Assembly: GCA_036567785.1 (NCBI GenBank)
Contig: DATCTV010000049.1
Coordinates: 1-64,000 of the forward strand
Length of the DNA stretch: 64,000 nucleotides
Reading direction: 5' to 3'
From: Desulfomonilia bacterium
GTDB taxonomy: Bacteria > Desulfobacterota > Desulfomonilia > UBA1062
Every line of letters starts with the position of its first letter. Position 1 is the stretch's first letter. Positions 1 to 64,000 of the stretch are shown piece after piece. The translations under genes and the position numbers were made by a program. The notes beneath the pieces were generated by a model, which did no database searches, had not been told where the DNA came from, and was given only the letters and a program-made list of their open reading frames with translations.

Positions 1-45
1 TAGCAATCCCATCTTACTTCTGATAAGTTTGTCTTCCGTACCCAT
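1..45 (-). CDS. Partial transposase N-terminus (IS481/IS3-like helix-turn-helix start)
   Basis: An ATG at 45 (minus strand) preceded by the ribosome-binding site GGAGAAAG opens a frame that runs off the left edge. Only 15 residues are visible, MGTEDKLIRSKMGLL. They resemble the start of the helix-turn-helix region of IS481-like transposases, where a short basic lead is followed by a K-x-G-L-L run. With so few residues the family is a tentative call; the good start signal and the repeat structure just upstream support a real gene start. Confidence 0.45.
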   Translation of the reverse strand, partial: MGTEDKLIRSKMGLL

Positions 46-157
46 TAGCTTTCTCCTTTCTGATTTTGTTTTATTTCCCCTCAGAAAGAATAGCTCGTGG
101 GTACTTCCTTTTCAATTACCCAACTGTCAGATTTGATCGGAACTAATACAACTGACA
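1..157 (-). mobile_element. Right-hand end of a probable IS481-type insertion sequence (truncated by window edge)
   Basis: The segment carries the first codons of a probable transposase reading leftward off the window. Read on the minus strand from base 157, the end begins TGTCAGTTG, and a related copy, TGACAGTTG, lies about 28 bases further in (CTGTCAG at 124-130 faces CTGACAG at 152-158 on the plus strand). Terminal ends starting TGT with nearby subterminal repeats fit what I know of IS481-like elements; this is inference. The end lies only about 21 bases beyond the stop codon of the sigma-factor gene. The other end, and hence any target-site duplication, is outside the window. Confidence 0.5.
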
Positions 158-178
158 GGATAGTCGGCAGTTTCTGTC

Positions 179-937
179 CTACACCCTCCTGCGTTTCATT
201 TTCAATGTCGTGCTGTCAATAATATCGTCAAAGAGCATCGCATGCTTGGTTTCAATAACATTACGTATTCGCTGAAGAGATCTTGCCTCGATCTGCCTGA
301 CCCGTTCCCTGGTGACACCGATTCTCAGTGCAATATCCTTGAGCGTTGCAGGCGGATCGGCAAAAAACCGTTCTTTTAGTATAAATATTTCCCTGTTTGA
401 TAATACCTGCGGTTCAGAGGATATGATGTTCATTAAGAATGTCTGGCGTTCCTTGCATACATATGCATGTTCCTGATCCGGTGTTTCATCAAGCATATGG
501 TCAAGAAGTTTGTCGTCTTCGTCATGATCCCTCGACAGGCTGCAGTCGAGCGAGACAAGACCCTTGGCATGGGAAAGAATGCCCGTGTGAGTCTGATAGC
601 TCTTGTAGATATAATTCTTGATGTATGCCTTTATCCACCAGATTGCGTAGCATATAAAACGCACGCCTTTATCCGGATCGAACCTGGTGATGGCTTTTAC
701 CAAGCCCATATTGCCTTCCTGGATGATTTCAAGCGGACGATAACCCAGGTGGAAATAGGACTGGCTGATTTTCATGACGAATCGCAGATTGGATGTTATG
801 ATTTTCTTACCGGCCTCTTCGTTGCCTTCTCTGTACTTTATGGCCAGTTCCTTTTCTTCCTCTCGAGAAAGAATAGGATAATCCTTGATTCTCCTTGTGT
901 AAATCTCCAAATCTGAAGAAGAACACCTGCCCCCCAT
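179..937 (-). CDS. RpoH-like (sigma-32 type) RNA polymerase sigma factor
   Basis: Alternative sigma factor of the sigma-70 superfamily, 252 residues, directing RNA polymerase core to a specific promoter class. Region 2 is clear (about residues 45-110): N-L-R-F-V-M-K-I, then IIQEGNMGLVKAITRFD and the W-W-I-K-A-Y-I stretch that contacts the -10 element. Region 4 is at the C-terminus (LKDIALRIGVTRERVRQIEA), a helix-turn-helix for the -35 element. Overall length and region 2 match the RpoH group best, but the RpoH box (Q-R-K-L-F-F-N-L-R type), expected shortly after region 2, is not recognisable, so this may be a divergent paralogue rather than the heat-shock sigma itself. The start is set by AGGAGGG just ahead of the ATG. 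A probable IS end lies 21 bases past the stop. Confidence 0.85.
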   Translation of the reverse strand: MGGRCSSSDLEIYTRRIKDYPILSREEEKELAIKYREGNEEAGKKIITSNLRFVMKISQSYFHLGYRPLEIIQEGNMGLVKAITRFDPDKGVRFICYAIWWIKAYIKNYIYKSYQTHTGILSHAKGLVSLDCSLSRDHDEDDKLLDHMLDETPDQEHAYVCKERQTFLMNIISSEPQVLSNREIFILKERFFADPPATLKDIALRIGVTRERVRQIEARSLQRIRNVIETKHAMLFDDIIDSTTLKMKRRRV

Positions 938-1163
938 AGACCCTCCTTCCCCAGTATCATTGTGACATGTTATATTGTATTACAACATTAGTACACAAAA
1001 TGCACAATGTCAATAATTAATTTTAATCCAATGGATCAATGATTACATCTCAAATAATATTAATGTGTTAAATAAATATTAAATTATTATAATTTAACTA
1101 TATTTCACAATAATGAATCATGCCTCATAATTTAAATGAAAGAAACAGATTATAATAATCGGC
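938..1163. other. AT-rich intergenic stretch between sigma factor and dedA
   Basis: Very AT-rich 226-base gap upstream of the sigma-factor gene and downstream of the DedA gene. It must hold the sigma-gene promoter, but I could not identify convincing -35/-10 boxes, a small ORF with a ribosome-binding site, or a strong terminator. Confidence 0.5.
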
Positions 1164-1820
1164 TTAATCCTTATTTTTCTCTGCTCGCCAGCTTTTAAAT
1201 CCTCCGATTATAGCAGGCATAACTGTTATTATTATTATTGCCATTACAACCAGGGTAAAGTTCTTTTTTACAATGGGAATGTTCCCGAAATAATAACCGG
1301 CAAAGATAAAAGTGAACATCCATGATATGCCGCCTGTGATGCTGAAAAGCAAGAATTTCGAATATTTCATGGTACCGATTCCTGCCACAAACGGTGCAAA
1401 GGTACGGATGATAGGCATGAATCTGGCGAGTATTATAGTCTTGCCCCCATGCTTCTCGTAGAACGCATGTGCCCTTTGCAGATAAGCCGGGTTGAAGAAA
1501 CGGGATTTTTTAAAATGAAAAGCCTTTGGTCCTATCCATCTTCCGATCCAGTAATTGGTGTTATCTCCACAAACGGCTGCAAAAGTAAGGAGAATGAACA
1601 GATTGATATGTGATAACGGACTGCCCGGAAGGGCTGACAGTGCACCGCCCGTAAACAGTAATGAGTCTCCCGGAAGAATAGGCGTCACGACAAGTCCGGT
1701 TTCACAGAAGATCACGATAAAAAGAATCAGGTATGTCCAGGCATGATAATCTCGTATTACATCGGCGAGATATATATCAAGATGAAGAAATATATCGACA
1801 AACTGCATTATCAGTTCCAT
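1164..1820 (-). CDS. DedA family inner-membrane protein
   Basis: Polytopic membrane protein of the DedA/SNARE-associated (VTT) family, 218 residues. Members act in membrane homeostasis; some are undecaprenyl-phosphate or phospholipid flippases. Visible family features are the re-entrant region with E-T-G-L-V-V-T-P-I-L-P-G-D-S-L-L near residues 40-53, the F-x-R-F-x-P-I-x-R-T-F-A-P-F-V-A-G motif (RFMPIIRTFAPFVAGIG) near 130-150, and hydrophobic segments at the N-terminus, middle and C-terminus. The ATG is preceded by GGAG at suitable spacing. The specific substrate cannot be read from the sequence. It is transcribed away from the rRNA methyltransferase gene, sharing a short divergent promoter region. 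Confidence 0.9.
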   Translation of the reverse strand: MELIMQFVDIFLHLDIYLADVIRDYHAWTYLILFIVIFCETGLVVTPILPGDSLLFTGGALSALPGSPLSHINLFILLTFAAVCGDNTNYWIGRWIGPKAFHFKKSRFFNPAYLQRAHAFYEKHGGKTIILARFMPIIRTFAPFVAGIGTMKYSKFLLFSITGGISWMFTFIFAGYYFGNIPIVKKNFTLVVMAIIIITVMPAIIGGFKSWRAEKNKD

Positions 1821-1884
1821 TCTTTTTCTCCGAAGTCTTTTTTCGGATATATATTTTAAAGGTATTTACGTTGCAAGGAATGTA

Positions 1885-3198
1885 TTGAATTGTTACAAAA
1901 AAATAATGACTGGCGATATATTGAAACTTGATGTTGAAGGTCTAATTTTCGGGGGGAAAGGCTTTGCCAGAACAGATAACGGCCAGGCCGTTTTTATTTC
2001 TCAAGTCGTACCCGGGGAAACCATCTATGCAAAGATTGTAAGGGAACATGCATCATATCTTGAAGGCATACCTGTTCACATAATCAAAACCTCTCCCGAC
2101 AGGGTTGAACCTTTGTGTGAGCATTTTTCATCATGTGGCGGATGCGACTGGCAGCATATAAAATATTCAGAACAGGTCAAGTGGAAAGAGATTATAATGA
2201 AAAATCATCTCAGGAAGGCTCTTTCAGAACAGGATACTGAATATTATACTCCTGCAATCTCCTGTAAAGAATATGAATATCGAAGCCACATACAGCTTCA
2301 ATGCAATTCAAAATCAATCGGATTTTATAGAAAGAATACAAATGAGATTATCGATATCAAAGATTGTCCGATTGCGGAAAAGAAAATAAGAGATATATTG
2401 CCTTTTCTAATAAAATGTATATATAATTTAATATTAAGAAGTAGAATAAGAGCAATTGAATTGTTTGCCCTTGGGAATACGGTACAGATTATTATTCATT
2501 CCGGGCAAGAGGTAAGTAAGAAAGCATTAATAGAGATTTCAGGAGCATGTAAAGATTTAAGCATATCTGGAGCAGTAATTGTTAATATGGCATCGGGTAG
2601 CATGAAAGTCATCGGAGATGGGTGCTTTGTATATGGTGTGGAAACAAAAATGAGGAGATTCAGCATAACGGGGGGACTCGGTGGATTTGTCCAGGCAAAT
2701 CTTTGTGTAAATCAAATGATGGTTGAGCATGTAGTCGATTTGGTAAAAGGTTCTGAGAACGTCCTTGATCTCTTTTGCGGCTGTGGAAATTTCACTGTCC
2801 CTGTGGCTTCAGTCAGCAGAAAAGTCACCGGAATAGACCATGACAGAAGACTTACAGATTTTGTTTCAGAAAATGCAATCAATAACTGCCTGGATAATGT
2901 TCAAGTAATAACCTCTGATTTGGGAAAAAGCCTCGACCTGAAGAAACTGAAAAAAACAAGGTATGATACGGTAATAATGGATCCGCCAAGGACTGGCGCT
3001 GCGGGATCAATCAACTTCATCAGCAGAATAAATCCGGAAAAAATTGTTTATGTGTCATGCAACACTTCAACGCTTGCAAGGGATATGAACCTTTTAGAGA
3101 AATCAGGATATTGCCTGAAATCGCTCAGAATGTTCGATATGTTCCCGCAGACATATCACATAGAAACAGTTGCTTGTTTGGAACAACAAGAGAAATAA
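1885..3198 (+). CDS. rlmD: 23S rRNA (uracil-5-)-methyltransferase, RlmD/TrmA family
   Basis: SAM-dependent RNA m5U methyltransferase, 437 residues. An N-terminal TRAM domain (about 10-65) precedes a [4Fe-4S] ligand set (C-x6-C-x2-C in CEHFSSCGGCDWQH, with a later C-P-I cysteine). The C-terminal Rossmann domain shows DLFCGCGNFTVPVA (SAM binding), V-I-M-D-P-P-R-T-G and the catalytic-cysteine motif YVSCNTSTLARD. The iron-sulfur ligands favour RlmD or another RumA-type enzyme over TrmA; exact target uridine is inferred. Start choice: TTG at 1885 has AAGGA five bases upstream, whereas the in-frame ATG at 1906 has no ribosome-binding site, so TTG is preferred. The next gene follows 26 bases downstream on the same strand. 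Confidence 0.88.
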   Translation: MNCYKKIMTGDILKLDVEGLIFGGKGFARTDNGQAVFISQVVPGETIYAKIVREHASYLEGIPVHIIKTSPDRVEPLCEHFSSCGGCDWQHIKYSEQVKWKEIIMKNHLRKALSEQDTEYYTPAISCKEYEYRSHIQLQCNSKSIGFYRKNTNEIIDIKDCPIAEKKIRDILPFLIKCIYNLILRSRIRAIELFALGNTVQIIIHSGQEVSKKALIEISGACKDLSISGAVIVNMASGSMKVIGDGCFVYGVETKMRRFSITGGLGGFVQANLCVNQMMVEHVVDLVKGSENVLDLFCGCGNFTVPVASVSRKVTGIDHDRRLTDFVSENAINNCLDNVQVITSDLGKSLDLKKLKKTRYDTVIMDPPRTGAAGSINFISRINPEKIVYVSCNTSTLARDMNLLEKSGYCLKSLRMFDMFPQTYHIETVACLEQQEK

Positions 3199-3224
3199 AA
3201 AAACAACATATTAGGAGGTTTTAT

Positions 3225-5129
3225 ATGAGGAGCAGGAGGAATTTATTTTATTTATTGGCTGTACTTCTGGCATTCGTTTTTTCTTCAGGTTTCCTTGGCT
3301 TCTGTGTTGGGTCGAATTATAAACCATGCACGATCGAATTCACCAGTCCGCCTAACGGAACCATTCTGGCTCCGGGAACGACCGATGTCGTGATCAAAGG
3401 TATTGTAAAAAGCGGAGACAGCAAACCTCTCAGTTTGACAAATAATGGAAAAACTGTTGCCTTTGATAAAACTACAGGGAAATTTCAATATACGCTTAAG
3501 CTTGACCAGAACAGTATATACACAACAACCACTTTTCAGGTTACTGATTCAAAATACATTGTGAATAAAGAAAGAATTTCATATGCAATAGGTTATTCTG
3601 CTCAACCTGGGGCATCAGGGGTAGTGGATAATGCGCTCAGGCTAATGCTGACAGAAGACCTTCTCGGCCAGGTCGTAGATGCGGCTGCAAGCTTTATGAA
3701 TACATGGAAGAATGACCTTGTTTACGGATGGAATAATGGGCTTTACGGTTCTCTGGACCCTGCAAGTCCTTTTGCAGGAATTACTCCGATATTGCCTATT
3801 CAGACGAACGTGTCCGATGGTATGAACGGCTATATCAGAATTGATCCTCAAATGTCCGGTAATGACAAAGGCTACATCAACATCGGAAATATCTCAATTG
3901 ATTCAGATATCAAGGCGGACAGGACAATTTCGACTCAGATGTCCATTACACCAGAAGCCTGGGTGAATCCGAACGGCGGAAGAGCAAAGGCACTTTTTGT
4001 ACAGGGTCACTATCGTACATATCCTCTGGGAATAGAAACAAGGATTCATTTCAATCTGAAAGCCGACAGCGTTAATATTTCAAATGCGAAACTGAAGCTG
4101 AGCGTCAACTCGAAGAATAAGATAGTGGCAACCATAGACTTGTCTCATGCCTCTGTCAGCCTGGGAAATCCAGAAATCGAATTCGGTATCCTGTCTATTC
4201 CAAGCTGGTTTGTAAGTTTTATAATCGACATAGTAAAGTCCGATATATTGTCCAAACTTGTCGTTGATACCGAGCTCATCGACATTAATTCTCTTGCCGG
4301 AAATATTTTGGGAATCAACATAAACGGCTGGCCGATGGATAAAACCAACCTTTATTCTGCAACTGAAAACGATATAACAATGGATCTCGGTCTTGGTTCC
4401 ACACTTGCCGATCCATCAGCCGAAGTCCAGATACCTGGTCTCAATATGTTTTATTCCACGCCGTTTGACCAGCTTCCTCCTCTTCAGATAGCAGGTAATG
4501 AAAATCTGATCATGGCTATAAATGACGACCTCATCAACAATATCGTTTTCAATGCACTGCAGGCCGGATTACTGAAGGATCTGGATATTTCGGAAGAATT
4601 CAAAGCACTGGTCAAGAGTATAATGCCCCGTGATAATATTGAGTGCTATGTTACCATAACAACTCCACCGATTGTTGACTTCTCAGGCAACTATTCCGAC
4701 ACGCTGGGAATAACTGATGTGGGAAGGATTATTGTCAGGAATGTAATACTGGAGCTCCATAATGTATCGATCATTGCACCGAAATATCCCTGCGTACTCA
4801 GGGTAAGTGCGGATCTTGATCTGGTGCTGAAGCTTATTTTGGGACCTGACGGCAAAACTATTAGAGGTACTATTGATACTGATAACTCAGAAGCCGCTGT
4901 TCTTACTTTCCTGTACACGAATTCAACAACCTCAGCCATTCTCCCGACCATCAAGGATAAGATCGGTAAGGAAATAACATCTCAGCTCAAGGGTGCCATC
5001 GAGAAAATGCTTAACTTCTCGATACCTGCAATACCTGTTTACGGCCAGTCCATTGGTCTTGAACTCAAAGGTACTGAATTGGCCCAAAACAGCATTATTG
5101 TGAAGGTTAAATTAGATATTGCCAGGTAA
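3225..5129 (+). CDS. Exported protein with Ig-like N-domain and probable BPI/TULIP-type lipid-binding fold
   Basis: A 634-residue secreted protein I can only classify by pattern. The ATG at 3225 has a perfect AGGAGG at 3213-3218; a longer frame opening inside rlmD is not needed. The N-terminus is a signal peptide (basic MRSRR, then a hydrophobic run to about residue 30). Residues about 38-110 look like a bacterial Ig-like domain (FTSPPNGTILAPGTTDVVIK). The rest alternates long amphipathic strands with helices such as NDDLINNIVFNALQAGLL, which recall the start of the C-terminal barrel of BPI/LBP proteins, and it ends in a strand-rich tail. A clear paralogue with the same domain order lies at 43096-45090, beside FadL porins and an SCP2-glycyl-radical enzyme, so lipid or hydrophobic ligand carriage in the periplasm is a reasonable inference. 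A terminator follows directly. Confidence 0.7.
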   Translation: MRSRRNLFYLLAVLLAFVFSSGFLGFCVGSNYKPCTIEFTSPPNGTILAPGTTDVVIKGIVKSGDSKPLSLTNNGKTVAFDKTTGKFQYTLKLDQNSIYTTTTFQVTDSKYIVNKERISYAIGYSAQPGASGVVDNALRLMLTEDLLGQVVDAAASFMNTWKNDLVYGWNNGLYGSLDPASPFAGITPILPIQTNVSDGMNGYIRIDPQMSGNDKGYINIGNISIDSDIKADRTISTQMSITPEAWVNPNGGRAKALFVQGHYRTYPLGIETRIHFNLKADSVNISNAKLKLSVNSKNKIVATIDLSHASVSLGNPEIEFGILSIPSWFVSFIIDIVKSDILSKLVVDTELIDINSLAGNILGININGWPMDKTNLYSATENDITMDLGLGSTLADPSAEVQIPGLNMFYSTPFDQLPPLQIAGNENLIMAINDDLINNIVFNALQAGLLKDLDISEEFKALVKSIMPRDNIECYVTITTPPIVDFSGNYSDTLGITDVGRIIVRNVILELHNVSIIAPKYPCVLRVSADLDLVLKLILGPDGKTIRGTIDTDNSEAAVLTFLYTNSTTSAILPTIKDKIGKEITSQLKGAIEKMLNFSIPAIPVYGQSIGLELKGTELAQNSIIVKVKLDIAR

Positions 5130-5140
5130 CATTCAAAAAT

Positions 5141-5181
5141 AAACGGCAGGGAATAATTTGCCCCCTGCCGTTTTCTTTTTT
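5141..5181 (+). terminator. Strong rho-independent terminator
   Basis: Perfect 11-bp stem, AAACGGCAGGG at 5141-5151 pairing with CCCTGCCGTTT at 5163-5173, an 11-base loop, then a T-rich tail (TTTTCTTTTTTC). It sits 12 bases past the stop of the TULIP-like gene and isolates it from nadK. Confidence 0.92.
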
Positions 5182-5223
5182 CAATCTGGATATTTGTATC
5201 AGTGGAATGTATATTGTCTATCA

Positions 5224-6072
5224 ATGAAGATAGGTATCATATGCAAAGAAGATAATACTCAAGCACTCTTGCAGGCCGCGAAGGTTGCCGAGTGGCTGGA
5301 AATCAAAAAAATCCACTGCCTTTATGAAGACCATATGGCCGCATGCATGGATAAGCCCAAAACTGATAACGTGTGGACGGGCGCTGATGTAATGGTGGCA
5401 ATCGGAGGAGACGGCACAATCTTAAGGACGATAAGGATGTCACTTCCAAGGGAAATCCCTATCCTCGGCATACACATGGGATATCTGGGCTTCCTTACAG
5501 AAGTAACCGAAGAAAGGGCTTTTGAGGCAATCGAAGCAGTCCTCAACAATAAATGCGTCAGGGATGAAAGGATAATGCTTGAAGCCCGCCTGATAAGGGG
5601 GACCGATGAGATCATCAGGCAGAATGTCATCAATGATGTCGTATTGAACAAGGGTGCCCTTGCAAGGATTTTCGACCTCGAGGTCTGGGCAGATTCAACA
5701 TTTATAACATGCTTCAGGGCTGACGGCCTTATAGTATCGACGCCTACCGGTTCGACTGCCTACAATCTGGCTGCAAACGGCCCCATAATTCATCCCAAGG
5801 TGGATTCCATCATACTGACGCCAATCTGCCCTCATGTCCTTTCTAACAGAAGCATAGTCTTACCTGTTGACCAGGAGGTCACTCTAGTCGTCAATCCCAA
5901 GAAGGAATCCGGAAGCGTTTACCTCACGCTTGACGGCCAGAAGGGCATGCCTCTGATGATGGGCGATCACGTAATAGTCAAACGTGCGAAAGAAAAGGCA
6001 ATATTCTTAAGACTTCCTGACAGGGACTTCTTCCAGATCCTGAGAACCAAACTTAAATGGCAGGAAAGATGA
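5224..6072 (+). CDS. nadK: NAD kinase
   Basis: ATP-dependent phosphorylation of NAD+ to NADP+, cytoplasmic, 282 residues. Diagnostic motifs are the catalytic MVAIGGDGTILR, G-I-H-M-G-Y-L-G-F-L-T-E, the N-D-V-V-L-N-K-G loop, and TPTGSTAYNLAANGPIIHP with L-T-P-I-C-P-H-V-L-S-N-R. The frame is open back to a TTG at 5158, but that codon lies within the terminator hairpin; ATG 5224 (MKIGIICKED) is where the family normally begins. The ribosome-binding site is weak. It heads a same-strand run with recN, with which it overlaps by 16 bases if recN starts at its first ATG. Confidence 0.95.
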   Translation: MKIGIICKEDNTQALLQAAKVAEWLEIKKIHCLYEDHMAACMDKPKTDNVWTGADVMVAIGGDGTILRTIRMSLPREIPILGIHMGYLGFLTEVTEERAFEAIEAVLNNKCVRDERIMLEARLIRGTDEIIRQNVINDVVLNKGALARIFDLEVWADSTFITCFRADGLIVSTPTGSTAYNLAANGPIIHPKVDSIILTPICPHVLSNRSIVLPVDQEVTLVVNPKKESGSVYLTLDGQKGMPLMMGDHVIVKRAKEKAIFLRLPDRDFFQILRTKLKWQER

Positions 6073-7712
6073 TTGAACTCCTCAAGATTTCATCCCTTGC
6101 AGTATTTGATGAAGCGGAAATCGAATTTGGAGAAGGCCTTAATTGTATCACAGGCGAGACGGGTGCAGGAAAATCATTGATAATAAAAGCGCTTACAATC
6201 CTGATGGGAGCCAGAACATCCGCCGATCTGGTAAGGACGGGTAAGGACAGGGCCGTAATTGAAGCGCTCATTCATAACAACTGCGGCGATGAGACGGTTC
6301 TGAAGAGGGAAATCTTATCAACAGGCAGAAGCCGCTGCTATATTAACGGTGAGCTGTCCACCCTTGAAAAACTCGGCCAGGTTTCATCAGGGCTTATTCA
6401 CATCTACGGCCAGCATGAATATCAGGACCTGCTTTCGCCAAGGGAACAGATGCGCATACTGGAGGATATTTTCTCCCTTTCGAGGCAGTGCGTATTCGAG
6501 GCGTATGAACAGCTTGCAGCCTTGAATGACAGACTTGTCGAGACGCAAAGACTTATAGAAAACGCGGCAGCCGAAAGGGCCGATCTTGAGCATACTGTCC
6601 TGGAAATAGAATCCGCGCAAATTCATGATAATCTTGAAACCGAACTGAAATCCGCCCTTGAGGTAGCGCTGTCGGCACAGGAACTTCAGGAAGCTTCTCT
6701 CAGGATAAACGGAATGCTCTACTCGGACAGCCGCTCGATCACTGATATGCTTTCTGATGTAAAGGCGATACTGACAAAAATGCTGGAGCACGATAAACGA
6801 GTTGCCCCTTCACTGGAGAGTATTTCAGCCATTTCAACCGAGATCGAGGATATAGCCCGGGAGATGCTCAGCTTTTCTCAAGGATATGAATTCGATGAGG
6901 CCGGAATCAATAAGCTTGAGGAAAGGCTCCACATTCTGACCGATTTAAAAAGAAAATACCACGCAGATGAGGCCGGCCTTGTCGCCATTAAAGAAAAGGC
7001 AAAGGAATCCCTAGTGCTGATAGAAGACTCCTCACAAACTCTGGAAGAGATGAGGCTCTCACTGAAAACAGGTCTTGAAACCTACAAAAAAAATATCGGG
7101 GAATTTCTCTTAAAAAGACTTTCTGCAGCGGAAGCCTTTTCGAAGGGAATAAATAAGGACCTTGAGGATCTGGGTATGCCAGGGACGGTTTTCAAGGTCA
7201 GCCAGACAACGGCTCAGGAACTTGATGAAATATTTCTTCAGAATGACATACGCTCTCTTGCGCCGGGTCAGCTTCTTGAAGGGGAATTCATGGTTTCCAC
7301 CAATGTCGGCCTTGATATGATCCCTCTTGCACGGGCTGCTTCAGGAGGAGAACTGAGCAGGATCATGCTTGCAATAAAGGCAAGGCAGAAGAAGGGTACA
7401 GAAGGTTCAATGGTATTCGATGAGATAGATGCCGGAATCGGCGGTCAGGCCGCAATAATGATTGCGGATAAACTTAAAAGCCTCTCTGAAAAGTCGCAGG
7501 CGATAATAGTGACGCACCTTCATCAGGTCGCCTCTTCGGCGGATTCGCATCTCGTAGTGGAAAAGAACATAAAAAACGGTGAAACATTCTCATCGGTGAA
7601 AACAGTTAAAGGTGATGAAAGGGTAGCCGAACTTGCTCGAATGATGGGCGGCGAGGCCCCGGGCGAAGCCCTCATAAGACATGCAAGGAAACTCGTCAAG
7701 AATTCCAGATAA
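6057..7712 (+). CDS. recN: DNA repair protein RecN
   Basis: SMC-like ATPase of double-strand-break repair, 551 residues, the usual family length. The N-terminal ATPase half carries Walker A GETGAGKS (about residue 36), then a long central coiled coil (about 150-370), and the C-terminal half carries the ABC signature AASGGELSR and Walker B M-V-F-D-E-I-D-A-G-I-G-G. Two ATGs compete (6057 and 6069); AGGAAAG immediately before 6069 is too close to be a good ribosome-binding site, so the longer form is kept. Overlap with nadK and the nadK-recN pairing, common in bacteria, suggest cotranscription. Confidence 0.95.
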   Translation: MAGKMIELLKISSLAVFDEAEIEFGEGLNCITGETGAGKSLIIKALTILMGARTSADLVRTGKDRAVIEALIHNNCGDETVLKREILSTGRSRCYINGELSTLEKLGQVSSGLIHIYGQHEYQDLLSPREQMRILEDIFSLSRQCVFEAYEQLAALNDRLVETQRLIENAAAERADLEHTVLEIESAQIHDNLETELKSALEVALSAQELQEASLRINGMLYSDSRSITDMLSDVKAILTKMLEHDKRVAPSLESISAISTEIEDIAREMLSFSQGYEFDEAGINKLEERLHILTDLKRKYHADEAGLVAIKEKAKESLVLIEDSSQTLEEMRLSLKTGLETYKKNIGEFLLKRLSAAEAFSKGINKDLEDLGMPGTVFKVSQTTAQELDEIFLQNDIRSLAPGQLLEGEFMVSTNVGLDMIPLARAASGGELSRIMLAIKARQKKGTEGSMVFDEIDAGIGGQAAIMIADKLKSLSEKSQAIIVTHLHQVASSADSHLVVEKNIKNGETFSSVKTVKGDERVAELARMMGGEAPGEALIRHARKLVKNSR

Positions 7713-7826
7713 TAATCAAGGACCTTATAAATCTTGTGATGGTTCATCTTGCAGCAAGGGATAATTGCCGCTTTCTTTAAACTTTTATAACTTAAAACTT
7801 TTTATTTATTATGTTATGGCGGGTTA

Positions 7827-8285
7827 ATGATTATTAGAAAAGCCGTTGTATCTGATGTACCCGAAATCAGAAAGCTGATAGAACCGTTTGTAAAGGACAG
7901 GCTTATACTGCCCAAATCCCTTCATTCGCTTTATTCTTCGCTGAGGGATTTCTGGATATTGACCGACGATGCAGGCATGTTAATAGGATGCTCGGCTGTT
8001 CAGGTTTCCTGGGATGAGGTTGGAGAAATCAGGACACTTGCAGTGAGGAAGGACATGCAGGGCAGGGGGTATGGGCTGGAACTTGTCAAAAGATGCTTAA
8101 ACGAGGCAAGGGATCTCGGTCTCAAAAAGATATTCACATTGACGTACAAGGAAGGTTTCTTCAAGAAGGCCGGATTCAAGAACATAGATAAGTCCAGGCT
8201 TCCGAACAAGATTTGGGCCGACTGCATACACTGCCCGCATTTTCCCGACTGCGACGAAACGGCCATGATGTATACAATCAGATGA
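7827..8285 (+). CDS. argA: Short-form N-acetylglutamate synthase (GNAT N-acetyltransferase)
   Basis: GNAT-fold acetyltransferase, 152 residues, with the acetyl-CoA motif V-R-K-D-M-Q-G-R-G-Y-G (about 75-85) and an N-terminus of the type MIIRKAVVSDVPEIRKLI. The C-terminal motif W-A-D-C-I-H-C-P-H-F-P-D-C-D-E matches the short stand-alone N-acetylglutamate synthases (S-NAGS) that lack the amino-acid-kinase domain of classical ArgA; the C-x2-C-x5-C pattern could bind a metal, which is my inference. It would make N-acetylglutamate from glutamate and acetyl-CoA, the entry to arginine synthesis. argJ, which recycles the acetyl group, lies three genes downstream on the same strand, supporting this call. 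The general GNAT assignment is safer than the exact substrate. Confidence 0.8.
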   Translation: MIIRKAVVSDVPEIRKLIEPFVKDRLILPKSLHSLYSSLRDFWILTDDAGMLIGCSAVQVSWDEVGEIRTLAVRKDMQGRGYGLELVKRCLNEARDLGLKKIFTLTYKEGFFKKAGFKNIDKSRLPNKIWADCIHCPHFPDCDETAMMYTIR

Positions 8286-8286
8286 G

Positions 8287-9624
8287 GTGAATGAATTGAC
8301 TGCCGTACTTGATGATAAAATCGAAAAGGCTCTCTTGCTCCTGAAAAAGAAGGGGATAAGGGATTACGAAATTTTTGCATCTTCAGGAGACATTATCAGG
8401 GCGGAAGCCGAAGACGGTGCAATGAAAAACCTCGAAAGGGCGGCGGAAGCAGGGGTGTCAATAAGGATACTGACTGATGGTTCCATGGGTTTTGCATGCG
8501 GAAGGGACGCCGACGAGAAGCTTGTGGATTCGGCAATAATATCAGCAAGATACCAGTTTTCAGACGAACACAATACGATCCCTTCCGCTGAAGCGAAGTA
8601 CATGAACACAGATATATTCGATAATGATATTGCGGGACTGACAGCAGAGGAGTGCCTCGAAAGGGCAAAGATAATCGAGAGTTCTGCGCTTAAATATGAT
8701 GAAAGGGTAAAACAGGCAAGAAAGGCGACATTTGCAAGAACATTGTCATATGTCAGAATTGTCAATTCCGCAGGTATTGATGTCAAGGGTGAGGCCACAT
8801 ACTGTTCCGCATCGGTTATGGTCATGGCCGGCAGCGGTGAGGAGATGCAGTCCGGATATGACTTTTCAATCAGTCATAATCTAAAGGATATAGAACTCGA
8901 AAAAACAGGCCTTACCGCCTCGAAAAATGCCGTATCAATGCTCGGGGCAAGGCATATCGTGACATGCAGGATGCCTGTTCTCTTCGACAACACTACTACA
9001 GCCGATATCCTCGAGACGATTTCAGGCTCTTTTGTCGGGGAAAATATTATCAAGGGAAAGTCTCTCTTGAAGGACAGGCTGGGAGAGTTGTATTTTTCAC
9101 CCTGCATAACATTACTGGATGATCCTCTCGAGAAGAACTCGATCAACAGCTTTGCCTTTGACGGAGAGGGTGTCGCTTCAAGAAAGAACATACTGATTGA
9201 AGAGGGAAGGGTGGCTTCATTCGTATATGACAGCTACTGGGGAAAAGTAGCCGGCAGGTCTTCTACCGGCAATTCGATAAGGGGTTCATACAGATCTTCT
9301 CCGGTACTGGGCGTCAGATATCTCAAGCTTGAACCGGGCGGCGCCATGTTAGGCCAACTTGCCGGTCTCAAGCAGGTATTGAAGGTTACCGATATAATGG
9401 GAATGCATACCGTCGATCCGATTTCCGGCGAGTTTTCAGTAGGCGTTAATGGAATGCTCATTGAAAAGGGCGAAGACTCTTATCCTGTAAGGGAAGCGGC
9501 GATTGCCGGAAATCTCTATTCCATGCTCGGCCATGTTGTACATGTAGGTGATGACATTAGGAGCTTCGGCAGTGTTAAGACTCCGTCTATACTTATTGAA
9601 GATATGGACATAAGTTCACAATAA
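8287..9624 (+). CDS. pmbA: TldD/PmbA family metallopeptidase-like protein (PmbA/TldE)
   Basis: Protein of the TldD/TldE family, 445 residues, the non-catalytic-site partner (TldE) that works with TldD in peptide maturation and degradation. Family hallmarks are the N-terminal A-x-x-G-V-S-I-R-I-L-x-D-G-x-x-G-F-A region, the glycine-rich centre N-S-F-A-F-D-G-E-G, and the C-terminal I-S-G-E-F-S-V-G-V-N-G motif. No tldD is in the window. Start is ambiguous: GTG at 8287 gives the longest form, while TTG at 8296 lies five bases after GAGGTGA (8284-8290), a much better ribosome-binding site; the difference is only three residues. The preceding stop overlaps this signal, suggesting translational coupling with argA. 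Confidence 0.9.
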   Translation: MNELTAVLDDKIEKALLLLKKKGIRDYEIFASSGDIIRAEAEDGAMKNLERAAEAGVSIRILTDGSMGFACGRDADEKLVDSAIISARYQFSDEHNTIPSAEAKYMNTDIFDNDIAGLTAEECLERAKIIESSALKYDERVKQARKATFARTLSYVRIVNSAGIDVKGEATYCSASVMVMAGSGEEMQSGYDFSISHNLKDIELEKTGLTASKNAVSMLGARHIVTCRMPVLFDNTTTADILETISGSFVGENIIKGKSLLKDRLGELYFSPCITLLDDPLEKNSINSFAFDGEGVASRKNILIEEGRVASFVYDSYWGKVAGRSSTGNSIRGSYRSSPVLGVRYLKLEPGGAMLGQLAGLKQVLKVTDIMGMHTVDPISGEFSVGVNGMLIEKGEDSYPVREAAIAGNLYSMLGHVVHVGDDIRSFGSVKTPSILIEDMDISSQ

Positions 9625-9648
9625 AAAATGTTGAACAGGTGATGATGA

Positions 9649-12282
9649 ATGATTAACTGGCTTTTAAAAATATTCGGAAGCAGCAACGAAAGGGAAATAA
9701 AGCGGATAAGACCTCTTCTCGAACAGATCAATTCCCTTGAAAAGAAATATTCTGACATGGACGATGCGGGCCTCAAGGGAATGACTCCGATGTTAAAAGA
9801 AAAGCTCGCGATGGGTGCAACCCTCGACAATATCCTTCCGGATGCCTTCGCAGTAGTGAGAGAGGTTTCAAAAAGAACCCTAAAGATGAGGCCTTTCGAT
9901 GTGCAGATACTGGGCGGAATTGTCCTTCATCAGGGAAAAATCGCTGAAATGAAAACGGGCGAAGGCAAAACGCTTGTCGCAACAATGCCTGTATATCTGA
10001 ATGCGCTGGCAGGAAAAGGAGCGCACGTGGTTACGGTCAATGACTATCTTGCGAAGCGCGATTCCGATTGGATGGGTGCGATATACAAATTTTTGGGAAT
10101 GTCGGTTGGCGTTATCGTTCACGGGCTTGATGACATACAGCGCCGCGAAGCATATTTCTCGGACATTACTTACGGCACGAACAACGAGTTCGGTTTCGAT
10201 TTTCTGAGAGACAACATGAAATTCACGCTCGAAGATTATGTGCAGCGCGATTTTTTCTATGCAATAGTCGATGAGGTGGATTCGATACTTATTGATGAAG
10301 CCAGGACGCCGCTCATTATATCCGGTCCGTCAGAAGAATCCACAAGCATGTATTATGATGCAAATTCCGCGATAGTATCACTGCTCAGGCGCGATAACCG
10401 TGACAGCCTTATCAACCTTGATGAAAAGGCCAGAACCGTTACGCTTACTGACGAAGGTGTAGAGTATATTCAGAAAATCATGAACAAGGAAAATCTGTAT
10501 GATCCGTCAGAGTTCCAGACGGTTCACCACCTTAATCAGGCGCTCAGGGCGCATACCCTCTTTAAGAGCGACGTTGACTATGTCGTAAAGGAAGGAGAGG
10601 TCATAATAGTTGATGAATTCACCGGACGTCTCATGCCGGGAAGGCGCTATTCCGAAGGGCTCCATCAGGCCCTTGAGGCGAAGGAAGGCGTCAATGTCGC
10701 AAGCGAAAATCAGACGCTCGCCTCCATTACATTCCAGAACTACTTCAGGATGTACCAGAAGCTTGCAGGAATGACCGGTACGGCTGAAACCGAGGCATTG
10801 GAATTCAAGAATATCTATAATCTCGATGTGAATGTCATTCCAACGAACATGAAGATGATAAGAATCGACCATAACGACCTTATCTATAAAACCGAAAAGG
10901 AAAAGTATAATGCCGTTGTCAGGCAGATCGAGGAATGCCACAAGAAGGGTCAGCCGGTCCTTGTGGGAACGATATCCATCGAGCACTCCGAGCATGTCTC
11001 CAAATTTTTAAAGCGAAAGAACCTGCCTCATAATGTACTCAATGCCAAACACCACGAAAAAGAGGCTGAAATCATAGCACAGGCCGGCAGAAAAGGGGCC
11101 ATCACCATAGCAACCAACATGGCAGGCCGCGGAACCGATATCCAGCTCGGAGGAAACCCGGTATACATGGCCAGACAAAAGGCCCTGCAGGCCGATGACG
11201 CCAATTATGAGGAGATACTTGGCAAGCTCAGGGAAGCTTGTGCAAAAGAGCATGATGAAGTAGTCAAAGCAGGCGGGCTTTTCATCCTCGGTACTGAAAG
11301 GCATGAGAGCAGGCGAATCGACAATCAGCTCAGGGGCCGTTCAGGCCGTCAGGGCGACCCTGGAGAGTCGAAATTTTACCTTTCTCTCGAAGATGATTTA
11401 TTGAGGATATTCGGTTCGGAGCGCATTTCATCGATTATGGACAGACTGGGTGTCAAGGAGGATGAACCAATCGTTCACCCGCTTATCAACAGAAGCATTG
11501 AAAGCGCCCAGAAAAAGGTCGAAGGAAGGAACTTCGAAATAAGAAAGCACCTCCTTGAATATGACGATGTCATGAACAAGCAGAGGGAGGTCGTATACAC
11601 CGAGCGAAGAAAGATACTCTCGGAAGAGAATCTCAGGCCTTCCGTCGAAGCCATGATAGAGGAGACAGCACGAGCTATCGTTGAGGAATATATCTCAAAA
11701 AAGGTAAATATAAATGATTCGGATATCGACGGGCTTAAAATCAGGCTCAAGAACACATTCGGTCTTGAGCTGGCCTTTGACCCCTCAAGAAGCACGAACA
11801 GGGAAGACCTGCTTGATAATGTAGTGCGCGAACTCAATGCACTTTATGATGAACGGGAAAAGATATTTACGCCGGAGATAATGCGAATGGTCGAACGCCA
11901 GGTTATGCTCATCACACTTGATACGCTCTGGAAAGATCATTTGCTTACAATGGATCATCTGAAAGAGGGTATCGGACTCAGGGGTTATGCACAGAAAAAT
12001 CCTCTTAGAGAGTATCAGAGGGAAGGTTTTGATGCTTTTACGGATATGCTTTTCAGAGTAAAGGAATTGACCCTGGAAAGACTGTTCAGAATGCAGCTCC
12101 AGCGTGAGAGTGATGTCGAACGCATCACACAGAAGGAGCGCAAACAGAGAATGATGATGTCGCGCGGACCGGAAGTCAAACCTGAAACTGTCAGAAGGCA
12201 GGGGAAGAAGGTCGGAAGAAACGAACCGTGTCCGTGCGGATCAGGGAAAAAGTATAAGCAGTGCTGCGGGAGGAATGAGTGA
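9649..12282 (+). CDS. secA: Preprotein translocase ATPase SecA
   Basis: Motor of Sec-dependent secretion, 877 residues, full length. Visible elements in order: Walker A region [12 protein letters not shown] near residue 105, the [19 protein letters not shown] segment (DEAD-like Walker B) near 210, the [20 protein letters not shown] motif near 550, and the C-terminal zinc-binding SEC-C motif [18 protein letters not shown] that contacts SecB and lipids. The ATG has GGTGATGA ahead of it. The stop overlaps the GTG of argJ by four bases. Confidence 0.98.
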
Positions 12283-13433
12283 TAGACGTACCGGTCGGAT
12301 TCAGGTTTGCTGCAGTCAATGCAGGGGTCAAGAGCAGGGAGACTAAAAAGCTTGATATGGGAATTATCCTGTGCGATTCGCCTGCTGTATCGGCAGGGGT
12401 TTTTACGACAAACAAGGTCAAGGCTGCACCTGTTCAGATTTGCATTGAGAATATCAGAAGGGGCTCTGCCAGGGCCATACTCGCAAACTCAGGAAATGCC
12501 AATGCCTGTACCGGATCAGAAGGGATTGAAGATGCAAGAAACCTTATGAATGCCGTTGCCGCCAGCCTTGGTATCAGTCCTGAAGAAATCCTGCCGATAT
12601 CGACCGGAGTGATTGGGTTAAGGCTCCCTGTTGACAGGATGTTGGAGAAGGTCGCATTGCTTGCCGAATCTCTGGGAAATGATCCGGAACCTTTTGAAAC
12701 AGCTATTATGACGACAGACACATTTGCCAAAATCGTATCAAGGAAAGCAGGGGAAGCGACAATCCTGGGGTTTGCAAAAGGCGCTGGTATGATTGCGCCC
12801 AACATGGCTACGATGCTTTCTGTCGTGCTCACGGATGCAAAGATAAATATTGCTCAACTCAAGAATATTGTTAATGAATCTGCGGATAACACATTTAATG
12901 TGATCACGGTTGATGGGGACATGTCCACGAATGACACGCTTATCGCCATGTCATCAGGAAGGGTGGAAGCGGCACTGGATGATATAAAAGATGCCATAAG
13001 GGAGACTATCGGCGAGCTTGCCATGATGGTTGTAAGGGACGGAGAAGGCGCAACCAAGCTTGTCAAGGTGATCGTCAACGGGGCGGTATCGAGGGATGAC
13101 GCCAGAACCGCTGCCATGGCGGTTGCAAATTCGCTTCTTGTAAAAACGGCCATGTTCGGAGCCGACCCGAACTGGGGAAGAATAGCATGCGCTCTCGGTT
13201 ACAGCGGAGCTGATGTAAATCCTGACAAAATATCCATAAAGATCAACGGGCTTGATGTTGCCGAACAGGGAATGCAGGCAAGTTCTTTTGATGAAGAAAA
13301 AGTTCACCGCTCGCTTAAACAAAAAGAAATCGTAATCGAGATTAACCTGAATATCGGAAAAGGCACATTCACTGCCTGGACTACCGACATTTCATATGAC
13401 TATGTAAAGATTAACGCGGAGTACAGATCATAA
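12279..13433 (+). CDS. argJ: Bifunctional ornithine/glutamate N-acetyltransferase ArgJ
   Basis: Transfers acetyl from N-acetylornithine to glutamate (and in bifunctional members from acetyl-CoA), closing the cyclic arginine pathway. At 384 residues it is of normal size. The self-cleavage site is intact: [14 protein letters not shown], with the Ala-Thr bond that separates alpha and beta chains and makes the nucleophilic threonine. Other motifs are SGNANACTG, the oxyanion-hole-type S-T-G-V-I-G, and A-D-P-N-W-G-R near the C-terminus. GTG start overlaps the secA stop (GTGA), indicating coupling. The short-form argA upstream could supply the anaplerotic acetylglutamate. Confidence 0.95.
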
Positions 13434-13877
13434 AATATTAATATGGCCGATAATATATGTTATGTTAAATAACGGATTCATTAAGTTCCATTTGAATAAA
13501 AGGTCTCACTTCCCTTTCGACTGTTTTGTGAAGTCTGTTTATAAATTTCATGTGATAAAAAATGAAATGCTCTTCTTCATTCAAGTTTAATAATTTGATG
13601 AACCAACCCTTCTCTTTCTGGAAATTTCTTAAAATGCCTCATATACCCATCATGCATTTAAAAATGGATGATGAATCATACAGGCCGGCTTAAAATTTTG
13701 GCATATTGGCTAAATTAGAGCCTCGTCTATATAACCATTTGTTATTATTATTGTTAAATCCATTTTATTCCATGCAATAAGACTTCATTTTATTAATGAG
13801 ATTATCTGATAGACATTTTCATGATAATTTGCTGTTAATCATATAAGTTGAATTTTGTTGAGGGGGTTTTAGGATTT
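13434..13877. other. Long AT-rich intergenic region
   Basis: A 444-base AT-rich gap between argJ and the following lipoprotein gene. I see no ORF with a ribosome-binding site, no strong hairpin followed by a T-run, and no recognisable RNA. The last 100 bases must contain the promoter of the lipoprotein gene, but no clear consensus could be assigned. Confidence 0.5.
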
Positions 13878-15296
13878 ATGAAAACTTTTTTTTCATTCAC
13901 AAAGATTATTTATCTTTTAATCATAACAATCAGCTTAAGCTTCTCCTCATGCAAGATTGATAAAAAACCTGCCGAGCAGGATGCTTATTTGAGAGCAAAA
14001 GCCCAGGCGTACACGGACTTTCTTATAAAATGGCATTCAACAGGTCTTGGCGGAGTATCAGACATTGTTTTTACTGATGAATCACGCAACCAGATATTGA
14101 GAACAAGCGGTTCCGGTGACAGCACTGACTGGACTGCGACTTACCTTGTAACGCAATCGATCAGATATATCGTAACAAAAGAATCACAAGCCCGGGAAGA
14201 AGTTTTGAGAATAGCCAATTACCTTCATATCGTAAAGGACATTACCGGTGACCCCGGATATCTGGCCAGGTATGCAGCACCTGACAGCCCTCCCTGGAAT
14301 GTCGAGTATCCTGATGCGGACAACAAATATGCAGGCACTGGAAAATATGCCGGATATTTCTGGCTGGGCCATAATGTCAGGGACAAGTATATAACGTGGT
14401 TCTGGGGTCTCACCTGGGCCTATGATGCAGTCGACGATGAAAATATGCGCGCGACAATCAGGCAGGATTTCCGTGAAGTAATCCTTACCCTTGAAAAGAA
14501 CAAATGGAAGATCATCGATCCGTTCGGAGATGTGTATTCAGCAGCCGACATTCTTCCTGACATACGTTTAGCCCTGCTTGTTCAGGCGGCTCATGTGATC
14601 GATGAACCGTATTTCTGGGACCTTCTTGACAGGGAATACAGAAAGGTAAGCCCTGGTCTGATTTTTACTTCTATCGCATATTTCAACAGATATATGGAAT
14701 ATTATGCCTTTATAAACAATTATTCCTTTGCCGAGCCGCTGTTCAGGCTTTGGCCGGACAGGGCCCGATTCAATTACCTTTTCAGTATATGGAAAATAAA
14801 TGTCAGAAAAAATTCCAGTGATACGCACAACGCATTCTTTGACAGTGTATATTACGGAATCTGCTTAAGAAGCGGCATATATGATACAAATGAGATGAAC
14901 GCCCTTGCCCAGGACGTTCATCACGGGCTCACCGTAATGAACGAGGCGCCCAATTATCGCAGAAAAGTTACATGCAGGGATGATCTTCCGCTGGACAGTT
15001 TCTCTGTCTGGGCAAGTTCGGTAATTGCAAAAAACGGTTGGTTCGAGGACCTTACCGGCATCAGGCTGGAAATCGAGCCTCAGACTGCTGTCGCACATGA
15101 GGTTGACGACAGGTGCTGGGAGCCCATGCTCTGGGAAAGAAGCCCCTATCATCTTAAATGCAGTGGGGAAGAAGATCAGACCTACACAGGACCCGGCGTT
15201 GACTATCTGATAGGATACTGGCTCGGGGTATATTACGGGCTTCTTCCAGGAGGCGGTCCTTATCTCAAGGCTGAGTTCAGGAGTCGGAATCAATAA
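13878..15296 (+). CDS. Uncharacterised lipoprotein, mostly helical
   Basis: A 472-residue predicted lipoprotein with signal peptide and lipobox F-S-S-C (Cys25). I do not recognise the family. The mature part is rich in Trp, Tyr and Asp and has repeated helical-looking segments (for example D-W-T-A-T-Y-L-V-T-Q-S-I-R-Y and W-F-W-G-L-T-W-A-Y-D-A-V), which recall alpha/alpha-toroid proteins related to polysaccharide lyases or six-hairpin glycosidases; this is a weak inference. ATG 13878 is chosen over an upstream TTG because it begins the signal peptide and has AGGGGG/AGGA sequences ahead. The 3' end overlaps the convergent hemL gene by 20 bases. Confidence 0.7.
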   Translation: MKTFFSFTKIIYLLIITISLSFSSCKIDKKPAEQDAYLRAKAQAYTDFLIKWHSTGLGGVSDIVFTDESRNQILRTSGSGDSTDWTATYLVTQSIRYIVTKESQAREEVLRIANYLHIVKDITGDPGYLARYAAPDSPPWNVEYPDADNKYAGTGKYAGYFWLGHNVRDKYITWFWGLTWAYDAVDDENMRATIRQDFREVILTLEKNKWKIIDPFGDVYSAADILPDIRLALLVQAAHVIDEPYFWDLLDREYRKVSPGLIFTSIAYFNRYMEYYAFINNYSFAEPLFRLWPDRARFNYLFSIWKINVRKNSSDTHNAFFDSVYYGICLRSGIYDTNEMNALAQDVHHGLTVMNEAPNYRRKVTCRDDLPLDSFSVWASSVIAKNGWFEDLTGIRLEIEPQTAVAHEVDDRCWEPMLWERSPYHLKCSGEEDQTYTGPGVDYLIGYWLGVYYGLLPGGGPYLKAEFRSRNQ

Positions 15297-16563
15297 TATT
15301 GAATGCTTTCCCGGCGCTCTCGATTGCCTTTGATATTTCGTTTTCTCCGTGGGCGGTGCTTATGAACATAGCCTCATATGGTGAAGGTGCAAGATAAATC
15401 CCGTCATCAAGAAGGGCATGGAAAAACCGGGTGTATGCCTTTGTGTCGCTTGCCATTACATCGGAAAAGCCTTTTATATCCTTGTCACTGAAGAAGATTG
15501 AAGCCATCGAACCGATGCGGTTGACCGATACCGGCATTCCCTTCCTTGAGGCTTCATATTGGATGGCGTCAAGAAGTCTGTTGATCGATTTTTCAAGACC
15601 CTCATAAGGATCAGTGTCCCTTAAAACTTCAAGAGTTGCCAATCCGGCAGCCATTGCCAGAGGGTTGCCAGAAAGGGTGCCTGCCTGATAGACAGGGCCT
15701 ACCGGGGCAAGCATTTCCATGATGTCCGCCCTGCCCCCGAATGCTCCAACCGGGAGCCCGCCGCCGATTATTTTACCCAGGCAGGTCAAATCAGGTTTTA
15801 TTCCGATTTCATCCTGATATCCTCCGAACCTGAATCTGAAACCGGTAATCACCTCATCAAAAATAAGAAGGCTTCCTGCTTTGGCTGTTTCGTCCCTCAG
15901 GGCCTCAAGGAACCCCGGTGCAGGCAGCACCACTCCCATATTACCGGCAACCGGTTCGACAATTACCGCTGCTACTTCGCTGCCTCTGGCGGACATGAAT
16001 GCCCTGAAGGCATCGATGTCGTTGTAGTCTATAACGGCGGTTGTCGAGGCAATTGCGTCGGGTATGCCTGCGGTATCGGCTATACCTAGTGTTAATGCGC
16101 CTGATCCGGCCTTGACGAGAAGGCTGTCGACATGGCCGTGATAGCATCCTTCGAATTTGAGCGTTATATTCCTGCCTGTAAAGGCCCTTGCCAGGCGGAT
16201 AGCACTCATGGTCGCCTCGGTCCCCGAATTTACAAAACGCACCTTATCTATCGATGCAAACGCACCACATATCATTTCAGCCATCCTGACCTCAAGTTCG
16301 GTGGGCGCGCCATAACTCATGCCGGTGGAGGCCTGCTTCCTAACCGCCTCGACCACCTTTTCGTGACAGTGCCCCAGAATCATAGGCCCCCAGGAAAGCA
16401 CGAAATCAATATACTTTTTCCCTTCGGCATCAGTGATATAGGCCCCTTTTGCCGAAGAAACAAATCTTGGCGTTCCCCCTACTTTCCTGAATGCACGCAC
16501 AGGCGAATCTACACCGCCGGGAATCACTCTAATAGCCATTTCGAAAAGCTCGCTGTTGGTCAT
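15277..16563 (-). CDS. hemL: Glutamate-1-semialdehyde 2,1-aminomutase
   Basis: PLP enzyme converting glutamate-1-semialdehyde to 5-aminolevulinate in the C5 tetrapyrrole route; 428 residues, full length. Seen: IPGGVDSPVRAFRKVGG at the N-terminus, FVNSGTEATMSAIRLAR (substrate/phosphate region), LLIFDEVITGFRF (PLP Asp), and the Schiff-base lysine in LTCLGKIIGGGLPVGAFGG. The start has AAGGAGG five bases before the ATG. A siroheme-decarboxylase-like protein lies upstream on the same strand beyond the two kinases, suggesting heme made through siroheme. Confidence 0.97.
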   Translation of the reverse strand: MTNSELFEMAIRVIPGGVDSPVRAFRKVGGTPRFVSSAKGAYITDAEGKKYIDFVLSWGPMILGHCHEKVVEAVRKQASTGMSYGAPTELEVRMAEMICGAFASIDKVRFVNSGTEATMSAIRLARAFTGRNITLKFEGCYHGHVDSLLVKAGSGALTLGIADTAGIPDAIASTTAVIDYNDIDAFRAFMSARGSEVAAVIVEPVAGNMGVVLPAPGFLEALRDETAKAGSLLIFDEVITGFRFRFGGYQDEIGIKPDLTCLGKIIGGGLPVGAFGGRADIMEMLAPVGPVYQAGTLSGNPLAMAAGLATLEVLRDTDPYEGLEKSINRLLDAIQYEASRKGMPVSVNRIGSMASIFFSDKDIKGFSDVMASDTKAYTRFFHALLDDGIYLAPSPYEAMFISTAHGENEISKAIESAGKAFNIIDSDS

Positions 16564-16639
16564 TACAGCCTCCTTTTGCAGGATGTTTGAACGAACAGGA
16601 TTTGTTTACATTATGAGCGGTTGCATAGACAAATAAAAT

Positions 16640-19600
16640 TTAAATTTTACTGCCGGAAGGGGGATTTTTAACGTCATTCGACAGAATTTTCTTAAGAGCG
16701 GATGAAAAAGTGCTTATGCGGTAAGGCTTTTGTACAAAACCGGAGAGACCTTTGCCCAGGAAGCGGTGGACTACGTCCTGTTCGTTATAACCGCTGCTCA
16801 TTATTACTGGTATTTCAGGATCGATTGAGCGCAGTTCGCGGAATGTCTGCTCTCCATCCATATGCGGCATTGTAAGGTCAAGAATGATACAGCGTATCTT
16901 TTCTTTGTGCATATTGAATATGTTAAGGGCCTCTCTTCCATCGGAAGCAAGCATTACATCAAAACCCAGACGTTCGAGAAGAAGCCTTCCGAGGGCTCTG
17001 ATCGATTCCTCGTCATCCACCAGCAGGACAGTACCGCTGCTCTTCCAGAGCTTATCATCTTCCTTTTGTTCGGGAGATACGGAATTAGGCAGTGCATCAA
17101 CAACAGGGAACAGCACCTTGAATGTGGATCCTTTGCCTGGTTCGCTGTAGATCTTCATGGCACCCTTGTGGCCTTTTACTATCCCTTGAACTGCTGAAAG
17201 GCCAAGGCCTCTGCCGGTAAATTTTGTCGAGAAGAACGGGTCAAAAATCTTCGACATCGTAGTCTTGTCCATACCACAGCCGGTATCCGCCACTTCCAGG
17301 TAAACATAATATCCTTCCTTAAGATCGCTTTGCAGCTGAAGCTTTTGCAGGTAATCCCTGTTGCACTCTATAAGACCCGTCTCAATGTATATTGCACCGC
17401 TGTTTTCACCGATGGCTTCGGATGCGTTTATTATAAGGTTCATGATGATCTGCTGAATCTGGGATACGTCTGCGTGTATTGAAGGCAGTTCCTTTGCAAG
17501 TTTGAAATTCAGAATGGCCTTTTTCGATACGGAAACTTCAAGCATGCGGCTCATCTCCTCCACTATCTCCGAGAGGTCAACAGGCATGATTACAAACCTT
17601 CCCTTCCCCGAATATGCAAGCATCTGCCTGCAGAGGTCGGCCGCTCTCAAGGAAGCTTTGTTGATAGACTCGATCCTGGGTCTTGCCGGAGACAACTCTG
17701 AAAGATCCATAAGCGCAAGCTCCGCATTTCCCAGGATGGCTGTCAGAATATTATTGAAGTCATGTGCGATCCCGCCTGCAAGCACGCCAAGACTCTCAAG
17801 CCTCTGGGTCTGCTGCAACCCTTCTTCGATCTTCCTTCGTTCTTCTTCCCGCCTCCTGCTTTCTGTAATGTCATATATGACGCCCGTCCATAGCATGTGC
17901 CCGTTCTCAGCCGGCCGCGGGATCGACTCGTAATGGATCCATTTGATACCGGCATTCGTATTTATCCTGCCTTCCCATGAAAAAGGGGTTGAATTGGTAT
18001 TTGCTTCGATACGCTTTGCCGTGAAGCCGTCCTTGTCCTCTGAATATATCATTTCATTGATAAAGCCGGGATTGATTTTGATTATCTCTTTTTCTATGCC
18101 TAAAATTTCATAAAACCTGTCGTTTACCATCTCAATGAGATAATGAGGATTGTCGGAGCCGCTACTTGCCTCCTTTGGAAATACTCTAAGCCGGTATATA
18201 CCGGCAGGCTGAGTGTTTACCAGATCAATATACAGCTCTCGCTCGCGTTGAAGAAGCGCTTCCGATTTTTTTCGCTCTGTTATGTCGCGATTGCTGGCCC
18301 GTCTGCCGATGTTTATGGAGGCGGAATTTAGTATTGGTTTGCATACATGGTCGATCCACCTGACTGAGCCGTCCTTATGTATGATTCTGAACTCTGCATG
18401 GCTCAACTTGTCCGAGGCATGAAATTCATTTATGTGTGAAGCAATCCTTTCCCGGTCATCTTTATGGACGATATCTATCACCAATTCAGGATTAATGATA
18501 AATTCTTCCGGCTTATAGCCCGTTATCTGTTCACAAGATGGGGATGAATATACAAAGTGCCTGTCATTATCAATCCAGTAGTCCCAGTCATGCGTGAAAT
18601 CGGCAAGCAGATGGAACTTTTCTTCTGACTCACGAATAACCGCTTCTGAGCGTCTGCGCGTTTCGACATCCCGTTCAAGTACTTTAGAATTATAACGCCA
18701 CCAGATACCGCTTATACCCAGTATGGATGCAATCAGTATCACGGCGATTGCCAGGCCTGTTGCAAAAAGCCTGTCGTACATCGGTTTATAAATCTCAGTT
18801 TTATCCATTTTTGCAATCATCGTCCAAGCTGTTCCAGGAATTGCTTCAGAGGCCGCAATTACCGGAACGCCCCGGTAGTCGATGCCTTCAAAGGCCCCCT
18901 TTCTTCCGCTCAAGGCAATGGCTGCAGGCAGATTCGGATCATTAACTGGCTTTTCAAGCTTAAGTGCTGTCCCTTTCACATGCCTGAGTTCGTTCAGATA
19001 CAGGACCTTGTCACCTTTCCTTTCGACAAGGAGTGTTTCGGCGGTCTTGCTGGGTGTCGGCCATTTCTGAATGAGGGGGTATAAAAATAGGTATGGATCG
19101 ATCTCAAAGATTATGAAGGCTATCGGTGAAGTATTCCCGGCTGATGATTGTATATCGGGCGGATAAACAGGCACTGTAAGATCAATTGCTATTCCCCCCG
19201 ACGTTTCCCGGTAAAGATCGAACATCAATATCTTATCCGAGCTAAGAACCTTAGATTTGACACTCGTTAAAGATTCATCCTCTGAAGCGCGAATGGACGG
19301 AACTGAAATGAGAGGCTTCAACTTGTTATCATACAGGGTAATTTTCTTATAGTTGAAGCTTTTCTGAATGACTGTCATCCAGTCAAGTATGTGCTTCCGT
19401 GCCCGCGGCGAGTATGGATCTGAGAGATATGATTCTACTGTTTCCGCGATCAGGTTAGATTTGTATACCAGATTTGCATCTCCCAGCCTCTCATTTCTCC
19501 AGTTCACTATCTGCTGTACCTTGAGATCGGCAATGGCGCTTAGATTCTGGTTAATTCTCCGGGTCTCGTCCGCCTGCTGTTTTTTCATGTAAAGCCAGCC

Positions 19601-19699
19601 GGAAAGGCTTATACCTAGGAATACCATAACAAATATCGCCAGAAGGACATACTTTAACTTTATGTACATTTTATCAGTCAAGATGGTTGAATTATCCAT
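16640..19699 (-). CDS. Membrane-bound hybrid sensor histidine kinase (periplasmic sensor, 2 PAS, HisKA, HATPase, REC)
   Basis: Hybrid two-component kinase of 1019 residues. Order: TM helix (about 14-33), periplasmic sensing region (about 35-305, cache-like by pattern), second TM (about 310-333), PAS (about 355-475), PAS (about 485-615), HisKA with phospho-acceptor His646 in LAGGIAHDFNNIL, HATPase_c with D-T-G-C-G-M-D and F-T-G-R-G-L-G-L-S, and a C-terminal receiver (V-L-L-V-D-D-E-E-S, phospho-Asp in C-I-I-L-D-L-T-M-P, Lys in Q-K-P-Y). It has no DNA-binding output, so phosphotransfer to another protein is likely. The ATG is preceded by AAAGGTGA and overlaps the end of the upstream kinase gene by 8 bases, so the two are one transcription unit. 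Ligand unknown. Confidence 0.93.
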   Translation of the reverse strand: MDNSTILTDKMYIKLKYVLLAIFVMVFLGISLSGWLYMKKQQADETRRINQNLSAIADLKVQQIVNWRNERLGDANLVYKSNLIAETVESYLSDPYSPRARKHILDWMTVIQKSFNYKKITLYDNKLKPLISVPSIRASEDESLTSVKSKVLSSDKILMFDLYRETSGGIAIDLTVPVYPPDIQSSAGNTSPIAFIIFEIDPYLFLYPLIQKWPTPSKTAETLLVERKGDKVLYLNELRHVKGTALKLEKPVNDPNLPAAIALSGRKGAFEGIDYRGVPVIAASEAIPGTAWTMIAKMDKTEIYKPMYDRLFATGLAIAVILIASILGISGIWWRYNSKVLERDVETRRRSEAVIRESEEKFHLLADFTHDWDYWIDNDRHFVYSSPSCEQITGYKPEEFIINPELVIDIVHKDDRERIASHINEFHASDKLSHAEFRIIHKDGSVRWIDHVCKPILNSASINIGRRASNRDITERKKSEALLQRERELYIDLVNTQPAGIYRLRVFPKEASSGSDNPHYLIEMVNDRFYEILGIEKEIIKINPGFINEMIYSEDKDGFTAKRIEANTNSTPFSWEGRINTNAGIKWIHYESIPRPAENGHMLWTGVIYDITESRRREEERRKIEEGLQQTQRLESLGVLAGGIAHDFNNILTAILGNAELALMDLSELSPARPRIESINKASLRAADLCRQMLAYSGKGRFVIMPVDLSEIVEEMSRMLEVSVSKKAILNFKLAKELPSIHADVSQIQQIIMNLIINASEAIGENSGAIYIETGLIECNRDYLQKLQLQSDLKEGYYVYLEVADTGCGMDKTTMSKIFDPFFSTKFTGRGLGLSAVQGIVKGHKGAMKIYSEPGKGSTFKVLFPVVDALPNSVSPEQKEDDKLWKSSGTVLLVDDEESIRALGRLLLERLGFDVMLASDGREALNIFNMHKEKIRCIILDLTMPHMDGEQTFRELRSIDPEIPVIMSSGYNEQDVVHRFLGKGLSGFVQKPYRISTFSSALKKILSNDVKNPPSGSKI

Positions 19700-22600
19700 T
19701 TATCACCTTTTTCAATATCACTATAAGATCATTCATATGATAAGGTTTCTGGATAAAGCCGGAAAGATTCATTCCGGTAAAGCGGCCCTTCACTTCAGCT
19801 TCATTGTAACCGCTGCTTATAATAATCGGTATGTCTGGCTGAATGATCCTCAGTTCCCTGAATGTTTCCTCACCGCTCATATTGGGCATTGTCAAATCAA
19901 GCAGGACGCAAACAATCCGGTTTCTGTTTTTGCGGAATATGTCAACGGCTTCCCTGCCGTCTGCTGCAGAAAATACGCTGAAGCCCATACGTTCGAGCAT
20001 GACGCGGCCAAGCGTCCTTATCGATTCTTCATCATCAACAAGAAGGATGGTCCCGCTTTCTGTAAAGACTTTTTCTTTGTTCTTCAATATGGGAGCCTGT
20101 TCCACCTGATACGTGACTGCCGGCAGCATCACCCTGAATATTGAGCCTTTGCCGGGCTCGCTTATTATATTTATGCCGCCCTTGTGGCCGCGGATTATTC
20201 CGTGCACAGCCGGCAGCCCAAGGCCCCTGCCTGTGAACTTTGTCGAGAAAAACGGATCAAATATCCTGGATAATGTTGCTTTGTCGATACCGCAGCCCGT
20301 GTCAGCAATTTCAAGATATACATAGTTGCCTTCCTGCAGGTCGTTTTCCAGTTGAGCCTCATCAAGATATTTCCTGTCGATTTCCATGAACCCGGTCGAA
20401 ATATTTATTACGCCACTCTTTTCGCCAATGGCCTCGGATGCGTTGATGACGAGATTCATGATTATCTGCTGAATCTGTGATCTGTCCGCTTCGATGAGTG
20501 GAAGACCTTCAGCAAGGCTGTAGTCAAGAAGGACATTCTTGCTGACAGATACTTCAAGCATGGGCATCATTTCCCGTATCACATCGGTAATGTCGATGGA
20601 TTGAATTATGAAGCGGCCCTTGCCTGAATATGCAAGCATCTGTTTGCATATCTCAGAGGCCCTTAATGATGCCTTGATTATTGCCTCGAATCTCGGGCGC
20701 AGGGGCGAACCGTCAGGGGTATTCATGAGCCCGAGTTCGGAATTGCCGAGGATGGCCATAAGTATGTTGTTGAAGTCATGTGCTATCCCTCCGGCAAGCA
20801 CGCCGAGGCTTTCCAGTTTTTGAGCATGATGAAGCTGCTTCTCGAGATTTTGTCTTTCTTCCTCGTTTTTCTTCCTTTCCGAAATGTCTCTAACAATGGC
20901 CATCACGACTTCTTTACCGCCTATAAAACTGAGCTTGAGGTTGACTTCCACCCAGAAAATCTTTCCGTATTTATCTTTTGCCATCCACTCAAAGAGCTGC
21001 GGGCCCTTTGTTTGAGCTGCCCTGATCTTTTCGGTTGCATCATCACTCGAATAAGGCGGATGTCCTTCGCTGATTGATTCTATATCAAGCGCCAACGCCT
21101 CCTCATGAGTATAAGAATACATCTCGCACATTCTTCTGTTGACATCCAGGATACTTCCGTCCTTCAGATCATGAATGAAGATGGCATCGTTTGCCGTATC
21201 GAATATTGCCCGGTAGTTTTCTTCAGAAATCCTAAGTGCCTCTTCATCATGTCTGAGTCTGGTAATGTCCGTGCTGGTGCCGATCATTTTTACAGATATT
21301 CCTTTGGCGTCCCTTACCGAATCTCCCCTGTCCGACCATATTCCGTATGTCCCGTCCTTGCGCCGGATGCGGTATTCCTCGATATAAGGGGCGCCTTTTT
21401 CAATGTGCAGGTTGAGCTTACTTATTACGCGGTCCCGGTCGTCGGGATGGATGCTTTCCTCCCATGCCTCTATAGTCCTCGGAAATTCACCCTGTTCATA
21501 CCCGAGCATGTCATCTACCGCACCAAACCATTGCAGGCTTCCGTCATGTATGTTCCATTCCCAGATCAGATCGCTTGCGTTACCTGCGGCAATGCGGAAG
21601 CGTTCCTCCGATGCAAACAGCGCATCTTCAGAGAGTTTTCGCTCGGTAATATCTGTTGCGAATCCGTACCAGTATACGCTGCCGTCAGAGAGTTTTTCAG
21701 GTTTTGACTGACCCAGAATCCATCTGAGAGGTTTGTCCGGAACCTGAACGCGAAATTCGCACAACCAGGGGGTCATGTGCTCGGCTGAATATTCAATCGA
21801 GCCGATTACCTTACTCATGTCATCAGGCAATATAACCTTTGTTATTGGAGAAAAATCGTTGCGCACATCCCTTGCGGAACAGCCGAAGATGTCCTCTATG
21901 GCCTCGGTAGAGAATGGAATGCAATAGGTTCCGTCAGGATTCTTCAAGAACTCGTAAATCATCCCCGGAACCTGGGAAGAAAGCTTTCTGAATCTTTCAT
22001 CGCGTTCCTTAAGCTCGGCATCAGCCCGTTTCCGTTCGGTTATGTCAATAACATGGGTAATCAGATATAGCGGTTTATTTTCTTTGTCGCGCAGCAGGAC
22101 GGAAGAAAGTTCGCCCCAGACAATCTGTCCGTCTTTGCGGATATATCGTTTTTCCAGATGTATGGCGGAAATTTCGCCTGAAAAAAGACGGCTGACAGCC
22201 ATTTGGCTTGATGCAATGTCATCGGGGTAAGTAATATCCATAAAATTCATGTCCTGGAATTCTTCCCGCGTGTATCCCAGAAGGTCGCAAAAGGCCTGAT
22301 TGACCCTTAGAAAGATTCCGTCAGGCCTTATCAGCGATTTTCCGATGCTGGCGTTTTCGAAAGACATTCTGAAAAGCTCTTCGCTTTCAAAAAGGTTCTT
22401 ATTGGCCGTCTCAAGCGCAGCAGTACGTTCGGCAACAAGCTGTTCCAGATTTCTACTGTATCTTTCAAGTGAATCCGCCATTTCATTAAATGAAACAGCC
22501 AGCTCTTTTATCTCCTTTGTTCCGCCTTTTAAGATGGCCCTTGCCCCTGTTTTTCCTTCTGCCAGCATCTTCGTTGCATTAACAAGCTTCCGGACATGCC

Positions 22601-23528
22601 TTATTATTGAAATGTCCGTTGCGAACCAGACAAAAATAAACGCCACGGCCATAGACAGACCAAGCCAGATAAAACCTGTGATCATGTTTTTACGGGTATC
22701 TCTGTATATCTGGTTTAAAGAAAGGCCAACCCCAACGAACAAACCATCGTCGCTTCCAGGGACGTATATGAACGTAAAAAGCCTCTTATTGCCGTCAGTA
22801 CCTATTGCTTCGACATATTCCCCCGGCTTTTTACCGGCTCGCCTGAATTCCTTGAACCCCATGCTTGATTTGCCCTGAAGCAATTCATTGTCCGGGTTTC
22901 TGGTTATGATTATGCCGTTTCTGTCAATCAGATTGACCAGAGAGCCTTTCGGGAGGACAATTTTGTTGATCAGAAGGTTCAGTACCCTCTGGTCAAGCGT
23001 GACAAAAACCGAGGCCGCAGGTTTGCCGGCAGAGTTGTCCGAAATGATAGGATAACCGAAAGTTATACCGGGTTTTCCTGTTATTCTGCCAACCTGATAG
23101 TCTCCTACACTGAAATCCTTTGACTTCTGCAAACGTTTGAACCATTCACGGTCATGGACATAAATTCTTTTATCTGCCGGAACGGAAGATGAAATAATCA
23201 GACCTTCCGGATCGCATATGCCTATCATCAGATACTCTTGTGTCGCCATGCCTAAATTTTGAATAAGTTCCGTTTCCATCTGGATGTTCTGTTTTATCAG
23301 CTCACTTGAGTATGCGAGGGACAGGAGAAGCTGCCTGCATCCTTCTACAAGACGGGCGGCGCCGGATGCGCTTAGTTCAGCGGTTTTCAATCCGTCTTTT
23401 TTAATTTTAAGGATATTTTCATTTCTCTCGATTATTATTCGGGTAAACATAAGCAGGCTTACAGGCACCATGGCGAGAATGACGAGCACCATGAGGCGGA
23501 AACGCAAGCCCGAAAGCCAGGATTTCAT
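19692..23528 (-). CDS. Membrane-bound hybrid sensor histidine kinase (dCache-like sensor, HAMP, 4 PAS, HisKA, HATPase, REC)
   Basis: A 1278-residue hybrid kinase. Order: TM (about 10-32), large periplasmic region with dCache-like features (about 35-280), TM (about 285-308), HAMP linker (about 310-365), four PAS domains beginning near F-R-M-S-F-E-N-A-S, F-R-K-L-S-S-Q-V-P-G, F-R-I-A-A-G-N-A-S-D and Y-R-A-I-F-D-T-A-N-D, then HisKA with His917 in LAGGIAHDFNNILMAILGN, HATPase_c (D-T-G-C-G-I-D, G-R-G-L-G-L-P) and a receiver (L-L-V-D-D-E-E-S, V-L-L-D-L-T-M-P). Its kinase core and receiver are closely similar to those of the downstream kinase, suggesting duplication of the output half with different sensors. 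First gene of the two-kinase unit. Confidence 0.93.
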   Translation of the reverse strand: MKSWLSGLRFRLMVLVILAMVPVSLLMFTRIIIERNENILKIKKDGLKTAELSASGAARLVEGCRQLLLSLAYSSELIKQNIQMETELIQNLGMATQEYLMIGICDPEGLIISSSVPADKRIYVHDREWFKRLQKSKDFSVGDYQVGRITGKPGITFGYPIISDNSAGKPAASVFVTLDQRVLNLLINKIVLPKGSLVNLIDRNGIIITRNPDNELLQGKSSMGFKEFRRAGKKPGEYVEAIGTDGNKRLFTFIYVPGSDDGLFVGVGLSLNQIYRDTRKNMITGFIWLGLSMAVAFIFVWFATDISIIRHVRKLVNATKMLAEGKTGARAILKGGTKEIKELAVSFNEMADSLERYSRNLEQLVAERTAALETANKNLFESEELFRMSFENASIGKSLIRPDGIFLRVNQAFCDLLGYTREEFQDMNFMDITYPDDIASSQMAVSRLFSGEISAIHLEKRYIRKDGQIVWGELSSVLLRDKENKPLYLITHVIDITERKRADAELKERDERFRKLSSQVPGMIYEFLKNPDGTYCIPFSTEAIEDIFGCSARDVRNDFSPITKVILPDDMSKVIGSIEYSAEHMTPWLCEFRVQVPDKPLRWILGQSKPEKLSDGSVYWYGFATDITERKLSEDALFASEERFRIAAGNASDLIWEWNIHDGSLQWFGAVDDMLGYEQGEFPRTIEAWEESIHPDDRDRVISKLNLHIEKGAPYIEEYRIRRKDGTYGIWSDRGDSVRDAKGISVKMIGTSTDITRLRHDEEALRISEENYRAIFDTANDAIFIHDLKDGSILDVNRRMCEMYSYTHEEALALDIESISEGHPPYSSDDATEKIRAAQTKGPQLFEWMAKDKYGKIFWVEVNLKLSFIGGKEVVMAIVRDISERKKNEEERQNLEKQLHHAQKLESLGVLAGGIAHDFNNILMAILGNSELGLMNTPDGSPLRPRFEAIIKASLRASEICKQMLAYSGKGRFIIQSIDITDVIREMMPMLEVSVSKNVLLDYSLAEGLPLIEADRSQIQQIIMNLVINASEAIGEKSGVINISTGFMEIDRKYLDEAQLENDLQEGNYVYLEIADTGCGIDKATLSRIFDPFFSTKFTGRGLGLPAVHGIIRGHKGGINIISEPGKGSIFRVMLPAVTYQVEQAPILKNKEKVFTESGTILLVDDEESIRTLGRVMLERMGFSVFSAADGREAVDIFRKNRNRIVCVLLDLTMPNMSGEETFRELRIIQPDIPIIISSGYNEAEVKGRFTGMNLSGFIQKPYHMNDLIVILKKVING

Positions 23529-23704
23529 TCCGGTGACCCCTCCTTATCCCCAACACAAACTCCTCATGGATATTTCAATTATGTAGTCTTATATCTCAAG
23601 CTATAATTTAAAATATTAATGTTTATATTTCACGGGTCAATGCCTTCAATCAGAAAGTATCCAGGGAAGGCGCAAGGAAAATTTCTCATCAGAGGTATGA
23701 TTAT

Positions 23705-24187
23705 CTAAAAATATTGCATTGAGGACTTCTTGAATTCCCGCTTGCTCCAGAAGATTTTATAGTCTCTGAGGCCTGTTTCCTCTGAAATCATGTTTATCAG
23801 ATCTTGAAGTTCCTTTTTTGTTCTCGCATGAATCATTGTGAAGATATTATATGCACCGAAATCAGGACGTTCATAGCAGTGGGTTATGGCCTCATATCCG
23901 GAAAGCTCTTTACCGGCCTCTTCCACCCTTTCCTCTTTAACCGCCCATGTCACGATTGCATTTGCCAGAATGCCGGCCTTCTGATGCCTAAGAATTGCCT
24001 TGAAATCACGGATGATGCCGTTTTCTTTGAACATCTTCAAGCGGTTTATAAGCTCTTCCTGAGATATTCCGAGTTCTGCGGCCCATAAAGCAAAAGGCTC
24101 TTTACATACAGGGAGATCGCCCTGAGCGAGCCTTAATATATCCATATCGATCTTATCCAGCTCTTTCATGGTATGCAATGTAGCCAC
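23705..24187 (-). CDS. Siroheme decarboxylase-like protein (AhbA/AhbB, Lrp/AsnC fold)
   Basis: 160 residues: N-terminal winged helix of AsnC/Lrp type (about 8-60) and a C-terminal RAM-like domain. The sequence THCYERPDFGAYNIFTMIHA and the tail S-K-R-E-F-K-K-S match siroheme decarboxylase subunits AhbA/AhbB rather than amino-acid regulators; these remove acetate side-chain carboxylates from siroheme to give 12,18-didecarboxysiroheme in the alternative heme pathway. AhbA and AhbB normally form a heterodimer, and only one such gene is present here, so the partner must be elsewhere or this is a single-subunit type. Start uncertain: GTG 24187 (longest) or ATG 24169; neither has a strong ribosome-binding site. 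Lies 65 bases after the selenoprotein gene on the same strand. Confidence 0.8.
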   Translation of the reverse strand: MATLHTMKELDKIDMDILRLAQGDLPVCKEPFALWAAELGISQEELINRLKMFKENGIIRDFKAILRHQKAGILANAIVTWAVKEERVEEAGKELSGYEAITHCYERPDFGAYNIFTMIHARTKKELQDLINMISEETGLRDYKIFWSKREFKKSSMQYF

Positions 24188-24252
24188 AGAACTCTGCTGC
24201 TTTCAATGACAATACTTGATTGACTGAAAACCGTCAGTCCGGGGCGCTAAAA

Positions 24253-24411
24253 TTATCCTTTAAGCTGCCCTTCTTTCTTTTTGTGATCATCCTTTCTGTC
24301 AACCTGACAGGCACTGCTCATTCATGTCTGAACGCCGAACCTGGGCAGAATAAACACCTGCAGGATAAACCACAGTACTATTATGCCAATAAAAATCAGT
24401 GCTTCACTCAT
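24253..24411 (-). CDS. Small membrane selenoprotein (UGA read as selenocysteine), coupled to trxA
   Basis: Not visible to ordinary gene calling because of an in-frame TGA at 24324-24322. Reading that codon as Sec gives 52 residues: one hydrophobic helix (about 4-22), then I-L-P-R-F-G-V-Q-T-U-M-S-S-A-C at 21-35 and a strongly charged tail to a TAA. Start ATG at 24411 overlaps the trxA stop (ATGA), so translation is coupled to thioredoxin, with AGAGG upstream. Seventeen bases after the UGA, on the mRNA, a hairpin CTGTC-AGGTT-GACAG (24310-24296) presents GG in its apical loop, the layout of bacterial SECIS elements such as that of E. coli fdhF. Sec30 and Cys35 would make a redox pair on the cytoplasmic or periplasmic face, plausibly a thioredoxin partner. 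If the UGA is a real stop the product is a 29-residue peptide. Sec machinery genes are not in this window. Confidence 0.72.
24296..24310 (-). promoter_or_regulatory. Candidate bacterial SECIS hairpin
   Basis: Five-base-pair stem (CTGTC/GACAG) with loop AGGTT; an extra A-U pair would leave a GGU loop. It begins 11 bases after the UGA and its loop G is 18th after it, inside the window generally required for SelB-dependent decoding. The loop GGU resembles that of E. coli fdhF. Confidence 0.6.
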
Positions 24412-24749
24412 GATGACAAGCCTCTCTCAATCATTGCCGAGAGCTGTTCTTTGGGTCTTGATCCCAGCATGGATTCCCTTACCTGTCCTTTGTTGAAAAG
24501 AACAAGCATCGGAATGCTCCTGACTGAATATTCCCGCGATACTGCCGGATTTTCGTCAACATTTACTTTAACGATATTGACCTTACCGCTGTAATCCTTT
24601 GCCAGATCTTCAAGAACCGGGGCTATAGCCCTGCACGGTCCGCACCACGGGGCCCAGAAATCAACCAGTGCAGGCATTTCGGAGTTGATTACCATAGCAT
24701 CGAAGTCACTGTCCGTTGCATGTTTTACAAGGCTTTCTGTTTCCATCAT
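24408..24749 (-). CDS. trxA: Thioredoxin
   Basis: Classical thioredoxin, 113 residues, with active site W-A-P-W-C-G-P-C-R (Cys-Gly-Pro-Cys), the cis-Pro region V-R-S-I-P-M-L and a G-x-x-P-K-E-Q-L tail. Disulfide reductase in the cytoplasm. The frame extends further upstream, but ATG 24749 (second Met follows directly) has AAGGAG at proper distance, so the shorter form is chosen. Its stop overlaps the start of the selenoprotein gene. It is divergent from an arsR gene, with a palindromic operator in the shared region, so thiol stress or metalloid may control both sides. Confidence 0.95.
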   Translation of the reverse strand: MMETESLVKHATDSDFDAMVINSEMPALVDFWAPWCGPCRAIAPVLEDLAKDYSGKVNIVKVNVDENPAVSREYSVRSIPMLVLFNKGQVRESMLGSRPKEQLSAMIERGLSS

Positions 24750-24891
24750 AGTTTCTCCTTTTAACCTGTTTATATTTTTATGCATGTTCAGCATATTTGA
24801 TGTTCTTAATATAGGGCTTGATGGTAACTGTTGTAATTGATTTGAATCAAGAAAATCGATTTGTCTTCAAATCATGGCTGATTAGCTATTG

Positions 24892-24917
24892 ACCTTATGC
24901 ACATAATTACATAAGGT
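24892..24917 (+). promoter_or_regulatory. Palindromic operator at the first arsR gene
   Basis: Perfect inverted repeat ACCTTATG (24892-24899), 10-base spacer, CATAAGGT (24910-24917). The right half-site contains the AAGGT that serves as ribosome-binding site for ATG 24924, so a bound repressor would cover it. Position between trxA and arsR suits autoregulation by an ArsR protein. Confidence 0.75.
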
Positions 24918-24923
24918 ATGTAC

Positions 24924-25241
24924 ATGAAAATTGAACAGGCAAAGATCAAAGCGGAAATATTGAAGGCACTGGCCCACCCTGTGCGCATAATCCTTGTGGA
25001 TGCACTCAGCAGGGGCGACATGTGCGTTTGCGACATGAACACACTGGTGAATGTAGACCAGTCAAATGTATCGCGACATCTCGCTGTTTTAAAGAAGGCC
25101 GGAATAGTGAGCGAACGCAGAGATGGCATGCGGGTTATACATCATCTCGAGACGCCATGCATACTGAATGCAGTCGGCTGTGCTGAAAACGTACTCATGG
25201 AAAGGCTCGCCCGTCAGGCAAAATTAATGAAAAAGGATTGA
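24924..25241 (+). CDS. ArsR family metalloregulator
   Basis: Winged-helix repressor of the ArsR/SmtB family, about 105 residues. It has L-K-A-L-A-H-P-V-R near the start and the alpha-3 metal site C-V-C-D (G-D-M-C-V-C-D-M), which binds As(III)/Sb(III) in classical ArsR, followed by the recognition helix DQSNVSRHLAVLKKAGIV. ATG 24924 is preferred over ATG 24918 because AAGGT lies six bases before it, while 24918 would leave no spacing. It overlaps an operator palindrome and is followed 3 bases later by the ArsP-like permease gene, so it probably represses itself and the permease operon. Confidence 0.9.
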   Translation: MKIEQAKIKAEILKALAHPVRIILVDALSRGDMCVCDMNTLVNVDQSNVSRHLAVLKKAGIVSERRDGMRVIHHLETPCILNAVGCAENVLMERLARQAKLMKKD

Positions 25242-25244
25242 TAT

Positions 25245-26618
25245 ATGAATAAAGAACTTAAAATACTTTTGTACCTGATAGCGGCCTTTGCAATAATTTT
25301 CTTTCTGCCTGTAGATTCCCTGCGTTTTCAGGGCGCCGTAATCGAAGCTTTCAGACTTCTCAGATGGTATGCCAGGGAGCACGTACTTTTATGTCTGGTG
25401 CCAGCCTTTTTCATAGCAGGAGCAATCGGTGTGTTCATTTCGCAGGCGTCGGTCATGAAATACTTCGGGCCTACAGCCAAGAAATGGCTTTCATATTCTG
25501 TTGCTTCGGTATCCGGAACAGTGCTTGCGGTGTGCTCCTGCACGGTGCTTCCTCTTTTCGGCGGCATATACATGCGCGGCGCAGGCCTTGGTCCAGCCAT
25601 AGCCTTTTTGTATTCCGGCCCTGCAATAAATGTTCTGGCAATCGTGCTTACCGCCAGAGTCATCGGCTGGGAAATGGGGCTGGCACGAGCAATAGGAGCT
25701 GTCTTGTTCAGTATTGTCATAGGGCTTTTGATGCACTTTATTTTTATCAAGGAAGAGCGCGCCAAGGTTCAGGCGGCAGGTGAAGTCTATTACGGCGATG
25801 ATATAGAAAACGAAAGACCGCTCTGGCAGACCGTGCTGTTCTTCTTTTCCATGATAGGGATACTGGTCTTTGCCAACTGGGGCAGACCGGTTGAGACAAC
25901 TGGAATATGGCACGCAATCTTCTCGGCAAAATGGGTTGTTACAGCATTATTCGGCATCATGTTCGCAGCCGTGTTGTGGCGTTTTTTCAAGGTTAAATTT
26001 CTCTATCTGTTAATCGGCGCAGTTGCAACCGCCGCCATGACATTCGTCATGCCCGGCATGCCTTCTATGGCCGTCACGGCAGGAGTCATTGCACTTTCAA
26101 TAATTACTTTTTATTCCGGTTCGGAAATGACCGACTGGAGAGAACAGACATGGGGGTTTGCAAAACAGATAACGCCTCTGCTTTTCGGGGGCGTTCTTGT
26201 AGCAGGATTTCTTCTTGGAAGTCCTGAATCCAAGGATGCAGGAATAATCCCAAGCATCTGGATTCAGGCCTTTGTCGGTAATACGCCCGAGGCTTTCATG
26301 TCACTTACGGGTATGATTGGTGAAGCTCCTGCCTGGCTTAATCTGATATGGCCGGTGTGGACTAACTTTTTCGCTTCACTTTCAGGTGCATTGATGTATT
26401 TTGCAACGCTTACCGAAGTGCCGATAGTAAGAGGGCTTATCGACAGCGGCATGGGACAGGGCCCTGCACTCGCGCTGCTGCTTGCCGGACCGGCGCTGTC
26501 TCTTCCCAGCATGCTGGTTATAAACAGTGTGATCGGCCCCAGGAAGACACTTGTTTATATAATTCTGGTTGTAATTATGGCGACAATATCAGGGATGGTC
26601 TACGGAGCAATCGTTTAA
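25245..26618 (+). CDS. Predicted permease of the DUF318/ArsP type
   Basis: Integral membrane protein of 457 residues with about ten hydrophobic segments. The conserved V-C-S-C-T-V-L-P-L-F-G-G motif (about 97-108) and the matching second-half motif G-P-A-L-S-L-P-S-M identify the DUF318/ArsP permease family, whose studied members export trivalent organoarsenicals. The Cys pair in the first motif could ligate a thiophilic metalloid. The gene directly follows arsR (AAGGA ribosome-binding site) and precedes two thioredoxin-like genes, an arrangement common for these permeases. Exact substrate unknown. Confidence 0.85.
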   Translation: MNKELKILLYLIAAFAIIFFLPVDSLRFQGAVIEAFRLLRWYAREHVLLCLVPAFFIAGAIGVFISQASVMKYFGPTAKKWLSYSVASVSGTVLAVCSCTVLPLFGGIYMRGAGLGPAIAFLYSGPAINVLAIVLTARVIGWEMGLARAIGAVLFSIVIGLLMHFIFIKEERAKVQAAGEVYYGDDIENERPLWQTVLFFFSMIGILVFANWGRPVETTGIWHAIFSAKWVVTALFGIMFAAVLWRFFKVKFLYLLIGAVATAAMTFVMPGMPSMAVTAGVIALSIITFYSGSEMTDWREQTWGFAKQITPLLFGGVLVAGFLLGSPESKDAGIIPSIWIQAFVGNTPEAFMSLTGMIGEAPAWLNLIWPVWTNFFASLSGALMYFATLTEVPIVRGLIDSGMGQGPALALLLAGPALSLPSMLVINSVIGPRKTLVYIILVVIMATISGMVYGAIV

Positions 26619-26640
26619 AAAACTATTCGGAGGAATTTTT

Positions 26641-26874
26641 ATGAAAAAGATACAGATACTCGGAACAGGGTGCCCGAAATGCAACATGCTCAAGGCAAAT
26701 GCCGAAACAGCAATCAAGGAGCTTGGAATTGATGCAGAGATCGAAAAGATTTCAGATATTAAAGAAATCATGAATTTCGGTGTAATGAGCACGCCCGCCA
26801 TAGCAATAGACGGTAAGGTCATCAGCGCGGGCAAGGTTTTAAAGCCGGAAGATATAAAAAAACATCTAAGCTGA
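26641..26874 (+). CDS. Small thioredoxin-like redox-active disulfide protein
   Basis: 77 residues, thioredoxin/glutaredoxin fold with active site G-C-P-K-C-N near the N-terminus and a cis-Pro stretch V-M-S-T-P-A-I-A-I-D. Belongs to the family annotated as redox-active disulfide protein 2, often encoded next to DUF318 permeases. GGAGG at 26630 sets the start. It may deliver reducing power or hand over the metalloid to the permease upstream (inference). Confidence 0.9.
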   Translation: MKKIQILGTGCPKCNMLKANAETAIKELGIDAEIEKISDIKEIMNFGVMSTPAIAIDGKVISAGKVLKPEDIKKHLS

Positions 26875-26922
26875 ATGTCTTAAATTTATTCATCTTACAT
26901 GCTTTTCATAAAGGAGAAAATT

Positions 26923-27342
26923 ATGAGAAAATATTTATTGCTGCTGGTTGCTTTTGCATTTGTCTTTTGTCCTGTCCTTGCTGATGCAGCCGCTAAGGCA
27001 GATACAAAATACATCGTGTATTATTTCCGCACTACAGGCCGCTGCCATTCATGCATCCAGATGGAGAAGATGACAAAAGAGACCATTGAGAAGGATTTTG
27101 CAAAAGAGGTTAAAAGCGGCCTTGTTGAATTCCGCTCGGTCGATGTTGAGACTCCTCAAAATAAGCATTACATAAAAGATTACGGGCTTTACACAAAATC
27201 AGTCATTATTTCCGAAGTAAAAAACGGCAAGGAAACCCGCTGGAAGAACCTGGATCAGATATGGAAAAAATTAAGGAATGAATATGAATTCAGGCTCTAT
27301 ATCTCTGATGAATTAAGACAGTTTATGAAAGGCGCTAAATAG
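26923..27342 (+). CDS. Exported thioredoxin-fold protein of the ArsF type
   Basis: 139 residues with a signal peptide (MRKYLLLLVAFAFVFCPVLA) and a C-x2-C site in T-G-R-C-H-S-C-I-Q. The pattern fits proteins named nitrophenyl compound nitroreductase subunit ArsF, which lie beside ArsG-like permeases in arsenical-resistance clusters. It probably acts in the periplasm as a thiol-redox partner. ATG 26923 follows AAGGAG; a longer frame lacks a ribosome-binding site. Stop is immediately followed by the permease start. Confidence 0.8.
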   Translation: MRKYLLLLVAFAFVFCPVLADAAAKADTKYIVYYFRTTGRCHSCIQMEKMTKETIEKDFAKEVKSGLVEFRSVDVETPQNKHYIKDYGLYTKSVIISEVKNGKETRWKNLDQIWKKLRNEYEFRLYISDELRQFMKGAK

Positions 27343-28023
27343 ATGACGTTGCTGGATATCTGGGCAGCCATGTGGCTGGGGATACTCACTTCCATCAGCC
27401 CCTGCCCTCTTGCAACCAACATTGCGGCCATTTCCTACATAGGCAAGGACATGACATCTCACATGAAGGTGTTCGTCTCCGGCATCGCCTATACAACAGG
27501 AAGGGTCTTTGCCTATGCGGCTGTGGGCGTTATGTTGAGCGCCGGGCTTTCATCCGTGCCGGATGTCGCCAACTTCCTTCAAAGATATATGAACGCCATT
27601 TTAGGCCCCATGCTTTTCATAACAGGCATATTCCTGTTCGGTTTTATCAATATCAGCCTGCCGGGAATAAACGCCGACAGGTTTAAAAAACTTGCAGGAA
27701 AAGGCATGGTTACAGGGCCGTTCCTTCTTGGGATAATTTTTTCACTTGCATTCTGCCCGGTTTCAGCGGCTCTGTTTTTCGGCAGCCTCATACCGCTTGC
27801 GCTTTCAGTGAAATCGCCGGTCATGTTTCCGTCATTATATGGTTTCGGAACCGGTCTGCCTGTCATCCTTTTTGCCTTCCTCATCGCTTTCGGTATGCAT
27901 TCGCTTGGCAGTTTCTTCAAAGGAATCACCCGTTTTGAAAAATGGGCGAGATACGCAACCGGAATAATTTTTGTGCTGGTCGGCGGATACTATGCCCTCA
28001 TCTACACATTTAAAATAATCTAG
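27343..28023 (+). CDS. CcdA/DsbD-like six-TM protein of the ArsG type
   Basis: 226 residues, about six transmembrane helices, with S-I-S-P-C-P-L-A-T-N in the first and L-A-F-C-P-V-S-A-A in the fourth: the paired Cys-Pro motifs of CcdA/DsbD electron carriers. The neighbourhood and pattern fit the permease family called ArsG (aminobenzylarsenical efflux). Either role, moving electrons to ArsF in the periplasm or exporting arsenicals, is possible; the paired cysteines favour electron transfer. Starts with no gap after the ArsF-type gene. Confidence 0.82.
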   Translation: MTLLDIWAAMWLGILTSISPCPLATNIAAISYIGKDMTSHMKVFVSGIAYTTGRVFAYAAVGVMLSAGLSSVPDVANFLQRYMNAILGPMLFITGIFLFGFINISLPGINADRFKKLAGKGMVTGPFLLGIIFSLAFCPVSAALFFGSLIPLALSVKSPVMFPSLYGFGTGLPVILFAFLIAFGMHSLGSFFKGITRFEKWARYATGIIFVLVGGYYALIYTFKII

Positions 28024-28033
28024 AAAGAGAAGT

Positions 28034-28273
28034 ATGAAGATGAAAAAGATTGAGATTATCGGTCCGGGGTGCCCCTTCTGCAAAACTCTGTATAAAAGGG
28101 TTGAAGAAGTCGTAATGGAAAACGGAATCGAGGCTCAGGTCGAGCATATTAAGGATTTCAGCGCATTTATCAAATATTTTCCCAGAACCCCGGTTTTAAA
28201 GATGGACGGCCAGGTTCTGCATAATGGCAAAATCCTTCCGGACAAGGCGAAGATAAAAAACATGCTGGTCTGA
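28034..28273 (+). CDS. Second small thioredoxin-like protein
   Basis: 79 residues, thioredoxin-like, active site G-C-P-F-C-K and cis-Pro region F-P-R-T-P-V-L-K-M-D. Similar in size and layout to the protein at 26641 but clearly divergent, so probably specialised for the ArsG-type membrane protein whose gene ends 10 bases upstream. ATG 28034 or 28040 are both possible; AGAGAAG precedes the first. Confidence 0.88.
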   Translation: MKMKKIEIIGPGCPFCKTLYKRVEEVVMENGIEAQVEHIKDFSAFIKYFPRTPVLKMDGQVLHNGKILPDKAKIKNMLV

Positions 28274-28316
28274 TGATGAATCAAACGGCATGAATAAAAA
28301 GATAAGGAGAGCTATT

Positions 28317-28775
28317 ATGAAAAAGACAGTTATCGCATTAACGGTTGTTTCATTGCTGGTTCTCGGAATTTCCGCCGAAGCGTCGGCAAAAACGGGCTAT
28401 AACTGGAGAGGCAGCGGCGGATGGGGAACAGGCACGCCTTATCAGAGCCTTTTTGATCCTTCAAAACTCGAAACAGTAAAGGGCGTAATCGAATCTGTCG
28501 AAATGATAAATCCCATGAAAGGCGTACATAATGCGGTTGCTCTGATTCTAAAAACAGACAAGGAAAGTCTAACCGTTCACCTTGGACCTGACTGGTATAT
28601 TTCAAGACTGGATACAAAACTGAATAAGGGAGATACCATCGAAGTTAAAGGCGCAAAGGCCATTTATTCAGGGAAAACTTTTATAATCGCCTCCGAGATT
28701 AAAAAGGGAGATGCCACTCTTGTCCTGAGAAATGATAATGGCATACCTGTCTGGGCAGGGTGGCGCAAGCAGTAG
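28317..28775 (+). CDS. Small exported protein, probable OB-fold
   Basis: 152 residues with a cleavable signal peptide (ending near A-S-A). The mature part contains V-K-G-V-I-E-S-V-E, L-G-P-D-W-Y-I and G-D-T-I-E-V-K-G, a strand pattern like the OB-fold periplasmic proteins (YgiW/YdeI type); no Cys is present. Function unknown; last gene before a terminator, so part of the metalloid/thiol operon. ATG 28317 follows AAGGAG. Confidence 0.75.
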   Translation: MKKTVIALTVVSLLVLGISAEASAKTGYNWRGSGGWGTGTPYQSLFDPSKLETVKGVIESVEMINPMKGVHNAVALILKTDKESLTVHLGPDWYISRLDTKLNKGDTIEVKGAKAIYSGKTFIIASEIKKGDATLVLRNDNGIPVWAGWRKQ

Positions 28776-28777
28776 GT

Positions 28778-28863
28778 TAACCAATTCTTAAGCCGGATTC
28801 AACATTTGGATCCGGCTTAAAAATCATTTGAATTGAATACATTATAGATAACCAATTCTTAAG
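28778..28863 (+). repeat. 15-bp direct repeat flanking the terminator
   Basis: TAACCAATTCTTAAG occurs at 28778-28792 and again at 28849-28863, 71 bases apart. The second copy sits at the broken edge of the TauE/SafE remnant; the pair may be the scar of a rearrangement. Confidence 0.6.
28788..28828 (+). terminator. Rho-independent terminator of the permease/thioredoxin operon
   Basis: Perfect 11-bp inverted repeat TTAAGCCGGAT (28788-28798) / ATCCGGCTTAA (28810-28820), 11-base loop, followed by AAATCATTTG. The trailing T-run is weak, and the near-symmetric A/T flanks mean it could act on either strand. Confidence 0.75.
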
Positions 28864-28864
28864 T

Positions 28865-29230
28865 TATATTAAAAATTTCGGCAACGTCATACATCTGATT
28901 ATCGGTATGACATTTATTATCGTTTCTCTGCGCATGCTCTATGAAGGGGTTCTTGGAAAGACTCCCCCTCCCCCATCAGGAACTGATATGCCAGGCACCG
29001 TCGTAACCAAATCGGTTCTTGGTTCAAGTATTGGTTTTCTTGCTGGAATAATCGGTTTGGGCGGCGGCTACGCTCTTGTCCCGTCATTCCTGTATTTTTT
29101 CAGGGCACCGATGAAGCTTGCCATTGGAACATCCATGGCAGCATTTGTCTGGATGGCGCTGGTTGGGGCTATCTTCAAGATTTATCAGGGAGTCGTCAAT
29201 ATTCCGGTTGCCGCTAAATACGGAATTTAG
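28865..29230 (+). pseudogene. TauE/SafE family permease remnant
   Basis: The frame reads through N-V-I-H-L-I-I-G-M-T-F-I-I-V-S-L-R-M-L-Y-E-G-V and, after a Pro-rich loop, the second-half TauE/SafE motif GFLAGIIGLGGGYALVPS, then ends at a TAG. The family usually has about 250 residues and eight helices; here the N-terminal half and the C-terminal end are missing, the frame runs back without a start or ribosome-binding site, and a stop lies at 28829. A truncated expressed protein from ATG 28907 (107 residues) is possible but unlikely to transport. Confidence 0.7.
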
Positions 29231-29341
29231 TGTAATCTTGAAGCATCCGAGGACAACTGTAAAAACCATTGCTGTTGAAATTATCCACGCTGCTATTTAA
29301 ATAAGCAGGAATAGTATTTCAGATAAGTTGTTCAGATTATA

Positions 29342-29383
29342 TATATTGACTACCAATATAATGACTCCTATATGTAACATATA
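29342..29383 (+). promoter_or_regulatory. Two palindromic operators ahead of the padR gene
   Basis: TATATTG-ACTAC-CAATATA (29342-29360) and TATATGT-A-ACATATA (29369-29383), both perfect. ATGT/ACAT half-sites are typical of PadR-family targets. They lie 26 to 67 bases before the padR start, where promoter elements would be. Confidence 0.7.
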
Positions 29384-29408
29384 AAATAAATCAAAAGGAT
29401 GCAGTCCA

Positions 29409-29792
29409 ATGGACCTTAATAACGTAAACTATTGGAAATCATTGATAAACAACGGACTTTCCAGGATGCTGATCTTGAAGGTGTTATCAAAGGGACCTAA
29501 CCATGGCTATGGGATATTGAAGGAACTTGAATCCCTTACCTGCGGCTGCTGTATCCCCACGTATGGGACTATATATCCAATCCTCAAGGAATTAAATCAG
29601 CATGGATACACGGAAGTCAGGGAAGACAAACAGCTCAAGGGTGCCCAGAAAAGACGGGTCTATACTCTGACTTCTCAAGGCTTTGAGGCTTACAAGGTGG
29701 CTGTTGAGGCCTGGAAAACCACGATTCCCTATATTTACAAGGCAATTGAATACCAAGAGACTGTTTGTATCAAAGAACAAAAGCAAGCCTGA
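29409..29792 (+). CDS. PadR family transcriptional regulator
   Basis: 127 residues: winged helix with S-R-M-L-I-L-K-V-L-S-K-G-P-N-H-G-Y-G-I-L-K-E-L, then the recognition region P-T-Y-G-T-I-Y-P-I-L-K-E-L and the wing G-A-Q-K-R-R-V-Y-T-L-T. An unusual L-T-C-G-C-C-I-P insert precedes the recognition helix and could sense a thiophilic metal (inference). AAAGGA lies about 10 bases before the ATG. The Cys-rich-loop permease follows 33 bases downstream, so it is the likely target along with autoregulation. Confidence 0.9.
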   Translation: MDLNNVNYWKSLINNGLSRMLILKVLSKGPNHGYGILKELESLTCGCCIPTYGTIYPILKELNQHGYTEVREDKQLKGAQKRRVYTLTSQGFEAYKVAVEAWKTTIPYIYKAIEYQETVCIKEQKQA

Positions 29793-29825
29793 TACAAGGT
29801 CCTGACAAATGCACAGGAGGTATGG

Positions 29826-30932
29826 ATGTTCGGATTGAATAATTTCATCACAGCAGGAAAATTCTTTCTCATCATAACAGGTGAGCTGATACTCATCTTT
29901 ATAGCTGTATCATTTATCATTGGCGTGCTTATGGAATATTTGCCTCCTTCCCGAATAAGGGATTATCTGTCAAACAAGTTTACATGGGTGCAGTATATTA
30001 TCGGCGCCGGCATGGGTGCTGTCACCCCTTTTTGTTCCTGCTCAACCGTTCCAATCACAGCCGGGTTGCTTAAGGGAGGTGTTCCTTTCGGGCCGGTTAT
30101 GGCGTTTCTGTTTTCTTCGCCTGTACTAAACCCGATAATCATTGCACTTATACTTTCACTTCTTGGAATCAAAGTAACCGCTGTTTATGTAATTGTTACT
30201 TTTTTGGGTTCCATCATTGCGGCAGCCATGTTGTCAAGGTTTGGCATGGAGAACCAGGTGAAACCTCTTCTGAAAATCCAGGAAGATTGCTGCGCAGGAG
30301 CGTCAAATCAAGACTATGACCCTTTGATGTACAAGAATGATTCAACTGAATGTTGTTGTTCTTCCGGGAAAGCCCAACCTTCTCCGATTATCAGCATTAA
30401 AAACAATCAGAATTCTTGCTGCTGTGCACCAGAGTCTGCACAAACTGAATCAAACCCAGACGAATCATCATGCTGTTCTGTCAGTTTTGAAAATGAAACA
30501 CCAGCGGAAGATTCATTTAAGGAAAAGATGAAACGGGCTTCTTTGTCGGCTTTTGATACTTTTAAGGAAGTCTTCTGGTATCTGCTCCTTGGGGCTGGCA
30601 TTGGAGCATTTATTTATGGCTTCTTTCCACAGGCCCTTGTTGTTAGACTGGCAGGTCCGGGTAATCCGTTTTCTATTCCTGTTGCTGTATTCATTGGCAT
30701 TCCCATGTACATCAGGGCCGAAACCGTTATTCCTATAGGAGCGGCTCTTGTTGGAAAAGGCATGGGTGTCGGCACTGTATTGGCTCTTATAATCGGCGGT
30801 GCTGGGGCCAGCATACCTGAAATGATAATTCTCAGCTCCATGTTCAGGAAAAAGCTGATTTTCGCCTTTGTATTGAATGTTTTTATAGTTGCTATTGCAG
30901 CTGGGTACCTTGTCGATCTTCTGGTTTATTGA
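29826..30932 (+). CDS. Permease (DUF318/SO_0444 efflux type) with Cys-rich cytosolic loop
   Basis: 368 residues in two four-helix halves related to the ArsP/DUF318 permeases: first-half motif T-P-F-C-S-C-S-T-V-P-I-T-A-G-L-L, second-half motif G-I-P-M-Y-I-R-A-E-T-V-I-P-I. Between the halves (about residues 150-235) lies a hydrophilic loop with four cysteine clusters, C-C, C-C-C, C-C-C and C-C, ten Cys in about 60 residues, spaced by Ser/Asn/Asp-rich linkers. This suggests metal or metalloid binding before export. The type resembles permeases annotated as SO_0444 family Cu/Zn efflux transporters. Follows padR with GGAGG ahead of ATG; a second arsR and acr3 come next. Confidence 0.85.
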   Translation: MFGLNNFITAGKFFLIITGELILIFIAVSFIIGVLMEYLPPSRIRDYLSNKFTWVQYIIGAGMGAVTPFCSCSTVPITAGLLKGGVPFGPVMAFLFSSPVLNPIIIALILSLLGIKVTAVYVIVTFLGSIIAAAMLSRFGMENQVKPLLKIQEDCCAGASNQDYDPLMYKNDSTECCCSSGKAQPSPIISIKNNQNSCCCAPESAQTESNPDESSCCSVSFENETPAEDSFKEKMKRASLSAFDTFKEVFWYLLLGAGIGAFIYGFFPQALVVRLAGPGNPFSIPVAVFIGIPMYIRAETVIPIGAALVGKGMGVGTVLALIIGGAGASIPEMIILSSMFRKKLIFAFVLNVFIVAIAAGYLVDLLVY

Positions 30933-30964
30933 AAACAAAGAATAATAATTCTGTTTGATTATTG

Positions 30965-30980
30965 TTAGCCTATTGGCTAA
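30965..30980 (+). promoter_or_regulatory. Palindromic operator at the second arsR gene
   Basis: Perfect inverted repeat TTAGCC-TATT-GGCTAA, ending 12 bases before the arsR start codon, so repressor binding would block the promoter or early transcription of arsR-acr3. Confidence 0.65.
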
Positions 30981-30992
30981 ATATAAATCTTA

Positions 30993-31373
30993 ATGCAGAT
31001 GAAAAAAACTTTAGAAATCACCAAGGCACTCGCTGACAGAAACCGGCTCAGAATCATTTTAATGCTTTCATGTAATGAGGAGCTCTGCGTATGCCAGATA
31101 GCGGACGTCCTGAATATTACCATGCCGTCTGTTTCGAGACATATGTCAAAACTTTCTGTGGCACGGCTTATTGAAAGTCGAAAAGAAGGCAGGTGGATTT
31201 ATTACAGGCTTTCTGAAGAATTTCCTTATGACCTTCTGGACTGGCTTGAGGAAAACCTTTCTGACTCAAATGAGATACAAAACGACCGTCGTGTTCTTGA
31301 AAAGGTCCTTTCTAAAAAGTCCATGGATTTCTGCAAAAACAATTCAAATATCAGGAGAAAATGTAATGAGTGA
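30993..31373 (+). CDS. arsR: ArsR family repressor of the acr3 operon
   Basis: 126 residues. It has [11 protein letters not shown] near the N-terminus, the metal-site motif E-E-L-C-V-C-Q-I, the recognition helix [12 protein letters not shown] and wing [11 protein letters not shown]. As(III)-type regulation is inferred from the C-V-C motif and the adjacent acr3. Two ATGs (30993, 30999) are possible. Its stop overlaps the acr3 start by 8 bases. Confidence 0.92.
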
Positions 31374-32433
31374 ACATATTTCAAAGCGGCTTTCGTTTCT
31401 GGACCGATACCTGACAGTCTGGATATTTGCCGCAATGGCGCTTGGTGTTGGTATTGGTTATGTCAATCCGGGAGTTTCCGATTTCTGGAACAGGTTCAAT
31501 ATGGGAACAACCAATCTGCCGCTTGCCGCTGGGCTTATCCTGATGATGTATCCGCCTCTTGCAAAGGTGCGATATGAGGAGATGGGGCCTGTATTCAAAA
31601 ACTTCAAGGTGCTGGGACTGTCGCTTATTCAGAACTGGATAGTAGGGCCTGTATTGATGTTTGCCCTTGCAGTTATATTCCTTCATGACAAACCTGAGTA
31701 CATGGTGGGTCTTATAATGATTGGCCTTGCGCGCTGCATTGCCATGGTCATAGTCTGGAACGACCTTGCCAAAGGAGACTGCGAATATTGCGCAGGACTT
31801 GTGGCATTCAATTCAATCTTTCAAGTGCTGTTCTTCTCGGTCTATGCATATGTCTTCATTACTGTGCTGCCGACATGGTTCGGGCTTAAAGGCATTACTG
31901 TAAGCATTACGATTGCCCAGATAGCCAAAAGCGTTTTCATTTACTTGGGCATACCCTTTATAGCCGGAGTCATTACGAGATTCATGTTGATAAATATAAA
32001 AGATAAAAAATGGTACCATGAAAAATTCATCTCGAAGATCAGTCCGATAACGTTGATTGCACTGCTGTTTACAATAGTCGTGATGTTTTCATACAAAGGC
32101 CAGTACATAATCAGCCTTCCGCTTGACGTCGTGCGCATTGCCATTCCGCTGCTGATATATTTCATTTTGATGTTCTTCATCTCATTTTTCATGAGCAAGA
32201 AAGTTCATGCAACCTATGGACAGGCGACAACGCTCAGCTTCACGGCAGCATCGAACAATTTCGAACTGGCGATCGCGGTAGCAATAGCCACATTCGGTAT
32301 CAGCCACGGTGCCGCTTTTGCCGCTGTTATAGGGCCGCTTGTAGAGGTGCCTGTCATGATAAGCCTTGTGGTTGTGGCATTGAGGCTTGGCAAAAAATAT
32401 TTTCCAGGGGCAACAGACAGCTGTTCAGGCTGA
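31366..32433 (+). CDS. acr3: Arsenite efflux transporter, ACR3 family
   Basis: 355-residue, ten-TM exporter of arsenite (BART superfamily). The family motif [18 protein letters not shown] contains the essential cysteine; later [13 protein letters not shown] and G-P-L-V-E-V-P-V are also typical. ATG 31366 has CAGGAG eight bases upstream; a longer frame lies inside arsR and is spurious. Transcribed with arsR. Confidence 0.95.
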
Positions 32434-32756
32434 GTCCCGGAAGCCCGTGCTTATCGCTGTTTCCAAAGGGTAGTTTCCTCAGGGTTTTTCACTGCGGGTT
32501 TTATTCCCAACATGATTTTCTCAATAATATATTATTTTATTAGTATGCCATCTTTTCTTTGACTTCTGCCGCTGAATTATGCTAGCCAACCCGCATTATG
32601 GATAACGACGACAGTAACGGCGATAGATGCATGTGAACCATACCCCAGGCGTGGAAAATCCTTGACCCGGGGTGGAAGAGGATGACCGTGCCGGCCTGAA
32701 AGAAAGCCTGGTAAAGAGTCAATCCCAAAAAATTTAAAACGCACGGGTGACTTGCC
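32434..32756 (+). promoter_or_regulatory. Intergenic region with possible structured leader of the CorA-like gene
   Basis: This 323-base gap has no ORF I can support. Its last 120 bases show competing complementary blocks: ACCCC (32642-32646) with GGGGT (32669-32673), ATCCT with AGGAT (32658-32683), and CCAGGC (32645-32650) with GCCTGG (32706-32711). The first and third pairings exclude each other, as expected for a switching leader. It does not match a riboswitch class I know (M-box and yybP-ykoY were considered). Low confidence. Confidence 0.3.
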
Positions 32757-33677
32757 ATGATGAAAGGATACCAGCTCTGCGAATGTAAAATTACGAACGG
32801 TGAAACATCAAGAGACTGCCAGATTCAGGTATTTATCAATCCGGATCCCGAAGAAAAACGTTATCTTATTGAAGATCTCAAGGTTGACGAGCATACGCTG
32901 AATTCTGCACTTGACCCTGACGAGATCTCCCGTCTCGAGTTCGAGCCGAACCACCTGGCGGTCATTTTCAAAATGCCAAAGAGCTATTCCGGAAATGACC
33001 AGCTCCTTTTCAGGGTTGCCTCGACCGGTGCATTCCTGTTCGAAGACAGGCTCGTAATAGTAATTTCTGAAGACGTGCCTCTTTTTGAAGGCAAGCAGTT
33101 CATGAGGGTCACATCACTGAGAAGCCTTTTTTTAAGAATTCTGAACAGAAGCGCCTATCACTTCATGGAACACCTCAAAATCATCAATATGCTTACAGAC
33201 GAGATAGAAGACAAAATTAACGAATCGATGGAGAATAAGTATCTCATCAATCTGTTCACTCTTGAAAAGAGCCTTGTATACTATCTTAACGCCATACACT
33301 CAAACACCGTTGTTATTGAAAAAATCAAGAACGCCTCTGCAAAGATCGGTTTCTTGACAGAAGAAGCGGAATTTCTGGACGACATCCTGGTTGAAAACAA
33401 CCAGTGTTTCAGACAGGCGGAGATATACTCGAACATTCTCGCAGGCCTCATGGATGCAAGGGTTTCAATAGTCAGCAATAATCTCAATATCCTTATGAAA
33501 ACACTAACCCTTATTACTATCGCTATAATGATTCCAACACTTGTTGTAAGTATATTCTCAATGAATGTTACAATGCCTATTCCGCATGACCATCCTTTGG
33601 CCTTCTGGTTTATCATGGCAACGGCGCTTGTCTCTGTTGCTGCAGTGATATCATTCTTCAAATTCAAAAGGCTGTGA
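32757..33677 (+). CDS. CorA family divalent-cation transporter
   Basis: 306 residues: long cytoplasmic N-domain, helical stalk (about 150-245), and two C-terminal TM helices (about 248-270 and 280-300). CorA channels carry Mg2+ (some Co2+, Ni2+ or Zn2+) and normally have G-M-N at the end of TM1; here the motif reads I-F-S-M-N-V-T-M-P, Gly replaced by Ser, which may change selectivity. Start uncertain (Met1-Met2); ribosome-binding site G-G-G-T-G-A upstream. Monocistronic by layout. Confidence 0.88.
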   Translation: MMKGYQLCECKITNGETSRDCQIQVFINPDPEEKRYLIEDLKVDEHTLNSALDPDEISRLEFEPNHLAVIFKMPKSYSGNDQLLFRVASTGAFLFEDRLVIVISEDVPLFEGKQFMRVTSLRSLFLRILNRSAYHFMEHLKIINMLTDEIEDKINESMENKYLINLFTLEKSLVYYLNAIHSNTVVIEKIKNASAKIGFLTEEAEFLDDILVENNQCFRQAEIYSNILAGLMDARVSIVSNNLNILMKTLTLITIAIMIPTLVVSIFSMNVTMPIPHDHPLAFWFIMATALVSVAAVISFFKFKRL

Positions 33678-33856
33678 TAAATCAATTTTCTGGAATTTTC
33701 ATGCTTTTTATTGGGAAATAGTTTTTCCTATCAGGGGCAACAGGTACGCCCCTTAAAGATAATTATTATAATATATCAATATGTTATCTAATAGACTTTA
33801 CTGGCATATGTATTGCTTCAATATCTATTAAAATCCCATCCGTAACGGAGAACGAT

Positions 33857-35482
33857 ATGAAAAGGTTTTCAATACTATTTTTCCTGGCCGTCTTTTCAAT
33901 ATTTACAGGATGCAGTTCAACGGAAACCAGCACTGTCGTTAATGACCCGATAATCTATGCGGAAGGCTCAGCGGCTGCTGATGCTTCAACCCAGAAGGTT
34001 TATGATGGAGAATCTGTTGTTTTACCTGACGAAGATGGAATCGACGTTAGATATAATGAAGTAAGGCAGAAGGCGTCCCATAACGCATACCAGCGGGATG
34101 AAAGCATAATCGATCAGCTCATTTATCACAGGGTTCGCGCCATTGAATACGATCTTCACACAAATTACGGAGAGCCCGTATTGAAACTTCAGGCAGCCCC
34201 GGACGGCGACTGGCTCGTTTATCATCATATTGCCGATATGGAAACCAATTTCAAACTCTTTTCCCAGGCTCTTTCTCAGCTTAAAGGCTTTCACGAGATA
34301 ATGCCAGAGCATGAGGTCATAACCGTTTTCTTTGATATCGGCTTTGACGCAAAGCATACGCCTCAGGATTTTGACGACCTCATCAGTTCTTATATATCGA
34401 GGGAGTGGATATTTACGCCTGCCGACCTCTTGAACAGGTGTACCGGGGCATCAACCTTGAAAGGTTCAGTCAATGCATGCGGATGGCCATACCTCGACGA
34501 ACTTCGCGGCAAATTCATTTTCGTTCCAACATCAGGTTCATATGCAGGCGAAAACAGGAAAGATGCTCTCGAAAGGCTGTGTTTCGTAACCGGCGGGTTC
34601 GGTGATGTGAATTCAGTTTTTTTCAACATGGAGTATGAGGAGAATGATACCGATCCCGCAGAGGTTTACAATGCCGGTTATGTAAGCCGCGTGTATTATG
34701 CCGACAGCGCAGAAAAGTTCGCAGATGCAAAAGACCAGAAGGCTAATCTCATCGCCATCAACGAAATAAACAGCATAGAGTATCCATGGAGCAATACATT
34801 CAATTCATCCGGTTATCCGTTTGAGTGTATTGACGACCCTGACAGAATACCCGGGGATTATAAAGAAAAGGCTGACATTATCGGCATCGTATCTGATTCC
34901 GGGGGCCTGGGAATCGCTTTTAAGGACTCTTTCACATTCTTGTATGAAAATGCCGCAAACGAGGATTCAACATGGTCGGGGATCATATCGGTTCCTGACA
35001 GCTTCTCGCATTCCGGCGCTAATGCCTTTATCATGGCAAGAGAAAGTCTATCACCGGGTTCCCCATACTTTGCAGTTGTCAGACCTTCATCTGTGCTCCC
35101 CCTGTCTGTCCTTATCCGTACCAGGGAAAACTGTTTGCCGAAACTTATTCCGGGATTGAAAGTGACTCCATCAGGCATTCCCTGGCATGATGCCCCGTTT
35201 GTACGCCTCAATATATCAAACGGATGCAAAACCATTTCCGCATCAGGTTCTTTTGACGGCAGGACATGGGTTGAGATCGCATCATATACATTCAGCATGC
35301 CTTTAAACATGCACGGCATAGGCACATCATCGGATTTGCCGGGCGGGTTCAAGTCGCTTTTTGCCGGTATTACAAAGGCCACATCATCGGATGTTAAAAA
35401 ATACACCTCATCGGATCTCATTACTGGTGAAATCGGAAAAGTGAATAATTCGGCAGTATTTGATGGCGTTTTCCCTGAATAG
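33857..35482 (+). CDS. Lipoprotein with PI-PLC-like phosphodiesterase domain
   Basis: 541 residues, lipobox F-T-G-C (Cys19). Residues about 60-330 resemble the Ca2+-dependent phosphoinositide phospholipase C-like family: R-Q-K-A-S-H-N-A-Y (first catalytic His) followed by R-A-I-E-Y-D-L-H-T-N (metal-binding acidic residue) and V-Y-H-H. The C-terminal part (about 370-500) looks like a beta-sandwich of the kind that follows many exported enzymes (DUF1349/laminin-G-like), by pattern only. A surface or periplasmic phospholipid-head-group phosphodiesterase is inferred. The 3' end is 9 bases from the convergent third hybrid kinase. Confidence 0.75.
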   Translation: MKRFSILFFLAVFSIFTGCSSTETSTVVNDPIIYAEGSAAADASTQKVYDGESVVLPDEDGIDVRYNEVRQKASHNAYQRDESIIDQLIYHRVRAIEYDLHTNYGEPVLKLQAAPDGDWLVYHHIADMETNFKLFSQALSQLKGFHEIMPEHEVITVFFDIGFDAKHTPQDFDDLISSYISREWIFTPADLLNRCTGASTLKGSVNACGWPYLDELRGKFIFVPTSGSYAGENRKDALERLCFVTGGFGDVNSVFFNMEYEENDTDPAEVYNAGYVSRVYYADSAEKFADAKDQKANLIAINEINSIEYPWSNTFNSSGYPFECIDDPDRIPGDYKEKADIIGIVSDSGGLGIAFKDSFTFLYENAANEDSTWSGIISVPDSFSHSGANAFIMARESLSPGSPYFAVVRPSSVLPLSVLIRTRENCLPKLIPGLKVTPSGIPWHDAPFVRLNISNGCKTISASGSFDGRTWVEIASYTFSMPLNMHGIGTSSDLPGGFKSLFAGITKATSSDVKKYTSSDLITGEIGKVNNSAVFDGVFPE

Positions 35483-35491
35483 TTTAAGGTT

Positions 35492-38326
35492 TCAAAGCGA
35501 GTTTACCTTATGGTCCTCGCCCAGTGCTTCAATTATTTTTTTACATAAATGACCCATCTCAAAGGGTTTCATAACAACCTGCTGGATATCCTTGAACTCG
35601 ATCTTTTTCTTGATAATGTCTTCTGGATAGCCGCTGATGACAACTACCGGAATATCAGGATCAATCTGCCTGAATTTTACAAGAGCCTCTTCACCATTCA
35701 TAACAGGCATTACAAGATCAAGTACTATACAGGTTATCCGCTCCGGAAGTTTATTTGACTGCTCCCTGTTTTTCCTGAATATTTCAACAGCATCCGCACC
35801 GTTAACGGCTGTAATGACATTAAAACCGAGAACTTCAAGCATCTTCTTTCCTACATTAAGGACGATCTGCTCGTCATCAACAAGGAGTATTGTCTTTTTC
35901 TGACGATTGCCGGTTTCAGCCTGTGACGCCAGAGAGATTTCAGCCGGTTGCGATTGAGCAGGCAGCAGTACGCAAAAAGACGAGCCTTTTCCAGGCTCGC
36001 TTTCAATCCGGATAGTACCTCTCATTTTTTTTACAATACCCTGAACGGCTGCCATTCCAAGTCCGCGGCCAAAGAATTTAGTTGTAAAGAAGGGGTCGAA
36101 AATCCTCTGTTTTGTATGTCTGTCCATACCGCATCCGGTATCAGACACCTTGAGAAATACATACCTCCCTTCAGCCAGGGCATCATCAGGCCATGGTGTT
36201 TCAAGGTCCTTTTTTTTGCAGCTGACCGTTCCGGTTGAAATGGTTATCACTCCGGGGTTGTCCCCTATCGCTTCGGATGCATTTATTACAAGGTTGATTA
36301 TAATCAGTCTCATCTGGTCAACATCAACAGATATCATCGGCAATGCCGGATCGAGATCGCTTACAATTGTAATCCTGTTGGACACATTTTGATCAAATAC
36401 CGGCATGACATTTTTAATGATTCTGTTTAGGCATGTATCCTCAATTATGTTTCTTCCCTTCCCCGCATATGCAAGCATGTGAGATGTAAGTTCGGAAGCC
36501 TTGTGTACTGCCTTAGCGGCTGAATTGAGATATTTTCTGGATACATCTGAAGTGTTCTCGTCAAAGAGAGCCAGTTCGATATTGCCAAGTATCGCCATCA
36601 GGAGATTGTTGAAATCATGTGCAATGCCGCCCGCAAGCATCTCAATGCTGTCTATCCTTTGAGCCTGCTGGTGTTGCTGAACGATTGCTATCCTGTCGGC
36701 TTCAGCTTTCTTTCTGTCTGTAATATCGCTGATGATATGAACGGCGCTTGTTATATTGTTGTTTCTGTCAAGAACAGGATCTACGGTTATCAGCTTCCAC
36801 CTGCCGTTCAACTCAAGCTCGACCGATTCCCTCTTCTTTGATTTCTTCATTTTTAAAACAGGGCATTCAGGCAACGGCTCTTCTGTCCCGTGTACGACTT
36901 CACAGCAGTGTTTGCCTTCAATATCGCTGCCATATCTTTCCCTGCTTGCCTGATTGAATCTTAGAATCCTCATATCATCATTGATCAGCCATATCATATC
37001 CTGAACGGAATCGAATGTTTTCTGCCACTCGTCAGATGCCTTATTGATGCTCAGGCTGGTTTTCTTCAATTGCCTGGCATGTCCTGTGACCTTTTTCTCA
37101 GGGTTGTCTCTGCATATCTGCTGTTCAAAAAATTTCTTTTCCGTTATGTCGTGGACAACAGAAAAAAGAAAAGATTTATGCCCTATCATTACGGGATTTG
37201 TAAAAACCTCAACCTTTCTGACTTCTCCGTCGGCAAGCCTGTGCGGGACAATAATTGTATTCGTCTTGCCGTTGACTGAATTTATTGCATTAACAGCGAA
37301 GATTTCAGGAGAGGTTTGATTGATGTCGGTAATTTTAAGCGAAGTGATTTCTTCGTGCGAATATCCATAGAACTTTACGGCCGCTCTGTTAGCATCAACG
37401 ATATTCATGGTCAACGGATCAATAAGCAGCATAACAGTATGTGAATTATCGAAAAGACTGCGGTACCGCTCTTCGCTTTGTACAAACTTTTCCATAACTG
37501 TTATTTTATCTGTTATGTCGGCGGCAATGACCGAAATCTGAGCCAGGGAGCCGGATACGTCTAAAATTGGATCCACATGTATATCATACCACCTGCCTTC
37601 ATGTTTACATCTGCCATGATATGGTTCAGGATTCTCGGTAAATTTATGATATTCCTTTTTCTTGGAATCTCTTATTTGTTCGGGAAAAAAATCAAATATT
37701 TCACGTCCAGGTATTTCTTCTATGCCAAGGCCCAGCTTCCGGGCCCCTTCTTCATTGGACTTGATGATTCTTCCATTTATATCGAGAATGAGCCTTATTC
37801 CGGGAGTGCTTTCAAATAGCACGTTTAGAAGCATGTCCTGGTAGTTCAGCCTTGCTTCCTTTTCTTTTTTCTCGGTTATGTCCCTTAATATGGCAACAGT
37901 TCCAATAGGATTTCCATCTTTATCGTTCAGTCTTGCGTTATGAACTTCAATTGGGAAAGTGCTGCCGTCTTTTCTGATCGCCGTGTATATCGAATTCTTT
38001 GGGGATACCCCATTTATGATTTCACGCCTGCTTTTAGAGAGCCTCTCGTGTTCATCGGGTGAAATCCAATCAAAGACAGATGTTCCAATCGCCTCTTCAA
38101 TGTTTTTGATACCGAACATACTGATCGCTACATCCGATGCATATATCAAGTTCCCCTCAATATCGGACATGATAATCAGGTCAGGCAATGCCCTTATTAT
38201 TCCATGATATAAAATGCCGGATTTGCCGCGCATCAACTTAAAGGATTTTTTTGGATGTGCTGATCTGTGATAGACATCCTTTTGAGGATTAAACTTCAAA
38301 CTTTCAGTTTTTTCCCTGGAGATCAT
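35492..38326 (-). CDS. Soluble hybrid histidine kinase (4 PAS, HisKA, HATPase, REC)
   Basis: 944 residues with no transmembrane segment. Four PAS domains (starting near residues 42, 165, 285 and 430), the last with a C-C-E-V-V-H-G-T and L-P-E-C-P-V cysteine pattern; then HisKA with His570 in LAGGIAHDFNNLLMAILGN, HATPase_c (D-T-G-C-G-M-D, G-R-G-L-G-M-A) and a receiver (I-L-L-V-D-D-E-Q, I-V-L-D-L-V-M-P). A cytoplasmic or redox signal is probable given soluble PAS domains. AAAGGAGG precedes the ATG. No partner regulator is adjacent. Confidence 0.92.
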   Translation of the reverse strand: MISREKTESLKFNPQKDVYHRSAHPKKSFKLMRGKSGILYHGIIRALPDLIIMSDIEGNLIYASDVAISMFGIKNIEEAIGTSVFDWISPDEHERLSKSRREIINGVSPKNSIYTAIRKDGSTFPIEVHNARLNDKDGNPIGTVAILRDITEKKEKEARLNYQDMLLNVLFESTPGIRLILDINGRIIKSNEEGARKLGLGIEEIPGREIFDFFPEQIRDSKKKEYHKFTENPEPYHGRCKHEGRWYDIHVDPILDVSGSLAQISVIAADITDKITVMEKFVQSEERYRSLFDNSHTVMLLIDPLTMNIVDANRAAVKFYGYSHEEITSLKITDINQTSPEIFAVNAINSVNGKTNTIIVPHRLADGEVRKVEVFTNPVMIGHKSFLFSVVHDITEKKFFEQQICRDNPEKKVTGHARQLKKTSLSINKASDEWQKTFDSVQDMIWLINDDMRILRFNQASRERYGSDIEGKHCCEVVHGTEEPLPECPVLKMKKSKKRESVELELNGRWKLITVDPVLDRNNNITSAVHIISDITDRKKAEADRIAIVQQHQQAQRIDSIEMLAGGIAHDFNNLLMAILGNIELALFDENTSDVSRKYLNSAAKAVHKASELTSHMLAYAGKGRNIIEDTCLNRIIKNVMPVFDQNVSNRITIVSDLDPALPMISVDVDQMRLIIINLVINASEAIGDNPGVITISTGTVSCKKKDLETPWPDDALAEGRYVFLKVSDTGCGMDRHTKQRIFDPFFTTKFFGRGLGMAAVQGIVKKMRGTIRIESEPGKGSSFCVLLPAQSQPAEISLASQAETGNRQKKTILLVDDEQIVLNVGKKMLEVLGFNVITAVNGADAVEIFRKNREQSNKLPERITCIVLDLVMPVMNGEEALVKFRQIDPDIPVVVISGYPEDIIKKKIEFKDIQQVVMKPFEMGHLCKKIIEALGEDHKVNSL

Positions 38327-38487
38327 TGATTCCTCCTTTTTCCTTATCCCCAGTCGAACCTAATACATAAAAGGCAAATAAATAATGGTAAAATAATAAC
38401 CCTTACGTATTATAAAGCAAGCATATTTAAATTATTTTATGAGAAATATTTTACAGTGCCGAAGGTTATGAAGATCAAGCCATCTGA

Positions 38488-39396
38488 CTATATTGTTTCA
38501 ATTCCGAGGCTGGTAAATATTTCATGGTATGATTGTATATTTTCGGGTTTAATGAATTTTTTCATTTCTTCCGGAACATGTCTGTTCTGTCCTGAAAACT
38601 TGGCAAGTTTTTCAGGCCATAACGGATTATATGCAAGCAGCCTTACTTTACGGACTTTGCATGAGACGAGGAATCTGGCAATTGCATTGAGGTTTGAATA
38701 CGTATCTGTAATACCTGGGACCAGAGGCACCCTAGGAAGAATCTGTACCTGATTCATGAAACAAAGGGTTCTGAAGTTCTCGATTATTTTCTCATTTGCT
38801 GTGCCGCAGTATTTTCTGTGTTCGGTGCTATCGATTAGTTTTATATCAAAATATATCATATCCAGCCAGGGAATCATTTTTTCAAGAAACCGGTCAATTT
38901 CGAACAGACCGCAGGTTTCAAGCAATGTATCTATTCCAAGTCTTTTACATTCCTTGAGGAGCTCTGAACTGAAATCCATAAACATGGTCGGTTCGCCGCC
39001 AGATAAAGTCACGCCTCCGCCGGAGGTTTCAAAGAATGGCTTGTCCTTCATGACTTCGGATAAGACCCTCTCAATGCTCATCTCCCTGCCCACTATATCT
39101 AACGCCCCTGTCGGGCATACGCTGATGCATGTATGACATTCGGAACACCTGGACCGGTCAATTCTCAGATTGCCGCAATCTCCGTTTATTGCATGGTTGC
39201 TGCATGTGTTTACACATGTCAGGCAGCCTATGCATTCTTTTGAGTCATATGAATGTTCTGGTCCGGGTCTCATCCCCTCAGGGTTGTGGCACCATACGCA
39301 TGACAGGGGACAGCCTTTCATGAAAATGACGGTCCTTATACCCGGACCGTCATCAAGGGAATTCCCCTTCATCTCGAATATAAGCGGTTTTTTCAT
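38488..39396 (-). CDS. Glycyl-radical enzyme activase (radical SAM)
   Basis: 302 residues. The radical-SAM motif is C-x3-C-x2-C variant in M-K-G-C-P-L-S-C-V-W-C-H-N; an inserted ferredoxin-like region has two more Cys sets (C-I-G-C-L-T-C-V-N-T-C and C-S-E-C-H-T-C-I-S-V-C-P), typical of activases of the glycerol dehydratase/HPAD group. G-G-E-P-T (SAM binding) follows. It abstracts H from the glycine of its partner, the GRE upstream, whose stop it overlaps by 4 bases. Confidence 0.95.
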   Translation of the reverse strand: MKKPLIFEMKGNSLDDGPGIRTVIFMKGCPLSCVWCHNPEGMRPGPEHSYDSKECIGCLTCVNTCSNHAINGDCGNLRIDRSRCSECHTCISVCPTGALDIVGREMSIERVLSEVMKDKPFFETSGGGVTLSGGEPTMFMDFSSELLKECKRLGIDTLLETCGLFEIDRFLEKMIPWLDMIYFDIKLIDSTEHRKYCGTANEKIIENFRTLCFMNQVQILPRVPLVPGITDTYSNLNAIARFLVSCKVRKVRLLAYNPLWPEKLAKFSGQNRHVPEEMKKFIKPENIQSYHEIFTSLGIETI

Positions 39397-42356
39397 ATTC
39401 CGTATTCTGCCCTCTCGATGAGTTCGATTTGCATGTCGCGGTTTAGTGTCGTGAAATATGCATTGTATCCTGAAATCCTTACAAGCAGGTGCTGATAGTT
39501 TTCAGGATTGAGCATGGCGTCTCTCAATGTATCGGTTGAAACCACATTAAACTGCATCTGCATGCCACCGAGGTTGCTGTATGTTTTCACATAGGAATAG
39601 ATGTGTTCGACCGAGTCTTCGTGAGAATCGGCTGCCGACGGTACGACTTTGACATTAAATGCGATATTGTTGTTCATATTAAGAGGATCGAGCCCGGATA
39701 CATCGCGTATATTGTCAAGCAGATTCCTGGATGCGTGCGCTTCGGGTGTGAGACCGGGCGTGAAGGCTTTGCCGGCAAGCCTTCCCGAAGGGAGCGCTCC
39801 GGTAAGGCTTCCGAAGGCAACATGATTGGACATCGACCAGAACCCAGCCGTATACGGTCCGCCCCTGAAATTTCTGTATGCACCATAGCAGTCATGGGCG
39901 AATCTGGTTATCCTGTTTGCTATTTGAAGGGCCTCTTCCGAACCGGAACCAAAGAGCGGCACCTTTTTCCTGACCATTGCATGTAAAGCTGGATCTGCTT
40001 CAAAATTGGTCCTGATTGTATCCTTTATTTTTGCAAAGCTTACCTTCTTTTCGTCGAACACGAGCTTTTTTATGGCCATCATCGAGTCCGTAATATCAGC
40101 AAGGCCTATGCAAGCTGCACCTGAAGAGTTGTGCCTGGCTCCTCCCTTTGTGACATCAACCCCTGTCTTGATACCGTCACTGATAAGAGCTGATATGAAT
40201 GGCGTGGGTCTTATTACGCTGTGAGCCTGTCCCAGCATGTTGTTATATTTAACTGAGTTGTCTATAAGGAATCTGAATTGTTCGGTGAAGGCATTGAAGA
40301 ATGCCTCGAATGAATCGAAATCATCACCTGTCTTGGGCCCCACTGAAAGTTTCATGAGTGGATGCAGGCCGTTGTTCAGCGCCATTTCAAGGGCAGCGAC
40401 CATATTCATCATCATGCAGTTTGTGTGTCCAATATGTTTTCCCGAAAGCGTAGGTTCAACACAGCCTGTTGCTGACCAGTCCCTCAGGTCTTCAATCGGA
40501 TAGGAAAATTCCTCAAGCGATTTCATCACGGCGGTATCGTTATGAATTGAAGGAGTGGCTGTTGTTATAAGATTAACCTCGGATAAACGCTTCAGATATG
40601 TATCGCTGTTCTTATCCCTGTTATAGCGGGCATTGACGTTCGGGTCCCTTATGCCGAGGATTTCGGTAACTTTAAGGAATATATACGTCATGTCGTTAAC
40701 GGCATCTTCGCCTTCAGGGGTTATACCGCCCAGGGTGATGGCCTGATCCGACGAACTTCCTCCGAAGAGGTAGTTTCCTATATCGGGAATGAGAGGCAGG
40801 TGATCGGTGCACCGCATATAAAAACAAGATACAAGCTCGATGGCCTTTTTTATGTATGCGTCTTTGTCGGCCCTGGTCTCAAGCTTGGTGATATCGGCGG
40901 CAAAGTAAGGTTGCAGCCACTGATCGAGTCTACCGAGCGAAAATCCTGCATTCGTGTTTTCCATATGGACGCCTATCCAACCGATCCACAGGCAGCTTAT
41001 GGCCTCATAAAGAGTTTCACAGGGGTTTTCCGGCACTTTTGCGCAAATTTCGGATATCTTTAAGAGTTCTTTCTTTCTTTCAGGGTCTCCGGTTTTACCG
41101 GCCTCGATCATGGCCTGCCGCGACAGGTTCTTGGAATATGATGCAAGTCCTTCAAGACACAATATCATACCGTTCAATGTTGCAATCCTGCCCGTTTCAG
41201 ACGGATCGACCTTCAATAGTTCTTCTTCAATCTCCTTGATGATCCCTTTGGTCCCCAGCCTGAAAAGCTTGGGAAAGTCGCATATCGTGTGTGAGAGCGC
41301 CACAGTCTTCCACAGGAAATAGACTGCGAAACGTTCATCCAGTTTCTGGCAAAGGGGATTATCGTATTTCATTCTAACCCATTCCCTGACGTTTCTCTTT
41401 GCCCAGTAGGGAAAAACCTCATGATGAAGCACACGTACGGTTTCTTCGCTTATGTCATACCTGTTCAGCGACCTGTAAGGAGTTGTCAAGAGTTCACCCC
41501 ATATAAGGGTCCCGCTTGTGTCGGGATAAATAACCACTCCGATCGGTTTTGTCGTTGTGGTGCCGGCGATAAGGTCATCTTCCGCTATAATGGGAAGCTT
41601 TTTTTCCATAAGATATTTGAAGGCATACCCCTGTCTCAATTCAGGTTCCCATGCAGAACCGTCCTTTCTGAATTCAAAGCCGTTCTTTCTGAACCATTCG
41701 GTAAGAATAGCAGGCCTTTCCGCACATATTTCGGGCTTGATTGAAAAGTGGTTCCTGTGAAACTTTTTGATCCTGGGAAAGTCATCAAGCGAGTATTCCG
41801 GAAGGTACGGATCATCGAGAAACTTAACACCCGGATCAATAGACGGCGCTTTCATCCTCTGCACCTTAGCCTTTTGATCGGGAGCATTTTTGCAGGCTTT
41901 GACCTTGGTCGATTCATTCTTTGCCTTTTCCTCTTCCTGCTGTTTCAGCATTGTGCTTATCTGCTTGTCCTTTAAAAGCACTGATAAAAGGAAATTGAAA
42001 ACCCCCAGGTAGCTCATGTTGCCTTCGGTAATGAGTCTGTTCTTTAAAAGAAGATTCATGACCTCGTTAGGCGGCAGGCTGATCATTTCCCTGAGTGTGG
42101 CTTCGTCGGTGAAAACAAGTCTGCAATCAGAATTCTGAGGTATGTGATCAAGTACTGTGGCCTTTCCGTTCTTGAAAGATATGGCCCTGTTGACCGAATT
42201 GTTTACCGTCTTTATTCCGAGAGTGAAGTCTATCCACCCGTCTGTTGAACGCAGGTATTTTTTTATGCCCGGCCTCAGATTGACACATGCAGCCATAAGT
42301 CTAAGAAGTATTCCTGCCAGCACGTTTGTCGGCGAATTTAAAATATCCTTGATCAT
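39393..42356 (-). CDS. SCP2-like lipid-binding domain fused to a glycyl-radical enzyme
   Basis: 987 residues. N-terminal about 1-140 resembles a sterol carrier protein 2 (SCP2) domain (I-S-F-K-N-G-K-A-T-V, later N-R-L-I-T-E-G-N-M-S-Y-L-G); a Lys/Glu-rich linker (about 140-190) leads to a complete PFL-type glycyl-radical domain. The thiyl cysteine is Cys632 in A-T-G-C-V-E-P-T, where C-x-E is the pattern of the eliminase group (glycerol dehydratase, CutC), and the radical glycine is Gly963 in R-I-S-G-Y-N-A-Y-F, 24 residues from the C-terminus. All catalytic residues seen are intact. Substrate unknown; the fusion and neighbours (FadL, TULIP lipoprotein) point to a hydrophobic one. ATG 42356 follows GGGAGGTG. 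Confidence 0.9.
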   Translation of the reverse strand: MIKDILNSPTNVLAGILLRLMAACVNLRPGIKKYLRSTDGWIDFTLGIKTVNNSVNRAISFKNGKATVLDHIPQNSDCRLVFTDEATLREMISLPPNEVMNLLLKNRLITEGNMSYLGVFNFLLSVLLKDKQISTMLKQQEEEKAKNESTKVKACKNAPDQKAKVQRMKAPSIDPGVKFLDDPYLPEYSLDDFPRIKKFHRNHFSIKPEICAERPAILTEWFRKNGFEFRKDGSAWEPELRQGYAFKYLMEKKLPIIAEDDLIAGTTTTKPIGVVIYPDTSGTLIWGELLTTPYRSLNRYDISEETVRVLHHEVFPYWAKRNVREWVRMKYDNPLCQKLDERFAVYFLWKTVALSHTICDFPKLFRLGTKGIIKEIEEELLKVDPSETGRIATLNGMILCLEGLASYSKNLSRQAMIEAGKTGDPERKKELLKISEICAKVPENPCETLYEAISCLWIGWIGVHMENTNAGFSLGRLDQWLQPYFAADITKLETRADKDAYIKKAIELVSCFYMRCTDHLPLIPDIGNYLFGGSSSDQAITLGGITPEGEDAVNDMTYIFLKVTEILGIRDPNVNARYNRDKNSDTYLKRLSEVNLITTATPSIHNDTAVMKSLEEFSYPIEDLRDWSATGCVEPTLSGKHIGHTNCMMMNMVAALEMALNNGLHPLMKLSVGPKTGDDFDSFEAFFNAFTEQFRFLIDNSVKYNNMLGQAHSVIRPTPFISALISDGIKTGVDVTKGGARHNSSGAACIGLADITDSMMAIKKLVFDEKKVSFAKIKDTIRTNFEADPALHAMVRKKVPLFGSGSEEALQIANRITRFAHDCYGAYRNFRGGPYTAGFWSMSNHVAFGSLTGALPSGRLAGKAFTPGLTPEAHASRNLLDNIRDVSGLDPLNMNNNIAFNVKVVPSAADSHEDSVEHIYSYVKTYSNLGGMQMQFNVVSTDTLRDAMLNPENYQHLLVRISGYNAYFTTLNRDMQIELIERAEYGI

Positions 42357-42450
42357 CAGCACCTCCCGGGGTCCAAAGCGTATCATTCAAAATGACGACA
42401 AACTCGATTATCCATCAAGTTGCAAGGTCTGTCCAGAGGTTTGGGGGATG

Positions 42451-43074
42451 CTATCTGTAGGAGTTAATCAATTCTTCGGTAATTCTTTTTATTACAATAT
42501 CAACCTTGCTGAATACCTGTCTTGATCCGATGCTGTTGTGCAGGGTCACGATACCGTTTATCATTATCCAGAGTTTTATCGTATGTTTCATTAGGTCGGT
42601 TTCATCATGGCACCTGACAGTGTCTTTAATCGTGGCCAGTGCAATTTCCATGGCCCTTAATGACGATTTTCTTTCTTCTGCCGCAACGTCCTCCATAGGC
42701 GTACCGATATAATCAAGATATTTGGGACTGTTGCCGTTGAACATGATCTTGTAATAATCAGGATTCCTGATCCCGAAATCTATATAAGATCTTATCATTC
42801 CTTCCAGTCTTGCATGAGGTTCCTTCTCTTTTTCATACACCTTGTCCATATCCTGCGACAGCATTTCGAAGCCCTTCGCCCTTACAAGTATGTATATCTC
42901 ATCCTTGTTGTTGAAATAGTTGTATATATTGGCAGCGGTCATTCCAAGACGGGATGCGAGTTTTCTCATGCTGAGATTGATGAAGCCTTCGCTCACGATT
43001 ATATCAAGAGCAGCTGTTAGTATCCTTGCCCTTATTTCTTTTATCTCTTCTGCTTTTCTCGGTGTCTTTGCCAT
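42451..43074 (-). CDS. TetR/AcrR family regulator
   Basis: 207 residues. The N-terminal HTH (I-L-T-A-A-L-D-I-I-V-S-E-G-F then M-R-K-L-A-S-R-L-G-M-T-A-A-N-I-Y-N-Y-F) is canonical; the C-terminal ligand domain is of the WHG-type by its Y-Y-K-I-M-F-N and L-W-I-M-I-N-G segments. As it lies between the TULIP lipoprotein gene and the GRE gene on the same strand, it is the likely sensor of the cluster's substrate. No clear operator palindrome was found in the 94-base gap before the GRE. Confidence 0.93.
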   Translation of the reverse strand: MAKTPRKAEEIKEIRARILTAALDIIVSEGFINLSMRKLASRLGMTAANIYNYFNNKDEIYILVRAKGFEMLSQDMDKVYEKEKEPHARLEGMIRSYIDFGIRNPDYYKIMFNGNSPKYLDYIGTPMEDVAAEERKSSLRAMEIALATIKDTVRCHDETDLMKHTIKLWIMINGIVTLHNSIGSRQVFSKVDIVIKRITEELINSYR

Positions 43075-43095
43075 CTTGATGCTCCGTTTTAGCCT

Positions 43096-45090
43096 TTACC
43101 TGATGTCTATTCCTATACCCATGTATCCGCCGGAAGGTTTGATTCCCATAAGGCTTATCTCAAAATCTGGCAGGTCATTGGATATTTTATCAATATCGAG
43201 GTCTCCTGTATCTAGTTCAGCCAGAAGTTCTCTGGCTTTTTTCTCGTTTATGACAAGGGGGGTCTTTTCAAGCCATGGATTCATGAGTTTGATTATCTGA
43301 GGCATGAGGTTCCTGACCGCCCTTTCGATATCAACGGCTTTTTCAAGGCCAAGCCTGTCTGCAAGATAGAAAATATTGAATTCGTTGAGCTTCAGGTTCA
43401 GCCTGAGATAAGGCTTGCCTCCCTGTACGATTATGTCTGTTTCCACTTCAGTAACAAGATCAATGGCAACCTCAAGCTGCCTGTTTGCATTCATGTAAAG
43501 GCCTGTTTTGAGGTTCGGGACATAAAGCTTTATTTTACCGTCATTGAAATCAATGAAAGGCGGTCCGCCGAATGTGACATTCGCCTTCATGTCAGCCGGA
43601 AGCCCGAGATCAGGCAGAAGCTTTCCGACATCGAGGCTCAGGCCGAAACCGGCCTCGTTCAGTGCAGCAAGCATACCGTTTATCGAATCGGCCGATACAG
43701 CCAATGCAAGGTCATCATCCTTGAACTTACCAAGTGAATCAGACAGTGTTATTGAAGGCGGCAGGCTTATAATACCGTTATTCTTAACCGGTTTTGATTT
43801 TCCCCCAAAGCCCGCCATGAAACCGATGCTGTCTGATGTGCCGGTGAATTTTTCCAGTTCCGCGTCTATTGACAAATTTCTGATGCCCAGAATCGAATCA
43901 ATGAGCTCGTTTTCTCCTTTTGCAGGCAGTATGTCATCAAGATCGACTTTTACCGGAGCAATGTATACAATAAGGCCCAGACCTTTATTATTTACAATCG
44001 AATTTAATGCATTGCTGACAACACCGGCGAGCCAGCCTTTTATCGGGAGCTTCAAATAATATGTATCGTGGCTGATGCCAAGACCATCAAGGAACTTTGT
44101 CAGGATGACCATGCTGGGAATGTCAGCTTCAAGCTCCTTAAGCCTAAGATCAAGCGATGATATATTCACACCCAGTCCTGTGGCTTCCTTCACGCCCATC
44201 TTGAGTGACAGGTCGGCAGCAATACTGTTGAGTTCAAGAACAACCTTTGTATCGGCAAGACCATCAGGAAATTTCATATCGCCGATGCTGACGAATTTAA
44301 TGTCAGCGGATATTTCAATGCCTTTGAGATTCATGCCGGCAAAGAGTCTGGCTGTATCAGTATTCCCGGGTTCTCTGGCACACAACCGGTTTATGGCTAC
44401 ATCATAACCGGTCTTTATATTAATGCCGGTAAGTTTCAATTTTACAACGGCCTTGAAAGGATCTGTAACTTCCACGGTTATATAATCATCCATATCAACA
44501 TCTTTTTTGCCCACAGCTTCATTGAGCAGGTCGGATATGACAGCCGTAAACTCTGCCGGCAGTTCCAGCGTGGAATTATCTAATACAGCACCAACAGCAT
44601 TACCTGATTTCGTACCTGATGGAACGCCTGCCCCCCTTAACAGTACAATCCTGTCCCGACCTGCATATCCGTTCGCATCTATGGCCGAAGCCTCGATTGC
44701 AATGAAAGGGCTCGAATCTTGTGGCAGAGGTAGCTCGACTGAAAAGCCGCCGCCGGAAGAGATATGGGTATCCGATCCGTTTACAAGGAGTGAAACAATC
44801 TTTTGATCGCCCTTGTTTACTGTCCCGGTGACAACGATGATTTGCTGATCGAAACCGATTACCTTACCGCTCGAAGGGGTCGCTATTTTTACAACAGGCG
44901 GAATGTATCCTTCGGGATAGTTGATGCTGCCGCCCGGTTCTTCTCCTGCCGGTCCGGTGGCATATTCGGTTTGTGGCCTGTAATCTTCGGTACCGATCCC
45001 ACCTGAACCCGAACATCCCGAAATTATGCCTAGAAATATTATAAAAAGCCCTGTGAATATCTTTTTTAATGTCTTTTCATTATATTTCAT
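43096..45090 (-). CDS. TULIP/BPI-like lipoprotein with Ig-like N-domain
   Basis: 664 residues, lipobox I-S-G-C (Cys26), Gly/Ser-rich linker, an Ig-like domain (about 65-150: TPSSGKVIGFDQQIIVVTG), then a long strand/helix region like the protein at 3225: helical L-A-V-S-A-D-S-I-N-G-M-L-A-A-L corresponds to the start of the second BPI barrel, and it ends in a strand-rich tail. Such folds carry lipids in a hydrophobic groove. Placed between FadL porins and the TetR/GRE genes, it could ferry the imported ligand across the periplasm. GAGGAG lies eight bases before the ATG. The fold call is inference from pattern. Confidence 0.7.
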   Translation of the reverse strand: MKYNEKTLKKIFTGLFIIFLGIISGCSGSGGIGTEDYRPQTEYATGPAGEEPGGSINYPEGYIPPVVKIATPSSGKVIGFDQQIIVVTGTVNKGDQKIVSLLVNGSDTHISSGGGFSVELPLPQDSSPFIAIEASAIDANGYAGRDRIVLLRGAGVPSGTKSGNAVGAVLDNSTLELPAEFTAVISDLLNEAVGKKDVDMDDYITVEVTDPFKAVVKLKLTGINIKTGYDVAINRLCAREPGNTDTARLFAGMNLKGIEISADIKFVSIGDMKFPDGLADTKVVLELNSIAADLSLKMGVKEATGLGVNISSLDLRLKELEADIPSMVILTKFLDGLGISHDTYYLKLPIKGWLAGVVSNALNSIVNNKGLGLIVYIAPVKVDLDDILPAKGENELIDSILGIRNLSIDAELEKFTGTSDSIGFMAGFGGKSKPVKNNGIISLPPSITLSDSLGKFKDDDLALAVSADSINGMLAALNEAGFGLSLDVGKLLPDLGLPADMKANVTFGGPPFIDFNDGKIKLYVPNLKTGLYMNANRQLEVAIDLVTEVETDIIVQGGKPYLRLNLKLNEFNIFYLADRLGLEKAVDIERAVRNLMPQIIKLMNPWLEKTPLVINEKKARELLAELDTGDLDIDKISNDLPDFEISLMGIKPSGGYMGIGIDIR

Positions 45091-45123
45091 TTCGAAATCT
45101 CCTCAGCCTTTCCTTCATGAATC

Positions 45124-46494
45124 CTAAAACTTGAACTCCGCAGAAATGCCTGCTGCAAACCCGTAGCCGGACAGCGTTATCTGTTCTCCTGTCTCCGCTT
45201 TCGTATATTCCTTCTCGATCAGGTAATGATACTGAATCATTGTCTGTACGCTTACGGGTTTGCTCCAGAATCTGCCCGGTTTGTCCCATCTGTTTTCAGT
45301 CCCGATGCTCAATATGTGCTTGTCGTTGTCGAGGAAATTCGTAGTCCCAGTCTGATCCGGTACGGGAGATTTCCAGAATGAATACCCGCCCCTCAGGGTC
45401 ATATCCCCTAGCCATTTGTTTGAGTAAATGACACCCTTTTCTATTCCGGCCCTGACATTGAATACATCATTAAAGGAAGGGGTCGGCTCGCCGTGAAGAA
45501 CGTCAATATATTTCGACCATTGCATCCATGTAAGGTCGGCGCTTAGTTTGAGGTCGTTATCGAACCTGTATGCCGCACCGAAGGCCCACTGTGAAGGCGA
45601 ATAATAATGTGCAAAGTGGTGATTATAGTCAAAGGAAACTGTCAGAGGCTTGCCGTCGGGGTCTTGAGGGTTTTGTATCAAAACATCAACATGATTGGTG
45701 CCGTAATCATCCATATAGAGTTCATCCCGCCACGACAGGCCGAATGAAAGCTTTTCGTTGGGCTTGATCTGCAAACCCACAATGGGAGAAACGCATAATT
45801 TCGTTTTCTGGTCTTCGCCTATATCACCCGATACACTGGCATATTGAGAATTTCCGTTCGGCCCGAGAAAGGCCTTAACAATATCATTTATCGCCTGCTT
45901 GTCGACATATACTGGCCCTTTACTGTTTGTCTCAAGTTCAAGCAGTATGTTTGCGCTTACGCCGATTGAAAGCCATTTTACGGGTTCATATCCAATGCCT
46001 GCCACTGCGACAAGCCTGTGCAGATCGTCATAATAAAAAATATAACGCTCCTCTTCAGGAAGCTGGGTTCTCCACCAGTACAGGCTGTCGGTCGGTATCA
46101 GGAATGTCCCGCCAAGCACCAGCGGTGTATTCTTGAGATACTTTGAGATGCCTCTTATATCAGCGCTGAAATTAAATCCGATATTCGTAACCGAGTCCTG
46201 TCCTGAAGGCGTATGCTTCCCGTATATCGAACTGTCAACCGTGCCTTTTAAATCGAATGTTGAAATGCCGAATTCGCTTGTCAGGCCTACATCCTTAAAA
46301 AAATCGATACCGGTCAGGCCTGCAGGATTCAAGTATGCCTCGGATCCGTCTAGGGATAGCGCTACCCCCGTGCCTGCCATGGATTGAGACCTGATGCCAA
46401 GGCCGCAGATTTCTCCCATTGATGCAAAAAGAATTGCCGGGGAAAATATACCCGTGAGGATTAAAACAATGAATAAGGGGGTTCTTCCTTTCAT
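45124..46494 (-). CDS. FadL/OmpP1-family outer-membrane transporter (second copy)
   Basis: 456 residues with signal peptide and the FadL N-terminal hatch motif (S-M-A-G-T-G-V-A-L-S-L-D-G-S-E-A-Y-L-N-P-A-G-L), then alternating strands to a terminal aromatic-K-F (A-E-F-K-F). FadL proteins let hydrophobic molecules (fatty acids, aromatic hydrocarbons) into the periplasm. ATG 46494 follows GGTGAGG; it directly follows the other FadL gene, whose stop lies within the same few bases. Confidence 0.92.
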   Translation of the reverse strand: MKGRTPLFIVLILTGIFSPAILFASMGEICGLGIRSQSMAGTGVALSLDGSEAYLNPAGLTGIDFFKDVGLTSEFGISTFDLKGTVDSSIYGKHTPSGQDSVTNIGFNFSADIRGISKYLKNTPLVLGGTFLIPTDSLYWWRTQLPEEERYIFYYDDLHRLVAVAGIGYEPVKWLSIGVSANILLELETNSKGPVYVDKQAINDIVKAFLGPNGNSQYASVSGDIGEDQKTKLCVSPIVGLQIKPNEKLSFGLSWRDELYMDDYGTNHVDVLIQNPQDPDGKPLTVSFDYNHHFAHYYSPSQWAFGAAYRFDNDLKLSADLTWMQWSKYIDVLHGEPTPSFNDVFNVRAGIEKGVIYSNKWLGDMTLRGGYSFWKSPVPDQTGTTNFLDNDKHILSIGTENRWDKPGRFWSKPVSVQTMIQYHYLIEKEYTKAETGEQITLSGYGFAAGISAEFKF

Positions 46495-46496
46495 AT

Positions 46497-47876
46497 CTAG
46501 AACCTCACCTTCCATGTGATACCGGTATTCCAGAGAGTTCCCCCGTATTTCACTGAAATACCGCTTATATCCTTAGTTACTTCGGAATCAGGCATGTATT
46601 GATACTGTACATGCAAATCCAGATCCGAATCCCTGAAACTGTATCCTGCACCTGTGCAGATGATATGGGTGTTTCCATCGATATAATTGAACACCCCGGT
46701 CTGTTCAGGGGCAGGCGTAGGCCTGTACATGTAACCGGTCCGCAATTTGATTTTTTCGGTAACAGCATATTCAAGACCCAGTTTAGGGTTAAAGGTATCT
46801 TTAAACCCCGGGTCAGGTGTCTCTTGATGAGGCCCTTTATAGTCGGACCATTCTGAATATGTAAGATCGAAAGAAGCGGTTATTCTGGAACCCTTCAATC
46901 CTAATCCGAGTGTATATTCCCTGGGTGAAAAGAATGAATTGTGTTCAAGATCGACCTTGATAACAGGAATCCTGTCAGCCAGTGTTTTATTCACATTCCC
47001 GTTCTTATCGACCGGAAGTATGTATAGATATTGATAACCTGATGAATCGGCGCTTATCTTGTCCCTGAAGCTGAATCCCAGGCTGAGCCAGTCAACAGGT
47101 TTATAGGTCAGACCTGCATAGAATGCCGCATTCAGAATCAATTCCCTGTTTACGGCAGCCTTTACATTTGCACTGTCGCTTATGTCAATCTGGAGTTCAT
47201 CAATAAGCTTTTCGATATCTGTTATGTTATCTATAATCTTATTTGAATCGACCTTAAGTGTTATGTGGGTGTCGGTATCGGCAAGCCTGAGCAGTATCTC
47301 TGAACCGATGCCGATTGATATCTTTTCACCGATATTTTTTGAAATGCCTGCATAGGCGCCAAGTCCCTTGGCGACATCGTTGTAAACGGGAAAGAAATAG
47401 TCTCTTGCTGTTTCGGGAATGTCAATGTCCAGTATTGCCTGAGTTGGAACAAAACAGGAAATGCCGAGGGTGAATCCTTTCATATGGCTTTCCAGTCTTC
47501 CGAGATCCATCACCAGACCAGCCGTGATGGCCTTTATATTCTCGTCGTCTTTTGCTGTTTTACCGGTACTGTCACTTATCTTGAAATCAGGCATCACGTA
47601 CATCGCACCGATGCCGAGCTGAAGCCATTGGTCTTTTTTCAGTACGAAATTGAGTCCGGAAGGGTTGTAGTAAGCCGCTGTATAATCATCTGAAATAGCC
47701 GTCATGGCCCCGGCCATGGAAGACGCCCTTGATGAAAGTCCAAGAAATGATGCCGTATCAGCTACGGCATCAGTCTGGAAAAATAAAACAAGGAGAAGGG
47801 GCAATAATGCATTTCTTAAATAAACAATAAAATTCGGTGTCCTGTGGCACGTGATGTTATTCATGAGTGCGGCCAC
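46497..47876 (-). CDS. FadL/OmpP1-family outer-membrane transporter (first copy)
   Basis: About 459 residues; signal peptide then hatch motif S-R-A-S-S-M-A-G-A-M-T-A-I-S-D-D-Y-T-A-A-Y-Y-N-P-S-G, and a beta-barrel ending in T-W-K-V-R-F. First gene of the FadL-TULIP-TetR-GRE run. GTG 47876 (after TAGGGTGT) or ATG 47864 are possible starts; the former has the better ribosome-binding site. Clearly related to, but diverged from, the downstream copy, suggesting different ligand preferences or a hetero-system. Confidence 0.92.
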   Translation of the reverse strand: MAALMNNITCHRTPNFIVYLRNALLPLLLVLFFQTDAVADTASFLGLSSRASSMAGAMTAISDDYTAAYYNPSGLNFVLKKDQWLQLGIGAMYVMPDFKISDSTGKTAKDDENIKAITAGLVMDLGRLESHMKGFTLGISCFVPTQAILDIDIPETARDYFFPVYNDVAKGLGAYAGISKNIGEKISIGIGSEILLRLADTDTHITLKVDSNKIIDNITDIEKLIDELQIDISDSANVKAAVNRELILNAAFYAGLTYKPVDWLSLGFSFRDKISADSSGYQYLYILPVDKNGNVNKTLADRIPVIKVDLEHNSFFSPREYTLGLGLKGSRITASFDLTYSEWSDYKGPHQETPDPGFKDTFNPKLGLEYAVTEKIKLRTGYMYRPTPAPEQTGVFNYIDGNTHIICTGAGYSFRDSDLDLHVQYQYMPDSEVTKDISGISVKYGGTLWNTGITWKVRF

Positions 47877-48192
47877 ACACCCTACAAATACTTCCAGCCC
47901 CTGTCACCCATAAAAAAGCCAAATGGCAGCACAATTTCAAGATTCAATAACCTCCCCATCCTTAATATAACAACGTTAAGCTAATTAAATATAAGCAACC
48001 TGCGTGCCATACTCATCACTTTTCAAACATTTGGAAATGACCCTGCAAGTTACTGAAAATACGAGCATAAAAAGCTGCAGCTATATTATTCTCCGACAGT
48101 TGATAAAAGTTATATATTCCATTCATATTTCCTTATGAATATTTTTTCTCTTTTGACCGGCAAAGTATTTCATAACATCTGTATACCTGGTA
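47877..48192. other. Intergenic region upstream of the FadL run
   Basis: 316 AT-rich bases between the polytopic protein and the FadL gene. One inverted repeat, ATTCATA-TTTCCT-TATGAAT (48121-48140), is followed on the plus strand by a T-rich stretch; for the leftward genes it would be an operator-like palindrome rather than a terminator. No ORF with a ribosome-binding site. Confidence 0.45.
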
Positions 48193-48879
48193 CTAAATCC
48201 AGCCCAGGAATCCCATGAAGATAATCAGGCACAGCAGGTCAAAACCAAGTATTGATCCTGTTGCAATGGCTTTCGCTTTAATAGTTTTCATATCATGGAC
48301 CCAGTATGCAACCGCATAGAACGGAAAATATCCAATCAGCCATATTATGAACGGAAACTTGATTCTCCACCATGAATACTCCCAGGTAAGGGCATTAAGC
48401 GCATTGAGTATGATCTCTATTATCACGCTCAATGTCGTGAAGAAGACAATGAAGAACCACCTGTTAGGGATGCCCATAATCTTCATGTTCTTGTCTTCGG
48501 GAAGGATTATGGTTGAAGCTATTCCAAGTATCGAGAACATGAAGCAGATTTCAATATTCAGGCCGATGAGGATCAGGTATGCAGTGTCGCCGCCCGGAGC
48601 GCCCCATACAGGGGCATACTGCGTGAAATAGAATACAAGGCCGTTCCATATTTCATTGAACCAGTCCATTCCCCAGAGGGCGAGACCCGCGAAGACCACA
48701 CTCCAGTTCTTCTTTGCCACCTGTGTGTGGTATATGTAAATGACTATTACGAGAATCGGTATCACATACCATTTGAACGTTGCCGGGTCTCTCAGAATGC
48801 CGAGCGCCTGAATCGAATACTCTGTCATGTTGTCCATGTTCTTTACAATTGATAGAGCCTGTTCTGAAAATCCGTTCAT
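48193..48879 (-). CDS. Uncharacterised polytopic membrane protein
   Basis: 228 residues with about six to seven TM segments (near 40-60, 70-85, 100-125, 140-160, 175-195, 205-225) and conserved-looking aromatic motifs G-M-D-W-F-N-E-I-W-N-G and T-W-E-Y-S-W-W. No family recognised. ATG 48879 follows a strong AAGGAGG. It is 316 bases upstream of the FadL run on the same strand and may or may not belong to it. Confidence 0.75.
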   Translation of the reverse strand: MNGFSEQALSIVKNMDNMTEYSIQALGILRDPATFKWYVIPILVIVIYIYHTQVAKKNWSVVFAGLALWGMDWFNEIWNGLVFYFTQYAPVWGAPGGDTAYLILIGLNIEICFMFSILGIASTIILPEDKNMKIMGIPNRWFFIVFFTTLSVIIEIILNALNALTWEYSWWRIKFPFIIWLIGYFPFYAVAYWVHDMKTIKAKAIATGSILGFDLLCLIIFMGFLGWI

Positions 48880-49072
48880 GATAACCTCCTTCACTTATTT
48901 AATTGAAATCAAATTAATCTTTTTTAAAAGAAATGAAAAATATAAAAATGACACACACTAAAGGCTGAAATTTCCGCTGCCCCGTTCAATGGCCTTGACT
49001 GTGCTTCGGATGCCTTTACTATTTAAACAGGTGCAATTTTTGTGATTATTTTTAACTGGAGGTGGTGCCTTG

Positions 49073-50389
49073 ATGGAATTTTCAGTTTCCGGCTCACAAG
49101 AAAAAGATGATCATACCGGACTAACAAGAAACGCCTTTTTCAAGGCAACAGGGTTGGCCGTTCTCGGTATTCTTTCAGGATGCAGCGGAAGATCAACAGA
49201 CACCTATCCGGCGTCTGAAAATTATCACACGTCGGCATTTTCAAAATCAGAAGGAACCGAAGAAACAGTGTTGGATCTTTCTTCAAATATCAATCCATGG
49301 GGACCCGCACCTGTTGCTCTTTCAGCCATGAAAGAGCAACTATATCGCAATGTGAGCCTTTCTGGCATCAACCGTTACCCTGATTTCATGAGCCTGAATA
49401 TCAGAGCCAGCGCTGCAAAACTCAACCGTGTATCACCGTTAAATATCGTTCCTATTTGCGGCATCTCTGAAGCGGTCAATATACTTTCTGATGCATATCT
49501 TGATGAAGGGGACGAGGTTATCACAACAGACCCTGCATTTTTTCTCATGGAACAGAAAGCCCTTTTGCAGAAGGCTTCTGTTGTAAAAGTGCCATTGATG
49601 AAAGACCACAGAACCGACCTCGATGCAATCATTAAAAGAATATCAAAAAAAACTAAGCTCATATATCTGATGAATCCACATAATCCCTGCGGGACGATCA
49701 TCAAAGACAATGAACTTGAAAATTTCATGACAAAGCTTGCGGCAGTAAACCTTTTGAGAAAAACAAAGGTTATTGCAGTTCTCGATCAGGCATATGGCGA
49801 TTACGTCGTCGACCCTGATTATGGCAAAACACTTACCGGTTATATTTCTTTTAATCCAATGGTCGTACTTCGTACCGCATCCTTCGCCTATGGCATGGCG
49901 GGCTTGAGATGCGGCTATGCCATTGCAAGAAGAGACATCGCAGCAGAAATGGACGGGAGCCTGCTGTATTATATAAATTCTGCGCTTAACAGCGATGCCA
50001 TCTCAAGAATCACACCGGGCCACAAGGGATGGAAACACCCCGAGGGTAACATAAACCGGCTTGCGGAATCGGGCATGATAGCAGCACTTGATCACGGACA
50101 GGACCATATAAGAAAGGTCAGAACGAAAAACAGGGAGAGCCTCGAATGGCTTTACAATGAGCTTGAGTTATCAGGCATAGATTTCATTCCATCTCAGAGC
50201 AATTTCCTCTTGATCGATCTGGGAAAGAGAACAGGCGTTGAAATAAAGAAAAAGCTGGGCACGATGGACATCTCGGTGCGCTCTGGCGATGAGTTTCATG
50301 CCGGATACTCAAACTTCATCAGGGTCTCAATCGGAACCAAAGATCAGATGGCTGTCTTTATTCAGGCCCTGAGAGAGGTGCTGCAGTGA
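49073..50389 (+). CDS. Exported aminotransferase-fold lipoprotein lacking the PLP lysine
   Basis: 438 residues of fold-type I aminotransferase, closest to HisC/threonine-phosphate decarboxylase. N-terminal Tat-like lipoprotein signal T-R-N-A-F-F-K ... L-S-G-C (Cys37; only one of the twin Args). Most PLP site residues are kept: M-N-P-H-N-P-C-G, L-D-Q-A-Y-G-D-Y, G-L-R-C-G-Y. But the Schiff-base lysine position in R-T-A-S-F-A-Y-G-M-A-G-L-R is Phe271 (family: S-K). Ordinary transamination should not be possible; a binding or altered role is likely. ATG 49073 follows GGAGGTG (TTG 49070 is an alternative). Overlaps the next gene by 4 bases. Confidence 0.85.
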   Translation: MEFSVSGSQEKDDHTGLTRNAFFKATGLAVLGILSGCSGRSTDTYPASENYHTSAFSKSEGTEETVLDLSSNINPWGPAPVALSAMKEQLYRNVSLSGINRYPDFMSLNIRASAAKLNRVSPLNIVPICGISEAVNILSDAYLDEGDEVITTDPAFFLMEQKALLQKASVVKVPLMKDHRTDLDAIIKRISKKTKLIYLMNPHNPCGTIIKDNELENFMTKLAAVNLLRKTKVIAVLDQAYGDYVVDPDYGKTLTGYISFNPMVVLRTASFAYGMAGLRCGYAIARRDIAAEMDGSLLYYINSALNSDAISRITPGHKGWKHPEGNINRLAESGMIAALDHGQDHIRKVRTKNRESLEWLYNELELSGIDFIPSQSNFLLIDLGKRTGVEIKKKLGTMDISVRSGDEFHAGYSNFIRVSIGTKDQMAVFIQALREVLQ

Positions 50390-51741
50390 AACCCTCTCTG
50401 CTCTCAATTGATATTACAAGGAGGGATTTTTTCAGGTACGGTGTGACAGCCGCCTCTCTGGTTGCAGCCGGATTTGCAGGCAGAGGCAGGGCCAATGCCT
50501 TTCCGCCTGACTGCATTTCGGATAATTTCACACGCATGTGTTATCACGAAAATCCTGTGGGGCCGCACCCTGCGGTTTATGAAAGCCTTGCAGGACTTTT
50601 ATCTTCAGACAGTCCGAGCCGCTATCCTGATGACATTGAGATGGAAGAACTCAAGAACGCCGTCCTGAAATACAACCGGGTGTACGGCATTCTCGGCACC
50701 GAGAATATCGGACTTACAGTCGGCTCGACTGAAGCTCTCATGATGTGTGCCTATTCACTTCTCAACGAAAACACCGCAGTTCTCACCGAATGGCCGACAT
50801 ACGGCATATTCTTCACCCGTGTTGAACAGACTGGCTCCAGGATAATCAAAGTCCCGCTCCTTAAGCAACCGGACGGAAGCTATCTTCCTGATCTTGAAAC
50901 CATGAAGAAAAAACTTGATGAAGACCCTTCTATAAGGATTGTTCATTTCAATCTGATAAACAACCCCATGGGGTCATACATGAAAAAGCCTGTATTTGAT
51001 GCCTTTGTCATGCATGTAAACGATAACTTCCCCGACGTGGTCATAATAGCAGATGATTCAGACCCCGAGTTCAGGGAGCGCATCACGGATGATGAGTTTC
51101 CAAAACCTCTTGAACACGTCATTGCAGGAAGAAACGTCATTCATGTACAGACCTTTTCGCACATTTTCGGAATAACAGGTCTGAGGCTTGGCTATTATAT
51201 CGCGCCGGCACGTATTGCGGAAAGGCTCGAGACCAAACGTATATACAGGGGTGTAAACATATCTGCAGTTACCGGCGGAATGGCCAGCATGCAAAATGCA
51301 GGAGAGCAGATAGAAAGATCGTATGTTAACAACCATGAAGGCAGGCTCTGGCTTTATTCACAGTTTGAGCGGATGGGAATACCATATCTAAGGTCCCACG
51401 GTTCATACATAATGCTTGATACAGGCATTCAAAGCTCAATCGTTTACATCCTCATGGCGGCCCAGGGTGTGATGATACGCCAAGGCAGCGAATGGGGACT
51501 TGATACATGGATTCGCGTAAACCCCGGGATGCATCCGGTTGAAAACGAAATTTTCATAAAGGCCCTTAAAAACATACGCATTGATTCAAAATCCTCGCTG
51601 TCACTGAAGGATGTCCTCAACACAGCCGAGGGAAAACAGGGGCTGAAAAACGGTTATGAAAACGGAATGCTTCCTGATATGATATCCCTCGATGAAAATG
51701 AAAGGATGACGGTTTTAAAAAATCTCCTCTCCGGGGGGTAA
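50386..51741 (+). CDS. Tat-exported aminotransferase homologue with Lys-to-His at the PLP site
   Basis: 451 residues. Twin-arginine signal (I-T-R-R-D-F-F-R-Y-G, R12-R13) with a cleavage site near A-N-A. HisC-like fold: V-G-S-T-E-A-L, N-N-P-M-G, I-A-D-D-S-D, and F-S-H-I-F-G-I-T-G-L-R-L-G-Y, in which the Schiff-base lysine is His259. The sugar dehydratase ColD is a known fold-type I enzyme using His at this place, so catalysis with PMP is conceivable. The Asp-x-x-Tyr tyrosine is also replaced. GTG start overlaps the preceding stop (GTGA). Tat export fits a protein folded around its cofactor in the cytoplasm. Confidence 0.85.
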   Translation: MKPSLLSIDITRRDFFRYGVTAASLVAAGFAGRGRANAFPPDCISDNFTRMCYHENPVGPHPAVYESLAGLLSSDSPSRYPDDIEMEELKNAVLKYNRVYGILGTENIGLTVGSTEALMMCAYSLLNENTAVLTEWPTYGIFFTRVEQTGSRIIKVPLLKQPDGSYLPDLETMKKKLDEDPSIRIVHFNLINNPMGSYMKKPVFDAFVMHVNDNFPDVVIIADDSDPEFRERITDDEFPKPLEHVIAGRNVIHVQTFSHIFGITGLRLGYYIAPARIAERLETKRIYRGVNISAVTGGMASMQNAGEQIERSYVNNHEGRLWLYSQFERMGIPYLRSHGSYIMLDTGIQSSIVYILMAAQGVMIRQGSEWGLDTWIRVNPGMHPVENEIFIKALKNIRIDSKSSLSLKDVLNTAEGKQGLKNGYENGMLPDMISLDENERMTVLKNLLSGG

Positions 51742-51742
51742 T

Positions 51743-52321
51743 ATGATCAAACGGATCGATCATGTATCAATTGCAGTAAAAGACTTTGAAAAGGCGAGGA
51801 AGTTTTTTGAAGACATCCTCGGGGCAATACCGGGCAGCCATGCAACGGATGATTCGATGAAATACAAATGGCATATCTTTTCCGCAGGCGACCTGAGCAG
51901 ACTGGAAATCATATCACCCACGGGGCAAGGGAGTTTTCTAGACGGCTTTCTGAAAGACCGGGAGGGCGGCGTTCATCACATTACATTTCAGACATCGGAT
52001 ATTAATAAAGCGAAGGCCGCTCTCGATGCAGCAGGCATCCCCTATTTCGGAGAAAATGTATACCCCGGAGGAATATGGAAGGAACTGTTCATCCACCCCA
52101 GAGATGCATTCGGCGTGCTTGTTCAGATTGCAGAATTCGCGCCCGACGACTGGCTGGCACCTGAGCTGTGTATGTCTGGAGGCCAGAAGTTCGAAGTTTC
52201 CGAGTCACCCGACGGTTGTTCGATATGCTTTGCGCACCCGGGCGGCGGAAAAGTCAGTCTTGAATTGAGCGATGACGAAGCGCAGTTGTTGATCGACAGG
52301 CTGAAACGTGCGATAACCTAG
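51743..52321 (+). CDS. VOC-superfamily protein (glyoxalase/methylmalonyl-CoA epimerase-like)
   Basis: 192 residues. The two beta-alpha-beta-beta-beta modules are visible: R-I-D-H-V-S-I-A-V-K-D at the start and G-G-V-H-H-I-T-F-Q-T-S-D-I in the second; the metal His positions (D-H-V and V-H-H-I) look kept, as in methylmalonyl-CoA epimerase. Length beyond the core (about 135-192) is a C-terminal extension. It starts right after the His259 protein, GGGGGG as ribosome-binding site, so probably one operon of three genes. No signal peptide, unlike its partners. Confidence 0.85.
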   Translation: MIKRIDHVSIAVKDFEKARKFFEDILGAIPGSHATDDSMKYKWHIFSAGDLSRLEIISPTGQGSFLDGFLKDREGGVHHITFQTSDINKAKAALDAAGIPYFGENVYPGGIWKELFIHPRDAFGVLVQIAEFAPDDWLAPELCMSGGQKFEVSESPDGCSICFAHPGGGKVSLELSDDEAQLLIDRLKRAIT

Positions 52322-52359
52322 AACGAACCAAAGGAATGCAAGGCTTCAGCGTTCTGCAA

Positions 52360-53517
52360 TCACCATTTCTGGAAGCAATGTTCGGCAAAGCCCAATATGT
52401 CTTTGACCTTGAGAACGGTCCCGTCGTCAAGCACGACCGTTCCGCTCATCCTGCCCCTGGGCTGTATGGTTTTCATGTAATAGAACCCGAGGTTTATAAA
52501 CTGCGAGTGGTCATAATCGCATTCCATCGTTATATCGAACCTGTTGTCATCGCTCTTGAAATGCCACGGCTGCATGATGTCGTCCGGGTTATAGTCCCAT
52601 TTGATCGGGCCCATCTTGTGGACAACACCGTCATAGACTATTGCACTGGCCTGAAAACGCGATGCGTTCTCTTCACCCCATCCGAAGTTGAAACCGAGCA
52701 CCTTGCCTTCCACCTCGCCTGACGCCACGGCCCAGCCCCACTCGAATTCTTTCGGCCATACCCCCCTGCCCCAGTCGAGAACGGCATATGAATCCTTTTC
52801 ATCAAAGACATACTTTTTGCCCTTGATGGTCACGCTTCCCGAAGCCCTCTTGGCAAAGACCTTGTCCGTATAGAAGAAGCTCAGCCCTTTCTCGTCAAAA
52901 GGCGCGGCAGTTGCCAGGGAGTCATCGGCCGGATCGTCCTGTATCTTCATCTCTCCAGTTATTTCCGGCCCGAAAATGGCGGATTTGGGGAAATCAAAGG
53001 TAAGCTTCTTGATGCCGTCCTTATATGTAAATGCGGAATATACGCCGCCCTTATCGAATACGTTGTCTTCATATGGGTTAAGCGGCGGCGTCAATGCATC
53101 GGTGTTAAAGAGGATGCGCATGTTGGAAAAAGTTTCACCGGTTTTATAGTCAACCAGCGATACTGTTATCAGAACCATCCACGTGATATCCGCCATGGTG
53201 ATTTCAAAGCTGTAATCGGAATTGTAGACATTATAGAAATCCCATTCCTTAAGCCTTTTCTGCTGGTCTTTCGTGAGGTTTTCCCTGTTGTATATCATGA
53301 GCGGATGGCGGGCCCACCCCCATGCGGCCAGTGTCCCGTCATCATTGAGCAGAGGCGTTTTTCCGGTAATTTCCCAATCATTATGCAGAACGACCTTTTC
53401 ATTCTGACCCTCTGACTGTTCCGTTGCTTGAGCGGCGGAATCGTCACCACCTGAACTGCTGCAACCGCAAATCATTAATACTGCGATCAGTATCGCCGCA
53501 TATAGCAAATTTTTCAT
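52360..53517 (-). CDS. DUF2804-like lipoprotein
   Basis: 385 residues, lipobox I-C-G-C (Cys19). The pattern (W-D-F-Y-N-V-Y-N near the middle, later L-D-W-G-R-G-V-W-P and W-G-W-A-V-A) matches DUF2804, a beta-rich family of unknown function. ATG 53517 starts the signal peptide with GAGGAGG upstream; a longer frame exists without a signal. Convergent with the VOC gene and downstream of the desulfhydrase gene on its strand. Confidence 0.75.
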   Translation of the reverse strand: MKNLLYAAILIAVLMICGCSSSGGDDSAAQATEQSEGQNEKVVLHNDWEITGKTPLLNDDGTLAAWGWARHPLMIYNRENLTKDQQKRLKEWDFYNVYNSDYSFEITMADITWMVLITVSLVDYKTGETFSNMRILFNTDALTPPLNPYEDNVFDKGGVYSAFTYKDGIKKLTFDFPKSAIFGPEITGEMKIQDDPADDSLATAAPFDEKGLSFFYTDKVFAKRASGSVTIKGKKYVFDEKDSYAVLDWGRGVWPKEFEWGWAVASGEVEGKVLGFNFGWGEENASRFQASAIVYDGVVHKMGPIKWDYNPDDIMQPWHFKSDDNRFDITMECDYDHSQFINLGFYYMKTIQPRGRMSGTVVLDDGTVLKVKDILGFAEHCFQKW

Positions 53518-53591
53518 ATCATGCCTCCTCATCTGCAAAATCAATTTATATATGCCGGGCATGCCCAACCATACCGGATTAGTATAACACA

Positions 53592-54647
53592 TTATTCATT
53601 TATAAAAAACCCGGGTAAAGGGTCGGGCAGCAAATGATAATCTACTGATGCAGCCTTTTCAGTAAGATCCGCCGAGTTATACGTATGCCAGTAAAGAATC
53701 TTCCTGCCAGCGTATTCATTTGATTCGAGCATGTCCAGAACCGCCGCAAAGGTCTTGCCTGTGTAGGTTGGTTCGAGACTTAAACCTTCGTTTTCTTTCA
53801 TCACCCCGATTGCCTTCATCCCTTCGGGTGTAGGATAGCCGTATCCTTCGCCGAAATATGAACCTATTACCTCGTACCGGCTTTGATCTATCGTAAGATT
53901 TATACCAGCAAGCTTTAACGTCTGATTCATGAGCGATGTCACTGTCTCTTTTGTGCATGCCCTGAAAGGCCCCAGATGTGATGCCGTGACCCTTACACCG
54001 ATAACCCGGCTTCTGATCCCGGCAAGCTGAACCCCCAGAGACAATCCCGCCATTGTTCCGTTTGATCCGAGAGGGCATACGATTATGTCGGGTTCAGGCA
54101 TCGCCCCTTGCTCTATCTGCGTTTTGAGTTCGAACGCCGCATTCACGAAACCGAGCGTGCCGATTGGTGAAGAACCGCCTGCAAAGAGCGAATACGCCTT
54201 TCCTTGCCTGAAATGCTGGACTACAAAAAGATGAAAAAGGGCATTCATTATACTGCGGGCATAAACCATCTCGGCATGGTATTTATAAAACATCAGCATG
54301 TTGCGCTTGACGTATTCATTAACCGGCTGCTTGAATAGAACTAACGTGCATTTAAGTCCGAGCCTTTTTGCAAATACCGCAGTGGCCAGTCCGTGATTGG
54401 TGCCGATGCCTCCCATCGTGATTATGCGGTCACAGCCATTTTTTATAACATCTGCAAGCACGAATTCAAGTTTTCTCACCTTGTTGCCGCCATACTCAGT
54501 AGAGGTTTTGTCGTCCCGTTTTATCCATAACCTTCCCTGCCCTATCTTCTCTGCATGCTGAACGGGAGTTGGAAAATCGCCGAGTGCAATCCAGGGAAAC
54601 TTTGCCTCGAGTTCGGGATATGATTCAAAAATTACGGGTTTATTCAT
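53592..54647 (-). CDS. D-cysteine desulfhydrase / ACC deaminase family PLP enzyme
   Basis: 351 residues, fold-type II PLP enzyme. Schiff-base lysine in Y-G-G-N-K-V-R-K-L-E, glycine-rich phosphate loop L-G-S-N-G-T-M-A-G-L, and Y-W-H-T-Y-N-S near the C-terminus. Members deaminate D-cysteine, 1-aminocyclopropane-1-carboxylate or related D-amino acids; ligand residues do not let me choose. It overlaps the APC permease gene by 8 bases, so uptake and breakdown of the same amino acid is likely. Confidence 0.9.
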   Translation of the reverse strand: MNKPVIFESYPELEAKFPWIALGDFPTPVQHAEKIGQGRLWIKRDDKTSTEYGGNKVRKLEFVLADVIKNGCDRIITMGGIGTNHGLATAVFAKRLGLKCTLVLFKQPVNEYVKRNMLMFYKYHAEMVYARSIMNALFHLFVVQHFRQGKAYSLFAGGSSPIGTLGFVNAAFELKTQIEQGAMPEPDIIVCPLGSNGTMAGLSLGVQLAGIRSRVIGVRVTASHLGPFRACTKETVTSLMNQTLKLAGINLTIDQSRYEVIGSYFGEGYGYPTPEGMKAIGVMKENEGLSLEPTYTGKTFAAVLDMLESNEYAGRKILYWHTYNSADLTEKAASVDYHLLPDPLPGFFINE

Positions 54648-55995
54648 AAAGGTCGTTTCTCCCTTTGATATCTTCGATATTCATTCCCTTCTTCAGGAGG
54701 CTTAACTTTCTCAATTCATAATAAATGACACCGCTTACTGCGAATAGAAGGAAAAAGACAATCTTTCGCCAGTCTTTGAGGTCAACCAGAATTATCAGAC
54801 AAAAAAACGCCACCATGACGAATCCGATGACAGGGCACAGCCACAGCCAGATACCCTTGAGCTTGAAATAGGCCTTTTCATACGCTTCGGGATATAGCCT
54901 TGGCAGCCTCATGGAAGCTATCATCACAGGCACGAAGATTATCATGCCGCCAAGTGATGAATATGCAGCGAGCGTTTCAATGGGGAGTTTCAGAGCCACA
55001 CCGAGCACGGAAAATATCCATATGACAGCCAGCAGCACATGTGCTGTGCCGAACCTTTTATTGACAATACCCATCCATGAGGGTGCTATGCCGTCTTTTA
55101 CAATCATGAAAAGACTCTTTGTCCCCACCATAAAGAGTGCGTTGAGCGTGGTCAGGATTGCAAGAATAGCCCCGCATGATATGAAGAATATAAAACCCGC
55201 ATAACCGCAAACTGATTTACTGACAACACCGAGCGGGTCTTTGATGCAGGATATCTGGCTAAATGGCAGAGCACCTGTTGTTGCAATGGCGACCATGAGA
55301 TAAAGAATCATTACAATTGGAAAGGCAATGAAAAGTGCCCTGGGAATCACCTTGCCGGGGTCCTTAATTTCGCCGCCGAGTTCGATTATCCCGTTTGACC
55401 CCAGGTAGGTGAATGTAAGAAGCGCAGTTCCCAGGAGAAGTTTTCCTATACCCTTGTCGAACATGCCCGCAAAATTTTCCGGATGAAAATTCTCAATCCC
55501 CCTGATTCCGAAAAAGACCATCGCCGCGATAAGGAGAAGAACCATCACACCCTGGATCCATGCGGCAAGTTCGATTCCGAGCAGGTTGATTATAAAGAAA
55601 AACGTAAGGAGGCTGATAGCTACAATTTCTATGTTCAGATCCGGCATAAAGAGCGATGCATATTTTGCACAGCTTACCGCATAAAGCGGAATCTGGCCGA
55701 AAAAAGATGCGAGGATATAAATCCAGATTCCAGTAAAAGCAAGCCTTGGCGATACCATCCGGCTTGGATATTTATAGTTTGCGCCTGTGCATGGTATTGC
55801 CGAACCGAGCATTGCTACCGGCAGCATGGTTATTATTACAGGGATGATTGCCAGTGCGTATGCAACAGGCAGCGCCGCCCCCGTAATTCCGAGAACGATT
55901 TCGGTGAATACGAATACTCCGCCGCCTATTGTAAAGCCGATGGCAATAAATGTTACCGTAGGAAGACCAAGTACACGCTTAAGTTCGGGCATCAT
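54640..55995 (-). CDS. APC-superfamily amino acid permease
   Basis: 451 residues, about twelve TM helices, with the family's G-F-T-I-G-G-G-V-F in TM1 and L-G-S-N-G-I-I-E-L-G-G-E in TM6. Probably imports the substrate of the overlapping PLP enzyme. ATG 55995 (or 55992) follows AGGAG; an upstream ATG at 56013 has no such signal. Confidence 0.92.
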   Translation of the reverse strand: MMPELKRVLGLPTVTFIAIGFTIGGGVFVFTEIVLGITGAALPVAYALAIIPVIITMLPVAMLGSAIPCTGANYKYPSRMVSPRLAFTGIWIYILASFFGQIPLYAVSCAKYASLFMPDLNIEIVAISLLTFFFIINLLGIELAAWIQGVMVLLLIAAMVFFGIRGIENFHPENFAGMFDKGIGKLLLGTALLTFTYLGSNGIIELGGEIKDPGKVIPRALFIAFPIVMILYLMVAIATTGALPFSQISCIKDPLGVVSKSVCGYAGFIFFISCGAILAILTTLNALFMVGTKSLFMIVKDGIAPSWMGIVNKRFGTAHVLLAVIWIFSVLGVALKLPIETLAAYSSLGGMIIFVPVMIASMRLPRLYPEAYEKAYFKLKGIWLWLCPVIGFVMVAFFCLIILVDLKDWRKIVFFLLFAVSGVIYYELRKLSLLKKGMNIEDIKGRNDLYE

Positions 55996-56126
55996 AATCT
56001 CCTGAAATTTCATCCGTATTTATTTGAACAAATTGTTATATGCACTATCAGGCAATGCCGGGTCAATTTATATCTTTTTTGCAGGCAGTTAATATAATAT
56101 GATAACAACAATCTTTCGGAGGCAAT

Positions 56127-56684
56127 ATGAATAAATTTTTTATAAGGCCAGAGGATACGGCCCTTCTGGTAATAGACATCCAGGAAAGGCTCTATGCCGT
56201 AATGGAAAAAGAGCTTAAGCCTGCACTCGTCAAGAATAATGCCATCCTTACAAGGACAGCCCAAACTTTCGATATGCCCGTTGTCGTTTCAGAACAGTAC
56301 CCAAAAGGGCTGGGGCCGACCATTACCGAAATGGCTGAACTTTTAAGCGGCATACCCAAGATTGAAAAGCTCTGTTTCAGCTGCTTCAAAGATGAACCCT
56401 TGAAGAAGGCCATCGTTGATGCAGAAAGAAAGAATATCGTCATTACCGGCATTGAAACGCATGTCTGCGTGCTTCAGACCGTTCTTGACCTGCTTGATGC
56501 CGGCTACAACCCGGTCGTGGCATCAGATGCTGTCCTGTCAAGAAATGCTTCAGACAGGCTCGCTGCAATCCAGGCCATGAGGGATGCGGGCGCAGTAATC
56601 TATCCGACGGAAACCATAAGCTTCATGCTTCTTGAAAAGGCCGGGACGCCTGAATTCAGGCAGCTGTCGCCGCTTTTCAAATGA
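56127..56684 (+). CDS. Isochorismatase-like cysteine hydrolase
   Basis: 185 residues. Catalytic triad of the family is visible: Asp in L-L-V-I-D-I-Q-E, Lys in Q-Y-P-K-G-L-G, Cys in T-H-V-C-V-L-Q-T. Such enzymes hydrolyse amides or related bonds (nicotinamidase-type, YcaC-type); substrate unknown. GGAGG precedes the ATG. The aldehyde oxidoreductase gene begins 24 bases downstream, so they are probably cotranscribed. Confidence 0.9.
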   Translation: MNKFFIRPEDTALLVIDIQERLYAVMEKELKPALVKNNAILTRTAQTFDMPVVVSEQYPKGLGPTITEMAELLSGIPKIEKLCFSCFKDEPLKKAIVDAERKNIVITGIETHVCVLQTVLDLLDAGYNPVVASDAVLSRNASDRLAAIQAMRDAGAVIYPTETISFMLLEKAGTPEFRQLSPLFK

Positions 56685-56708
56685 AGCCGCAATACAAGGA
56701 GGTCTGAA

Positions 56709-58637
56709 ATGGGAAAAGGATTTATGGGCAAGGTTCTCTGGGTCGATCTGACCTCAGGTGAAATCAGTGAAGAGATTATCCCCGAAACCACTTACGAAAA
56801 ATATCTGGCCGGACTCGGGCTTGGAGCCCATATCTGCTATGAGAGGATCCCGGCAGGTGCGGATGCTCTCGGCCCTGACAATATACTGGGTATACTGCCC
56901 GGACTGTTAACCGGTACCGGCAGCATCTTTTCCGGCAGGTGGATGGTGGTCGGCAAGTCGCCTCTTACCGGCGGATGGGGAGACGCTAATTGCGGCGGCA
57001 CATTCGCACCATCCATAAAACGTTCGGGATATGACGGCATATTTTTTAAAGGTATCAGCGAAAAGCCTGTGTATCTTTATGTGAAAGACGGCCAGGCGGA
57101 GCTTAAAGACGCTTCCCACTACTGGGGCAAAGATACGGTCGAAGCTGAAGAAGAACTGATCGAAGCACACGGTAAAAACGCTAAGGTTGCATTGATAGGC
57201 CCGGCCGGTGAAAGGCTGTCACTTATTGCAGGCGTATGCAATGACAGGGGAAGGATTGCGGCCCGTTCCGGGCTTGGCGCAGTCATGGGATCGAAGAGGC
57301 TCAAGGCGGTCGTGCTCGACGGCAGGAAGCGCATCGAAGTCAGCAACAAATCCCTGATGAAAAGTCTGACTGAAAAGAGCATGAAATTCATCAATCTTAA
57401 GATGCCCCTTCCCGGCGGATGGTTCCTTCCTCTGGTCGGAGCCTTTATGCGCATAATGCCGACACAGATGATGCAGGATGGATTCCTGTTCAAGCAGCTG
57501 CTGGCAAAATGGGGAACAATTTTTCAAAACCAGTATTCGCTTGAAGCCGGTGACTCTCCAGTTAAGAACTGGAAAGGAAGCCTTGTCGATTTCAACAGGG
57601 AAAAGTCAAGCAGAACAGGTGCCGATCTGATAATTAACCGGGAGAAGAACAAATATCACTGCTATTCATGTCCGCTAGGATGCGGCGGAATCTGCTCCAT
57701 GACAGGCAGATACAGTGAGACGCACAAACCTGAATATGAAACCGTTCTTGCCCTTGGCGGACTTCTGATGAATGACGACCTTGAGAGCATTTTCTACCTG
57801 AACGAATACCTGAACCGTGCGGGAATGGATTCAATTTCAGCTGGCGGCACGATTGCGTTCGCCATGGAATGTTTTGAAAAAGGGATTCTTTCAGGAGATG
57901 ACCTGGGAGGTCTTGATCTTTCGTGGGGAAACAGCGGTTCCATAATAAAACTCGCAGAGATGATGGTAGAGCGCAAAGGCATGGGCGATATCCTGGCCGA
58001 CGGTTCCAAAAAGGCTGCCGAGAGAATCGGCAAAGGCAGCTCGGAGTATGCAATCACGGCAGGCGGACAGGAACTCCCGATGCACGACAGCAGGAATGAC
58101 CCGGGCTATGCCCTTCATTACAGCGCAGAACCTACACCGGGCAGGCATACGATAGGCTCGCAGCTGGCTTATGAAATGTATCAGCTCTGGAAAAGGGTAT
58201 CAGGCATGCCCAGACCGATACCTCTCTACCATAAAAATTCAAAATACATAGCAGATGAGAGAAAGGCAAAGATGGCAAAGGCGTGCAGCGATTATATGAA
58301 TGTAATAAACGCAAGCGGCCTGTGCTGGTTCGGCGCAATGATGGGATGCACAAGGGTTCCTGCATTCGACTGGCTGAACGCGGCGACCGGCTGGAACAGG
58401 TCGGCGGATGAATACATGAAAATCGGTGCCGTTATTCAATCAACCAAACAGGCGTTTAATGTTAAACACGGAATAGATCCGGTCTCGTTCAGGATAAAAG
58501 ACCGTTGTGCAGGCATCCCCAAACTCACGGAAGGAGCGAACAAAGGTCGTACAGTGGATATTGACAAGCTTATGAACGACTACTGGAAAGAATATGGCTG
58601 GGATGATAGAGGCAGGCCTTCTGTCAATAATTTGTAA
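56709..58637 (+). CDS. aor: Tungsten-containing aldehyde:ferredoxin oxidoreductase
   Basis: 642 residues. N-terminal region with K-V-L-W-V-D-L-T-S-G-E and the pterin-binding N-C-G-G-T-F-A-P, then N-D-R-G-R-I-A-A-R-S-G-L-G-A-V-M-G-S-K-R; the [4Fe-4S] cysteines lie in Y-S-C-P-L-G-C-G-G-I-C and a later C. Interconverts aldehydes and carboxylates using ferredoxin, a marker of strict anaerobes. AAGGAGG lies ahead of the ATG. No partner ferredoxin or molybdopterin genes are in the window. Confidence 0.95.
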   Translation: MGKGFMGKVLWVDLTSGEISEEIIPETTYEKYLAGLGLGAHICYERIPAGADALGPDNILGILPGLLTGTGSIFSGRWMVVGKSPLTGGWGDANCGGTFAPSIKRSGYDGIFFKGISEKPVYLYVKDGQAELKDASHYWGKDTVEAEEELIEAHGKNAKVALIGPAGERLSLIAGVCNDRGRIAARSGLGAVMGSKRLKAVVLDGRKRIEVSNKSLMKSLTEKSMKFINLKMPLPGGWFLPLVGAFMRIMPTQMMQDGFLFKQLLAKWGTIFQNQYSLEAGDSPVKNWKGSLVDFNREKSSRTGADLIINREKNKYHCYSCPLGCGGICSMTGRYSETHKPEYETVLALGGLLMNDDLESIFYLNEYLNRAGMDSISAGGTIAFAMECFEKGILSGDDLGGLDLSWGNSGSIIKLAEMMVERKGMGDILADGSKKAAERIGKGSSEYAITAGGQELPMHDSRNDPGYALHYSAEPTPGRHTIGSQLAYEMYQLWKRVSGMPRPIPLYHKNSKYIADERKAKMAKACSDYMNVINASGLCWFGAMMGCTRVPAFDWLNAATGWNRSADEYMKIGAVIQSTKQAFNVKHGIDPVSFRIKDRCAGIPKLTEGANKGRTVDIDKLMNDYWKEYGWDDRGRPSVNNL

Positions 58638-58692
58638 GCAGCAGATTCAGGCACTGACTTATATAAGAGGACAGGTTCAATTCCATCGGTAA

Positions 58693-58738
58693 AGGCGCAG
58701 TGTTTTTCTCGACTTTGAGGCTCTGCGCCTATCATTTT
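58693..58738 (+). terminator. Probable terminator after aor
   Basis: Inverted repeat AGGCGCAG (58693-58700) / CTGCGCCT (58723-58730) with a 22-base loop, then ATCATTTT. GC-rich stem with a weak T-run; it also lies about 160 bases upstream of rpsB. Confidence 0.55.
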
Positions 58739-58891
58739 AAAAGTACAGCAAAAAGACCTTGAAACACAAAAACTTGTGTGTTAAATGGCTTGCTCTATAA
58801 CACACGCCCGGCTTTAATACAGGTTTCACGGTGTCCGGTGACGGATGGGAATCTGTTGGGGCGGAGGAGAAAAAAACCAAAAGGAGGCATT

Positions 58892-59740
58892 ATGCCGGCA
58901 GTAAGTATGAAGCAGCTCCTGGAAGCAGGGGTCCATTTCGGACATCAGACACCACGTTGGAACCCGTTGATGAAACCGTATATTTTCGGTGCACGCAACG
59001 GCATTCACATCATTGACCTTCAAAAAACGGAAAAGCTCTTTGACACGGCCTGCGAGTTCATCAAATCCGCCACGGCAAACGGCGGAAAAGTACTCATGGT
59101 TGGTACAAAGAAGCAGGCGCAGGATGCAATCGAGGAAGAATCACAGAGGTGCAATGCATTCTATGTCAACCACAGGTGGCTGGGCGGAACCCTGACAAAC
59201 TTTTCTACAATAAGGAAGAGCATTGAAAAGCTGAAATGGCTTGAGATGATTATCGATAATAACACCATCAACAACTATCCCAAAAAAGAACAGATCAGCA
59301 TGAAAAGACACAAGATGAAACTTGACAGATCATTGTCGGGTATAAAGATGATGGAAAAGCTGCCATCGGTACTTTTCATCGTTGATCCGTCCAGAGAATA
59401 TATTGCAGTACGAGAAGCCAGAAGGCTCAATATACCGATAGTGGCAATTGTCGATACAAACTGCGACCCTTCATTGATAGATTATGTAATCCCGGGCAAC
59501 GATGATGCCATCAGGGCGATCAGATTGTTTACTTCAAAGATTGCCGATTCCATACTCGAGGGTTCCTCAATGTTCGATGAAAAGCTCCAGGGTATGGCAC
59601 CCGAAGAAAAAGCTGAATTCACTGCAACACCCGAAGAGAAAAAGAGAAAGAAGAAAGACCGCAGTGAAGACATTACCGAGGGCGTGGAAATCATTGTTAA
59701 AGAAGAAACTGCTGAAGAGGTTTACGCTGACGAGGCGTAA
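58892..59740 (+). CDS. rpsB: 30S ribosomal protein S2
   Basis: 282 residues. Family start M[24 protein letters not shown] and core [12 protein letters not shown] are clear. ATG 58892 has AAGGAGG; a longer frame to 58778 is spurious. About 50 residues of C-terminal, Lys/Glu-rich extension follow the core, common in this group. Leads rpsB-tsf-pyrH-frr. Confidence 0.98.
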
Positions 59741-59767
59741 TAGAAGATTAATATCCGGAGGCGTTTA

Positions 59768-60367
59768 ATGGAAATAACATCGGAAATAGTAATGAAACTG
59801 AGAAACAAGACGGGCGTCGGCATGATGGACTGCAAAAAAGCGCTTGTCGAGACGAACGGCGATTTCGAGAAGGCAGTTGAAATTCTCAGGAAAAAAGGAA
59901 TGGAAGTAGCTACGAAACGTGCAGGCAAAACGGCATCACAGGGGACAGTGACAAGTTACATTCATCTGGGCGGCAAAATGGGCGTGCTTCTAGAAGTCAA
60001 CTGTGAGAGCGATTTTGTTGCAAAAGGAGAAGCCTTCCAGACATTCGTGAAAGACGTATCAATGCATATAGCAGCTGCTAAACCGCTATGGGTAAGCAGA
60101 GATGATGTGCCGGCAAATATTCTCGAGAAAGAAAAGGCCATATTGAAAGACCAGGCGCTTGCCACGGGAAAGCCCGAAAAGGTTGTTGAAAAAATAGTCG
60201 AAGGCAAAATAAGCAAATTCTATTCAGAAAACTGTCTGCTTGAGCAGCTCTTTGTAAAAGATACCGACAGGACTATACAGCAGTATCTTGACGAACTTAT
60301 CGGAAAAACAGGTGAGAAATGCGTTGTAAGGCGCTTTGCTCGCTTCGAACTGGGTGAAGAACTTTAA
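59768..60367 (+). CDS. tsf: Elongation factor Ts (short form)
   Basis: 199 residues. N-terminal UBA-like domain and the T-G-V-G-M-M-D-C-K-K-A-L motif contacting EF-Tu; E-V-N-C-E-S-D-F-V-A also conserved. Shorter than the 280-residue E. coli type but matching the short EF-Ts of many bacteria, with one core subdomain; no frameshift. GGAGG precedes the ATG. Confidence 0.97.
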   Translation: MEITSEIVMKLRNKTGVGMMDCKKALVETNGDFEKAVEILRKKGMEVATKRAGKTASQGTVTSYIHLGGKMGVLLEVNCESDFVAKGEAFQTFVKDVSMHIAAAKPLWVSRDDVPANILEKEKAILKDQALATGKPEKVVEKIVEGKISKFYSENCLLEQLFVKDTDRTIQQYLDELIGKTGEKCVVRRFARFELGEEL

Positions 60368-61087
60368 GTGCATAAAAGAATAAAACGCATACTATTAAAG
60401 CTCAGCGGGGAAGCCCTTTCAGGAACCAGGGGTAACGGTTTCGACCCCGATGCCGTCTCTCTGATGGCAGAGGGCGTTAAGGATGCATGTGACATCGGTG
60501 CCCAGGTGGGAGTGGTGATCGGAGGCGGAAATATATTCAGGGGCGCTGATGCCTCTTCATTTGTCTCCGACAGGGTCAGCGCTGACACGATGGGAATGCT
60601 TGCCACAATTATTAATGCACTGGCCCTTAAAGAGGCCCTCAGCAAAACGGGAGTCGAAGCCAGAGTTCTGACTGCGATCGAGATGCCCAAAGTTGCACAA
60701 ACAATGACAAAGACCCTTGCCCTTGAACACCTTAATGCTGGCAGAGTCGTTATATTCGGGGGCGGTACCGGAAATCCCTTTTTTACCACTGACACCAATG
60801 CCGCACTCAGAGCGCTCGAAATAGAGGCGGACTTGCTTATCAAGGCAACGAAGGTTGACGGAATTTATGACAAGGACCCTGTAAAGCACAGTGATGCAAA
60901 TTTTTTGAAGGATATCGATTACGATGAGGCCCTTTCTAAGAACCTTGGAGTTATGGATGCGACTGCGATCGCCCTGTGCAGGGAAAACGACCTTCCCATC
61001 AGGGTTATAAACATCAGGGTTCCGGGAAATATAGCCAGAGTGATCAGGGGAGAAGCTATAGGCTCTGTAGTAAGGAGGAGGAATTGA
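60368..61087 (+). CDS. pyrH: UMP kinase
   Basis: 239 residues. ATP-dependent UMP to UDP. Motifs: L-K-L-S-G-E-A-L-S-G, V-V-I-G-G-G-N-I-F-R-G, and F-G-G-G-T-G-N-P-F-F-T-T-D-T. GTG start directly after the tsf stop; frr start overlaps its stop by one base. Confidence 0.97.
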   Translation: MHKRIKRILLKLSGEALSGTRGNGFDPDAVSLMAEGVKDACDIGAQVGVVIGGGNIFRGADASSFVSDRVSADTMGMLATIINALALKEALSKTGVEARVLTAIEMPKVAQTMTKTLALEHLNAGRVVIFGGGTGNPFFTTDTNAALRALEIEADLLIKATKVDGIYDKDPVKHSDANFLKDIDYDEALSKNLGVMDATAIALCRENDLPIRVINIRVPGNIARVIRGEAIGSVVRRRN

Positions 61088-61644
61088 TGATAAAAGAAGT
61101 TTTGGATGATGTAAAAAATGACATGACCAAAGCCGTTGATTCCATGAAACACGGGCTTACAAAGATCAGAACCGGCAGGGCGTCAATAAGCCTTCTGGAC
61201 GGCTTGATGGCCGATTATTACGGAACCGCTACACCCATAAACCAGCTTGCCACTCTTTCCACACCGGAACCAAGGCTTATAGCGGTTCAACCCTGGGACA
61301 AAGGTGCTTTCCAGCCTATTGAAAAGGCAATCTTAAAAAGCGAGCTCGGGCTGACACCTCAGAATGACGGCAAGATAATAAGAATCCCAATTCCGCCTCT
61401 GAACGAGGAAAGAAGGCGTGACCTGGTTAAACTGGTTAAGAAAATGGGTGAAGATTTCAAGGTCGAGATCAGAAATTACAGGAGAGACGGCAACGCTCTC
61501 CTGAAAGAGATGGAGAAGGAAAAAGAGATCAGCAAGGACGAGCTGGCGAAAGGCCAGGAAGATATTCAGACGCTTACAGATGATTACATTAAAAAGATTG
61601 ACGTCCTGATGATGGAAAAAGAACGAGAAATAATGGAGATATAG
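61087..61644 (+). CDS. frr: Ribosome recycling factor
   Basis: 185 residues, full length. R-T-G-R-A-S-I-S-L-L-D, P-I-N-Q-L-A-T-L and R-I-P-I-P-P-L-N-E-E-R-R are diagnostic. ATG 61087 follows AGGAGGAGG and overlaps the pyrH TGA (TGATG). Confidence 0.97.
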   Translation: MIKEVLDDVKNDMTKAVDSMKHGLTKIRTGRASISLLDGLMADYYGTATPINQLATLSTPEPRLIAVQPWDKGAFQPIEKAILKSELGLTPQNDGKIIRIPIPPLNEERRRDLVKLVKKMGEDFKVEIRNYRRDGNALLKEMEKEKEISKDELAKGQEDIQTLTDDYIKKIDVLMMEKEREIMEI

Positions 61645-61694
61645 CCTGGCAATTTCAGGTCTAAACAAAAACGGATACGAGAGGAACAACTATT

Positions 61695-62240
61695 ATGGAA
61701 AATCTTAATTTTGGAGGACAATGCATGAGTTATCAGCAGGAAAAGCCCGAACTGGCAAGATTTATGATGTACTTCAAACCCTCCACACTGGGGGAAATAA
61801 GAGTGCTTTCCCGCATGCTCAACATAGCCATGGTTGACTTTGTCTCCGCATCAATGGATGCTTATATCTTTGCCCGGGAGTTCGAAATGGGAACACCGAT
61901 ACCGCCCAGGGACAATGAGAGGTTCATTGGCCCGAGGGGCGAACTTGCAGGCAGAAGAATCCGTTACGTCATGAGGCTCAACAAAGATCTGGTTGAAAAA
62001 ATACGCGATATCGCTTTTATGGACAACCGCAGGTTTACAAATATCTGTGATGAGGTTCTTTCAAATTTTATTGCATACACCAAGGATGCAAAGAACTTCA
62101 ATGACGTATGGCTTGCCAGATCCGATGTCGAAGCGGTAAGAGGCAGGAAAGGAGCAAGGGCCGGTCAGACAGTTGCGGAGCTTCTCGACAGTTTCAAGGC
62201 CAATATAATATCTGCCGGAAGTTCAAGAAAGACAGCTTGA
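61695..62240 (+). CDS. Uncharacterised small cytoplasmic protein
   Basis: 181 residues (171 from the alternative ATG 61725, which has GGAGGA at a good distance). No family recognised. Central segment has two helices in the style R-Y-V-M-R-L-N-K-D-L-V-E-K-I-R-D-I-A, reminiscent of ribbon-helix-helix or coiled-coil proteins, and a C-terminal basic R-G-R-K-G-A-R tract. Located directly downstream of frr on the same strand, perhaps cotranscribed. Confidence 0.75.
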   Translation: MENLNFGGQCMSYQQEKPELARFMMYFKPSTLGEIRVLSRMLNIAMVDFVSASMDAYIFAREFEMGTPIPPRDNERFIGPRGELAGRRIRYVMRLNKDLVEKIRDIAFMDNRRFTNICDEVLSNFIAYTKDAKNFNDVWLARSDVEAVRGRKGARAGQTVAELLDSFKANIISAGSSRKTA

Positions 62241-62253
62241 ACTCGTTCCATTT

Positions 62254-63762
62254 ATGGTGCTTAAACTCCCCGGCTCCGAGCTGAAAAAGACGGACATCAA
62301 CCGTCTTCTTGCAGCTACCGTAGCCGGCGGGCTTTCTTTAGCGCTTTTTTATACGATATTCGGTTTCATCTTCTGCAGACATCATGCTGTCCGCATCTCA
62401 GCCGAGATGTCCCTATTCGCTGCAAACCATATGACTACGGTAATAAGACCTGATGATCCCTATCTGACATCCTTCATACACCAGTTTGCAAGCGGCTCGT
62501 TTTTCGGCCTCACACTCGGTCTTCTGATAGGAATCGTTGCAGCTGCGGCAGGAATAGTAATATTTTTTACCGCAGGCAGCCATGCTTTCTCCCGGATAAT
62601 TCAGGCCGGGCTGATTGCTGCTGTAGCCGCGTTTGCAATTGTATCCGGATACAGCAGGGAACTGCCTTATGTCTCGGTAATCTTCGGGATATTTTCACCG
62701 GCGGTTTTTTTCATTCCATGGCTCTTGATAACGAACAACTCTAAAGATAAAACAAATTCGTATGTTTCTTGGTTCGTGTTTTTTATTGTGCTGTGCGTTC
62801 CTCTTTTATTATTGAAAACCCAGTCTTTCGAACTTATCCGTGATGCAATGGTTGAAACCCCCATACTGAGGGACATAAACAGTTTCTACTACAACCACAC
62901 ATTTCTTGCCGCTGATGTAATAAAGCCACTTAAATTCAGAACACAAAACGCCGTATCAGTATCAAGCAGAATCGGCGAAATAACTGAACTGCCCCACGGA
63001 AGCCTGTTTATAAAAACCGATAACCCATGCGCAGTGAACGGGGCAGTAATCGCCGCTTCAGATGAAAAGCTTCCCTGCAGATCCGTTGTCCTGAGCAGCG
63101 GAGCCGGAATTGTAACTGCGGACAGAATACTGAAAGATGCGACTGGAGACCCGAACAAGGCCTTGAGAAACGGAATAGGAACCTTTCTGAAGGGGCCTAT
63201 TGTCATGGTTCCTGTTATTATTCTGGGATGGGCATCATTCGGCTTGGCATCTCTTTTCAGGAGAAAGCCTCTTGCCGCTATCATTGTTATCCTCTGTTAC
63301 CTGATGGTGTTTATTCCGGGATTTTATCAGACATACCTAAAGAGAACCCTGTATGCCGATTCATCAAAAATTCACGAATACGCATCCTCCTCAAACCCTT
63401 CAAAGAGATATCTCAGCCTTATCTACATGCTCGATAAAAATGTCGTGCACACAGACGGACTGTATCCCGACGAGCTCAGAGCCCTTGCAGGAGACTCACG
63501 TGCCAGCACAAGACTTAATGCACTTGTCCTGGCGGGAGAACTCAGGGATCCTCAATTCTCAGACCTTGCAAGGATTTCCTTGAATGACTCACAGCTCAAT
63601 GTCAGGACTAAAGCCTGCTGGGCCATCGGAAGGTTCGGTCTGCCTGATGCGGCATCCGCTCTTGAAGGGGTTATCAATAATGATCCTTCCTGGTATGTCA
63701 GGGATTATGCCTATATGGCCATGTCTAAATTCAAGCACGAGGCAAAAATAGTTCTCAAATGA
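62254..63762 (+). CDS. Polytopic membrane protein with C-terminal HEAT repeats
   Basis: 502 residues: about seven TM segments (near 18-40, 80-103, 115-133, 137-157, 168-187, 311-332, 338-360), with a soluble region (about 190-305) between, and a C-terminal cytosolic part (about 370-500) with HEAT-like repeats (L-N-A-L-V-L-A-G-E-L-R-D-P, C-W-A-I-G-R-F-G-L-P-D). Such domains mediate protein contacts. Function not known. Starts 13 bases after the preceding gene. Confidence 0.75.
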   Translation: MVLKLPGSELKKTDINRLLAATVAGGLSLALFYTIFGFIFCRHHAVRISAEMSLFAANHMTTVIRPDDPYLTSFIHQFASGSFFGLTLGLLIGIVAAAAGIVIFFTAGSHAFSRIIQAGLIAAVAAFAIVSGYSRELPYVSVIFGIFSPAVFFIPWLLITNNSKDKTNSYVSWFVFFIVLCVPLLLLKTQSFELIRDAMVETPILRDINSFYYNHTFLAADVIKPLKFRTQNAVSVSSRIGEITELPHGSLFIKTDNPCAVNGAVIAASDEKLPCRSVVLSSGAGIVTADRILKDATGDPNKALRNGIGTFLKGPIVMVPVIILGWASFGLASLFRRKPLAAIIVILCYLMVFIPGFYQTYLKRTLYADSSKIHEYASSSNPSKRYLSLIYMLDKNVVHTDGLYPDELRALAGDSRASTRLNALVLAGELRDPQFSDLARISLNDSQLNVRTKACWAIGRFGLPDAASALEGVINNDPSWYVRDYAYMAMSKFKHEAKIVLK

Positions 63763-63977
63763 ACCTGATCTGCAGCAGTTGTTTCAGATGATTTCGGAAA
63801 CAGGTTTTCTCGTTTTTTCTGAATCAGGTTAATTTAAAGTTTTATAGATAAATTCCGATAAAAATTATAAATCGATTATTTAACGGAGTTAACTCCATGT
63901 TAGAATATTCAGGTGACAGCGGAATATTAACAAATAACTTCCGTTGCAGAATTGTTCATAACGAATAAAGAGGCCAT
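63763..63977 (+). other. Region after the HEAT protein: inverted repeat, palindrome and mini-ORF
   Basis: AACCTGAT (63762-63769) pairs with ATCAGGTT (63823-63830), with nested TCAGA/TCTGA, an extended hairpin that may be a terminator without a good T-run. Then the perfect palindrome GGAGTTAACTCC (63885-63896) directly before an ATG at 63897; the 23-codon frame to 63968 (M-L-E-Y-S-G-D...) would use the GGAG of the palindrome as ribosome-binding site. Not enough to call a gene. Confidence 0.35.
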
Positions 63978-64000
63978 ATGGTGCTGGCCAGAAAGGAAAG
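63978..64000 (+). CDS. Possible partial CDS at right edge
   Basis: ATG 63978 with AAAGAGG closely upstream opens a frame M-V-L-A-R-K-E that runs off the window. Too short to identify. Confidence 0.3.

Follow-up and report, generated by a model that had tools for sequence, protein, structure and literature searches.

Does the short minus-strand frame directly downstream of trxA in the stretch of DNA analyzed here (the window, 64,000 nucleotides) end at its TGA codon, or is that TGA read as selenocysteine (Sec)? Gene callers see only 29 codons at this locus. Translated with TGA as U, the frame reads MSEALIFIGIIVLWFILQVFILPRFGVQT-U-MSSACQVDRKDDHKKKEGQLKG, a product in which a single membrane helix is followed by LPRFGVQT-U-MSSAC and a lysine-rich tail (Table 1). 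A sequence-only reading of the window had proposed a hidden small membrane selenoprotein coupled to thioredoxin. Translation reproduced its coordinates and its 52-residue read-through protein, and the overlap of the selenoprotein start codon with the trxA stop codon (ATGA) was likewise found in the sequence. An AhbB-like siroheme decarboxylase subunit is encoded downstream of the selenoprotein gene (window 23705-24187, minus strand).

Table 1. Positions of features at the selenoprotein locus, numbered within the window
Feature	Position	Strand	Details and basis
trxA (thioredoxin), upstream gene	24408-24749	-	TIGR01068, 121.8 bits, above cut-off
Purine-rich GAGAGAGG 5′ of start, possible ribosome binding site	24421-24428	-	Inside trxA 3′ end; suggested by sequence
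Selenoprotein gene	24253-24411	-	52 codons including Sec-UGA; stop TAA at 24255-24253; translation with TGA as U, homologues with same TGA
Predicted transmembrane helix, residues 2-24	24340-24408	-	AlphaFold2; hydrophobic; W14 at least 90% conserved
Sec-UGA codon, residue 30	24322-24324	-	Codon comparison across family loci (see text)
Conserved Cys codon, U+5 (Cys35)	24307-24309	-	Proposed resolving partner of Sec
SECIS hairpin CUGUCA-GGU-UGACAG	24296-24310	-	Fold; family-wide loop G; covariation

A family of relatives

A first search returned four relatives, three with TGA at the Sec position (one from a Deltaproteobacteria MAG and two from Nitrospirota) and one, L003, with Cys. A profile of these first relatives matched 165 of the 395 genomes of the window's phylum (42%), spread over 112 of 246 genera, and a larger profile of 73 members (A2) matched 31 of 41 close relatives. 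Among Nitrospirota, A2 gave matches in 45 of 198 genomes, about 42 of which were convincing (about a fifth of the genomes). In the phylum of L003 there were matches in 7 of 241 genomes, and only that of L003 itself and that of L156, a plausible TGA-bearing member, look real; on inspection, the other five look like chance. No relatives were found among plasmids and viral contigs. Some genomes carry two family copies (L067, L081, L108, L112, and L124, all of one genus, and G153). The shared pattern is a transmembrane helix, [LF]P[KR]xG[VI]xT-U-xxxx-C, and a basic tail.

The sequence-only reading had also called for homologues with Cys at position 30, and a single one was found: L003 (LPKFGVQTCMSCCC, L003:2998-3186), from a selB-positive Verrucomicrobia MAG. 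Its contig is 5.6 kb long, so mis-binning is possible. Since U was passed to the profile searches as C, Cys forms could be found at least as easily as Sec forms; other Cys forms were strikingly absent from the searches of the window's phylum, the close relatives, Nitrospirota, and the phylum of L003.

Conservation at and beyond the UGA

Detailed reading of 134 loci gave TGA as the Sec codon in 133, the sole exception being the TGC (Cys) of L003. Terminal stop codons of the same 134 genes were mixed (TAA in 51, TGA in 42, TAG in 41), which argues that an ordinary stop would not have stayed TGA throughout. Relative to U, the proline at -7 and the glycine at -4 were invariant among the 133 TGA-bearing members, and the threonine at -1 was present in 131. 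Exactly one Cys follows U in 124 of 133 and none precedes it in 128; the Cys lies at U+5 in 112 and at U+6 in 11, and in five members U is followed by no Cys. In L034, L042, L085, L107, L123, L133, and L145 the Cys is far downstream or missing (e.g., GVKTULxPxNRQ), and these loci may form a subfamily with different chemistry.

The reading frame past the TGA was compared between relatives, in 37 independent pairs. The share of changes falling on third codon positions was 62% before the UGA, 46% after it (P = 7e-6; a stretch of 13 codons), and 34% beyond the final stop. Judged from these codon statistics and from the conserved residues, the frame downstream of the TGA is under coding constraint. 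Homologues that stop at the TGA, or a downstream frame lacking conservation, would have spoken against the earlier proposal; instead, the homologues read through, with Cys in the one exception, and conservation extends past the TGA in codons and residues alike.

The same reading had placed a stem-loop 17 bases past the UGA, and this is where the apical loop of the window hairpin begins; the 6-bp stem starts at 11 nucleotides, and the loop is GGU, with G first. Folded as a single sequence, this hairpin (minimum free energy [MFE], -6.5 kcal/mol; z about -0.8) was no better than shuffled sequences and lies above the bSECIS criterion of an MFE of ≤-7.5 kcal/mol (PMC13188914, Fig. 2). No SECIS match came from Rfam, whether the whole window or the local stretch was scanned. 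The single-sequence case is thus weak, and the evidence beyond chance is comparative, coming from codon, frame, and covariation.

Across the family, the mean hairpin MFE was -10.1 kcal/mol, and 99 of 134 members passed a joint test with a loop start of 14 to 26. An initial hairpin filter, passed by 55 of 134, was too strict, and a survey of loops was used in its place. G occupied one of the first two loop positions in 131 of 134 hairpins, versus 51 to 60 of 134 in control coding windows (about 40%); the three hairpins without it belong to L003, the only Cys-coding gene, and to L076 and L080. Structure after the UGA exceeded that of dinucleotide shuffles (mean z, -1.65, versus -0.54 to +0.23 for control stretches) and of synonymous-codon randomizations (mean z, -1.86, versus -0.31 upstream). 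The largest hairpin class comprises 40 sequences; changes on both sides were seen at six of its seven pairs, and 98.2% of cells pair. Its covariation score of 0.805 fell to 0.265 on shuffling and to no more than 0.206 on sliding the partner. Because this class was picked by folding, it is biased towards pairing; the variety of pair types and the outcome of the sliding control nevertheless speak for a genuine stem.

If the UGA were an ordinary stop, the product would be a 29-residue peptide and read-through a matter of chance. Twenty-nine codons is a common size for small open reading frames, and the window hairpin on its own does not distinguish itself from shuffles. Such a stop is nevertheless highly improbable, given a TGA that persists where true stops vary, a lone replacement that is Cys, and a frame, a U+5 Cys, and a hairpin that are all conserved downstream; short of protein evidence, the conservation data refute it.

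The source genome, 97% complete, contains selA (500 bits), selB (359 bits; cut-off, 242), selD (378 bits; G000:C27:68217-69131, itself carrying a single in-frame TGA), and tRNA-Sec (66.5 bits; cut-off, 47). The absence of selB or selC, which would have counted against the earlier proposal, was therefore not observed. Within the window's phylum, selB scored above the cut-off in 353 of 395 genomes, and presence of the family tracked it: members occurred in 156 of 353 genomes with selB and in 9 of 42 without (Fisher P = 0.003; listings compared by hand). For most of the nine exceptions, other genomes of the genus or family are selB positive, which makes assembly gaps the likely reason for the missing selB. 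Decoding of the UGA as Trp, or read-through without selenium, has next to no probability, as no point in its support was found and the complete Sec machinery, the SECIS-type hairpin, the Cys of the one exception, and the tracking of selB all stand against it.

On this comparative evidence, we regard it as almost certain that the locus encodes a genuine selenoprotein, its in-frame UGA and bacterial SECIS hairpin directing insertion of Sec30. The proposal of a hidden small membrane selenoprotein was strongly supported by the sel genes, the conserved TGA, and the conserved downstream frame.

Membrane anatomy, gene neighborhood, and possible roles

AlphaFold2, run with 73 family members, gave one confident helix and disorder beyond it. 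Averages for the tail were 5.2 K/R and 3.7 D/E, compared with 0.4 K/R for the first six residues. By the positive-inside rule, the N terminus would be outside and the basic tail inside, with Sec facing the cytoplasm at the membrane surface. Taken jointly, the selenoprotein family identification and this membrane anatomy are very probably correct, a judgment that excludes the redox mechanism considered below.

The conserved Sec and single Cys fit a redox role. In the mechanism that we propose, Sec would attack a substrate or become oxidized, and the downstream Cys would resolve it as a reversible selenenylsulfide, so that the protein would work as a selenol/thiol redox element anchored in the membrane. 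We see even chances that the family acts as such a cytoplasm-facing Sec/Cys element at the membrane surface. In the clade of the window, the co-transcribed cytosolic thioredoxin would be the most likely reductant to regenerate the Sec protein, and we put it forward tentatively as a direct partner there.

The coupling to thioredoxin that was claimed from the window alone held in part. trxA lies directly upstream of the gene in the window, in the same-family relatives G069, G348, and G844, and in four genomes of one other family (f32); in L150 it is the next gene downstream. Adjacency to trxA thus extends to about eight genomes besides that of the window. Most members have other neighbors, and a family-wide thioredoxin link was rejected. 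Recurrent neighbors elsewhere include FmdB zinc ribbon proteins (16 loci), ArsR regulators (9 loci), and CcdA/DsbD-type carriers (9 loci); TlpA-like genes also recur, and MobB, gltX, and others add to the variety. In Nitrospirota (L162 to L181), an rplQ (ribosomal protein L17) frame lies directly upstream in nearly all loci read, mostly within 8 nucleotides and behind rpoA; one locus (L178) follows secG. The rplQ context does not point to any specific redox pathway. We give somewhat less than even probability to an uncatalogued, ancient, and essentially Sec-obligate membrane family with a housekeeping role (in Nitrospirota, within the alpha ribosomal-protein operon) and a membrane-surface chemistry closed to cysteine.

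A genuine selenoprotein with this anatomy could instead serve a membrane complex as a small accessory subunit or as an adaptor, with Sec as a local nucleophile, by analogy with eukaryotic SelK/SelS or with the small subunits of membrane machines. The single helix and disordered basic tail would suit such a part, and rplQ and secG suggest housekeeping near translation or membrane insertion; we consider it rather unlikely, as neighbors vary widely and no membrane-complex partner recurs across the family.

The gene neighborhood in the window itself raises a different prospect, that the Sec/Cys pair serves at the membrane as a binding site for a metal, metalloid, or soft ligand, such as arsenic, mercury, or copper, with no electron relay. 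Divergent to trxA (window 24918-28023, plus strand) lie genes for an ArsR regulator, a permease (weakly SaoE/SO_0444-like), an ArsE-type thioredoxin-like protein, an ArsF family protein, and an ArsG family transporter, with a second ArsE-like gene at 28034-28273. Several of the nine ArsR-type neighbors across the family overlap the gene as ATGA, and MerR regulators lie upstream in three loci. Ligand binding is nonetheless unlikely, since most members lack metal-linked neighbors, the Nitrospirota gene sits in a ribosomal-protein operon, and Sec and Cys are separated by four residues, with no further conserved Cys ligands. The redox element remains our preferred reading.

Novelty and relation to known selenoproteins

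NCBIfam and Pfam models gave no convincing match for any of the 73 members; Pfam matches to ATP synthase subunit 8/b and to arabinosyltransferase were weak and hydrophobic and were attributed to transmembrane composition. No relative was found in the PDB, and a 2026 list of 119 selenoprotein families and subfamilies (PMC13188914) contains no corresponding motif or name. Three new hypothetical families (DG, DW, and DF) all have Cys homologues (PMC12013277). These carry NCBIfam model numbers (PMC13188914), and no NCBIfam model matched the present family. The family thus appears to be absent from the catalogues searched (NCBIfam, Pfam, and the 119-entry list), and an earlier mention elsewhere is possible. 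Its tiny size and its lack of Cys homologues are probably why it was missed.

The locus adds a widespread selenoprotein family, present in 42% of the genomes sampled from one phylum and in about a fifth of those from another. Common methods are blind to it: gene callers stop after the first 29 codons, and selenoprotein finders depend on Cys homologues. Selenoproteins without such homologues may escape deep-Sep, as its authors themselves state (PMC12013277). The finding suggests that further tiny Sec-obligate proteins are still hidden, and the near-absence of Sec-to-Cys replacement makes the question of what Sec can do that Cys cannot directly testable.

With catalogued bacterial selenoproteins the family shares an in-frame UGA, a downstream bSECIS, Sec near a Cys, and a presumed redox role; unlike them, it is almost without Cys homologues and is a single-pass protein of about 52 residues. 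Thiol/selenol redox chemistry would also be common ground with thioredoxin-fold selenoproteins, including selenoprotein thioredoxins, and a thioredoxin gene adjoins the locus here; the AlphaFold2 model, one helix with the remainder disordered, is not a thioredoxin fold. GrdA (glycine reductase selenoprotein A) resembles the present family in that its Sec is nearly obligate; GrdA is a soluble protein with a CxxU motif and part of the glycine reductase complex, and the two are unrelated in sequence. The eukaryotic SelK and SelS are likewise small selenoproteins that cross the membrane once and carry Sec outside it, in a basic tail that is disordered. The likeness to them is one of architecture, and the new family differs in that its Sec follows the helix immediately, within an LPxxGxxTU motif, and has a Cys at +5.

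Follow-up and report, generated by a model that had tools for sequence, protein, structure and literature searches.

Two adjacent genes of the window (the whole 64,000-nucleotide stretch of DNA that was analyzed) encode HisC-like fold-type-I proteins of the PF00155 fold family, P1 and P2, both of which carry export-type signals and both of which have lost the Schiff-base lysine, with Phe taking its place in P1 and His in P2. The two genes stand together in two further genomes as well, the lysine is missing from every member, and the remainder of the pocket is mostly kept. This looks like a real, rare and uncharacterized pair of envelope proteins and not like a decayed gene or the product of a sequencing error, and its interest lies in a lysine loss that is conserved in both copies of a pair with export signals. 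Our main reading, to which we assign a probability of about 0.4, is that P1 and P2 are the two subunits of an exported HisC-derived protein that would hold PLP or PMP non-covalently and use His as an acid/base in a ColD-like manner.

The features of the pair, of its surroundings and of its counterparts in the two relatives (P1' and P2') are collected in Table 1. An earlier note on this DNA had described tandem HisC-like genes with a 4-base GTGA overlap, and both the coordinates and the overlap are correct; the overlap suggests that translation of P1 and P2 is coupled. The true Tat signal that had been ascribed to P2 is borne out by a clear twin-arginine sequence, ITRRDFFRYG...ANA. For P1, described as a 'Tat-like lipoprotein', the lipobox (ILSGC, after TRNAFFK) is present and the label is a fair one, but the motif preceding it contains one Arg only and Tat export of the window's P1 is uncertain. 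The C-terminal extension of P2 is shared in part with the two relatives, both of which have its motif L(N/D)TxEG.

Table 1. Positions of the gene pair, of selected codons, of neighboring genes and of the corresponding genes in two relatives (window positions unless a locus is given).
Feature	Position	Strand	Remarks
P1, exported HisC-like protein, 438 aa	49073..50389	+	Residues 33-37 are the lipobox ILSGC; Phe271 stands at the Schiff-base Lys site
P2, HisC-like protein with Tat signal, 451 aa	50386..51741	+	GTG start; Schiff-base Lys replaced by His259
GTGA overlap, 4 bases	50386..50389	+	P2 start inside P1 stop
Phe271 codon (TTC) of P1	49883..49885	+	Old Schiff-base lysine site; alignment column 377
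Lys321 codon of P1	50033..50035	+	In P1-only insertion (WK); sole relocated-lysine candidate
His259 codon (CAC) of P2	51160..51162	+	Old Schiff-base lysine site
C-terminal extension of P2, about 40 residues	51583-51738	+	Residues about 400-451; not in HisC
Glyoxalase/VOC-fold protein	51743..52321	+	Starts one base after P2; no evident export signal
DUF2804 protein	52360-53592		Lipobox-like signal; 304 bits
PALP-family protein	53592-54647		Below all cut-offs
Putative lipoprotein	33857-35482		Match to PF16670
Radical-SAM activase	38488-39396		Of the glycyl radical enzyme
Glycyl radical enzyme, 997 aa	39393-42386		PFL-like
P2' of G052	L031: 8891-10267	-	
Transposase of G052	L031: 10248-10895	-	Y1/RAYT type
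P1' of G052	L031: 10896-12260	-	
Transposase of G089	L032: 2835-3467	-	Y1/RAYT type
Pair of G089	Loci L032/L037		

The VOC gene that follows P2 probably belongs to the same transcript. It was not found beside the pair in the relatives, for the neighborhoods that were compared, and is therefore unlikely to belong to the core unit. Beyond it lie the gene of the DUF2804 protein and that of the PALP-family protein, the latter closest to the D-cysteate sulfo-lyase CuyA and to D-cysteine desulfhydrase and adjoined by an amino-acid-permease-like gene. Elsewhere the window encodes a putative lipoprotein with a match to the family of Ca2+-dependent phosphoinositide phospholipases C and, at another position, a glycyl radical enzyme with about 200 residues ahead of its PFL domain, which together with its activase adjoins two FadL-type genes, a large lipoprotein and a TetR regulator.

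A Pfam scan (E<=0.001) matches both proteins to PF00155 across the whole domain, P1 with 130.7 bits and P2 with 80 bits against a cut-off of 19.7 bits; P1 also matches PF00266, and nothing else is found. The best NCBIfam match of both is hisC (TIGR01141), with scores of 214.2 (P1) and 135 bits (P2) that fall below the curated cut-off of 276.55 bits, and both also match NF051461 (PtaA) below its cut-off. AlphaFold models have the HisC fold, with mean pLDDT values of 81.9 for P2 and 77.2 for P1; they are unreliable in the signal regions of both proteins and at residues 95-103 and 305-325 of P1. Foldseek searches against the PDB return HisC structures as the best matches, with TM-scores by target of about 0.82-0.90. 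HisC (TIGR01141, fold type I, PF00155) is the closest known system by sequence and structure search alike, sharing with the pair its fold, its domain order and most pocket residues (Asn, Asp, Ser, Arg, the partner Tyr and the C-terminal Arg), whereas the pair is without the Schiff-base Lys, exported, arranged in tandem and below the HisC cut-off, with a true HisC encoded elsewhere in the genome. That either protein is the HisC of histidine biosynthesis is ruled out by these scores and by a separate true hisC above the cut-off in each of the four genomes checked (341.5 bits in the window's genome), and the pair is therefore dispensable for that step of histidine synthesis.

The replacements of the Schiff-base lysine by Phe271 and His259 had been proposed before and are right: HMMER alignments to solved HisC chains place both residues on that lysine, and neither protein has the lysine of the SK motif. 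In a 37-sequence alignment with homologues from genomes of the phylum, the Schiff-base column holds Lys in all 31 other homologues and in none of the six pair proteins, five of which have His and one, the window's P1, Phe. Retention of Lys by homologues, which the earlier note had considered as a sign of sequencing error or recent decay, is seen nowhere within the P1/P2 clade. The rest of the pocket had been described as largely kept in P1; it is largely kept in P2 too, though altered. All six proteins retain (P1/P2 numbering) Tyr102/80, Gly130/113, Glu133/116, Asp182/169, Asn204/193 with Pro205/194, Asp238/223, Ser270/258, Arg279/267 and Arg417/377, and the invariant columns of a 12-sequence alignment include the usual HisC cofactor positions, in P2 numbering Y80, G113, D169, N193, D223, S258, R267 and R377, the Lys not being among them. 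The kept positions include what we take to be the HisC contacts to the pyridine nitrogen, 3' oxygen and phosphate of the cofactor and, presumably, the tyrosine supplied by the partner subunit and the arginine for the substrate.

Other parts of the pocket have changed. The DEAY motif has become DDSDPEF in P2, with Asp226 in the place of the Tyr that faces the cofactor, and the three P2 proteins agree throughout ADDSDPEF (the cluster comprising residues 223-229). Invariant in P2 as well are H54, H187 and H259, at positions where HisC nearly always has Asn, Phe and Lys; P1 is without these histidines. The other changes of P1 are NIN, DQAY and TAS, and an insertion found only in P1, with a Trp-Lys (Lys321) kept in three of three P1 proteins, lies directly ahead of the segment that corresponds to the HisC FN motif. 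With regard to a lysine reaching the site from another segment, a possibility that the earlier note had raised, alignment offers no candidate in P2 and a single one, Lys321, in P1.

A point missed at that earlier stage is that the pair is conserved in other genomes. It is present in two metagenome-assembled genomes from Lake Pavin sediment (G052 and G089; contigs JAPLJI010000155 and JAPLJL010000188) that fall within a different class of the phylum, one sampled by only three genomes. Searches with P2, with P1 and with the DNA pattern for FSHxxxxxGxRxGY find the pair in 3 of 395 genomes of the phylum, the window's included, the two genes occurring together in all three and hence in two classes; the remaining pattern matches among the 395 bear no resemblance to the motif. 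A scan of the contigs of the whole collection with two narrow peptide patterns, which distant members may escape, returned only the two Lake Pavin genomes, and viral contigs and plasmids hold more distant homologues, of which those examined have Lys. In the two relatives the site is His in P1' (within FSHAYGLAG) and P2' (within FSHTFALTG or FSHAFALTG) alike; P1' is in each case a twin-arginine lipoprotein (SRRELIR with LS(S/A)C), and P2' has the twin-arginine signal SRRSFLK. A survey of homologues thus finds the substitution and the export signals again in the two Lake Pavin genomes.

Between P1' and P2' both relatives have a gene for a Y1/RAYT-type transposase, the start of which abuts the P1' stop and the end of which overlaps the P2' start, and tight coupling is therefore not strictly kept. 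The dS between the two Lake Pavin genomes is 0.10 for the transposase and 0.86 for P2', as if the transposase had recently been homogenized or replaced. Besides the pair, the window and the 19-kb neighborhood in G052 (L031) share only generic regulators and sigma factors; with no conserved neighbors, operon context was dropped as a clue to the substrate. TatC is present in the window's genome (G000) and in G052, and no match to it was found in G089, an 82% complete assembly that does have the pair. G124, a genome of the same genus as those from Lake Pavin (91% complete), has neither the pair nor a TatC match, which is consistent with Tat dependence, as a single case.

In trees, P1 and P2 group together to the exclusion of the diverse Lys-type relatives, with support of 99/97, and this clade stays at 98/96 when the alignment is stripped of its Lys column and signal region. 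The losses of Lys therefore need not be independent, and independent losses in P1 and in P2 are disfavored. In the tree without the Lys column the branching of P1 versus P2 within the clade is less secure (91/72), and the window's P1 sits on a long branch. Judging from the sequences, the simplest history would be a single Lys-to-His change in an ancestor, then a tandem duplication and then a His-to-Phe change in the window's P1, which would make Phe a later change peculiar to the window's genome. Comparison of the two Lake Pavin relatives gives a dN/dS of 0.10 in P2 and of 0.36 in P1, so that both proteins are constrained between these genomes. Selection for a role other than transamination, which the earlier note had inferred, is supported by the low dN/dS, by the recurrence of the pair and of the Lys loss in another class and by the separate hisC.

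Several known systems resemble the pair in part. PtaA and PvdN are PLP proteins of pyoverdine maturation that are exported by Tat in folded form and with their cofactor (PMC6206403). They are, as the pair would be, Tat-exported fold-I B6 proteins, PtaA being HisC-like, and the twin-arginine signal of this type is shared by P2 (TRRDFFR) and by P1' and P2' of the relatives, not by the window's P1 (TRNAFFK). PvdN, however, needs the Lys of its active site and the description of PtaA is that of an ordinary PLP transaminase, whereas the pair has no Lys, and neither PvdN nor PtaA has a tandem copy or a lipoprotein partner. Because PvdN with the active-site lysine mutated is stuck in the membrane (PMC6206403), a Tat cargo without Lys needs another hold on the cofactor or else cofactor-free folding. 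The sugar 3-dehydratases ColD, E1 and SpnQ have undergone a Lys-to-His replacement and work with PMP, the His being able to act as an acid/base (PMC8987622). Here the likeness consists in fold type I and in His for the catalytic Lys, in P2 of three of three genomes and in P1 of two of three, but these enzymes are cytoplasmic, act on nucleotide sugars, removing a hydroxyl from a keto-sugar, and are related to another aminotransferase group, and the Pfam scan (E<=0.001) gives no DegT/DnrJ/EryC1-type match for P1 or P2. The pair is not a member of the ColD family and is perhaps ColD-like in its working. Eukaryotic serine palmitoyltransferase is likewise made of two homologous fold-I subunits, a heterodimer in which SPT1 is without the PLP-binding motif (PMC6148460); its other subunit, SPT2, does have the Lys, unlike both P1 and P2, and the pair is bacterial and exported. 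A plasmid protein of Novosphingobium humi (L056) has, as in the pair, a HisC-like domain behind a twin-arginine-like signal, but it retains Lys (TFSKVYGLAG) and is placed elsewhere in the tree.

In our main reading P1 and P2 would take up PMP (or PLP) non-covalently while still in the cytoplasm and then fold. The Tat system would export the folded proteins, and P1 would be anchored as a lipoprotein. The histidine of P2, and that of P1 in the relatives, would act as acid/base on C4' of the cofactor, in ketimine chemistry of the ColD kind with a substrate in the envelope, while the window's P1 with its Phe would serve as a structural or anchoring partner of P2, as SPT1 does for SPT2. Cofactor binding, catalysis, complex formation and the substrate are what we infer for the pair, a P1/P2 heterodimer being suggested by the conserved pairing and the overlap. 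The occurrence of His at the site in five of the six proteins, across two classes, speaks for this reading. Counting against it, Phe271 rules out an acid/base role at this site in the window's P1, Asp226 of P2 replaces the DEAY Tyr that is normally in contact with the cofactor, the Lys mutant of PvdN is stuck in the membrane, the window's P1 is without the twin arginine, and no conserved neighbors name a substrate.

The main rival is a pseudoenzyme, that is, an envelope protein with a binding or scaffold role (for PLP/PMP, an amino acid, a phosphorylated ligand or a peptide) in which the fold and the anion-binding residues are kept and no chemistry takes place. It would agree with the window's P1, which has Phe instead of Lys or His, further changes at NIN, DQAY and TAS and a long branch, with the altered Tyr and Asn positions of P2, and with export in the absence of a known envelope pathway. 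Yet the residue that recurs in five of six proteins is the same one, His, and not a random one, and P2 is strongly constrained, its three unique histidines included; we consider this rival somewhat unlikely, though to be taken seriously. An asymmetric pair in the manner of SPT, with P2 as the enzyme and P1 as a degenerate activating or anchoring subunit, strikes us as improbable. The Phe and the degraded signal of the window's P1 beside a P2 that still has His, the lipoprotein character of P1 and the fact that the two genes stay together would be in keeping with it, and SPT1/SPT2 provides a precedent (PMC6148460), but His is found in both subunits of the relatives, so that the asymmetry is not general, and Lys is found in neither subunit, unlike in SPT.

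The invariance in P2 of H54, H187 and H259, where nearly all HisC have Asn, Phe and Lys, and that of ADDSDPEF in all three P2 proteins could also point to a rebuilt metal or hydrolytic site, formed by histidines 54, 187 and 259 with DDSDPEF (223-229) and using no B6 cofactor. We think this very improbable, as residues of the phosphate and pyridine sites (S258, R267, N193, D223 and Y80) remain and P1 does not share the histidines. Even less credence is given to a relocated lysine, whereby Lys321 of P1 would reach the pocket as a substitute for the Schiff-base residue and P1 would still be a covalent PLP enzyme: WK is kept in three P1 proteins and the insertion directly precedes the segment aligned with the FN motif, but the Lys321 loop is modeled with pLDDT <50, P2 is without such a lysine, and we know of no fold-I enzyme in which the lysine is supplied from this position. 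Lastly, the long branch of the window's P1 and the Phe at its site might be read as decay, sequencing error or a recent pseudogene. This is scarcely tenable, given that three separate assemblies agree on the Lys loss, the frames are open, dN/dS between the relatives is well below 1 and the pairing is kept across classes; sequencing error and recent decay are rejected at the level of the family on the basis of the three assemblies, the dN/dS and the conserved pairing, while decay limited to the window's P1 could still hold.

Returning to the exported, His-dependent B6 protein that we prefer, its fullest form would be a new kind of B6 protein, namely a Tat-exported two-subunit HisC derivative in which the Lys-to-His change preceded the divergence of the subunits and which would carry out ketimine chemistry in the envelope with non-covalent PMP; for this complete set of properties together we are doubtful and regard it as rather unlikely. 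Nothing directly on point concerning a HisC without Lys or exported PLP pseudoenzymes was found in the literature searched. Functional loss of the lysine that defines B6 enzymes is known chiefly from a few cytoplasmic sugar dehydratases, and the present case lies in the HisC branch and concerns two duplicated proteins that carry export signals. How a Lys-less relative of PvdN-like exported enzymes would fold and hold its cofactor for Tat export is a clean and testable question, and if His/PMP chemistry does take place in the envelope, the pair would represent a second, independent origin of that mechanism.
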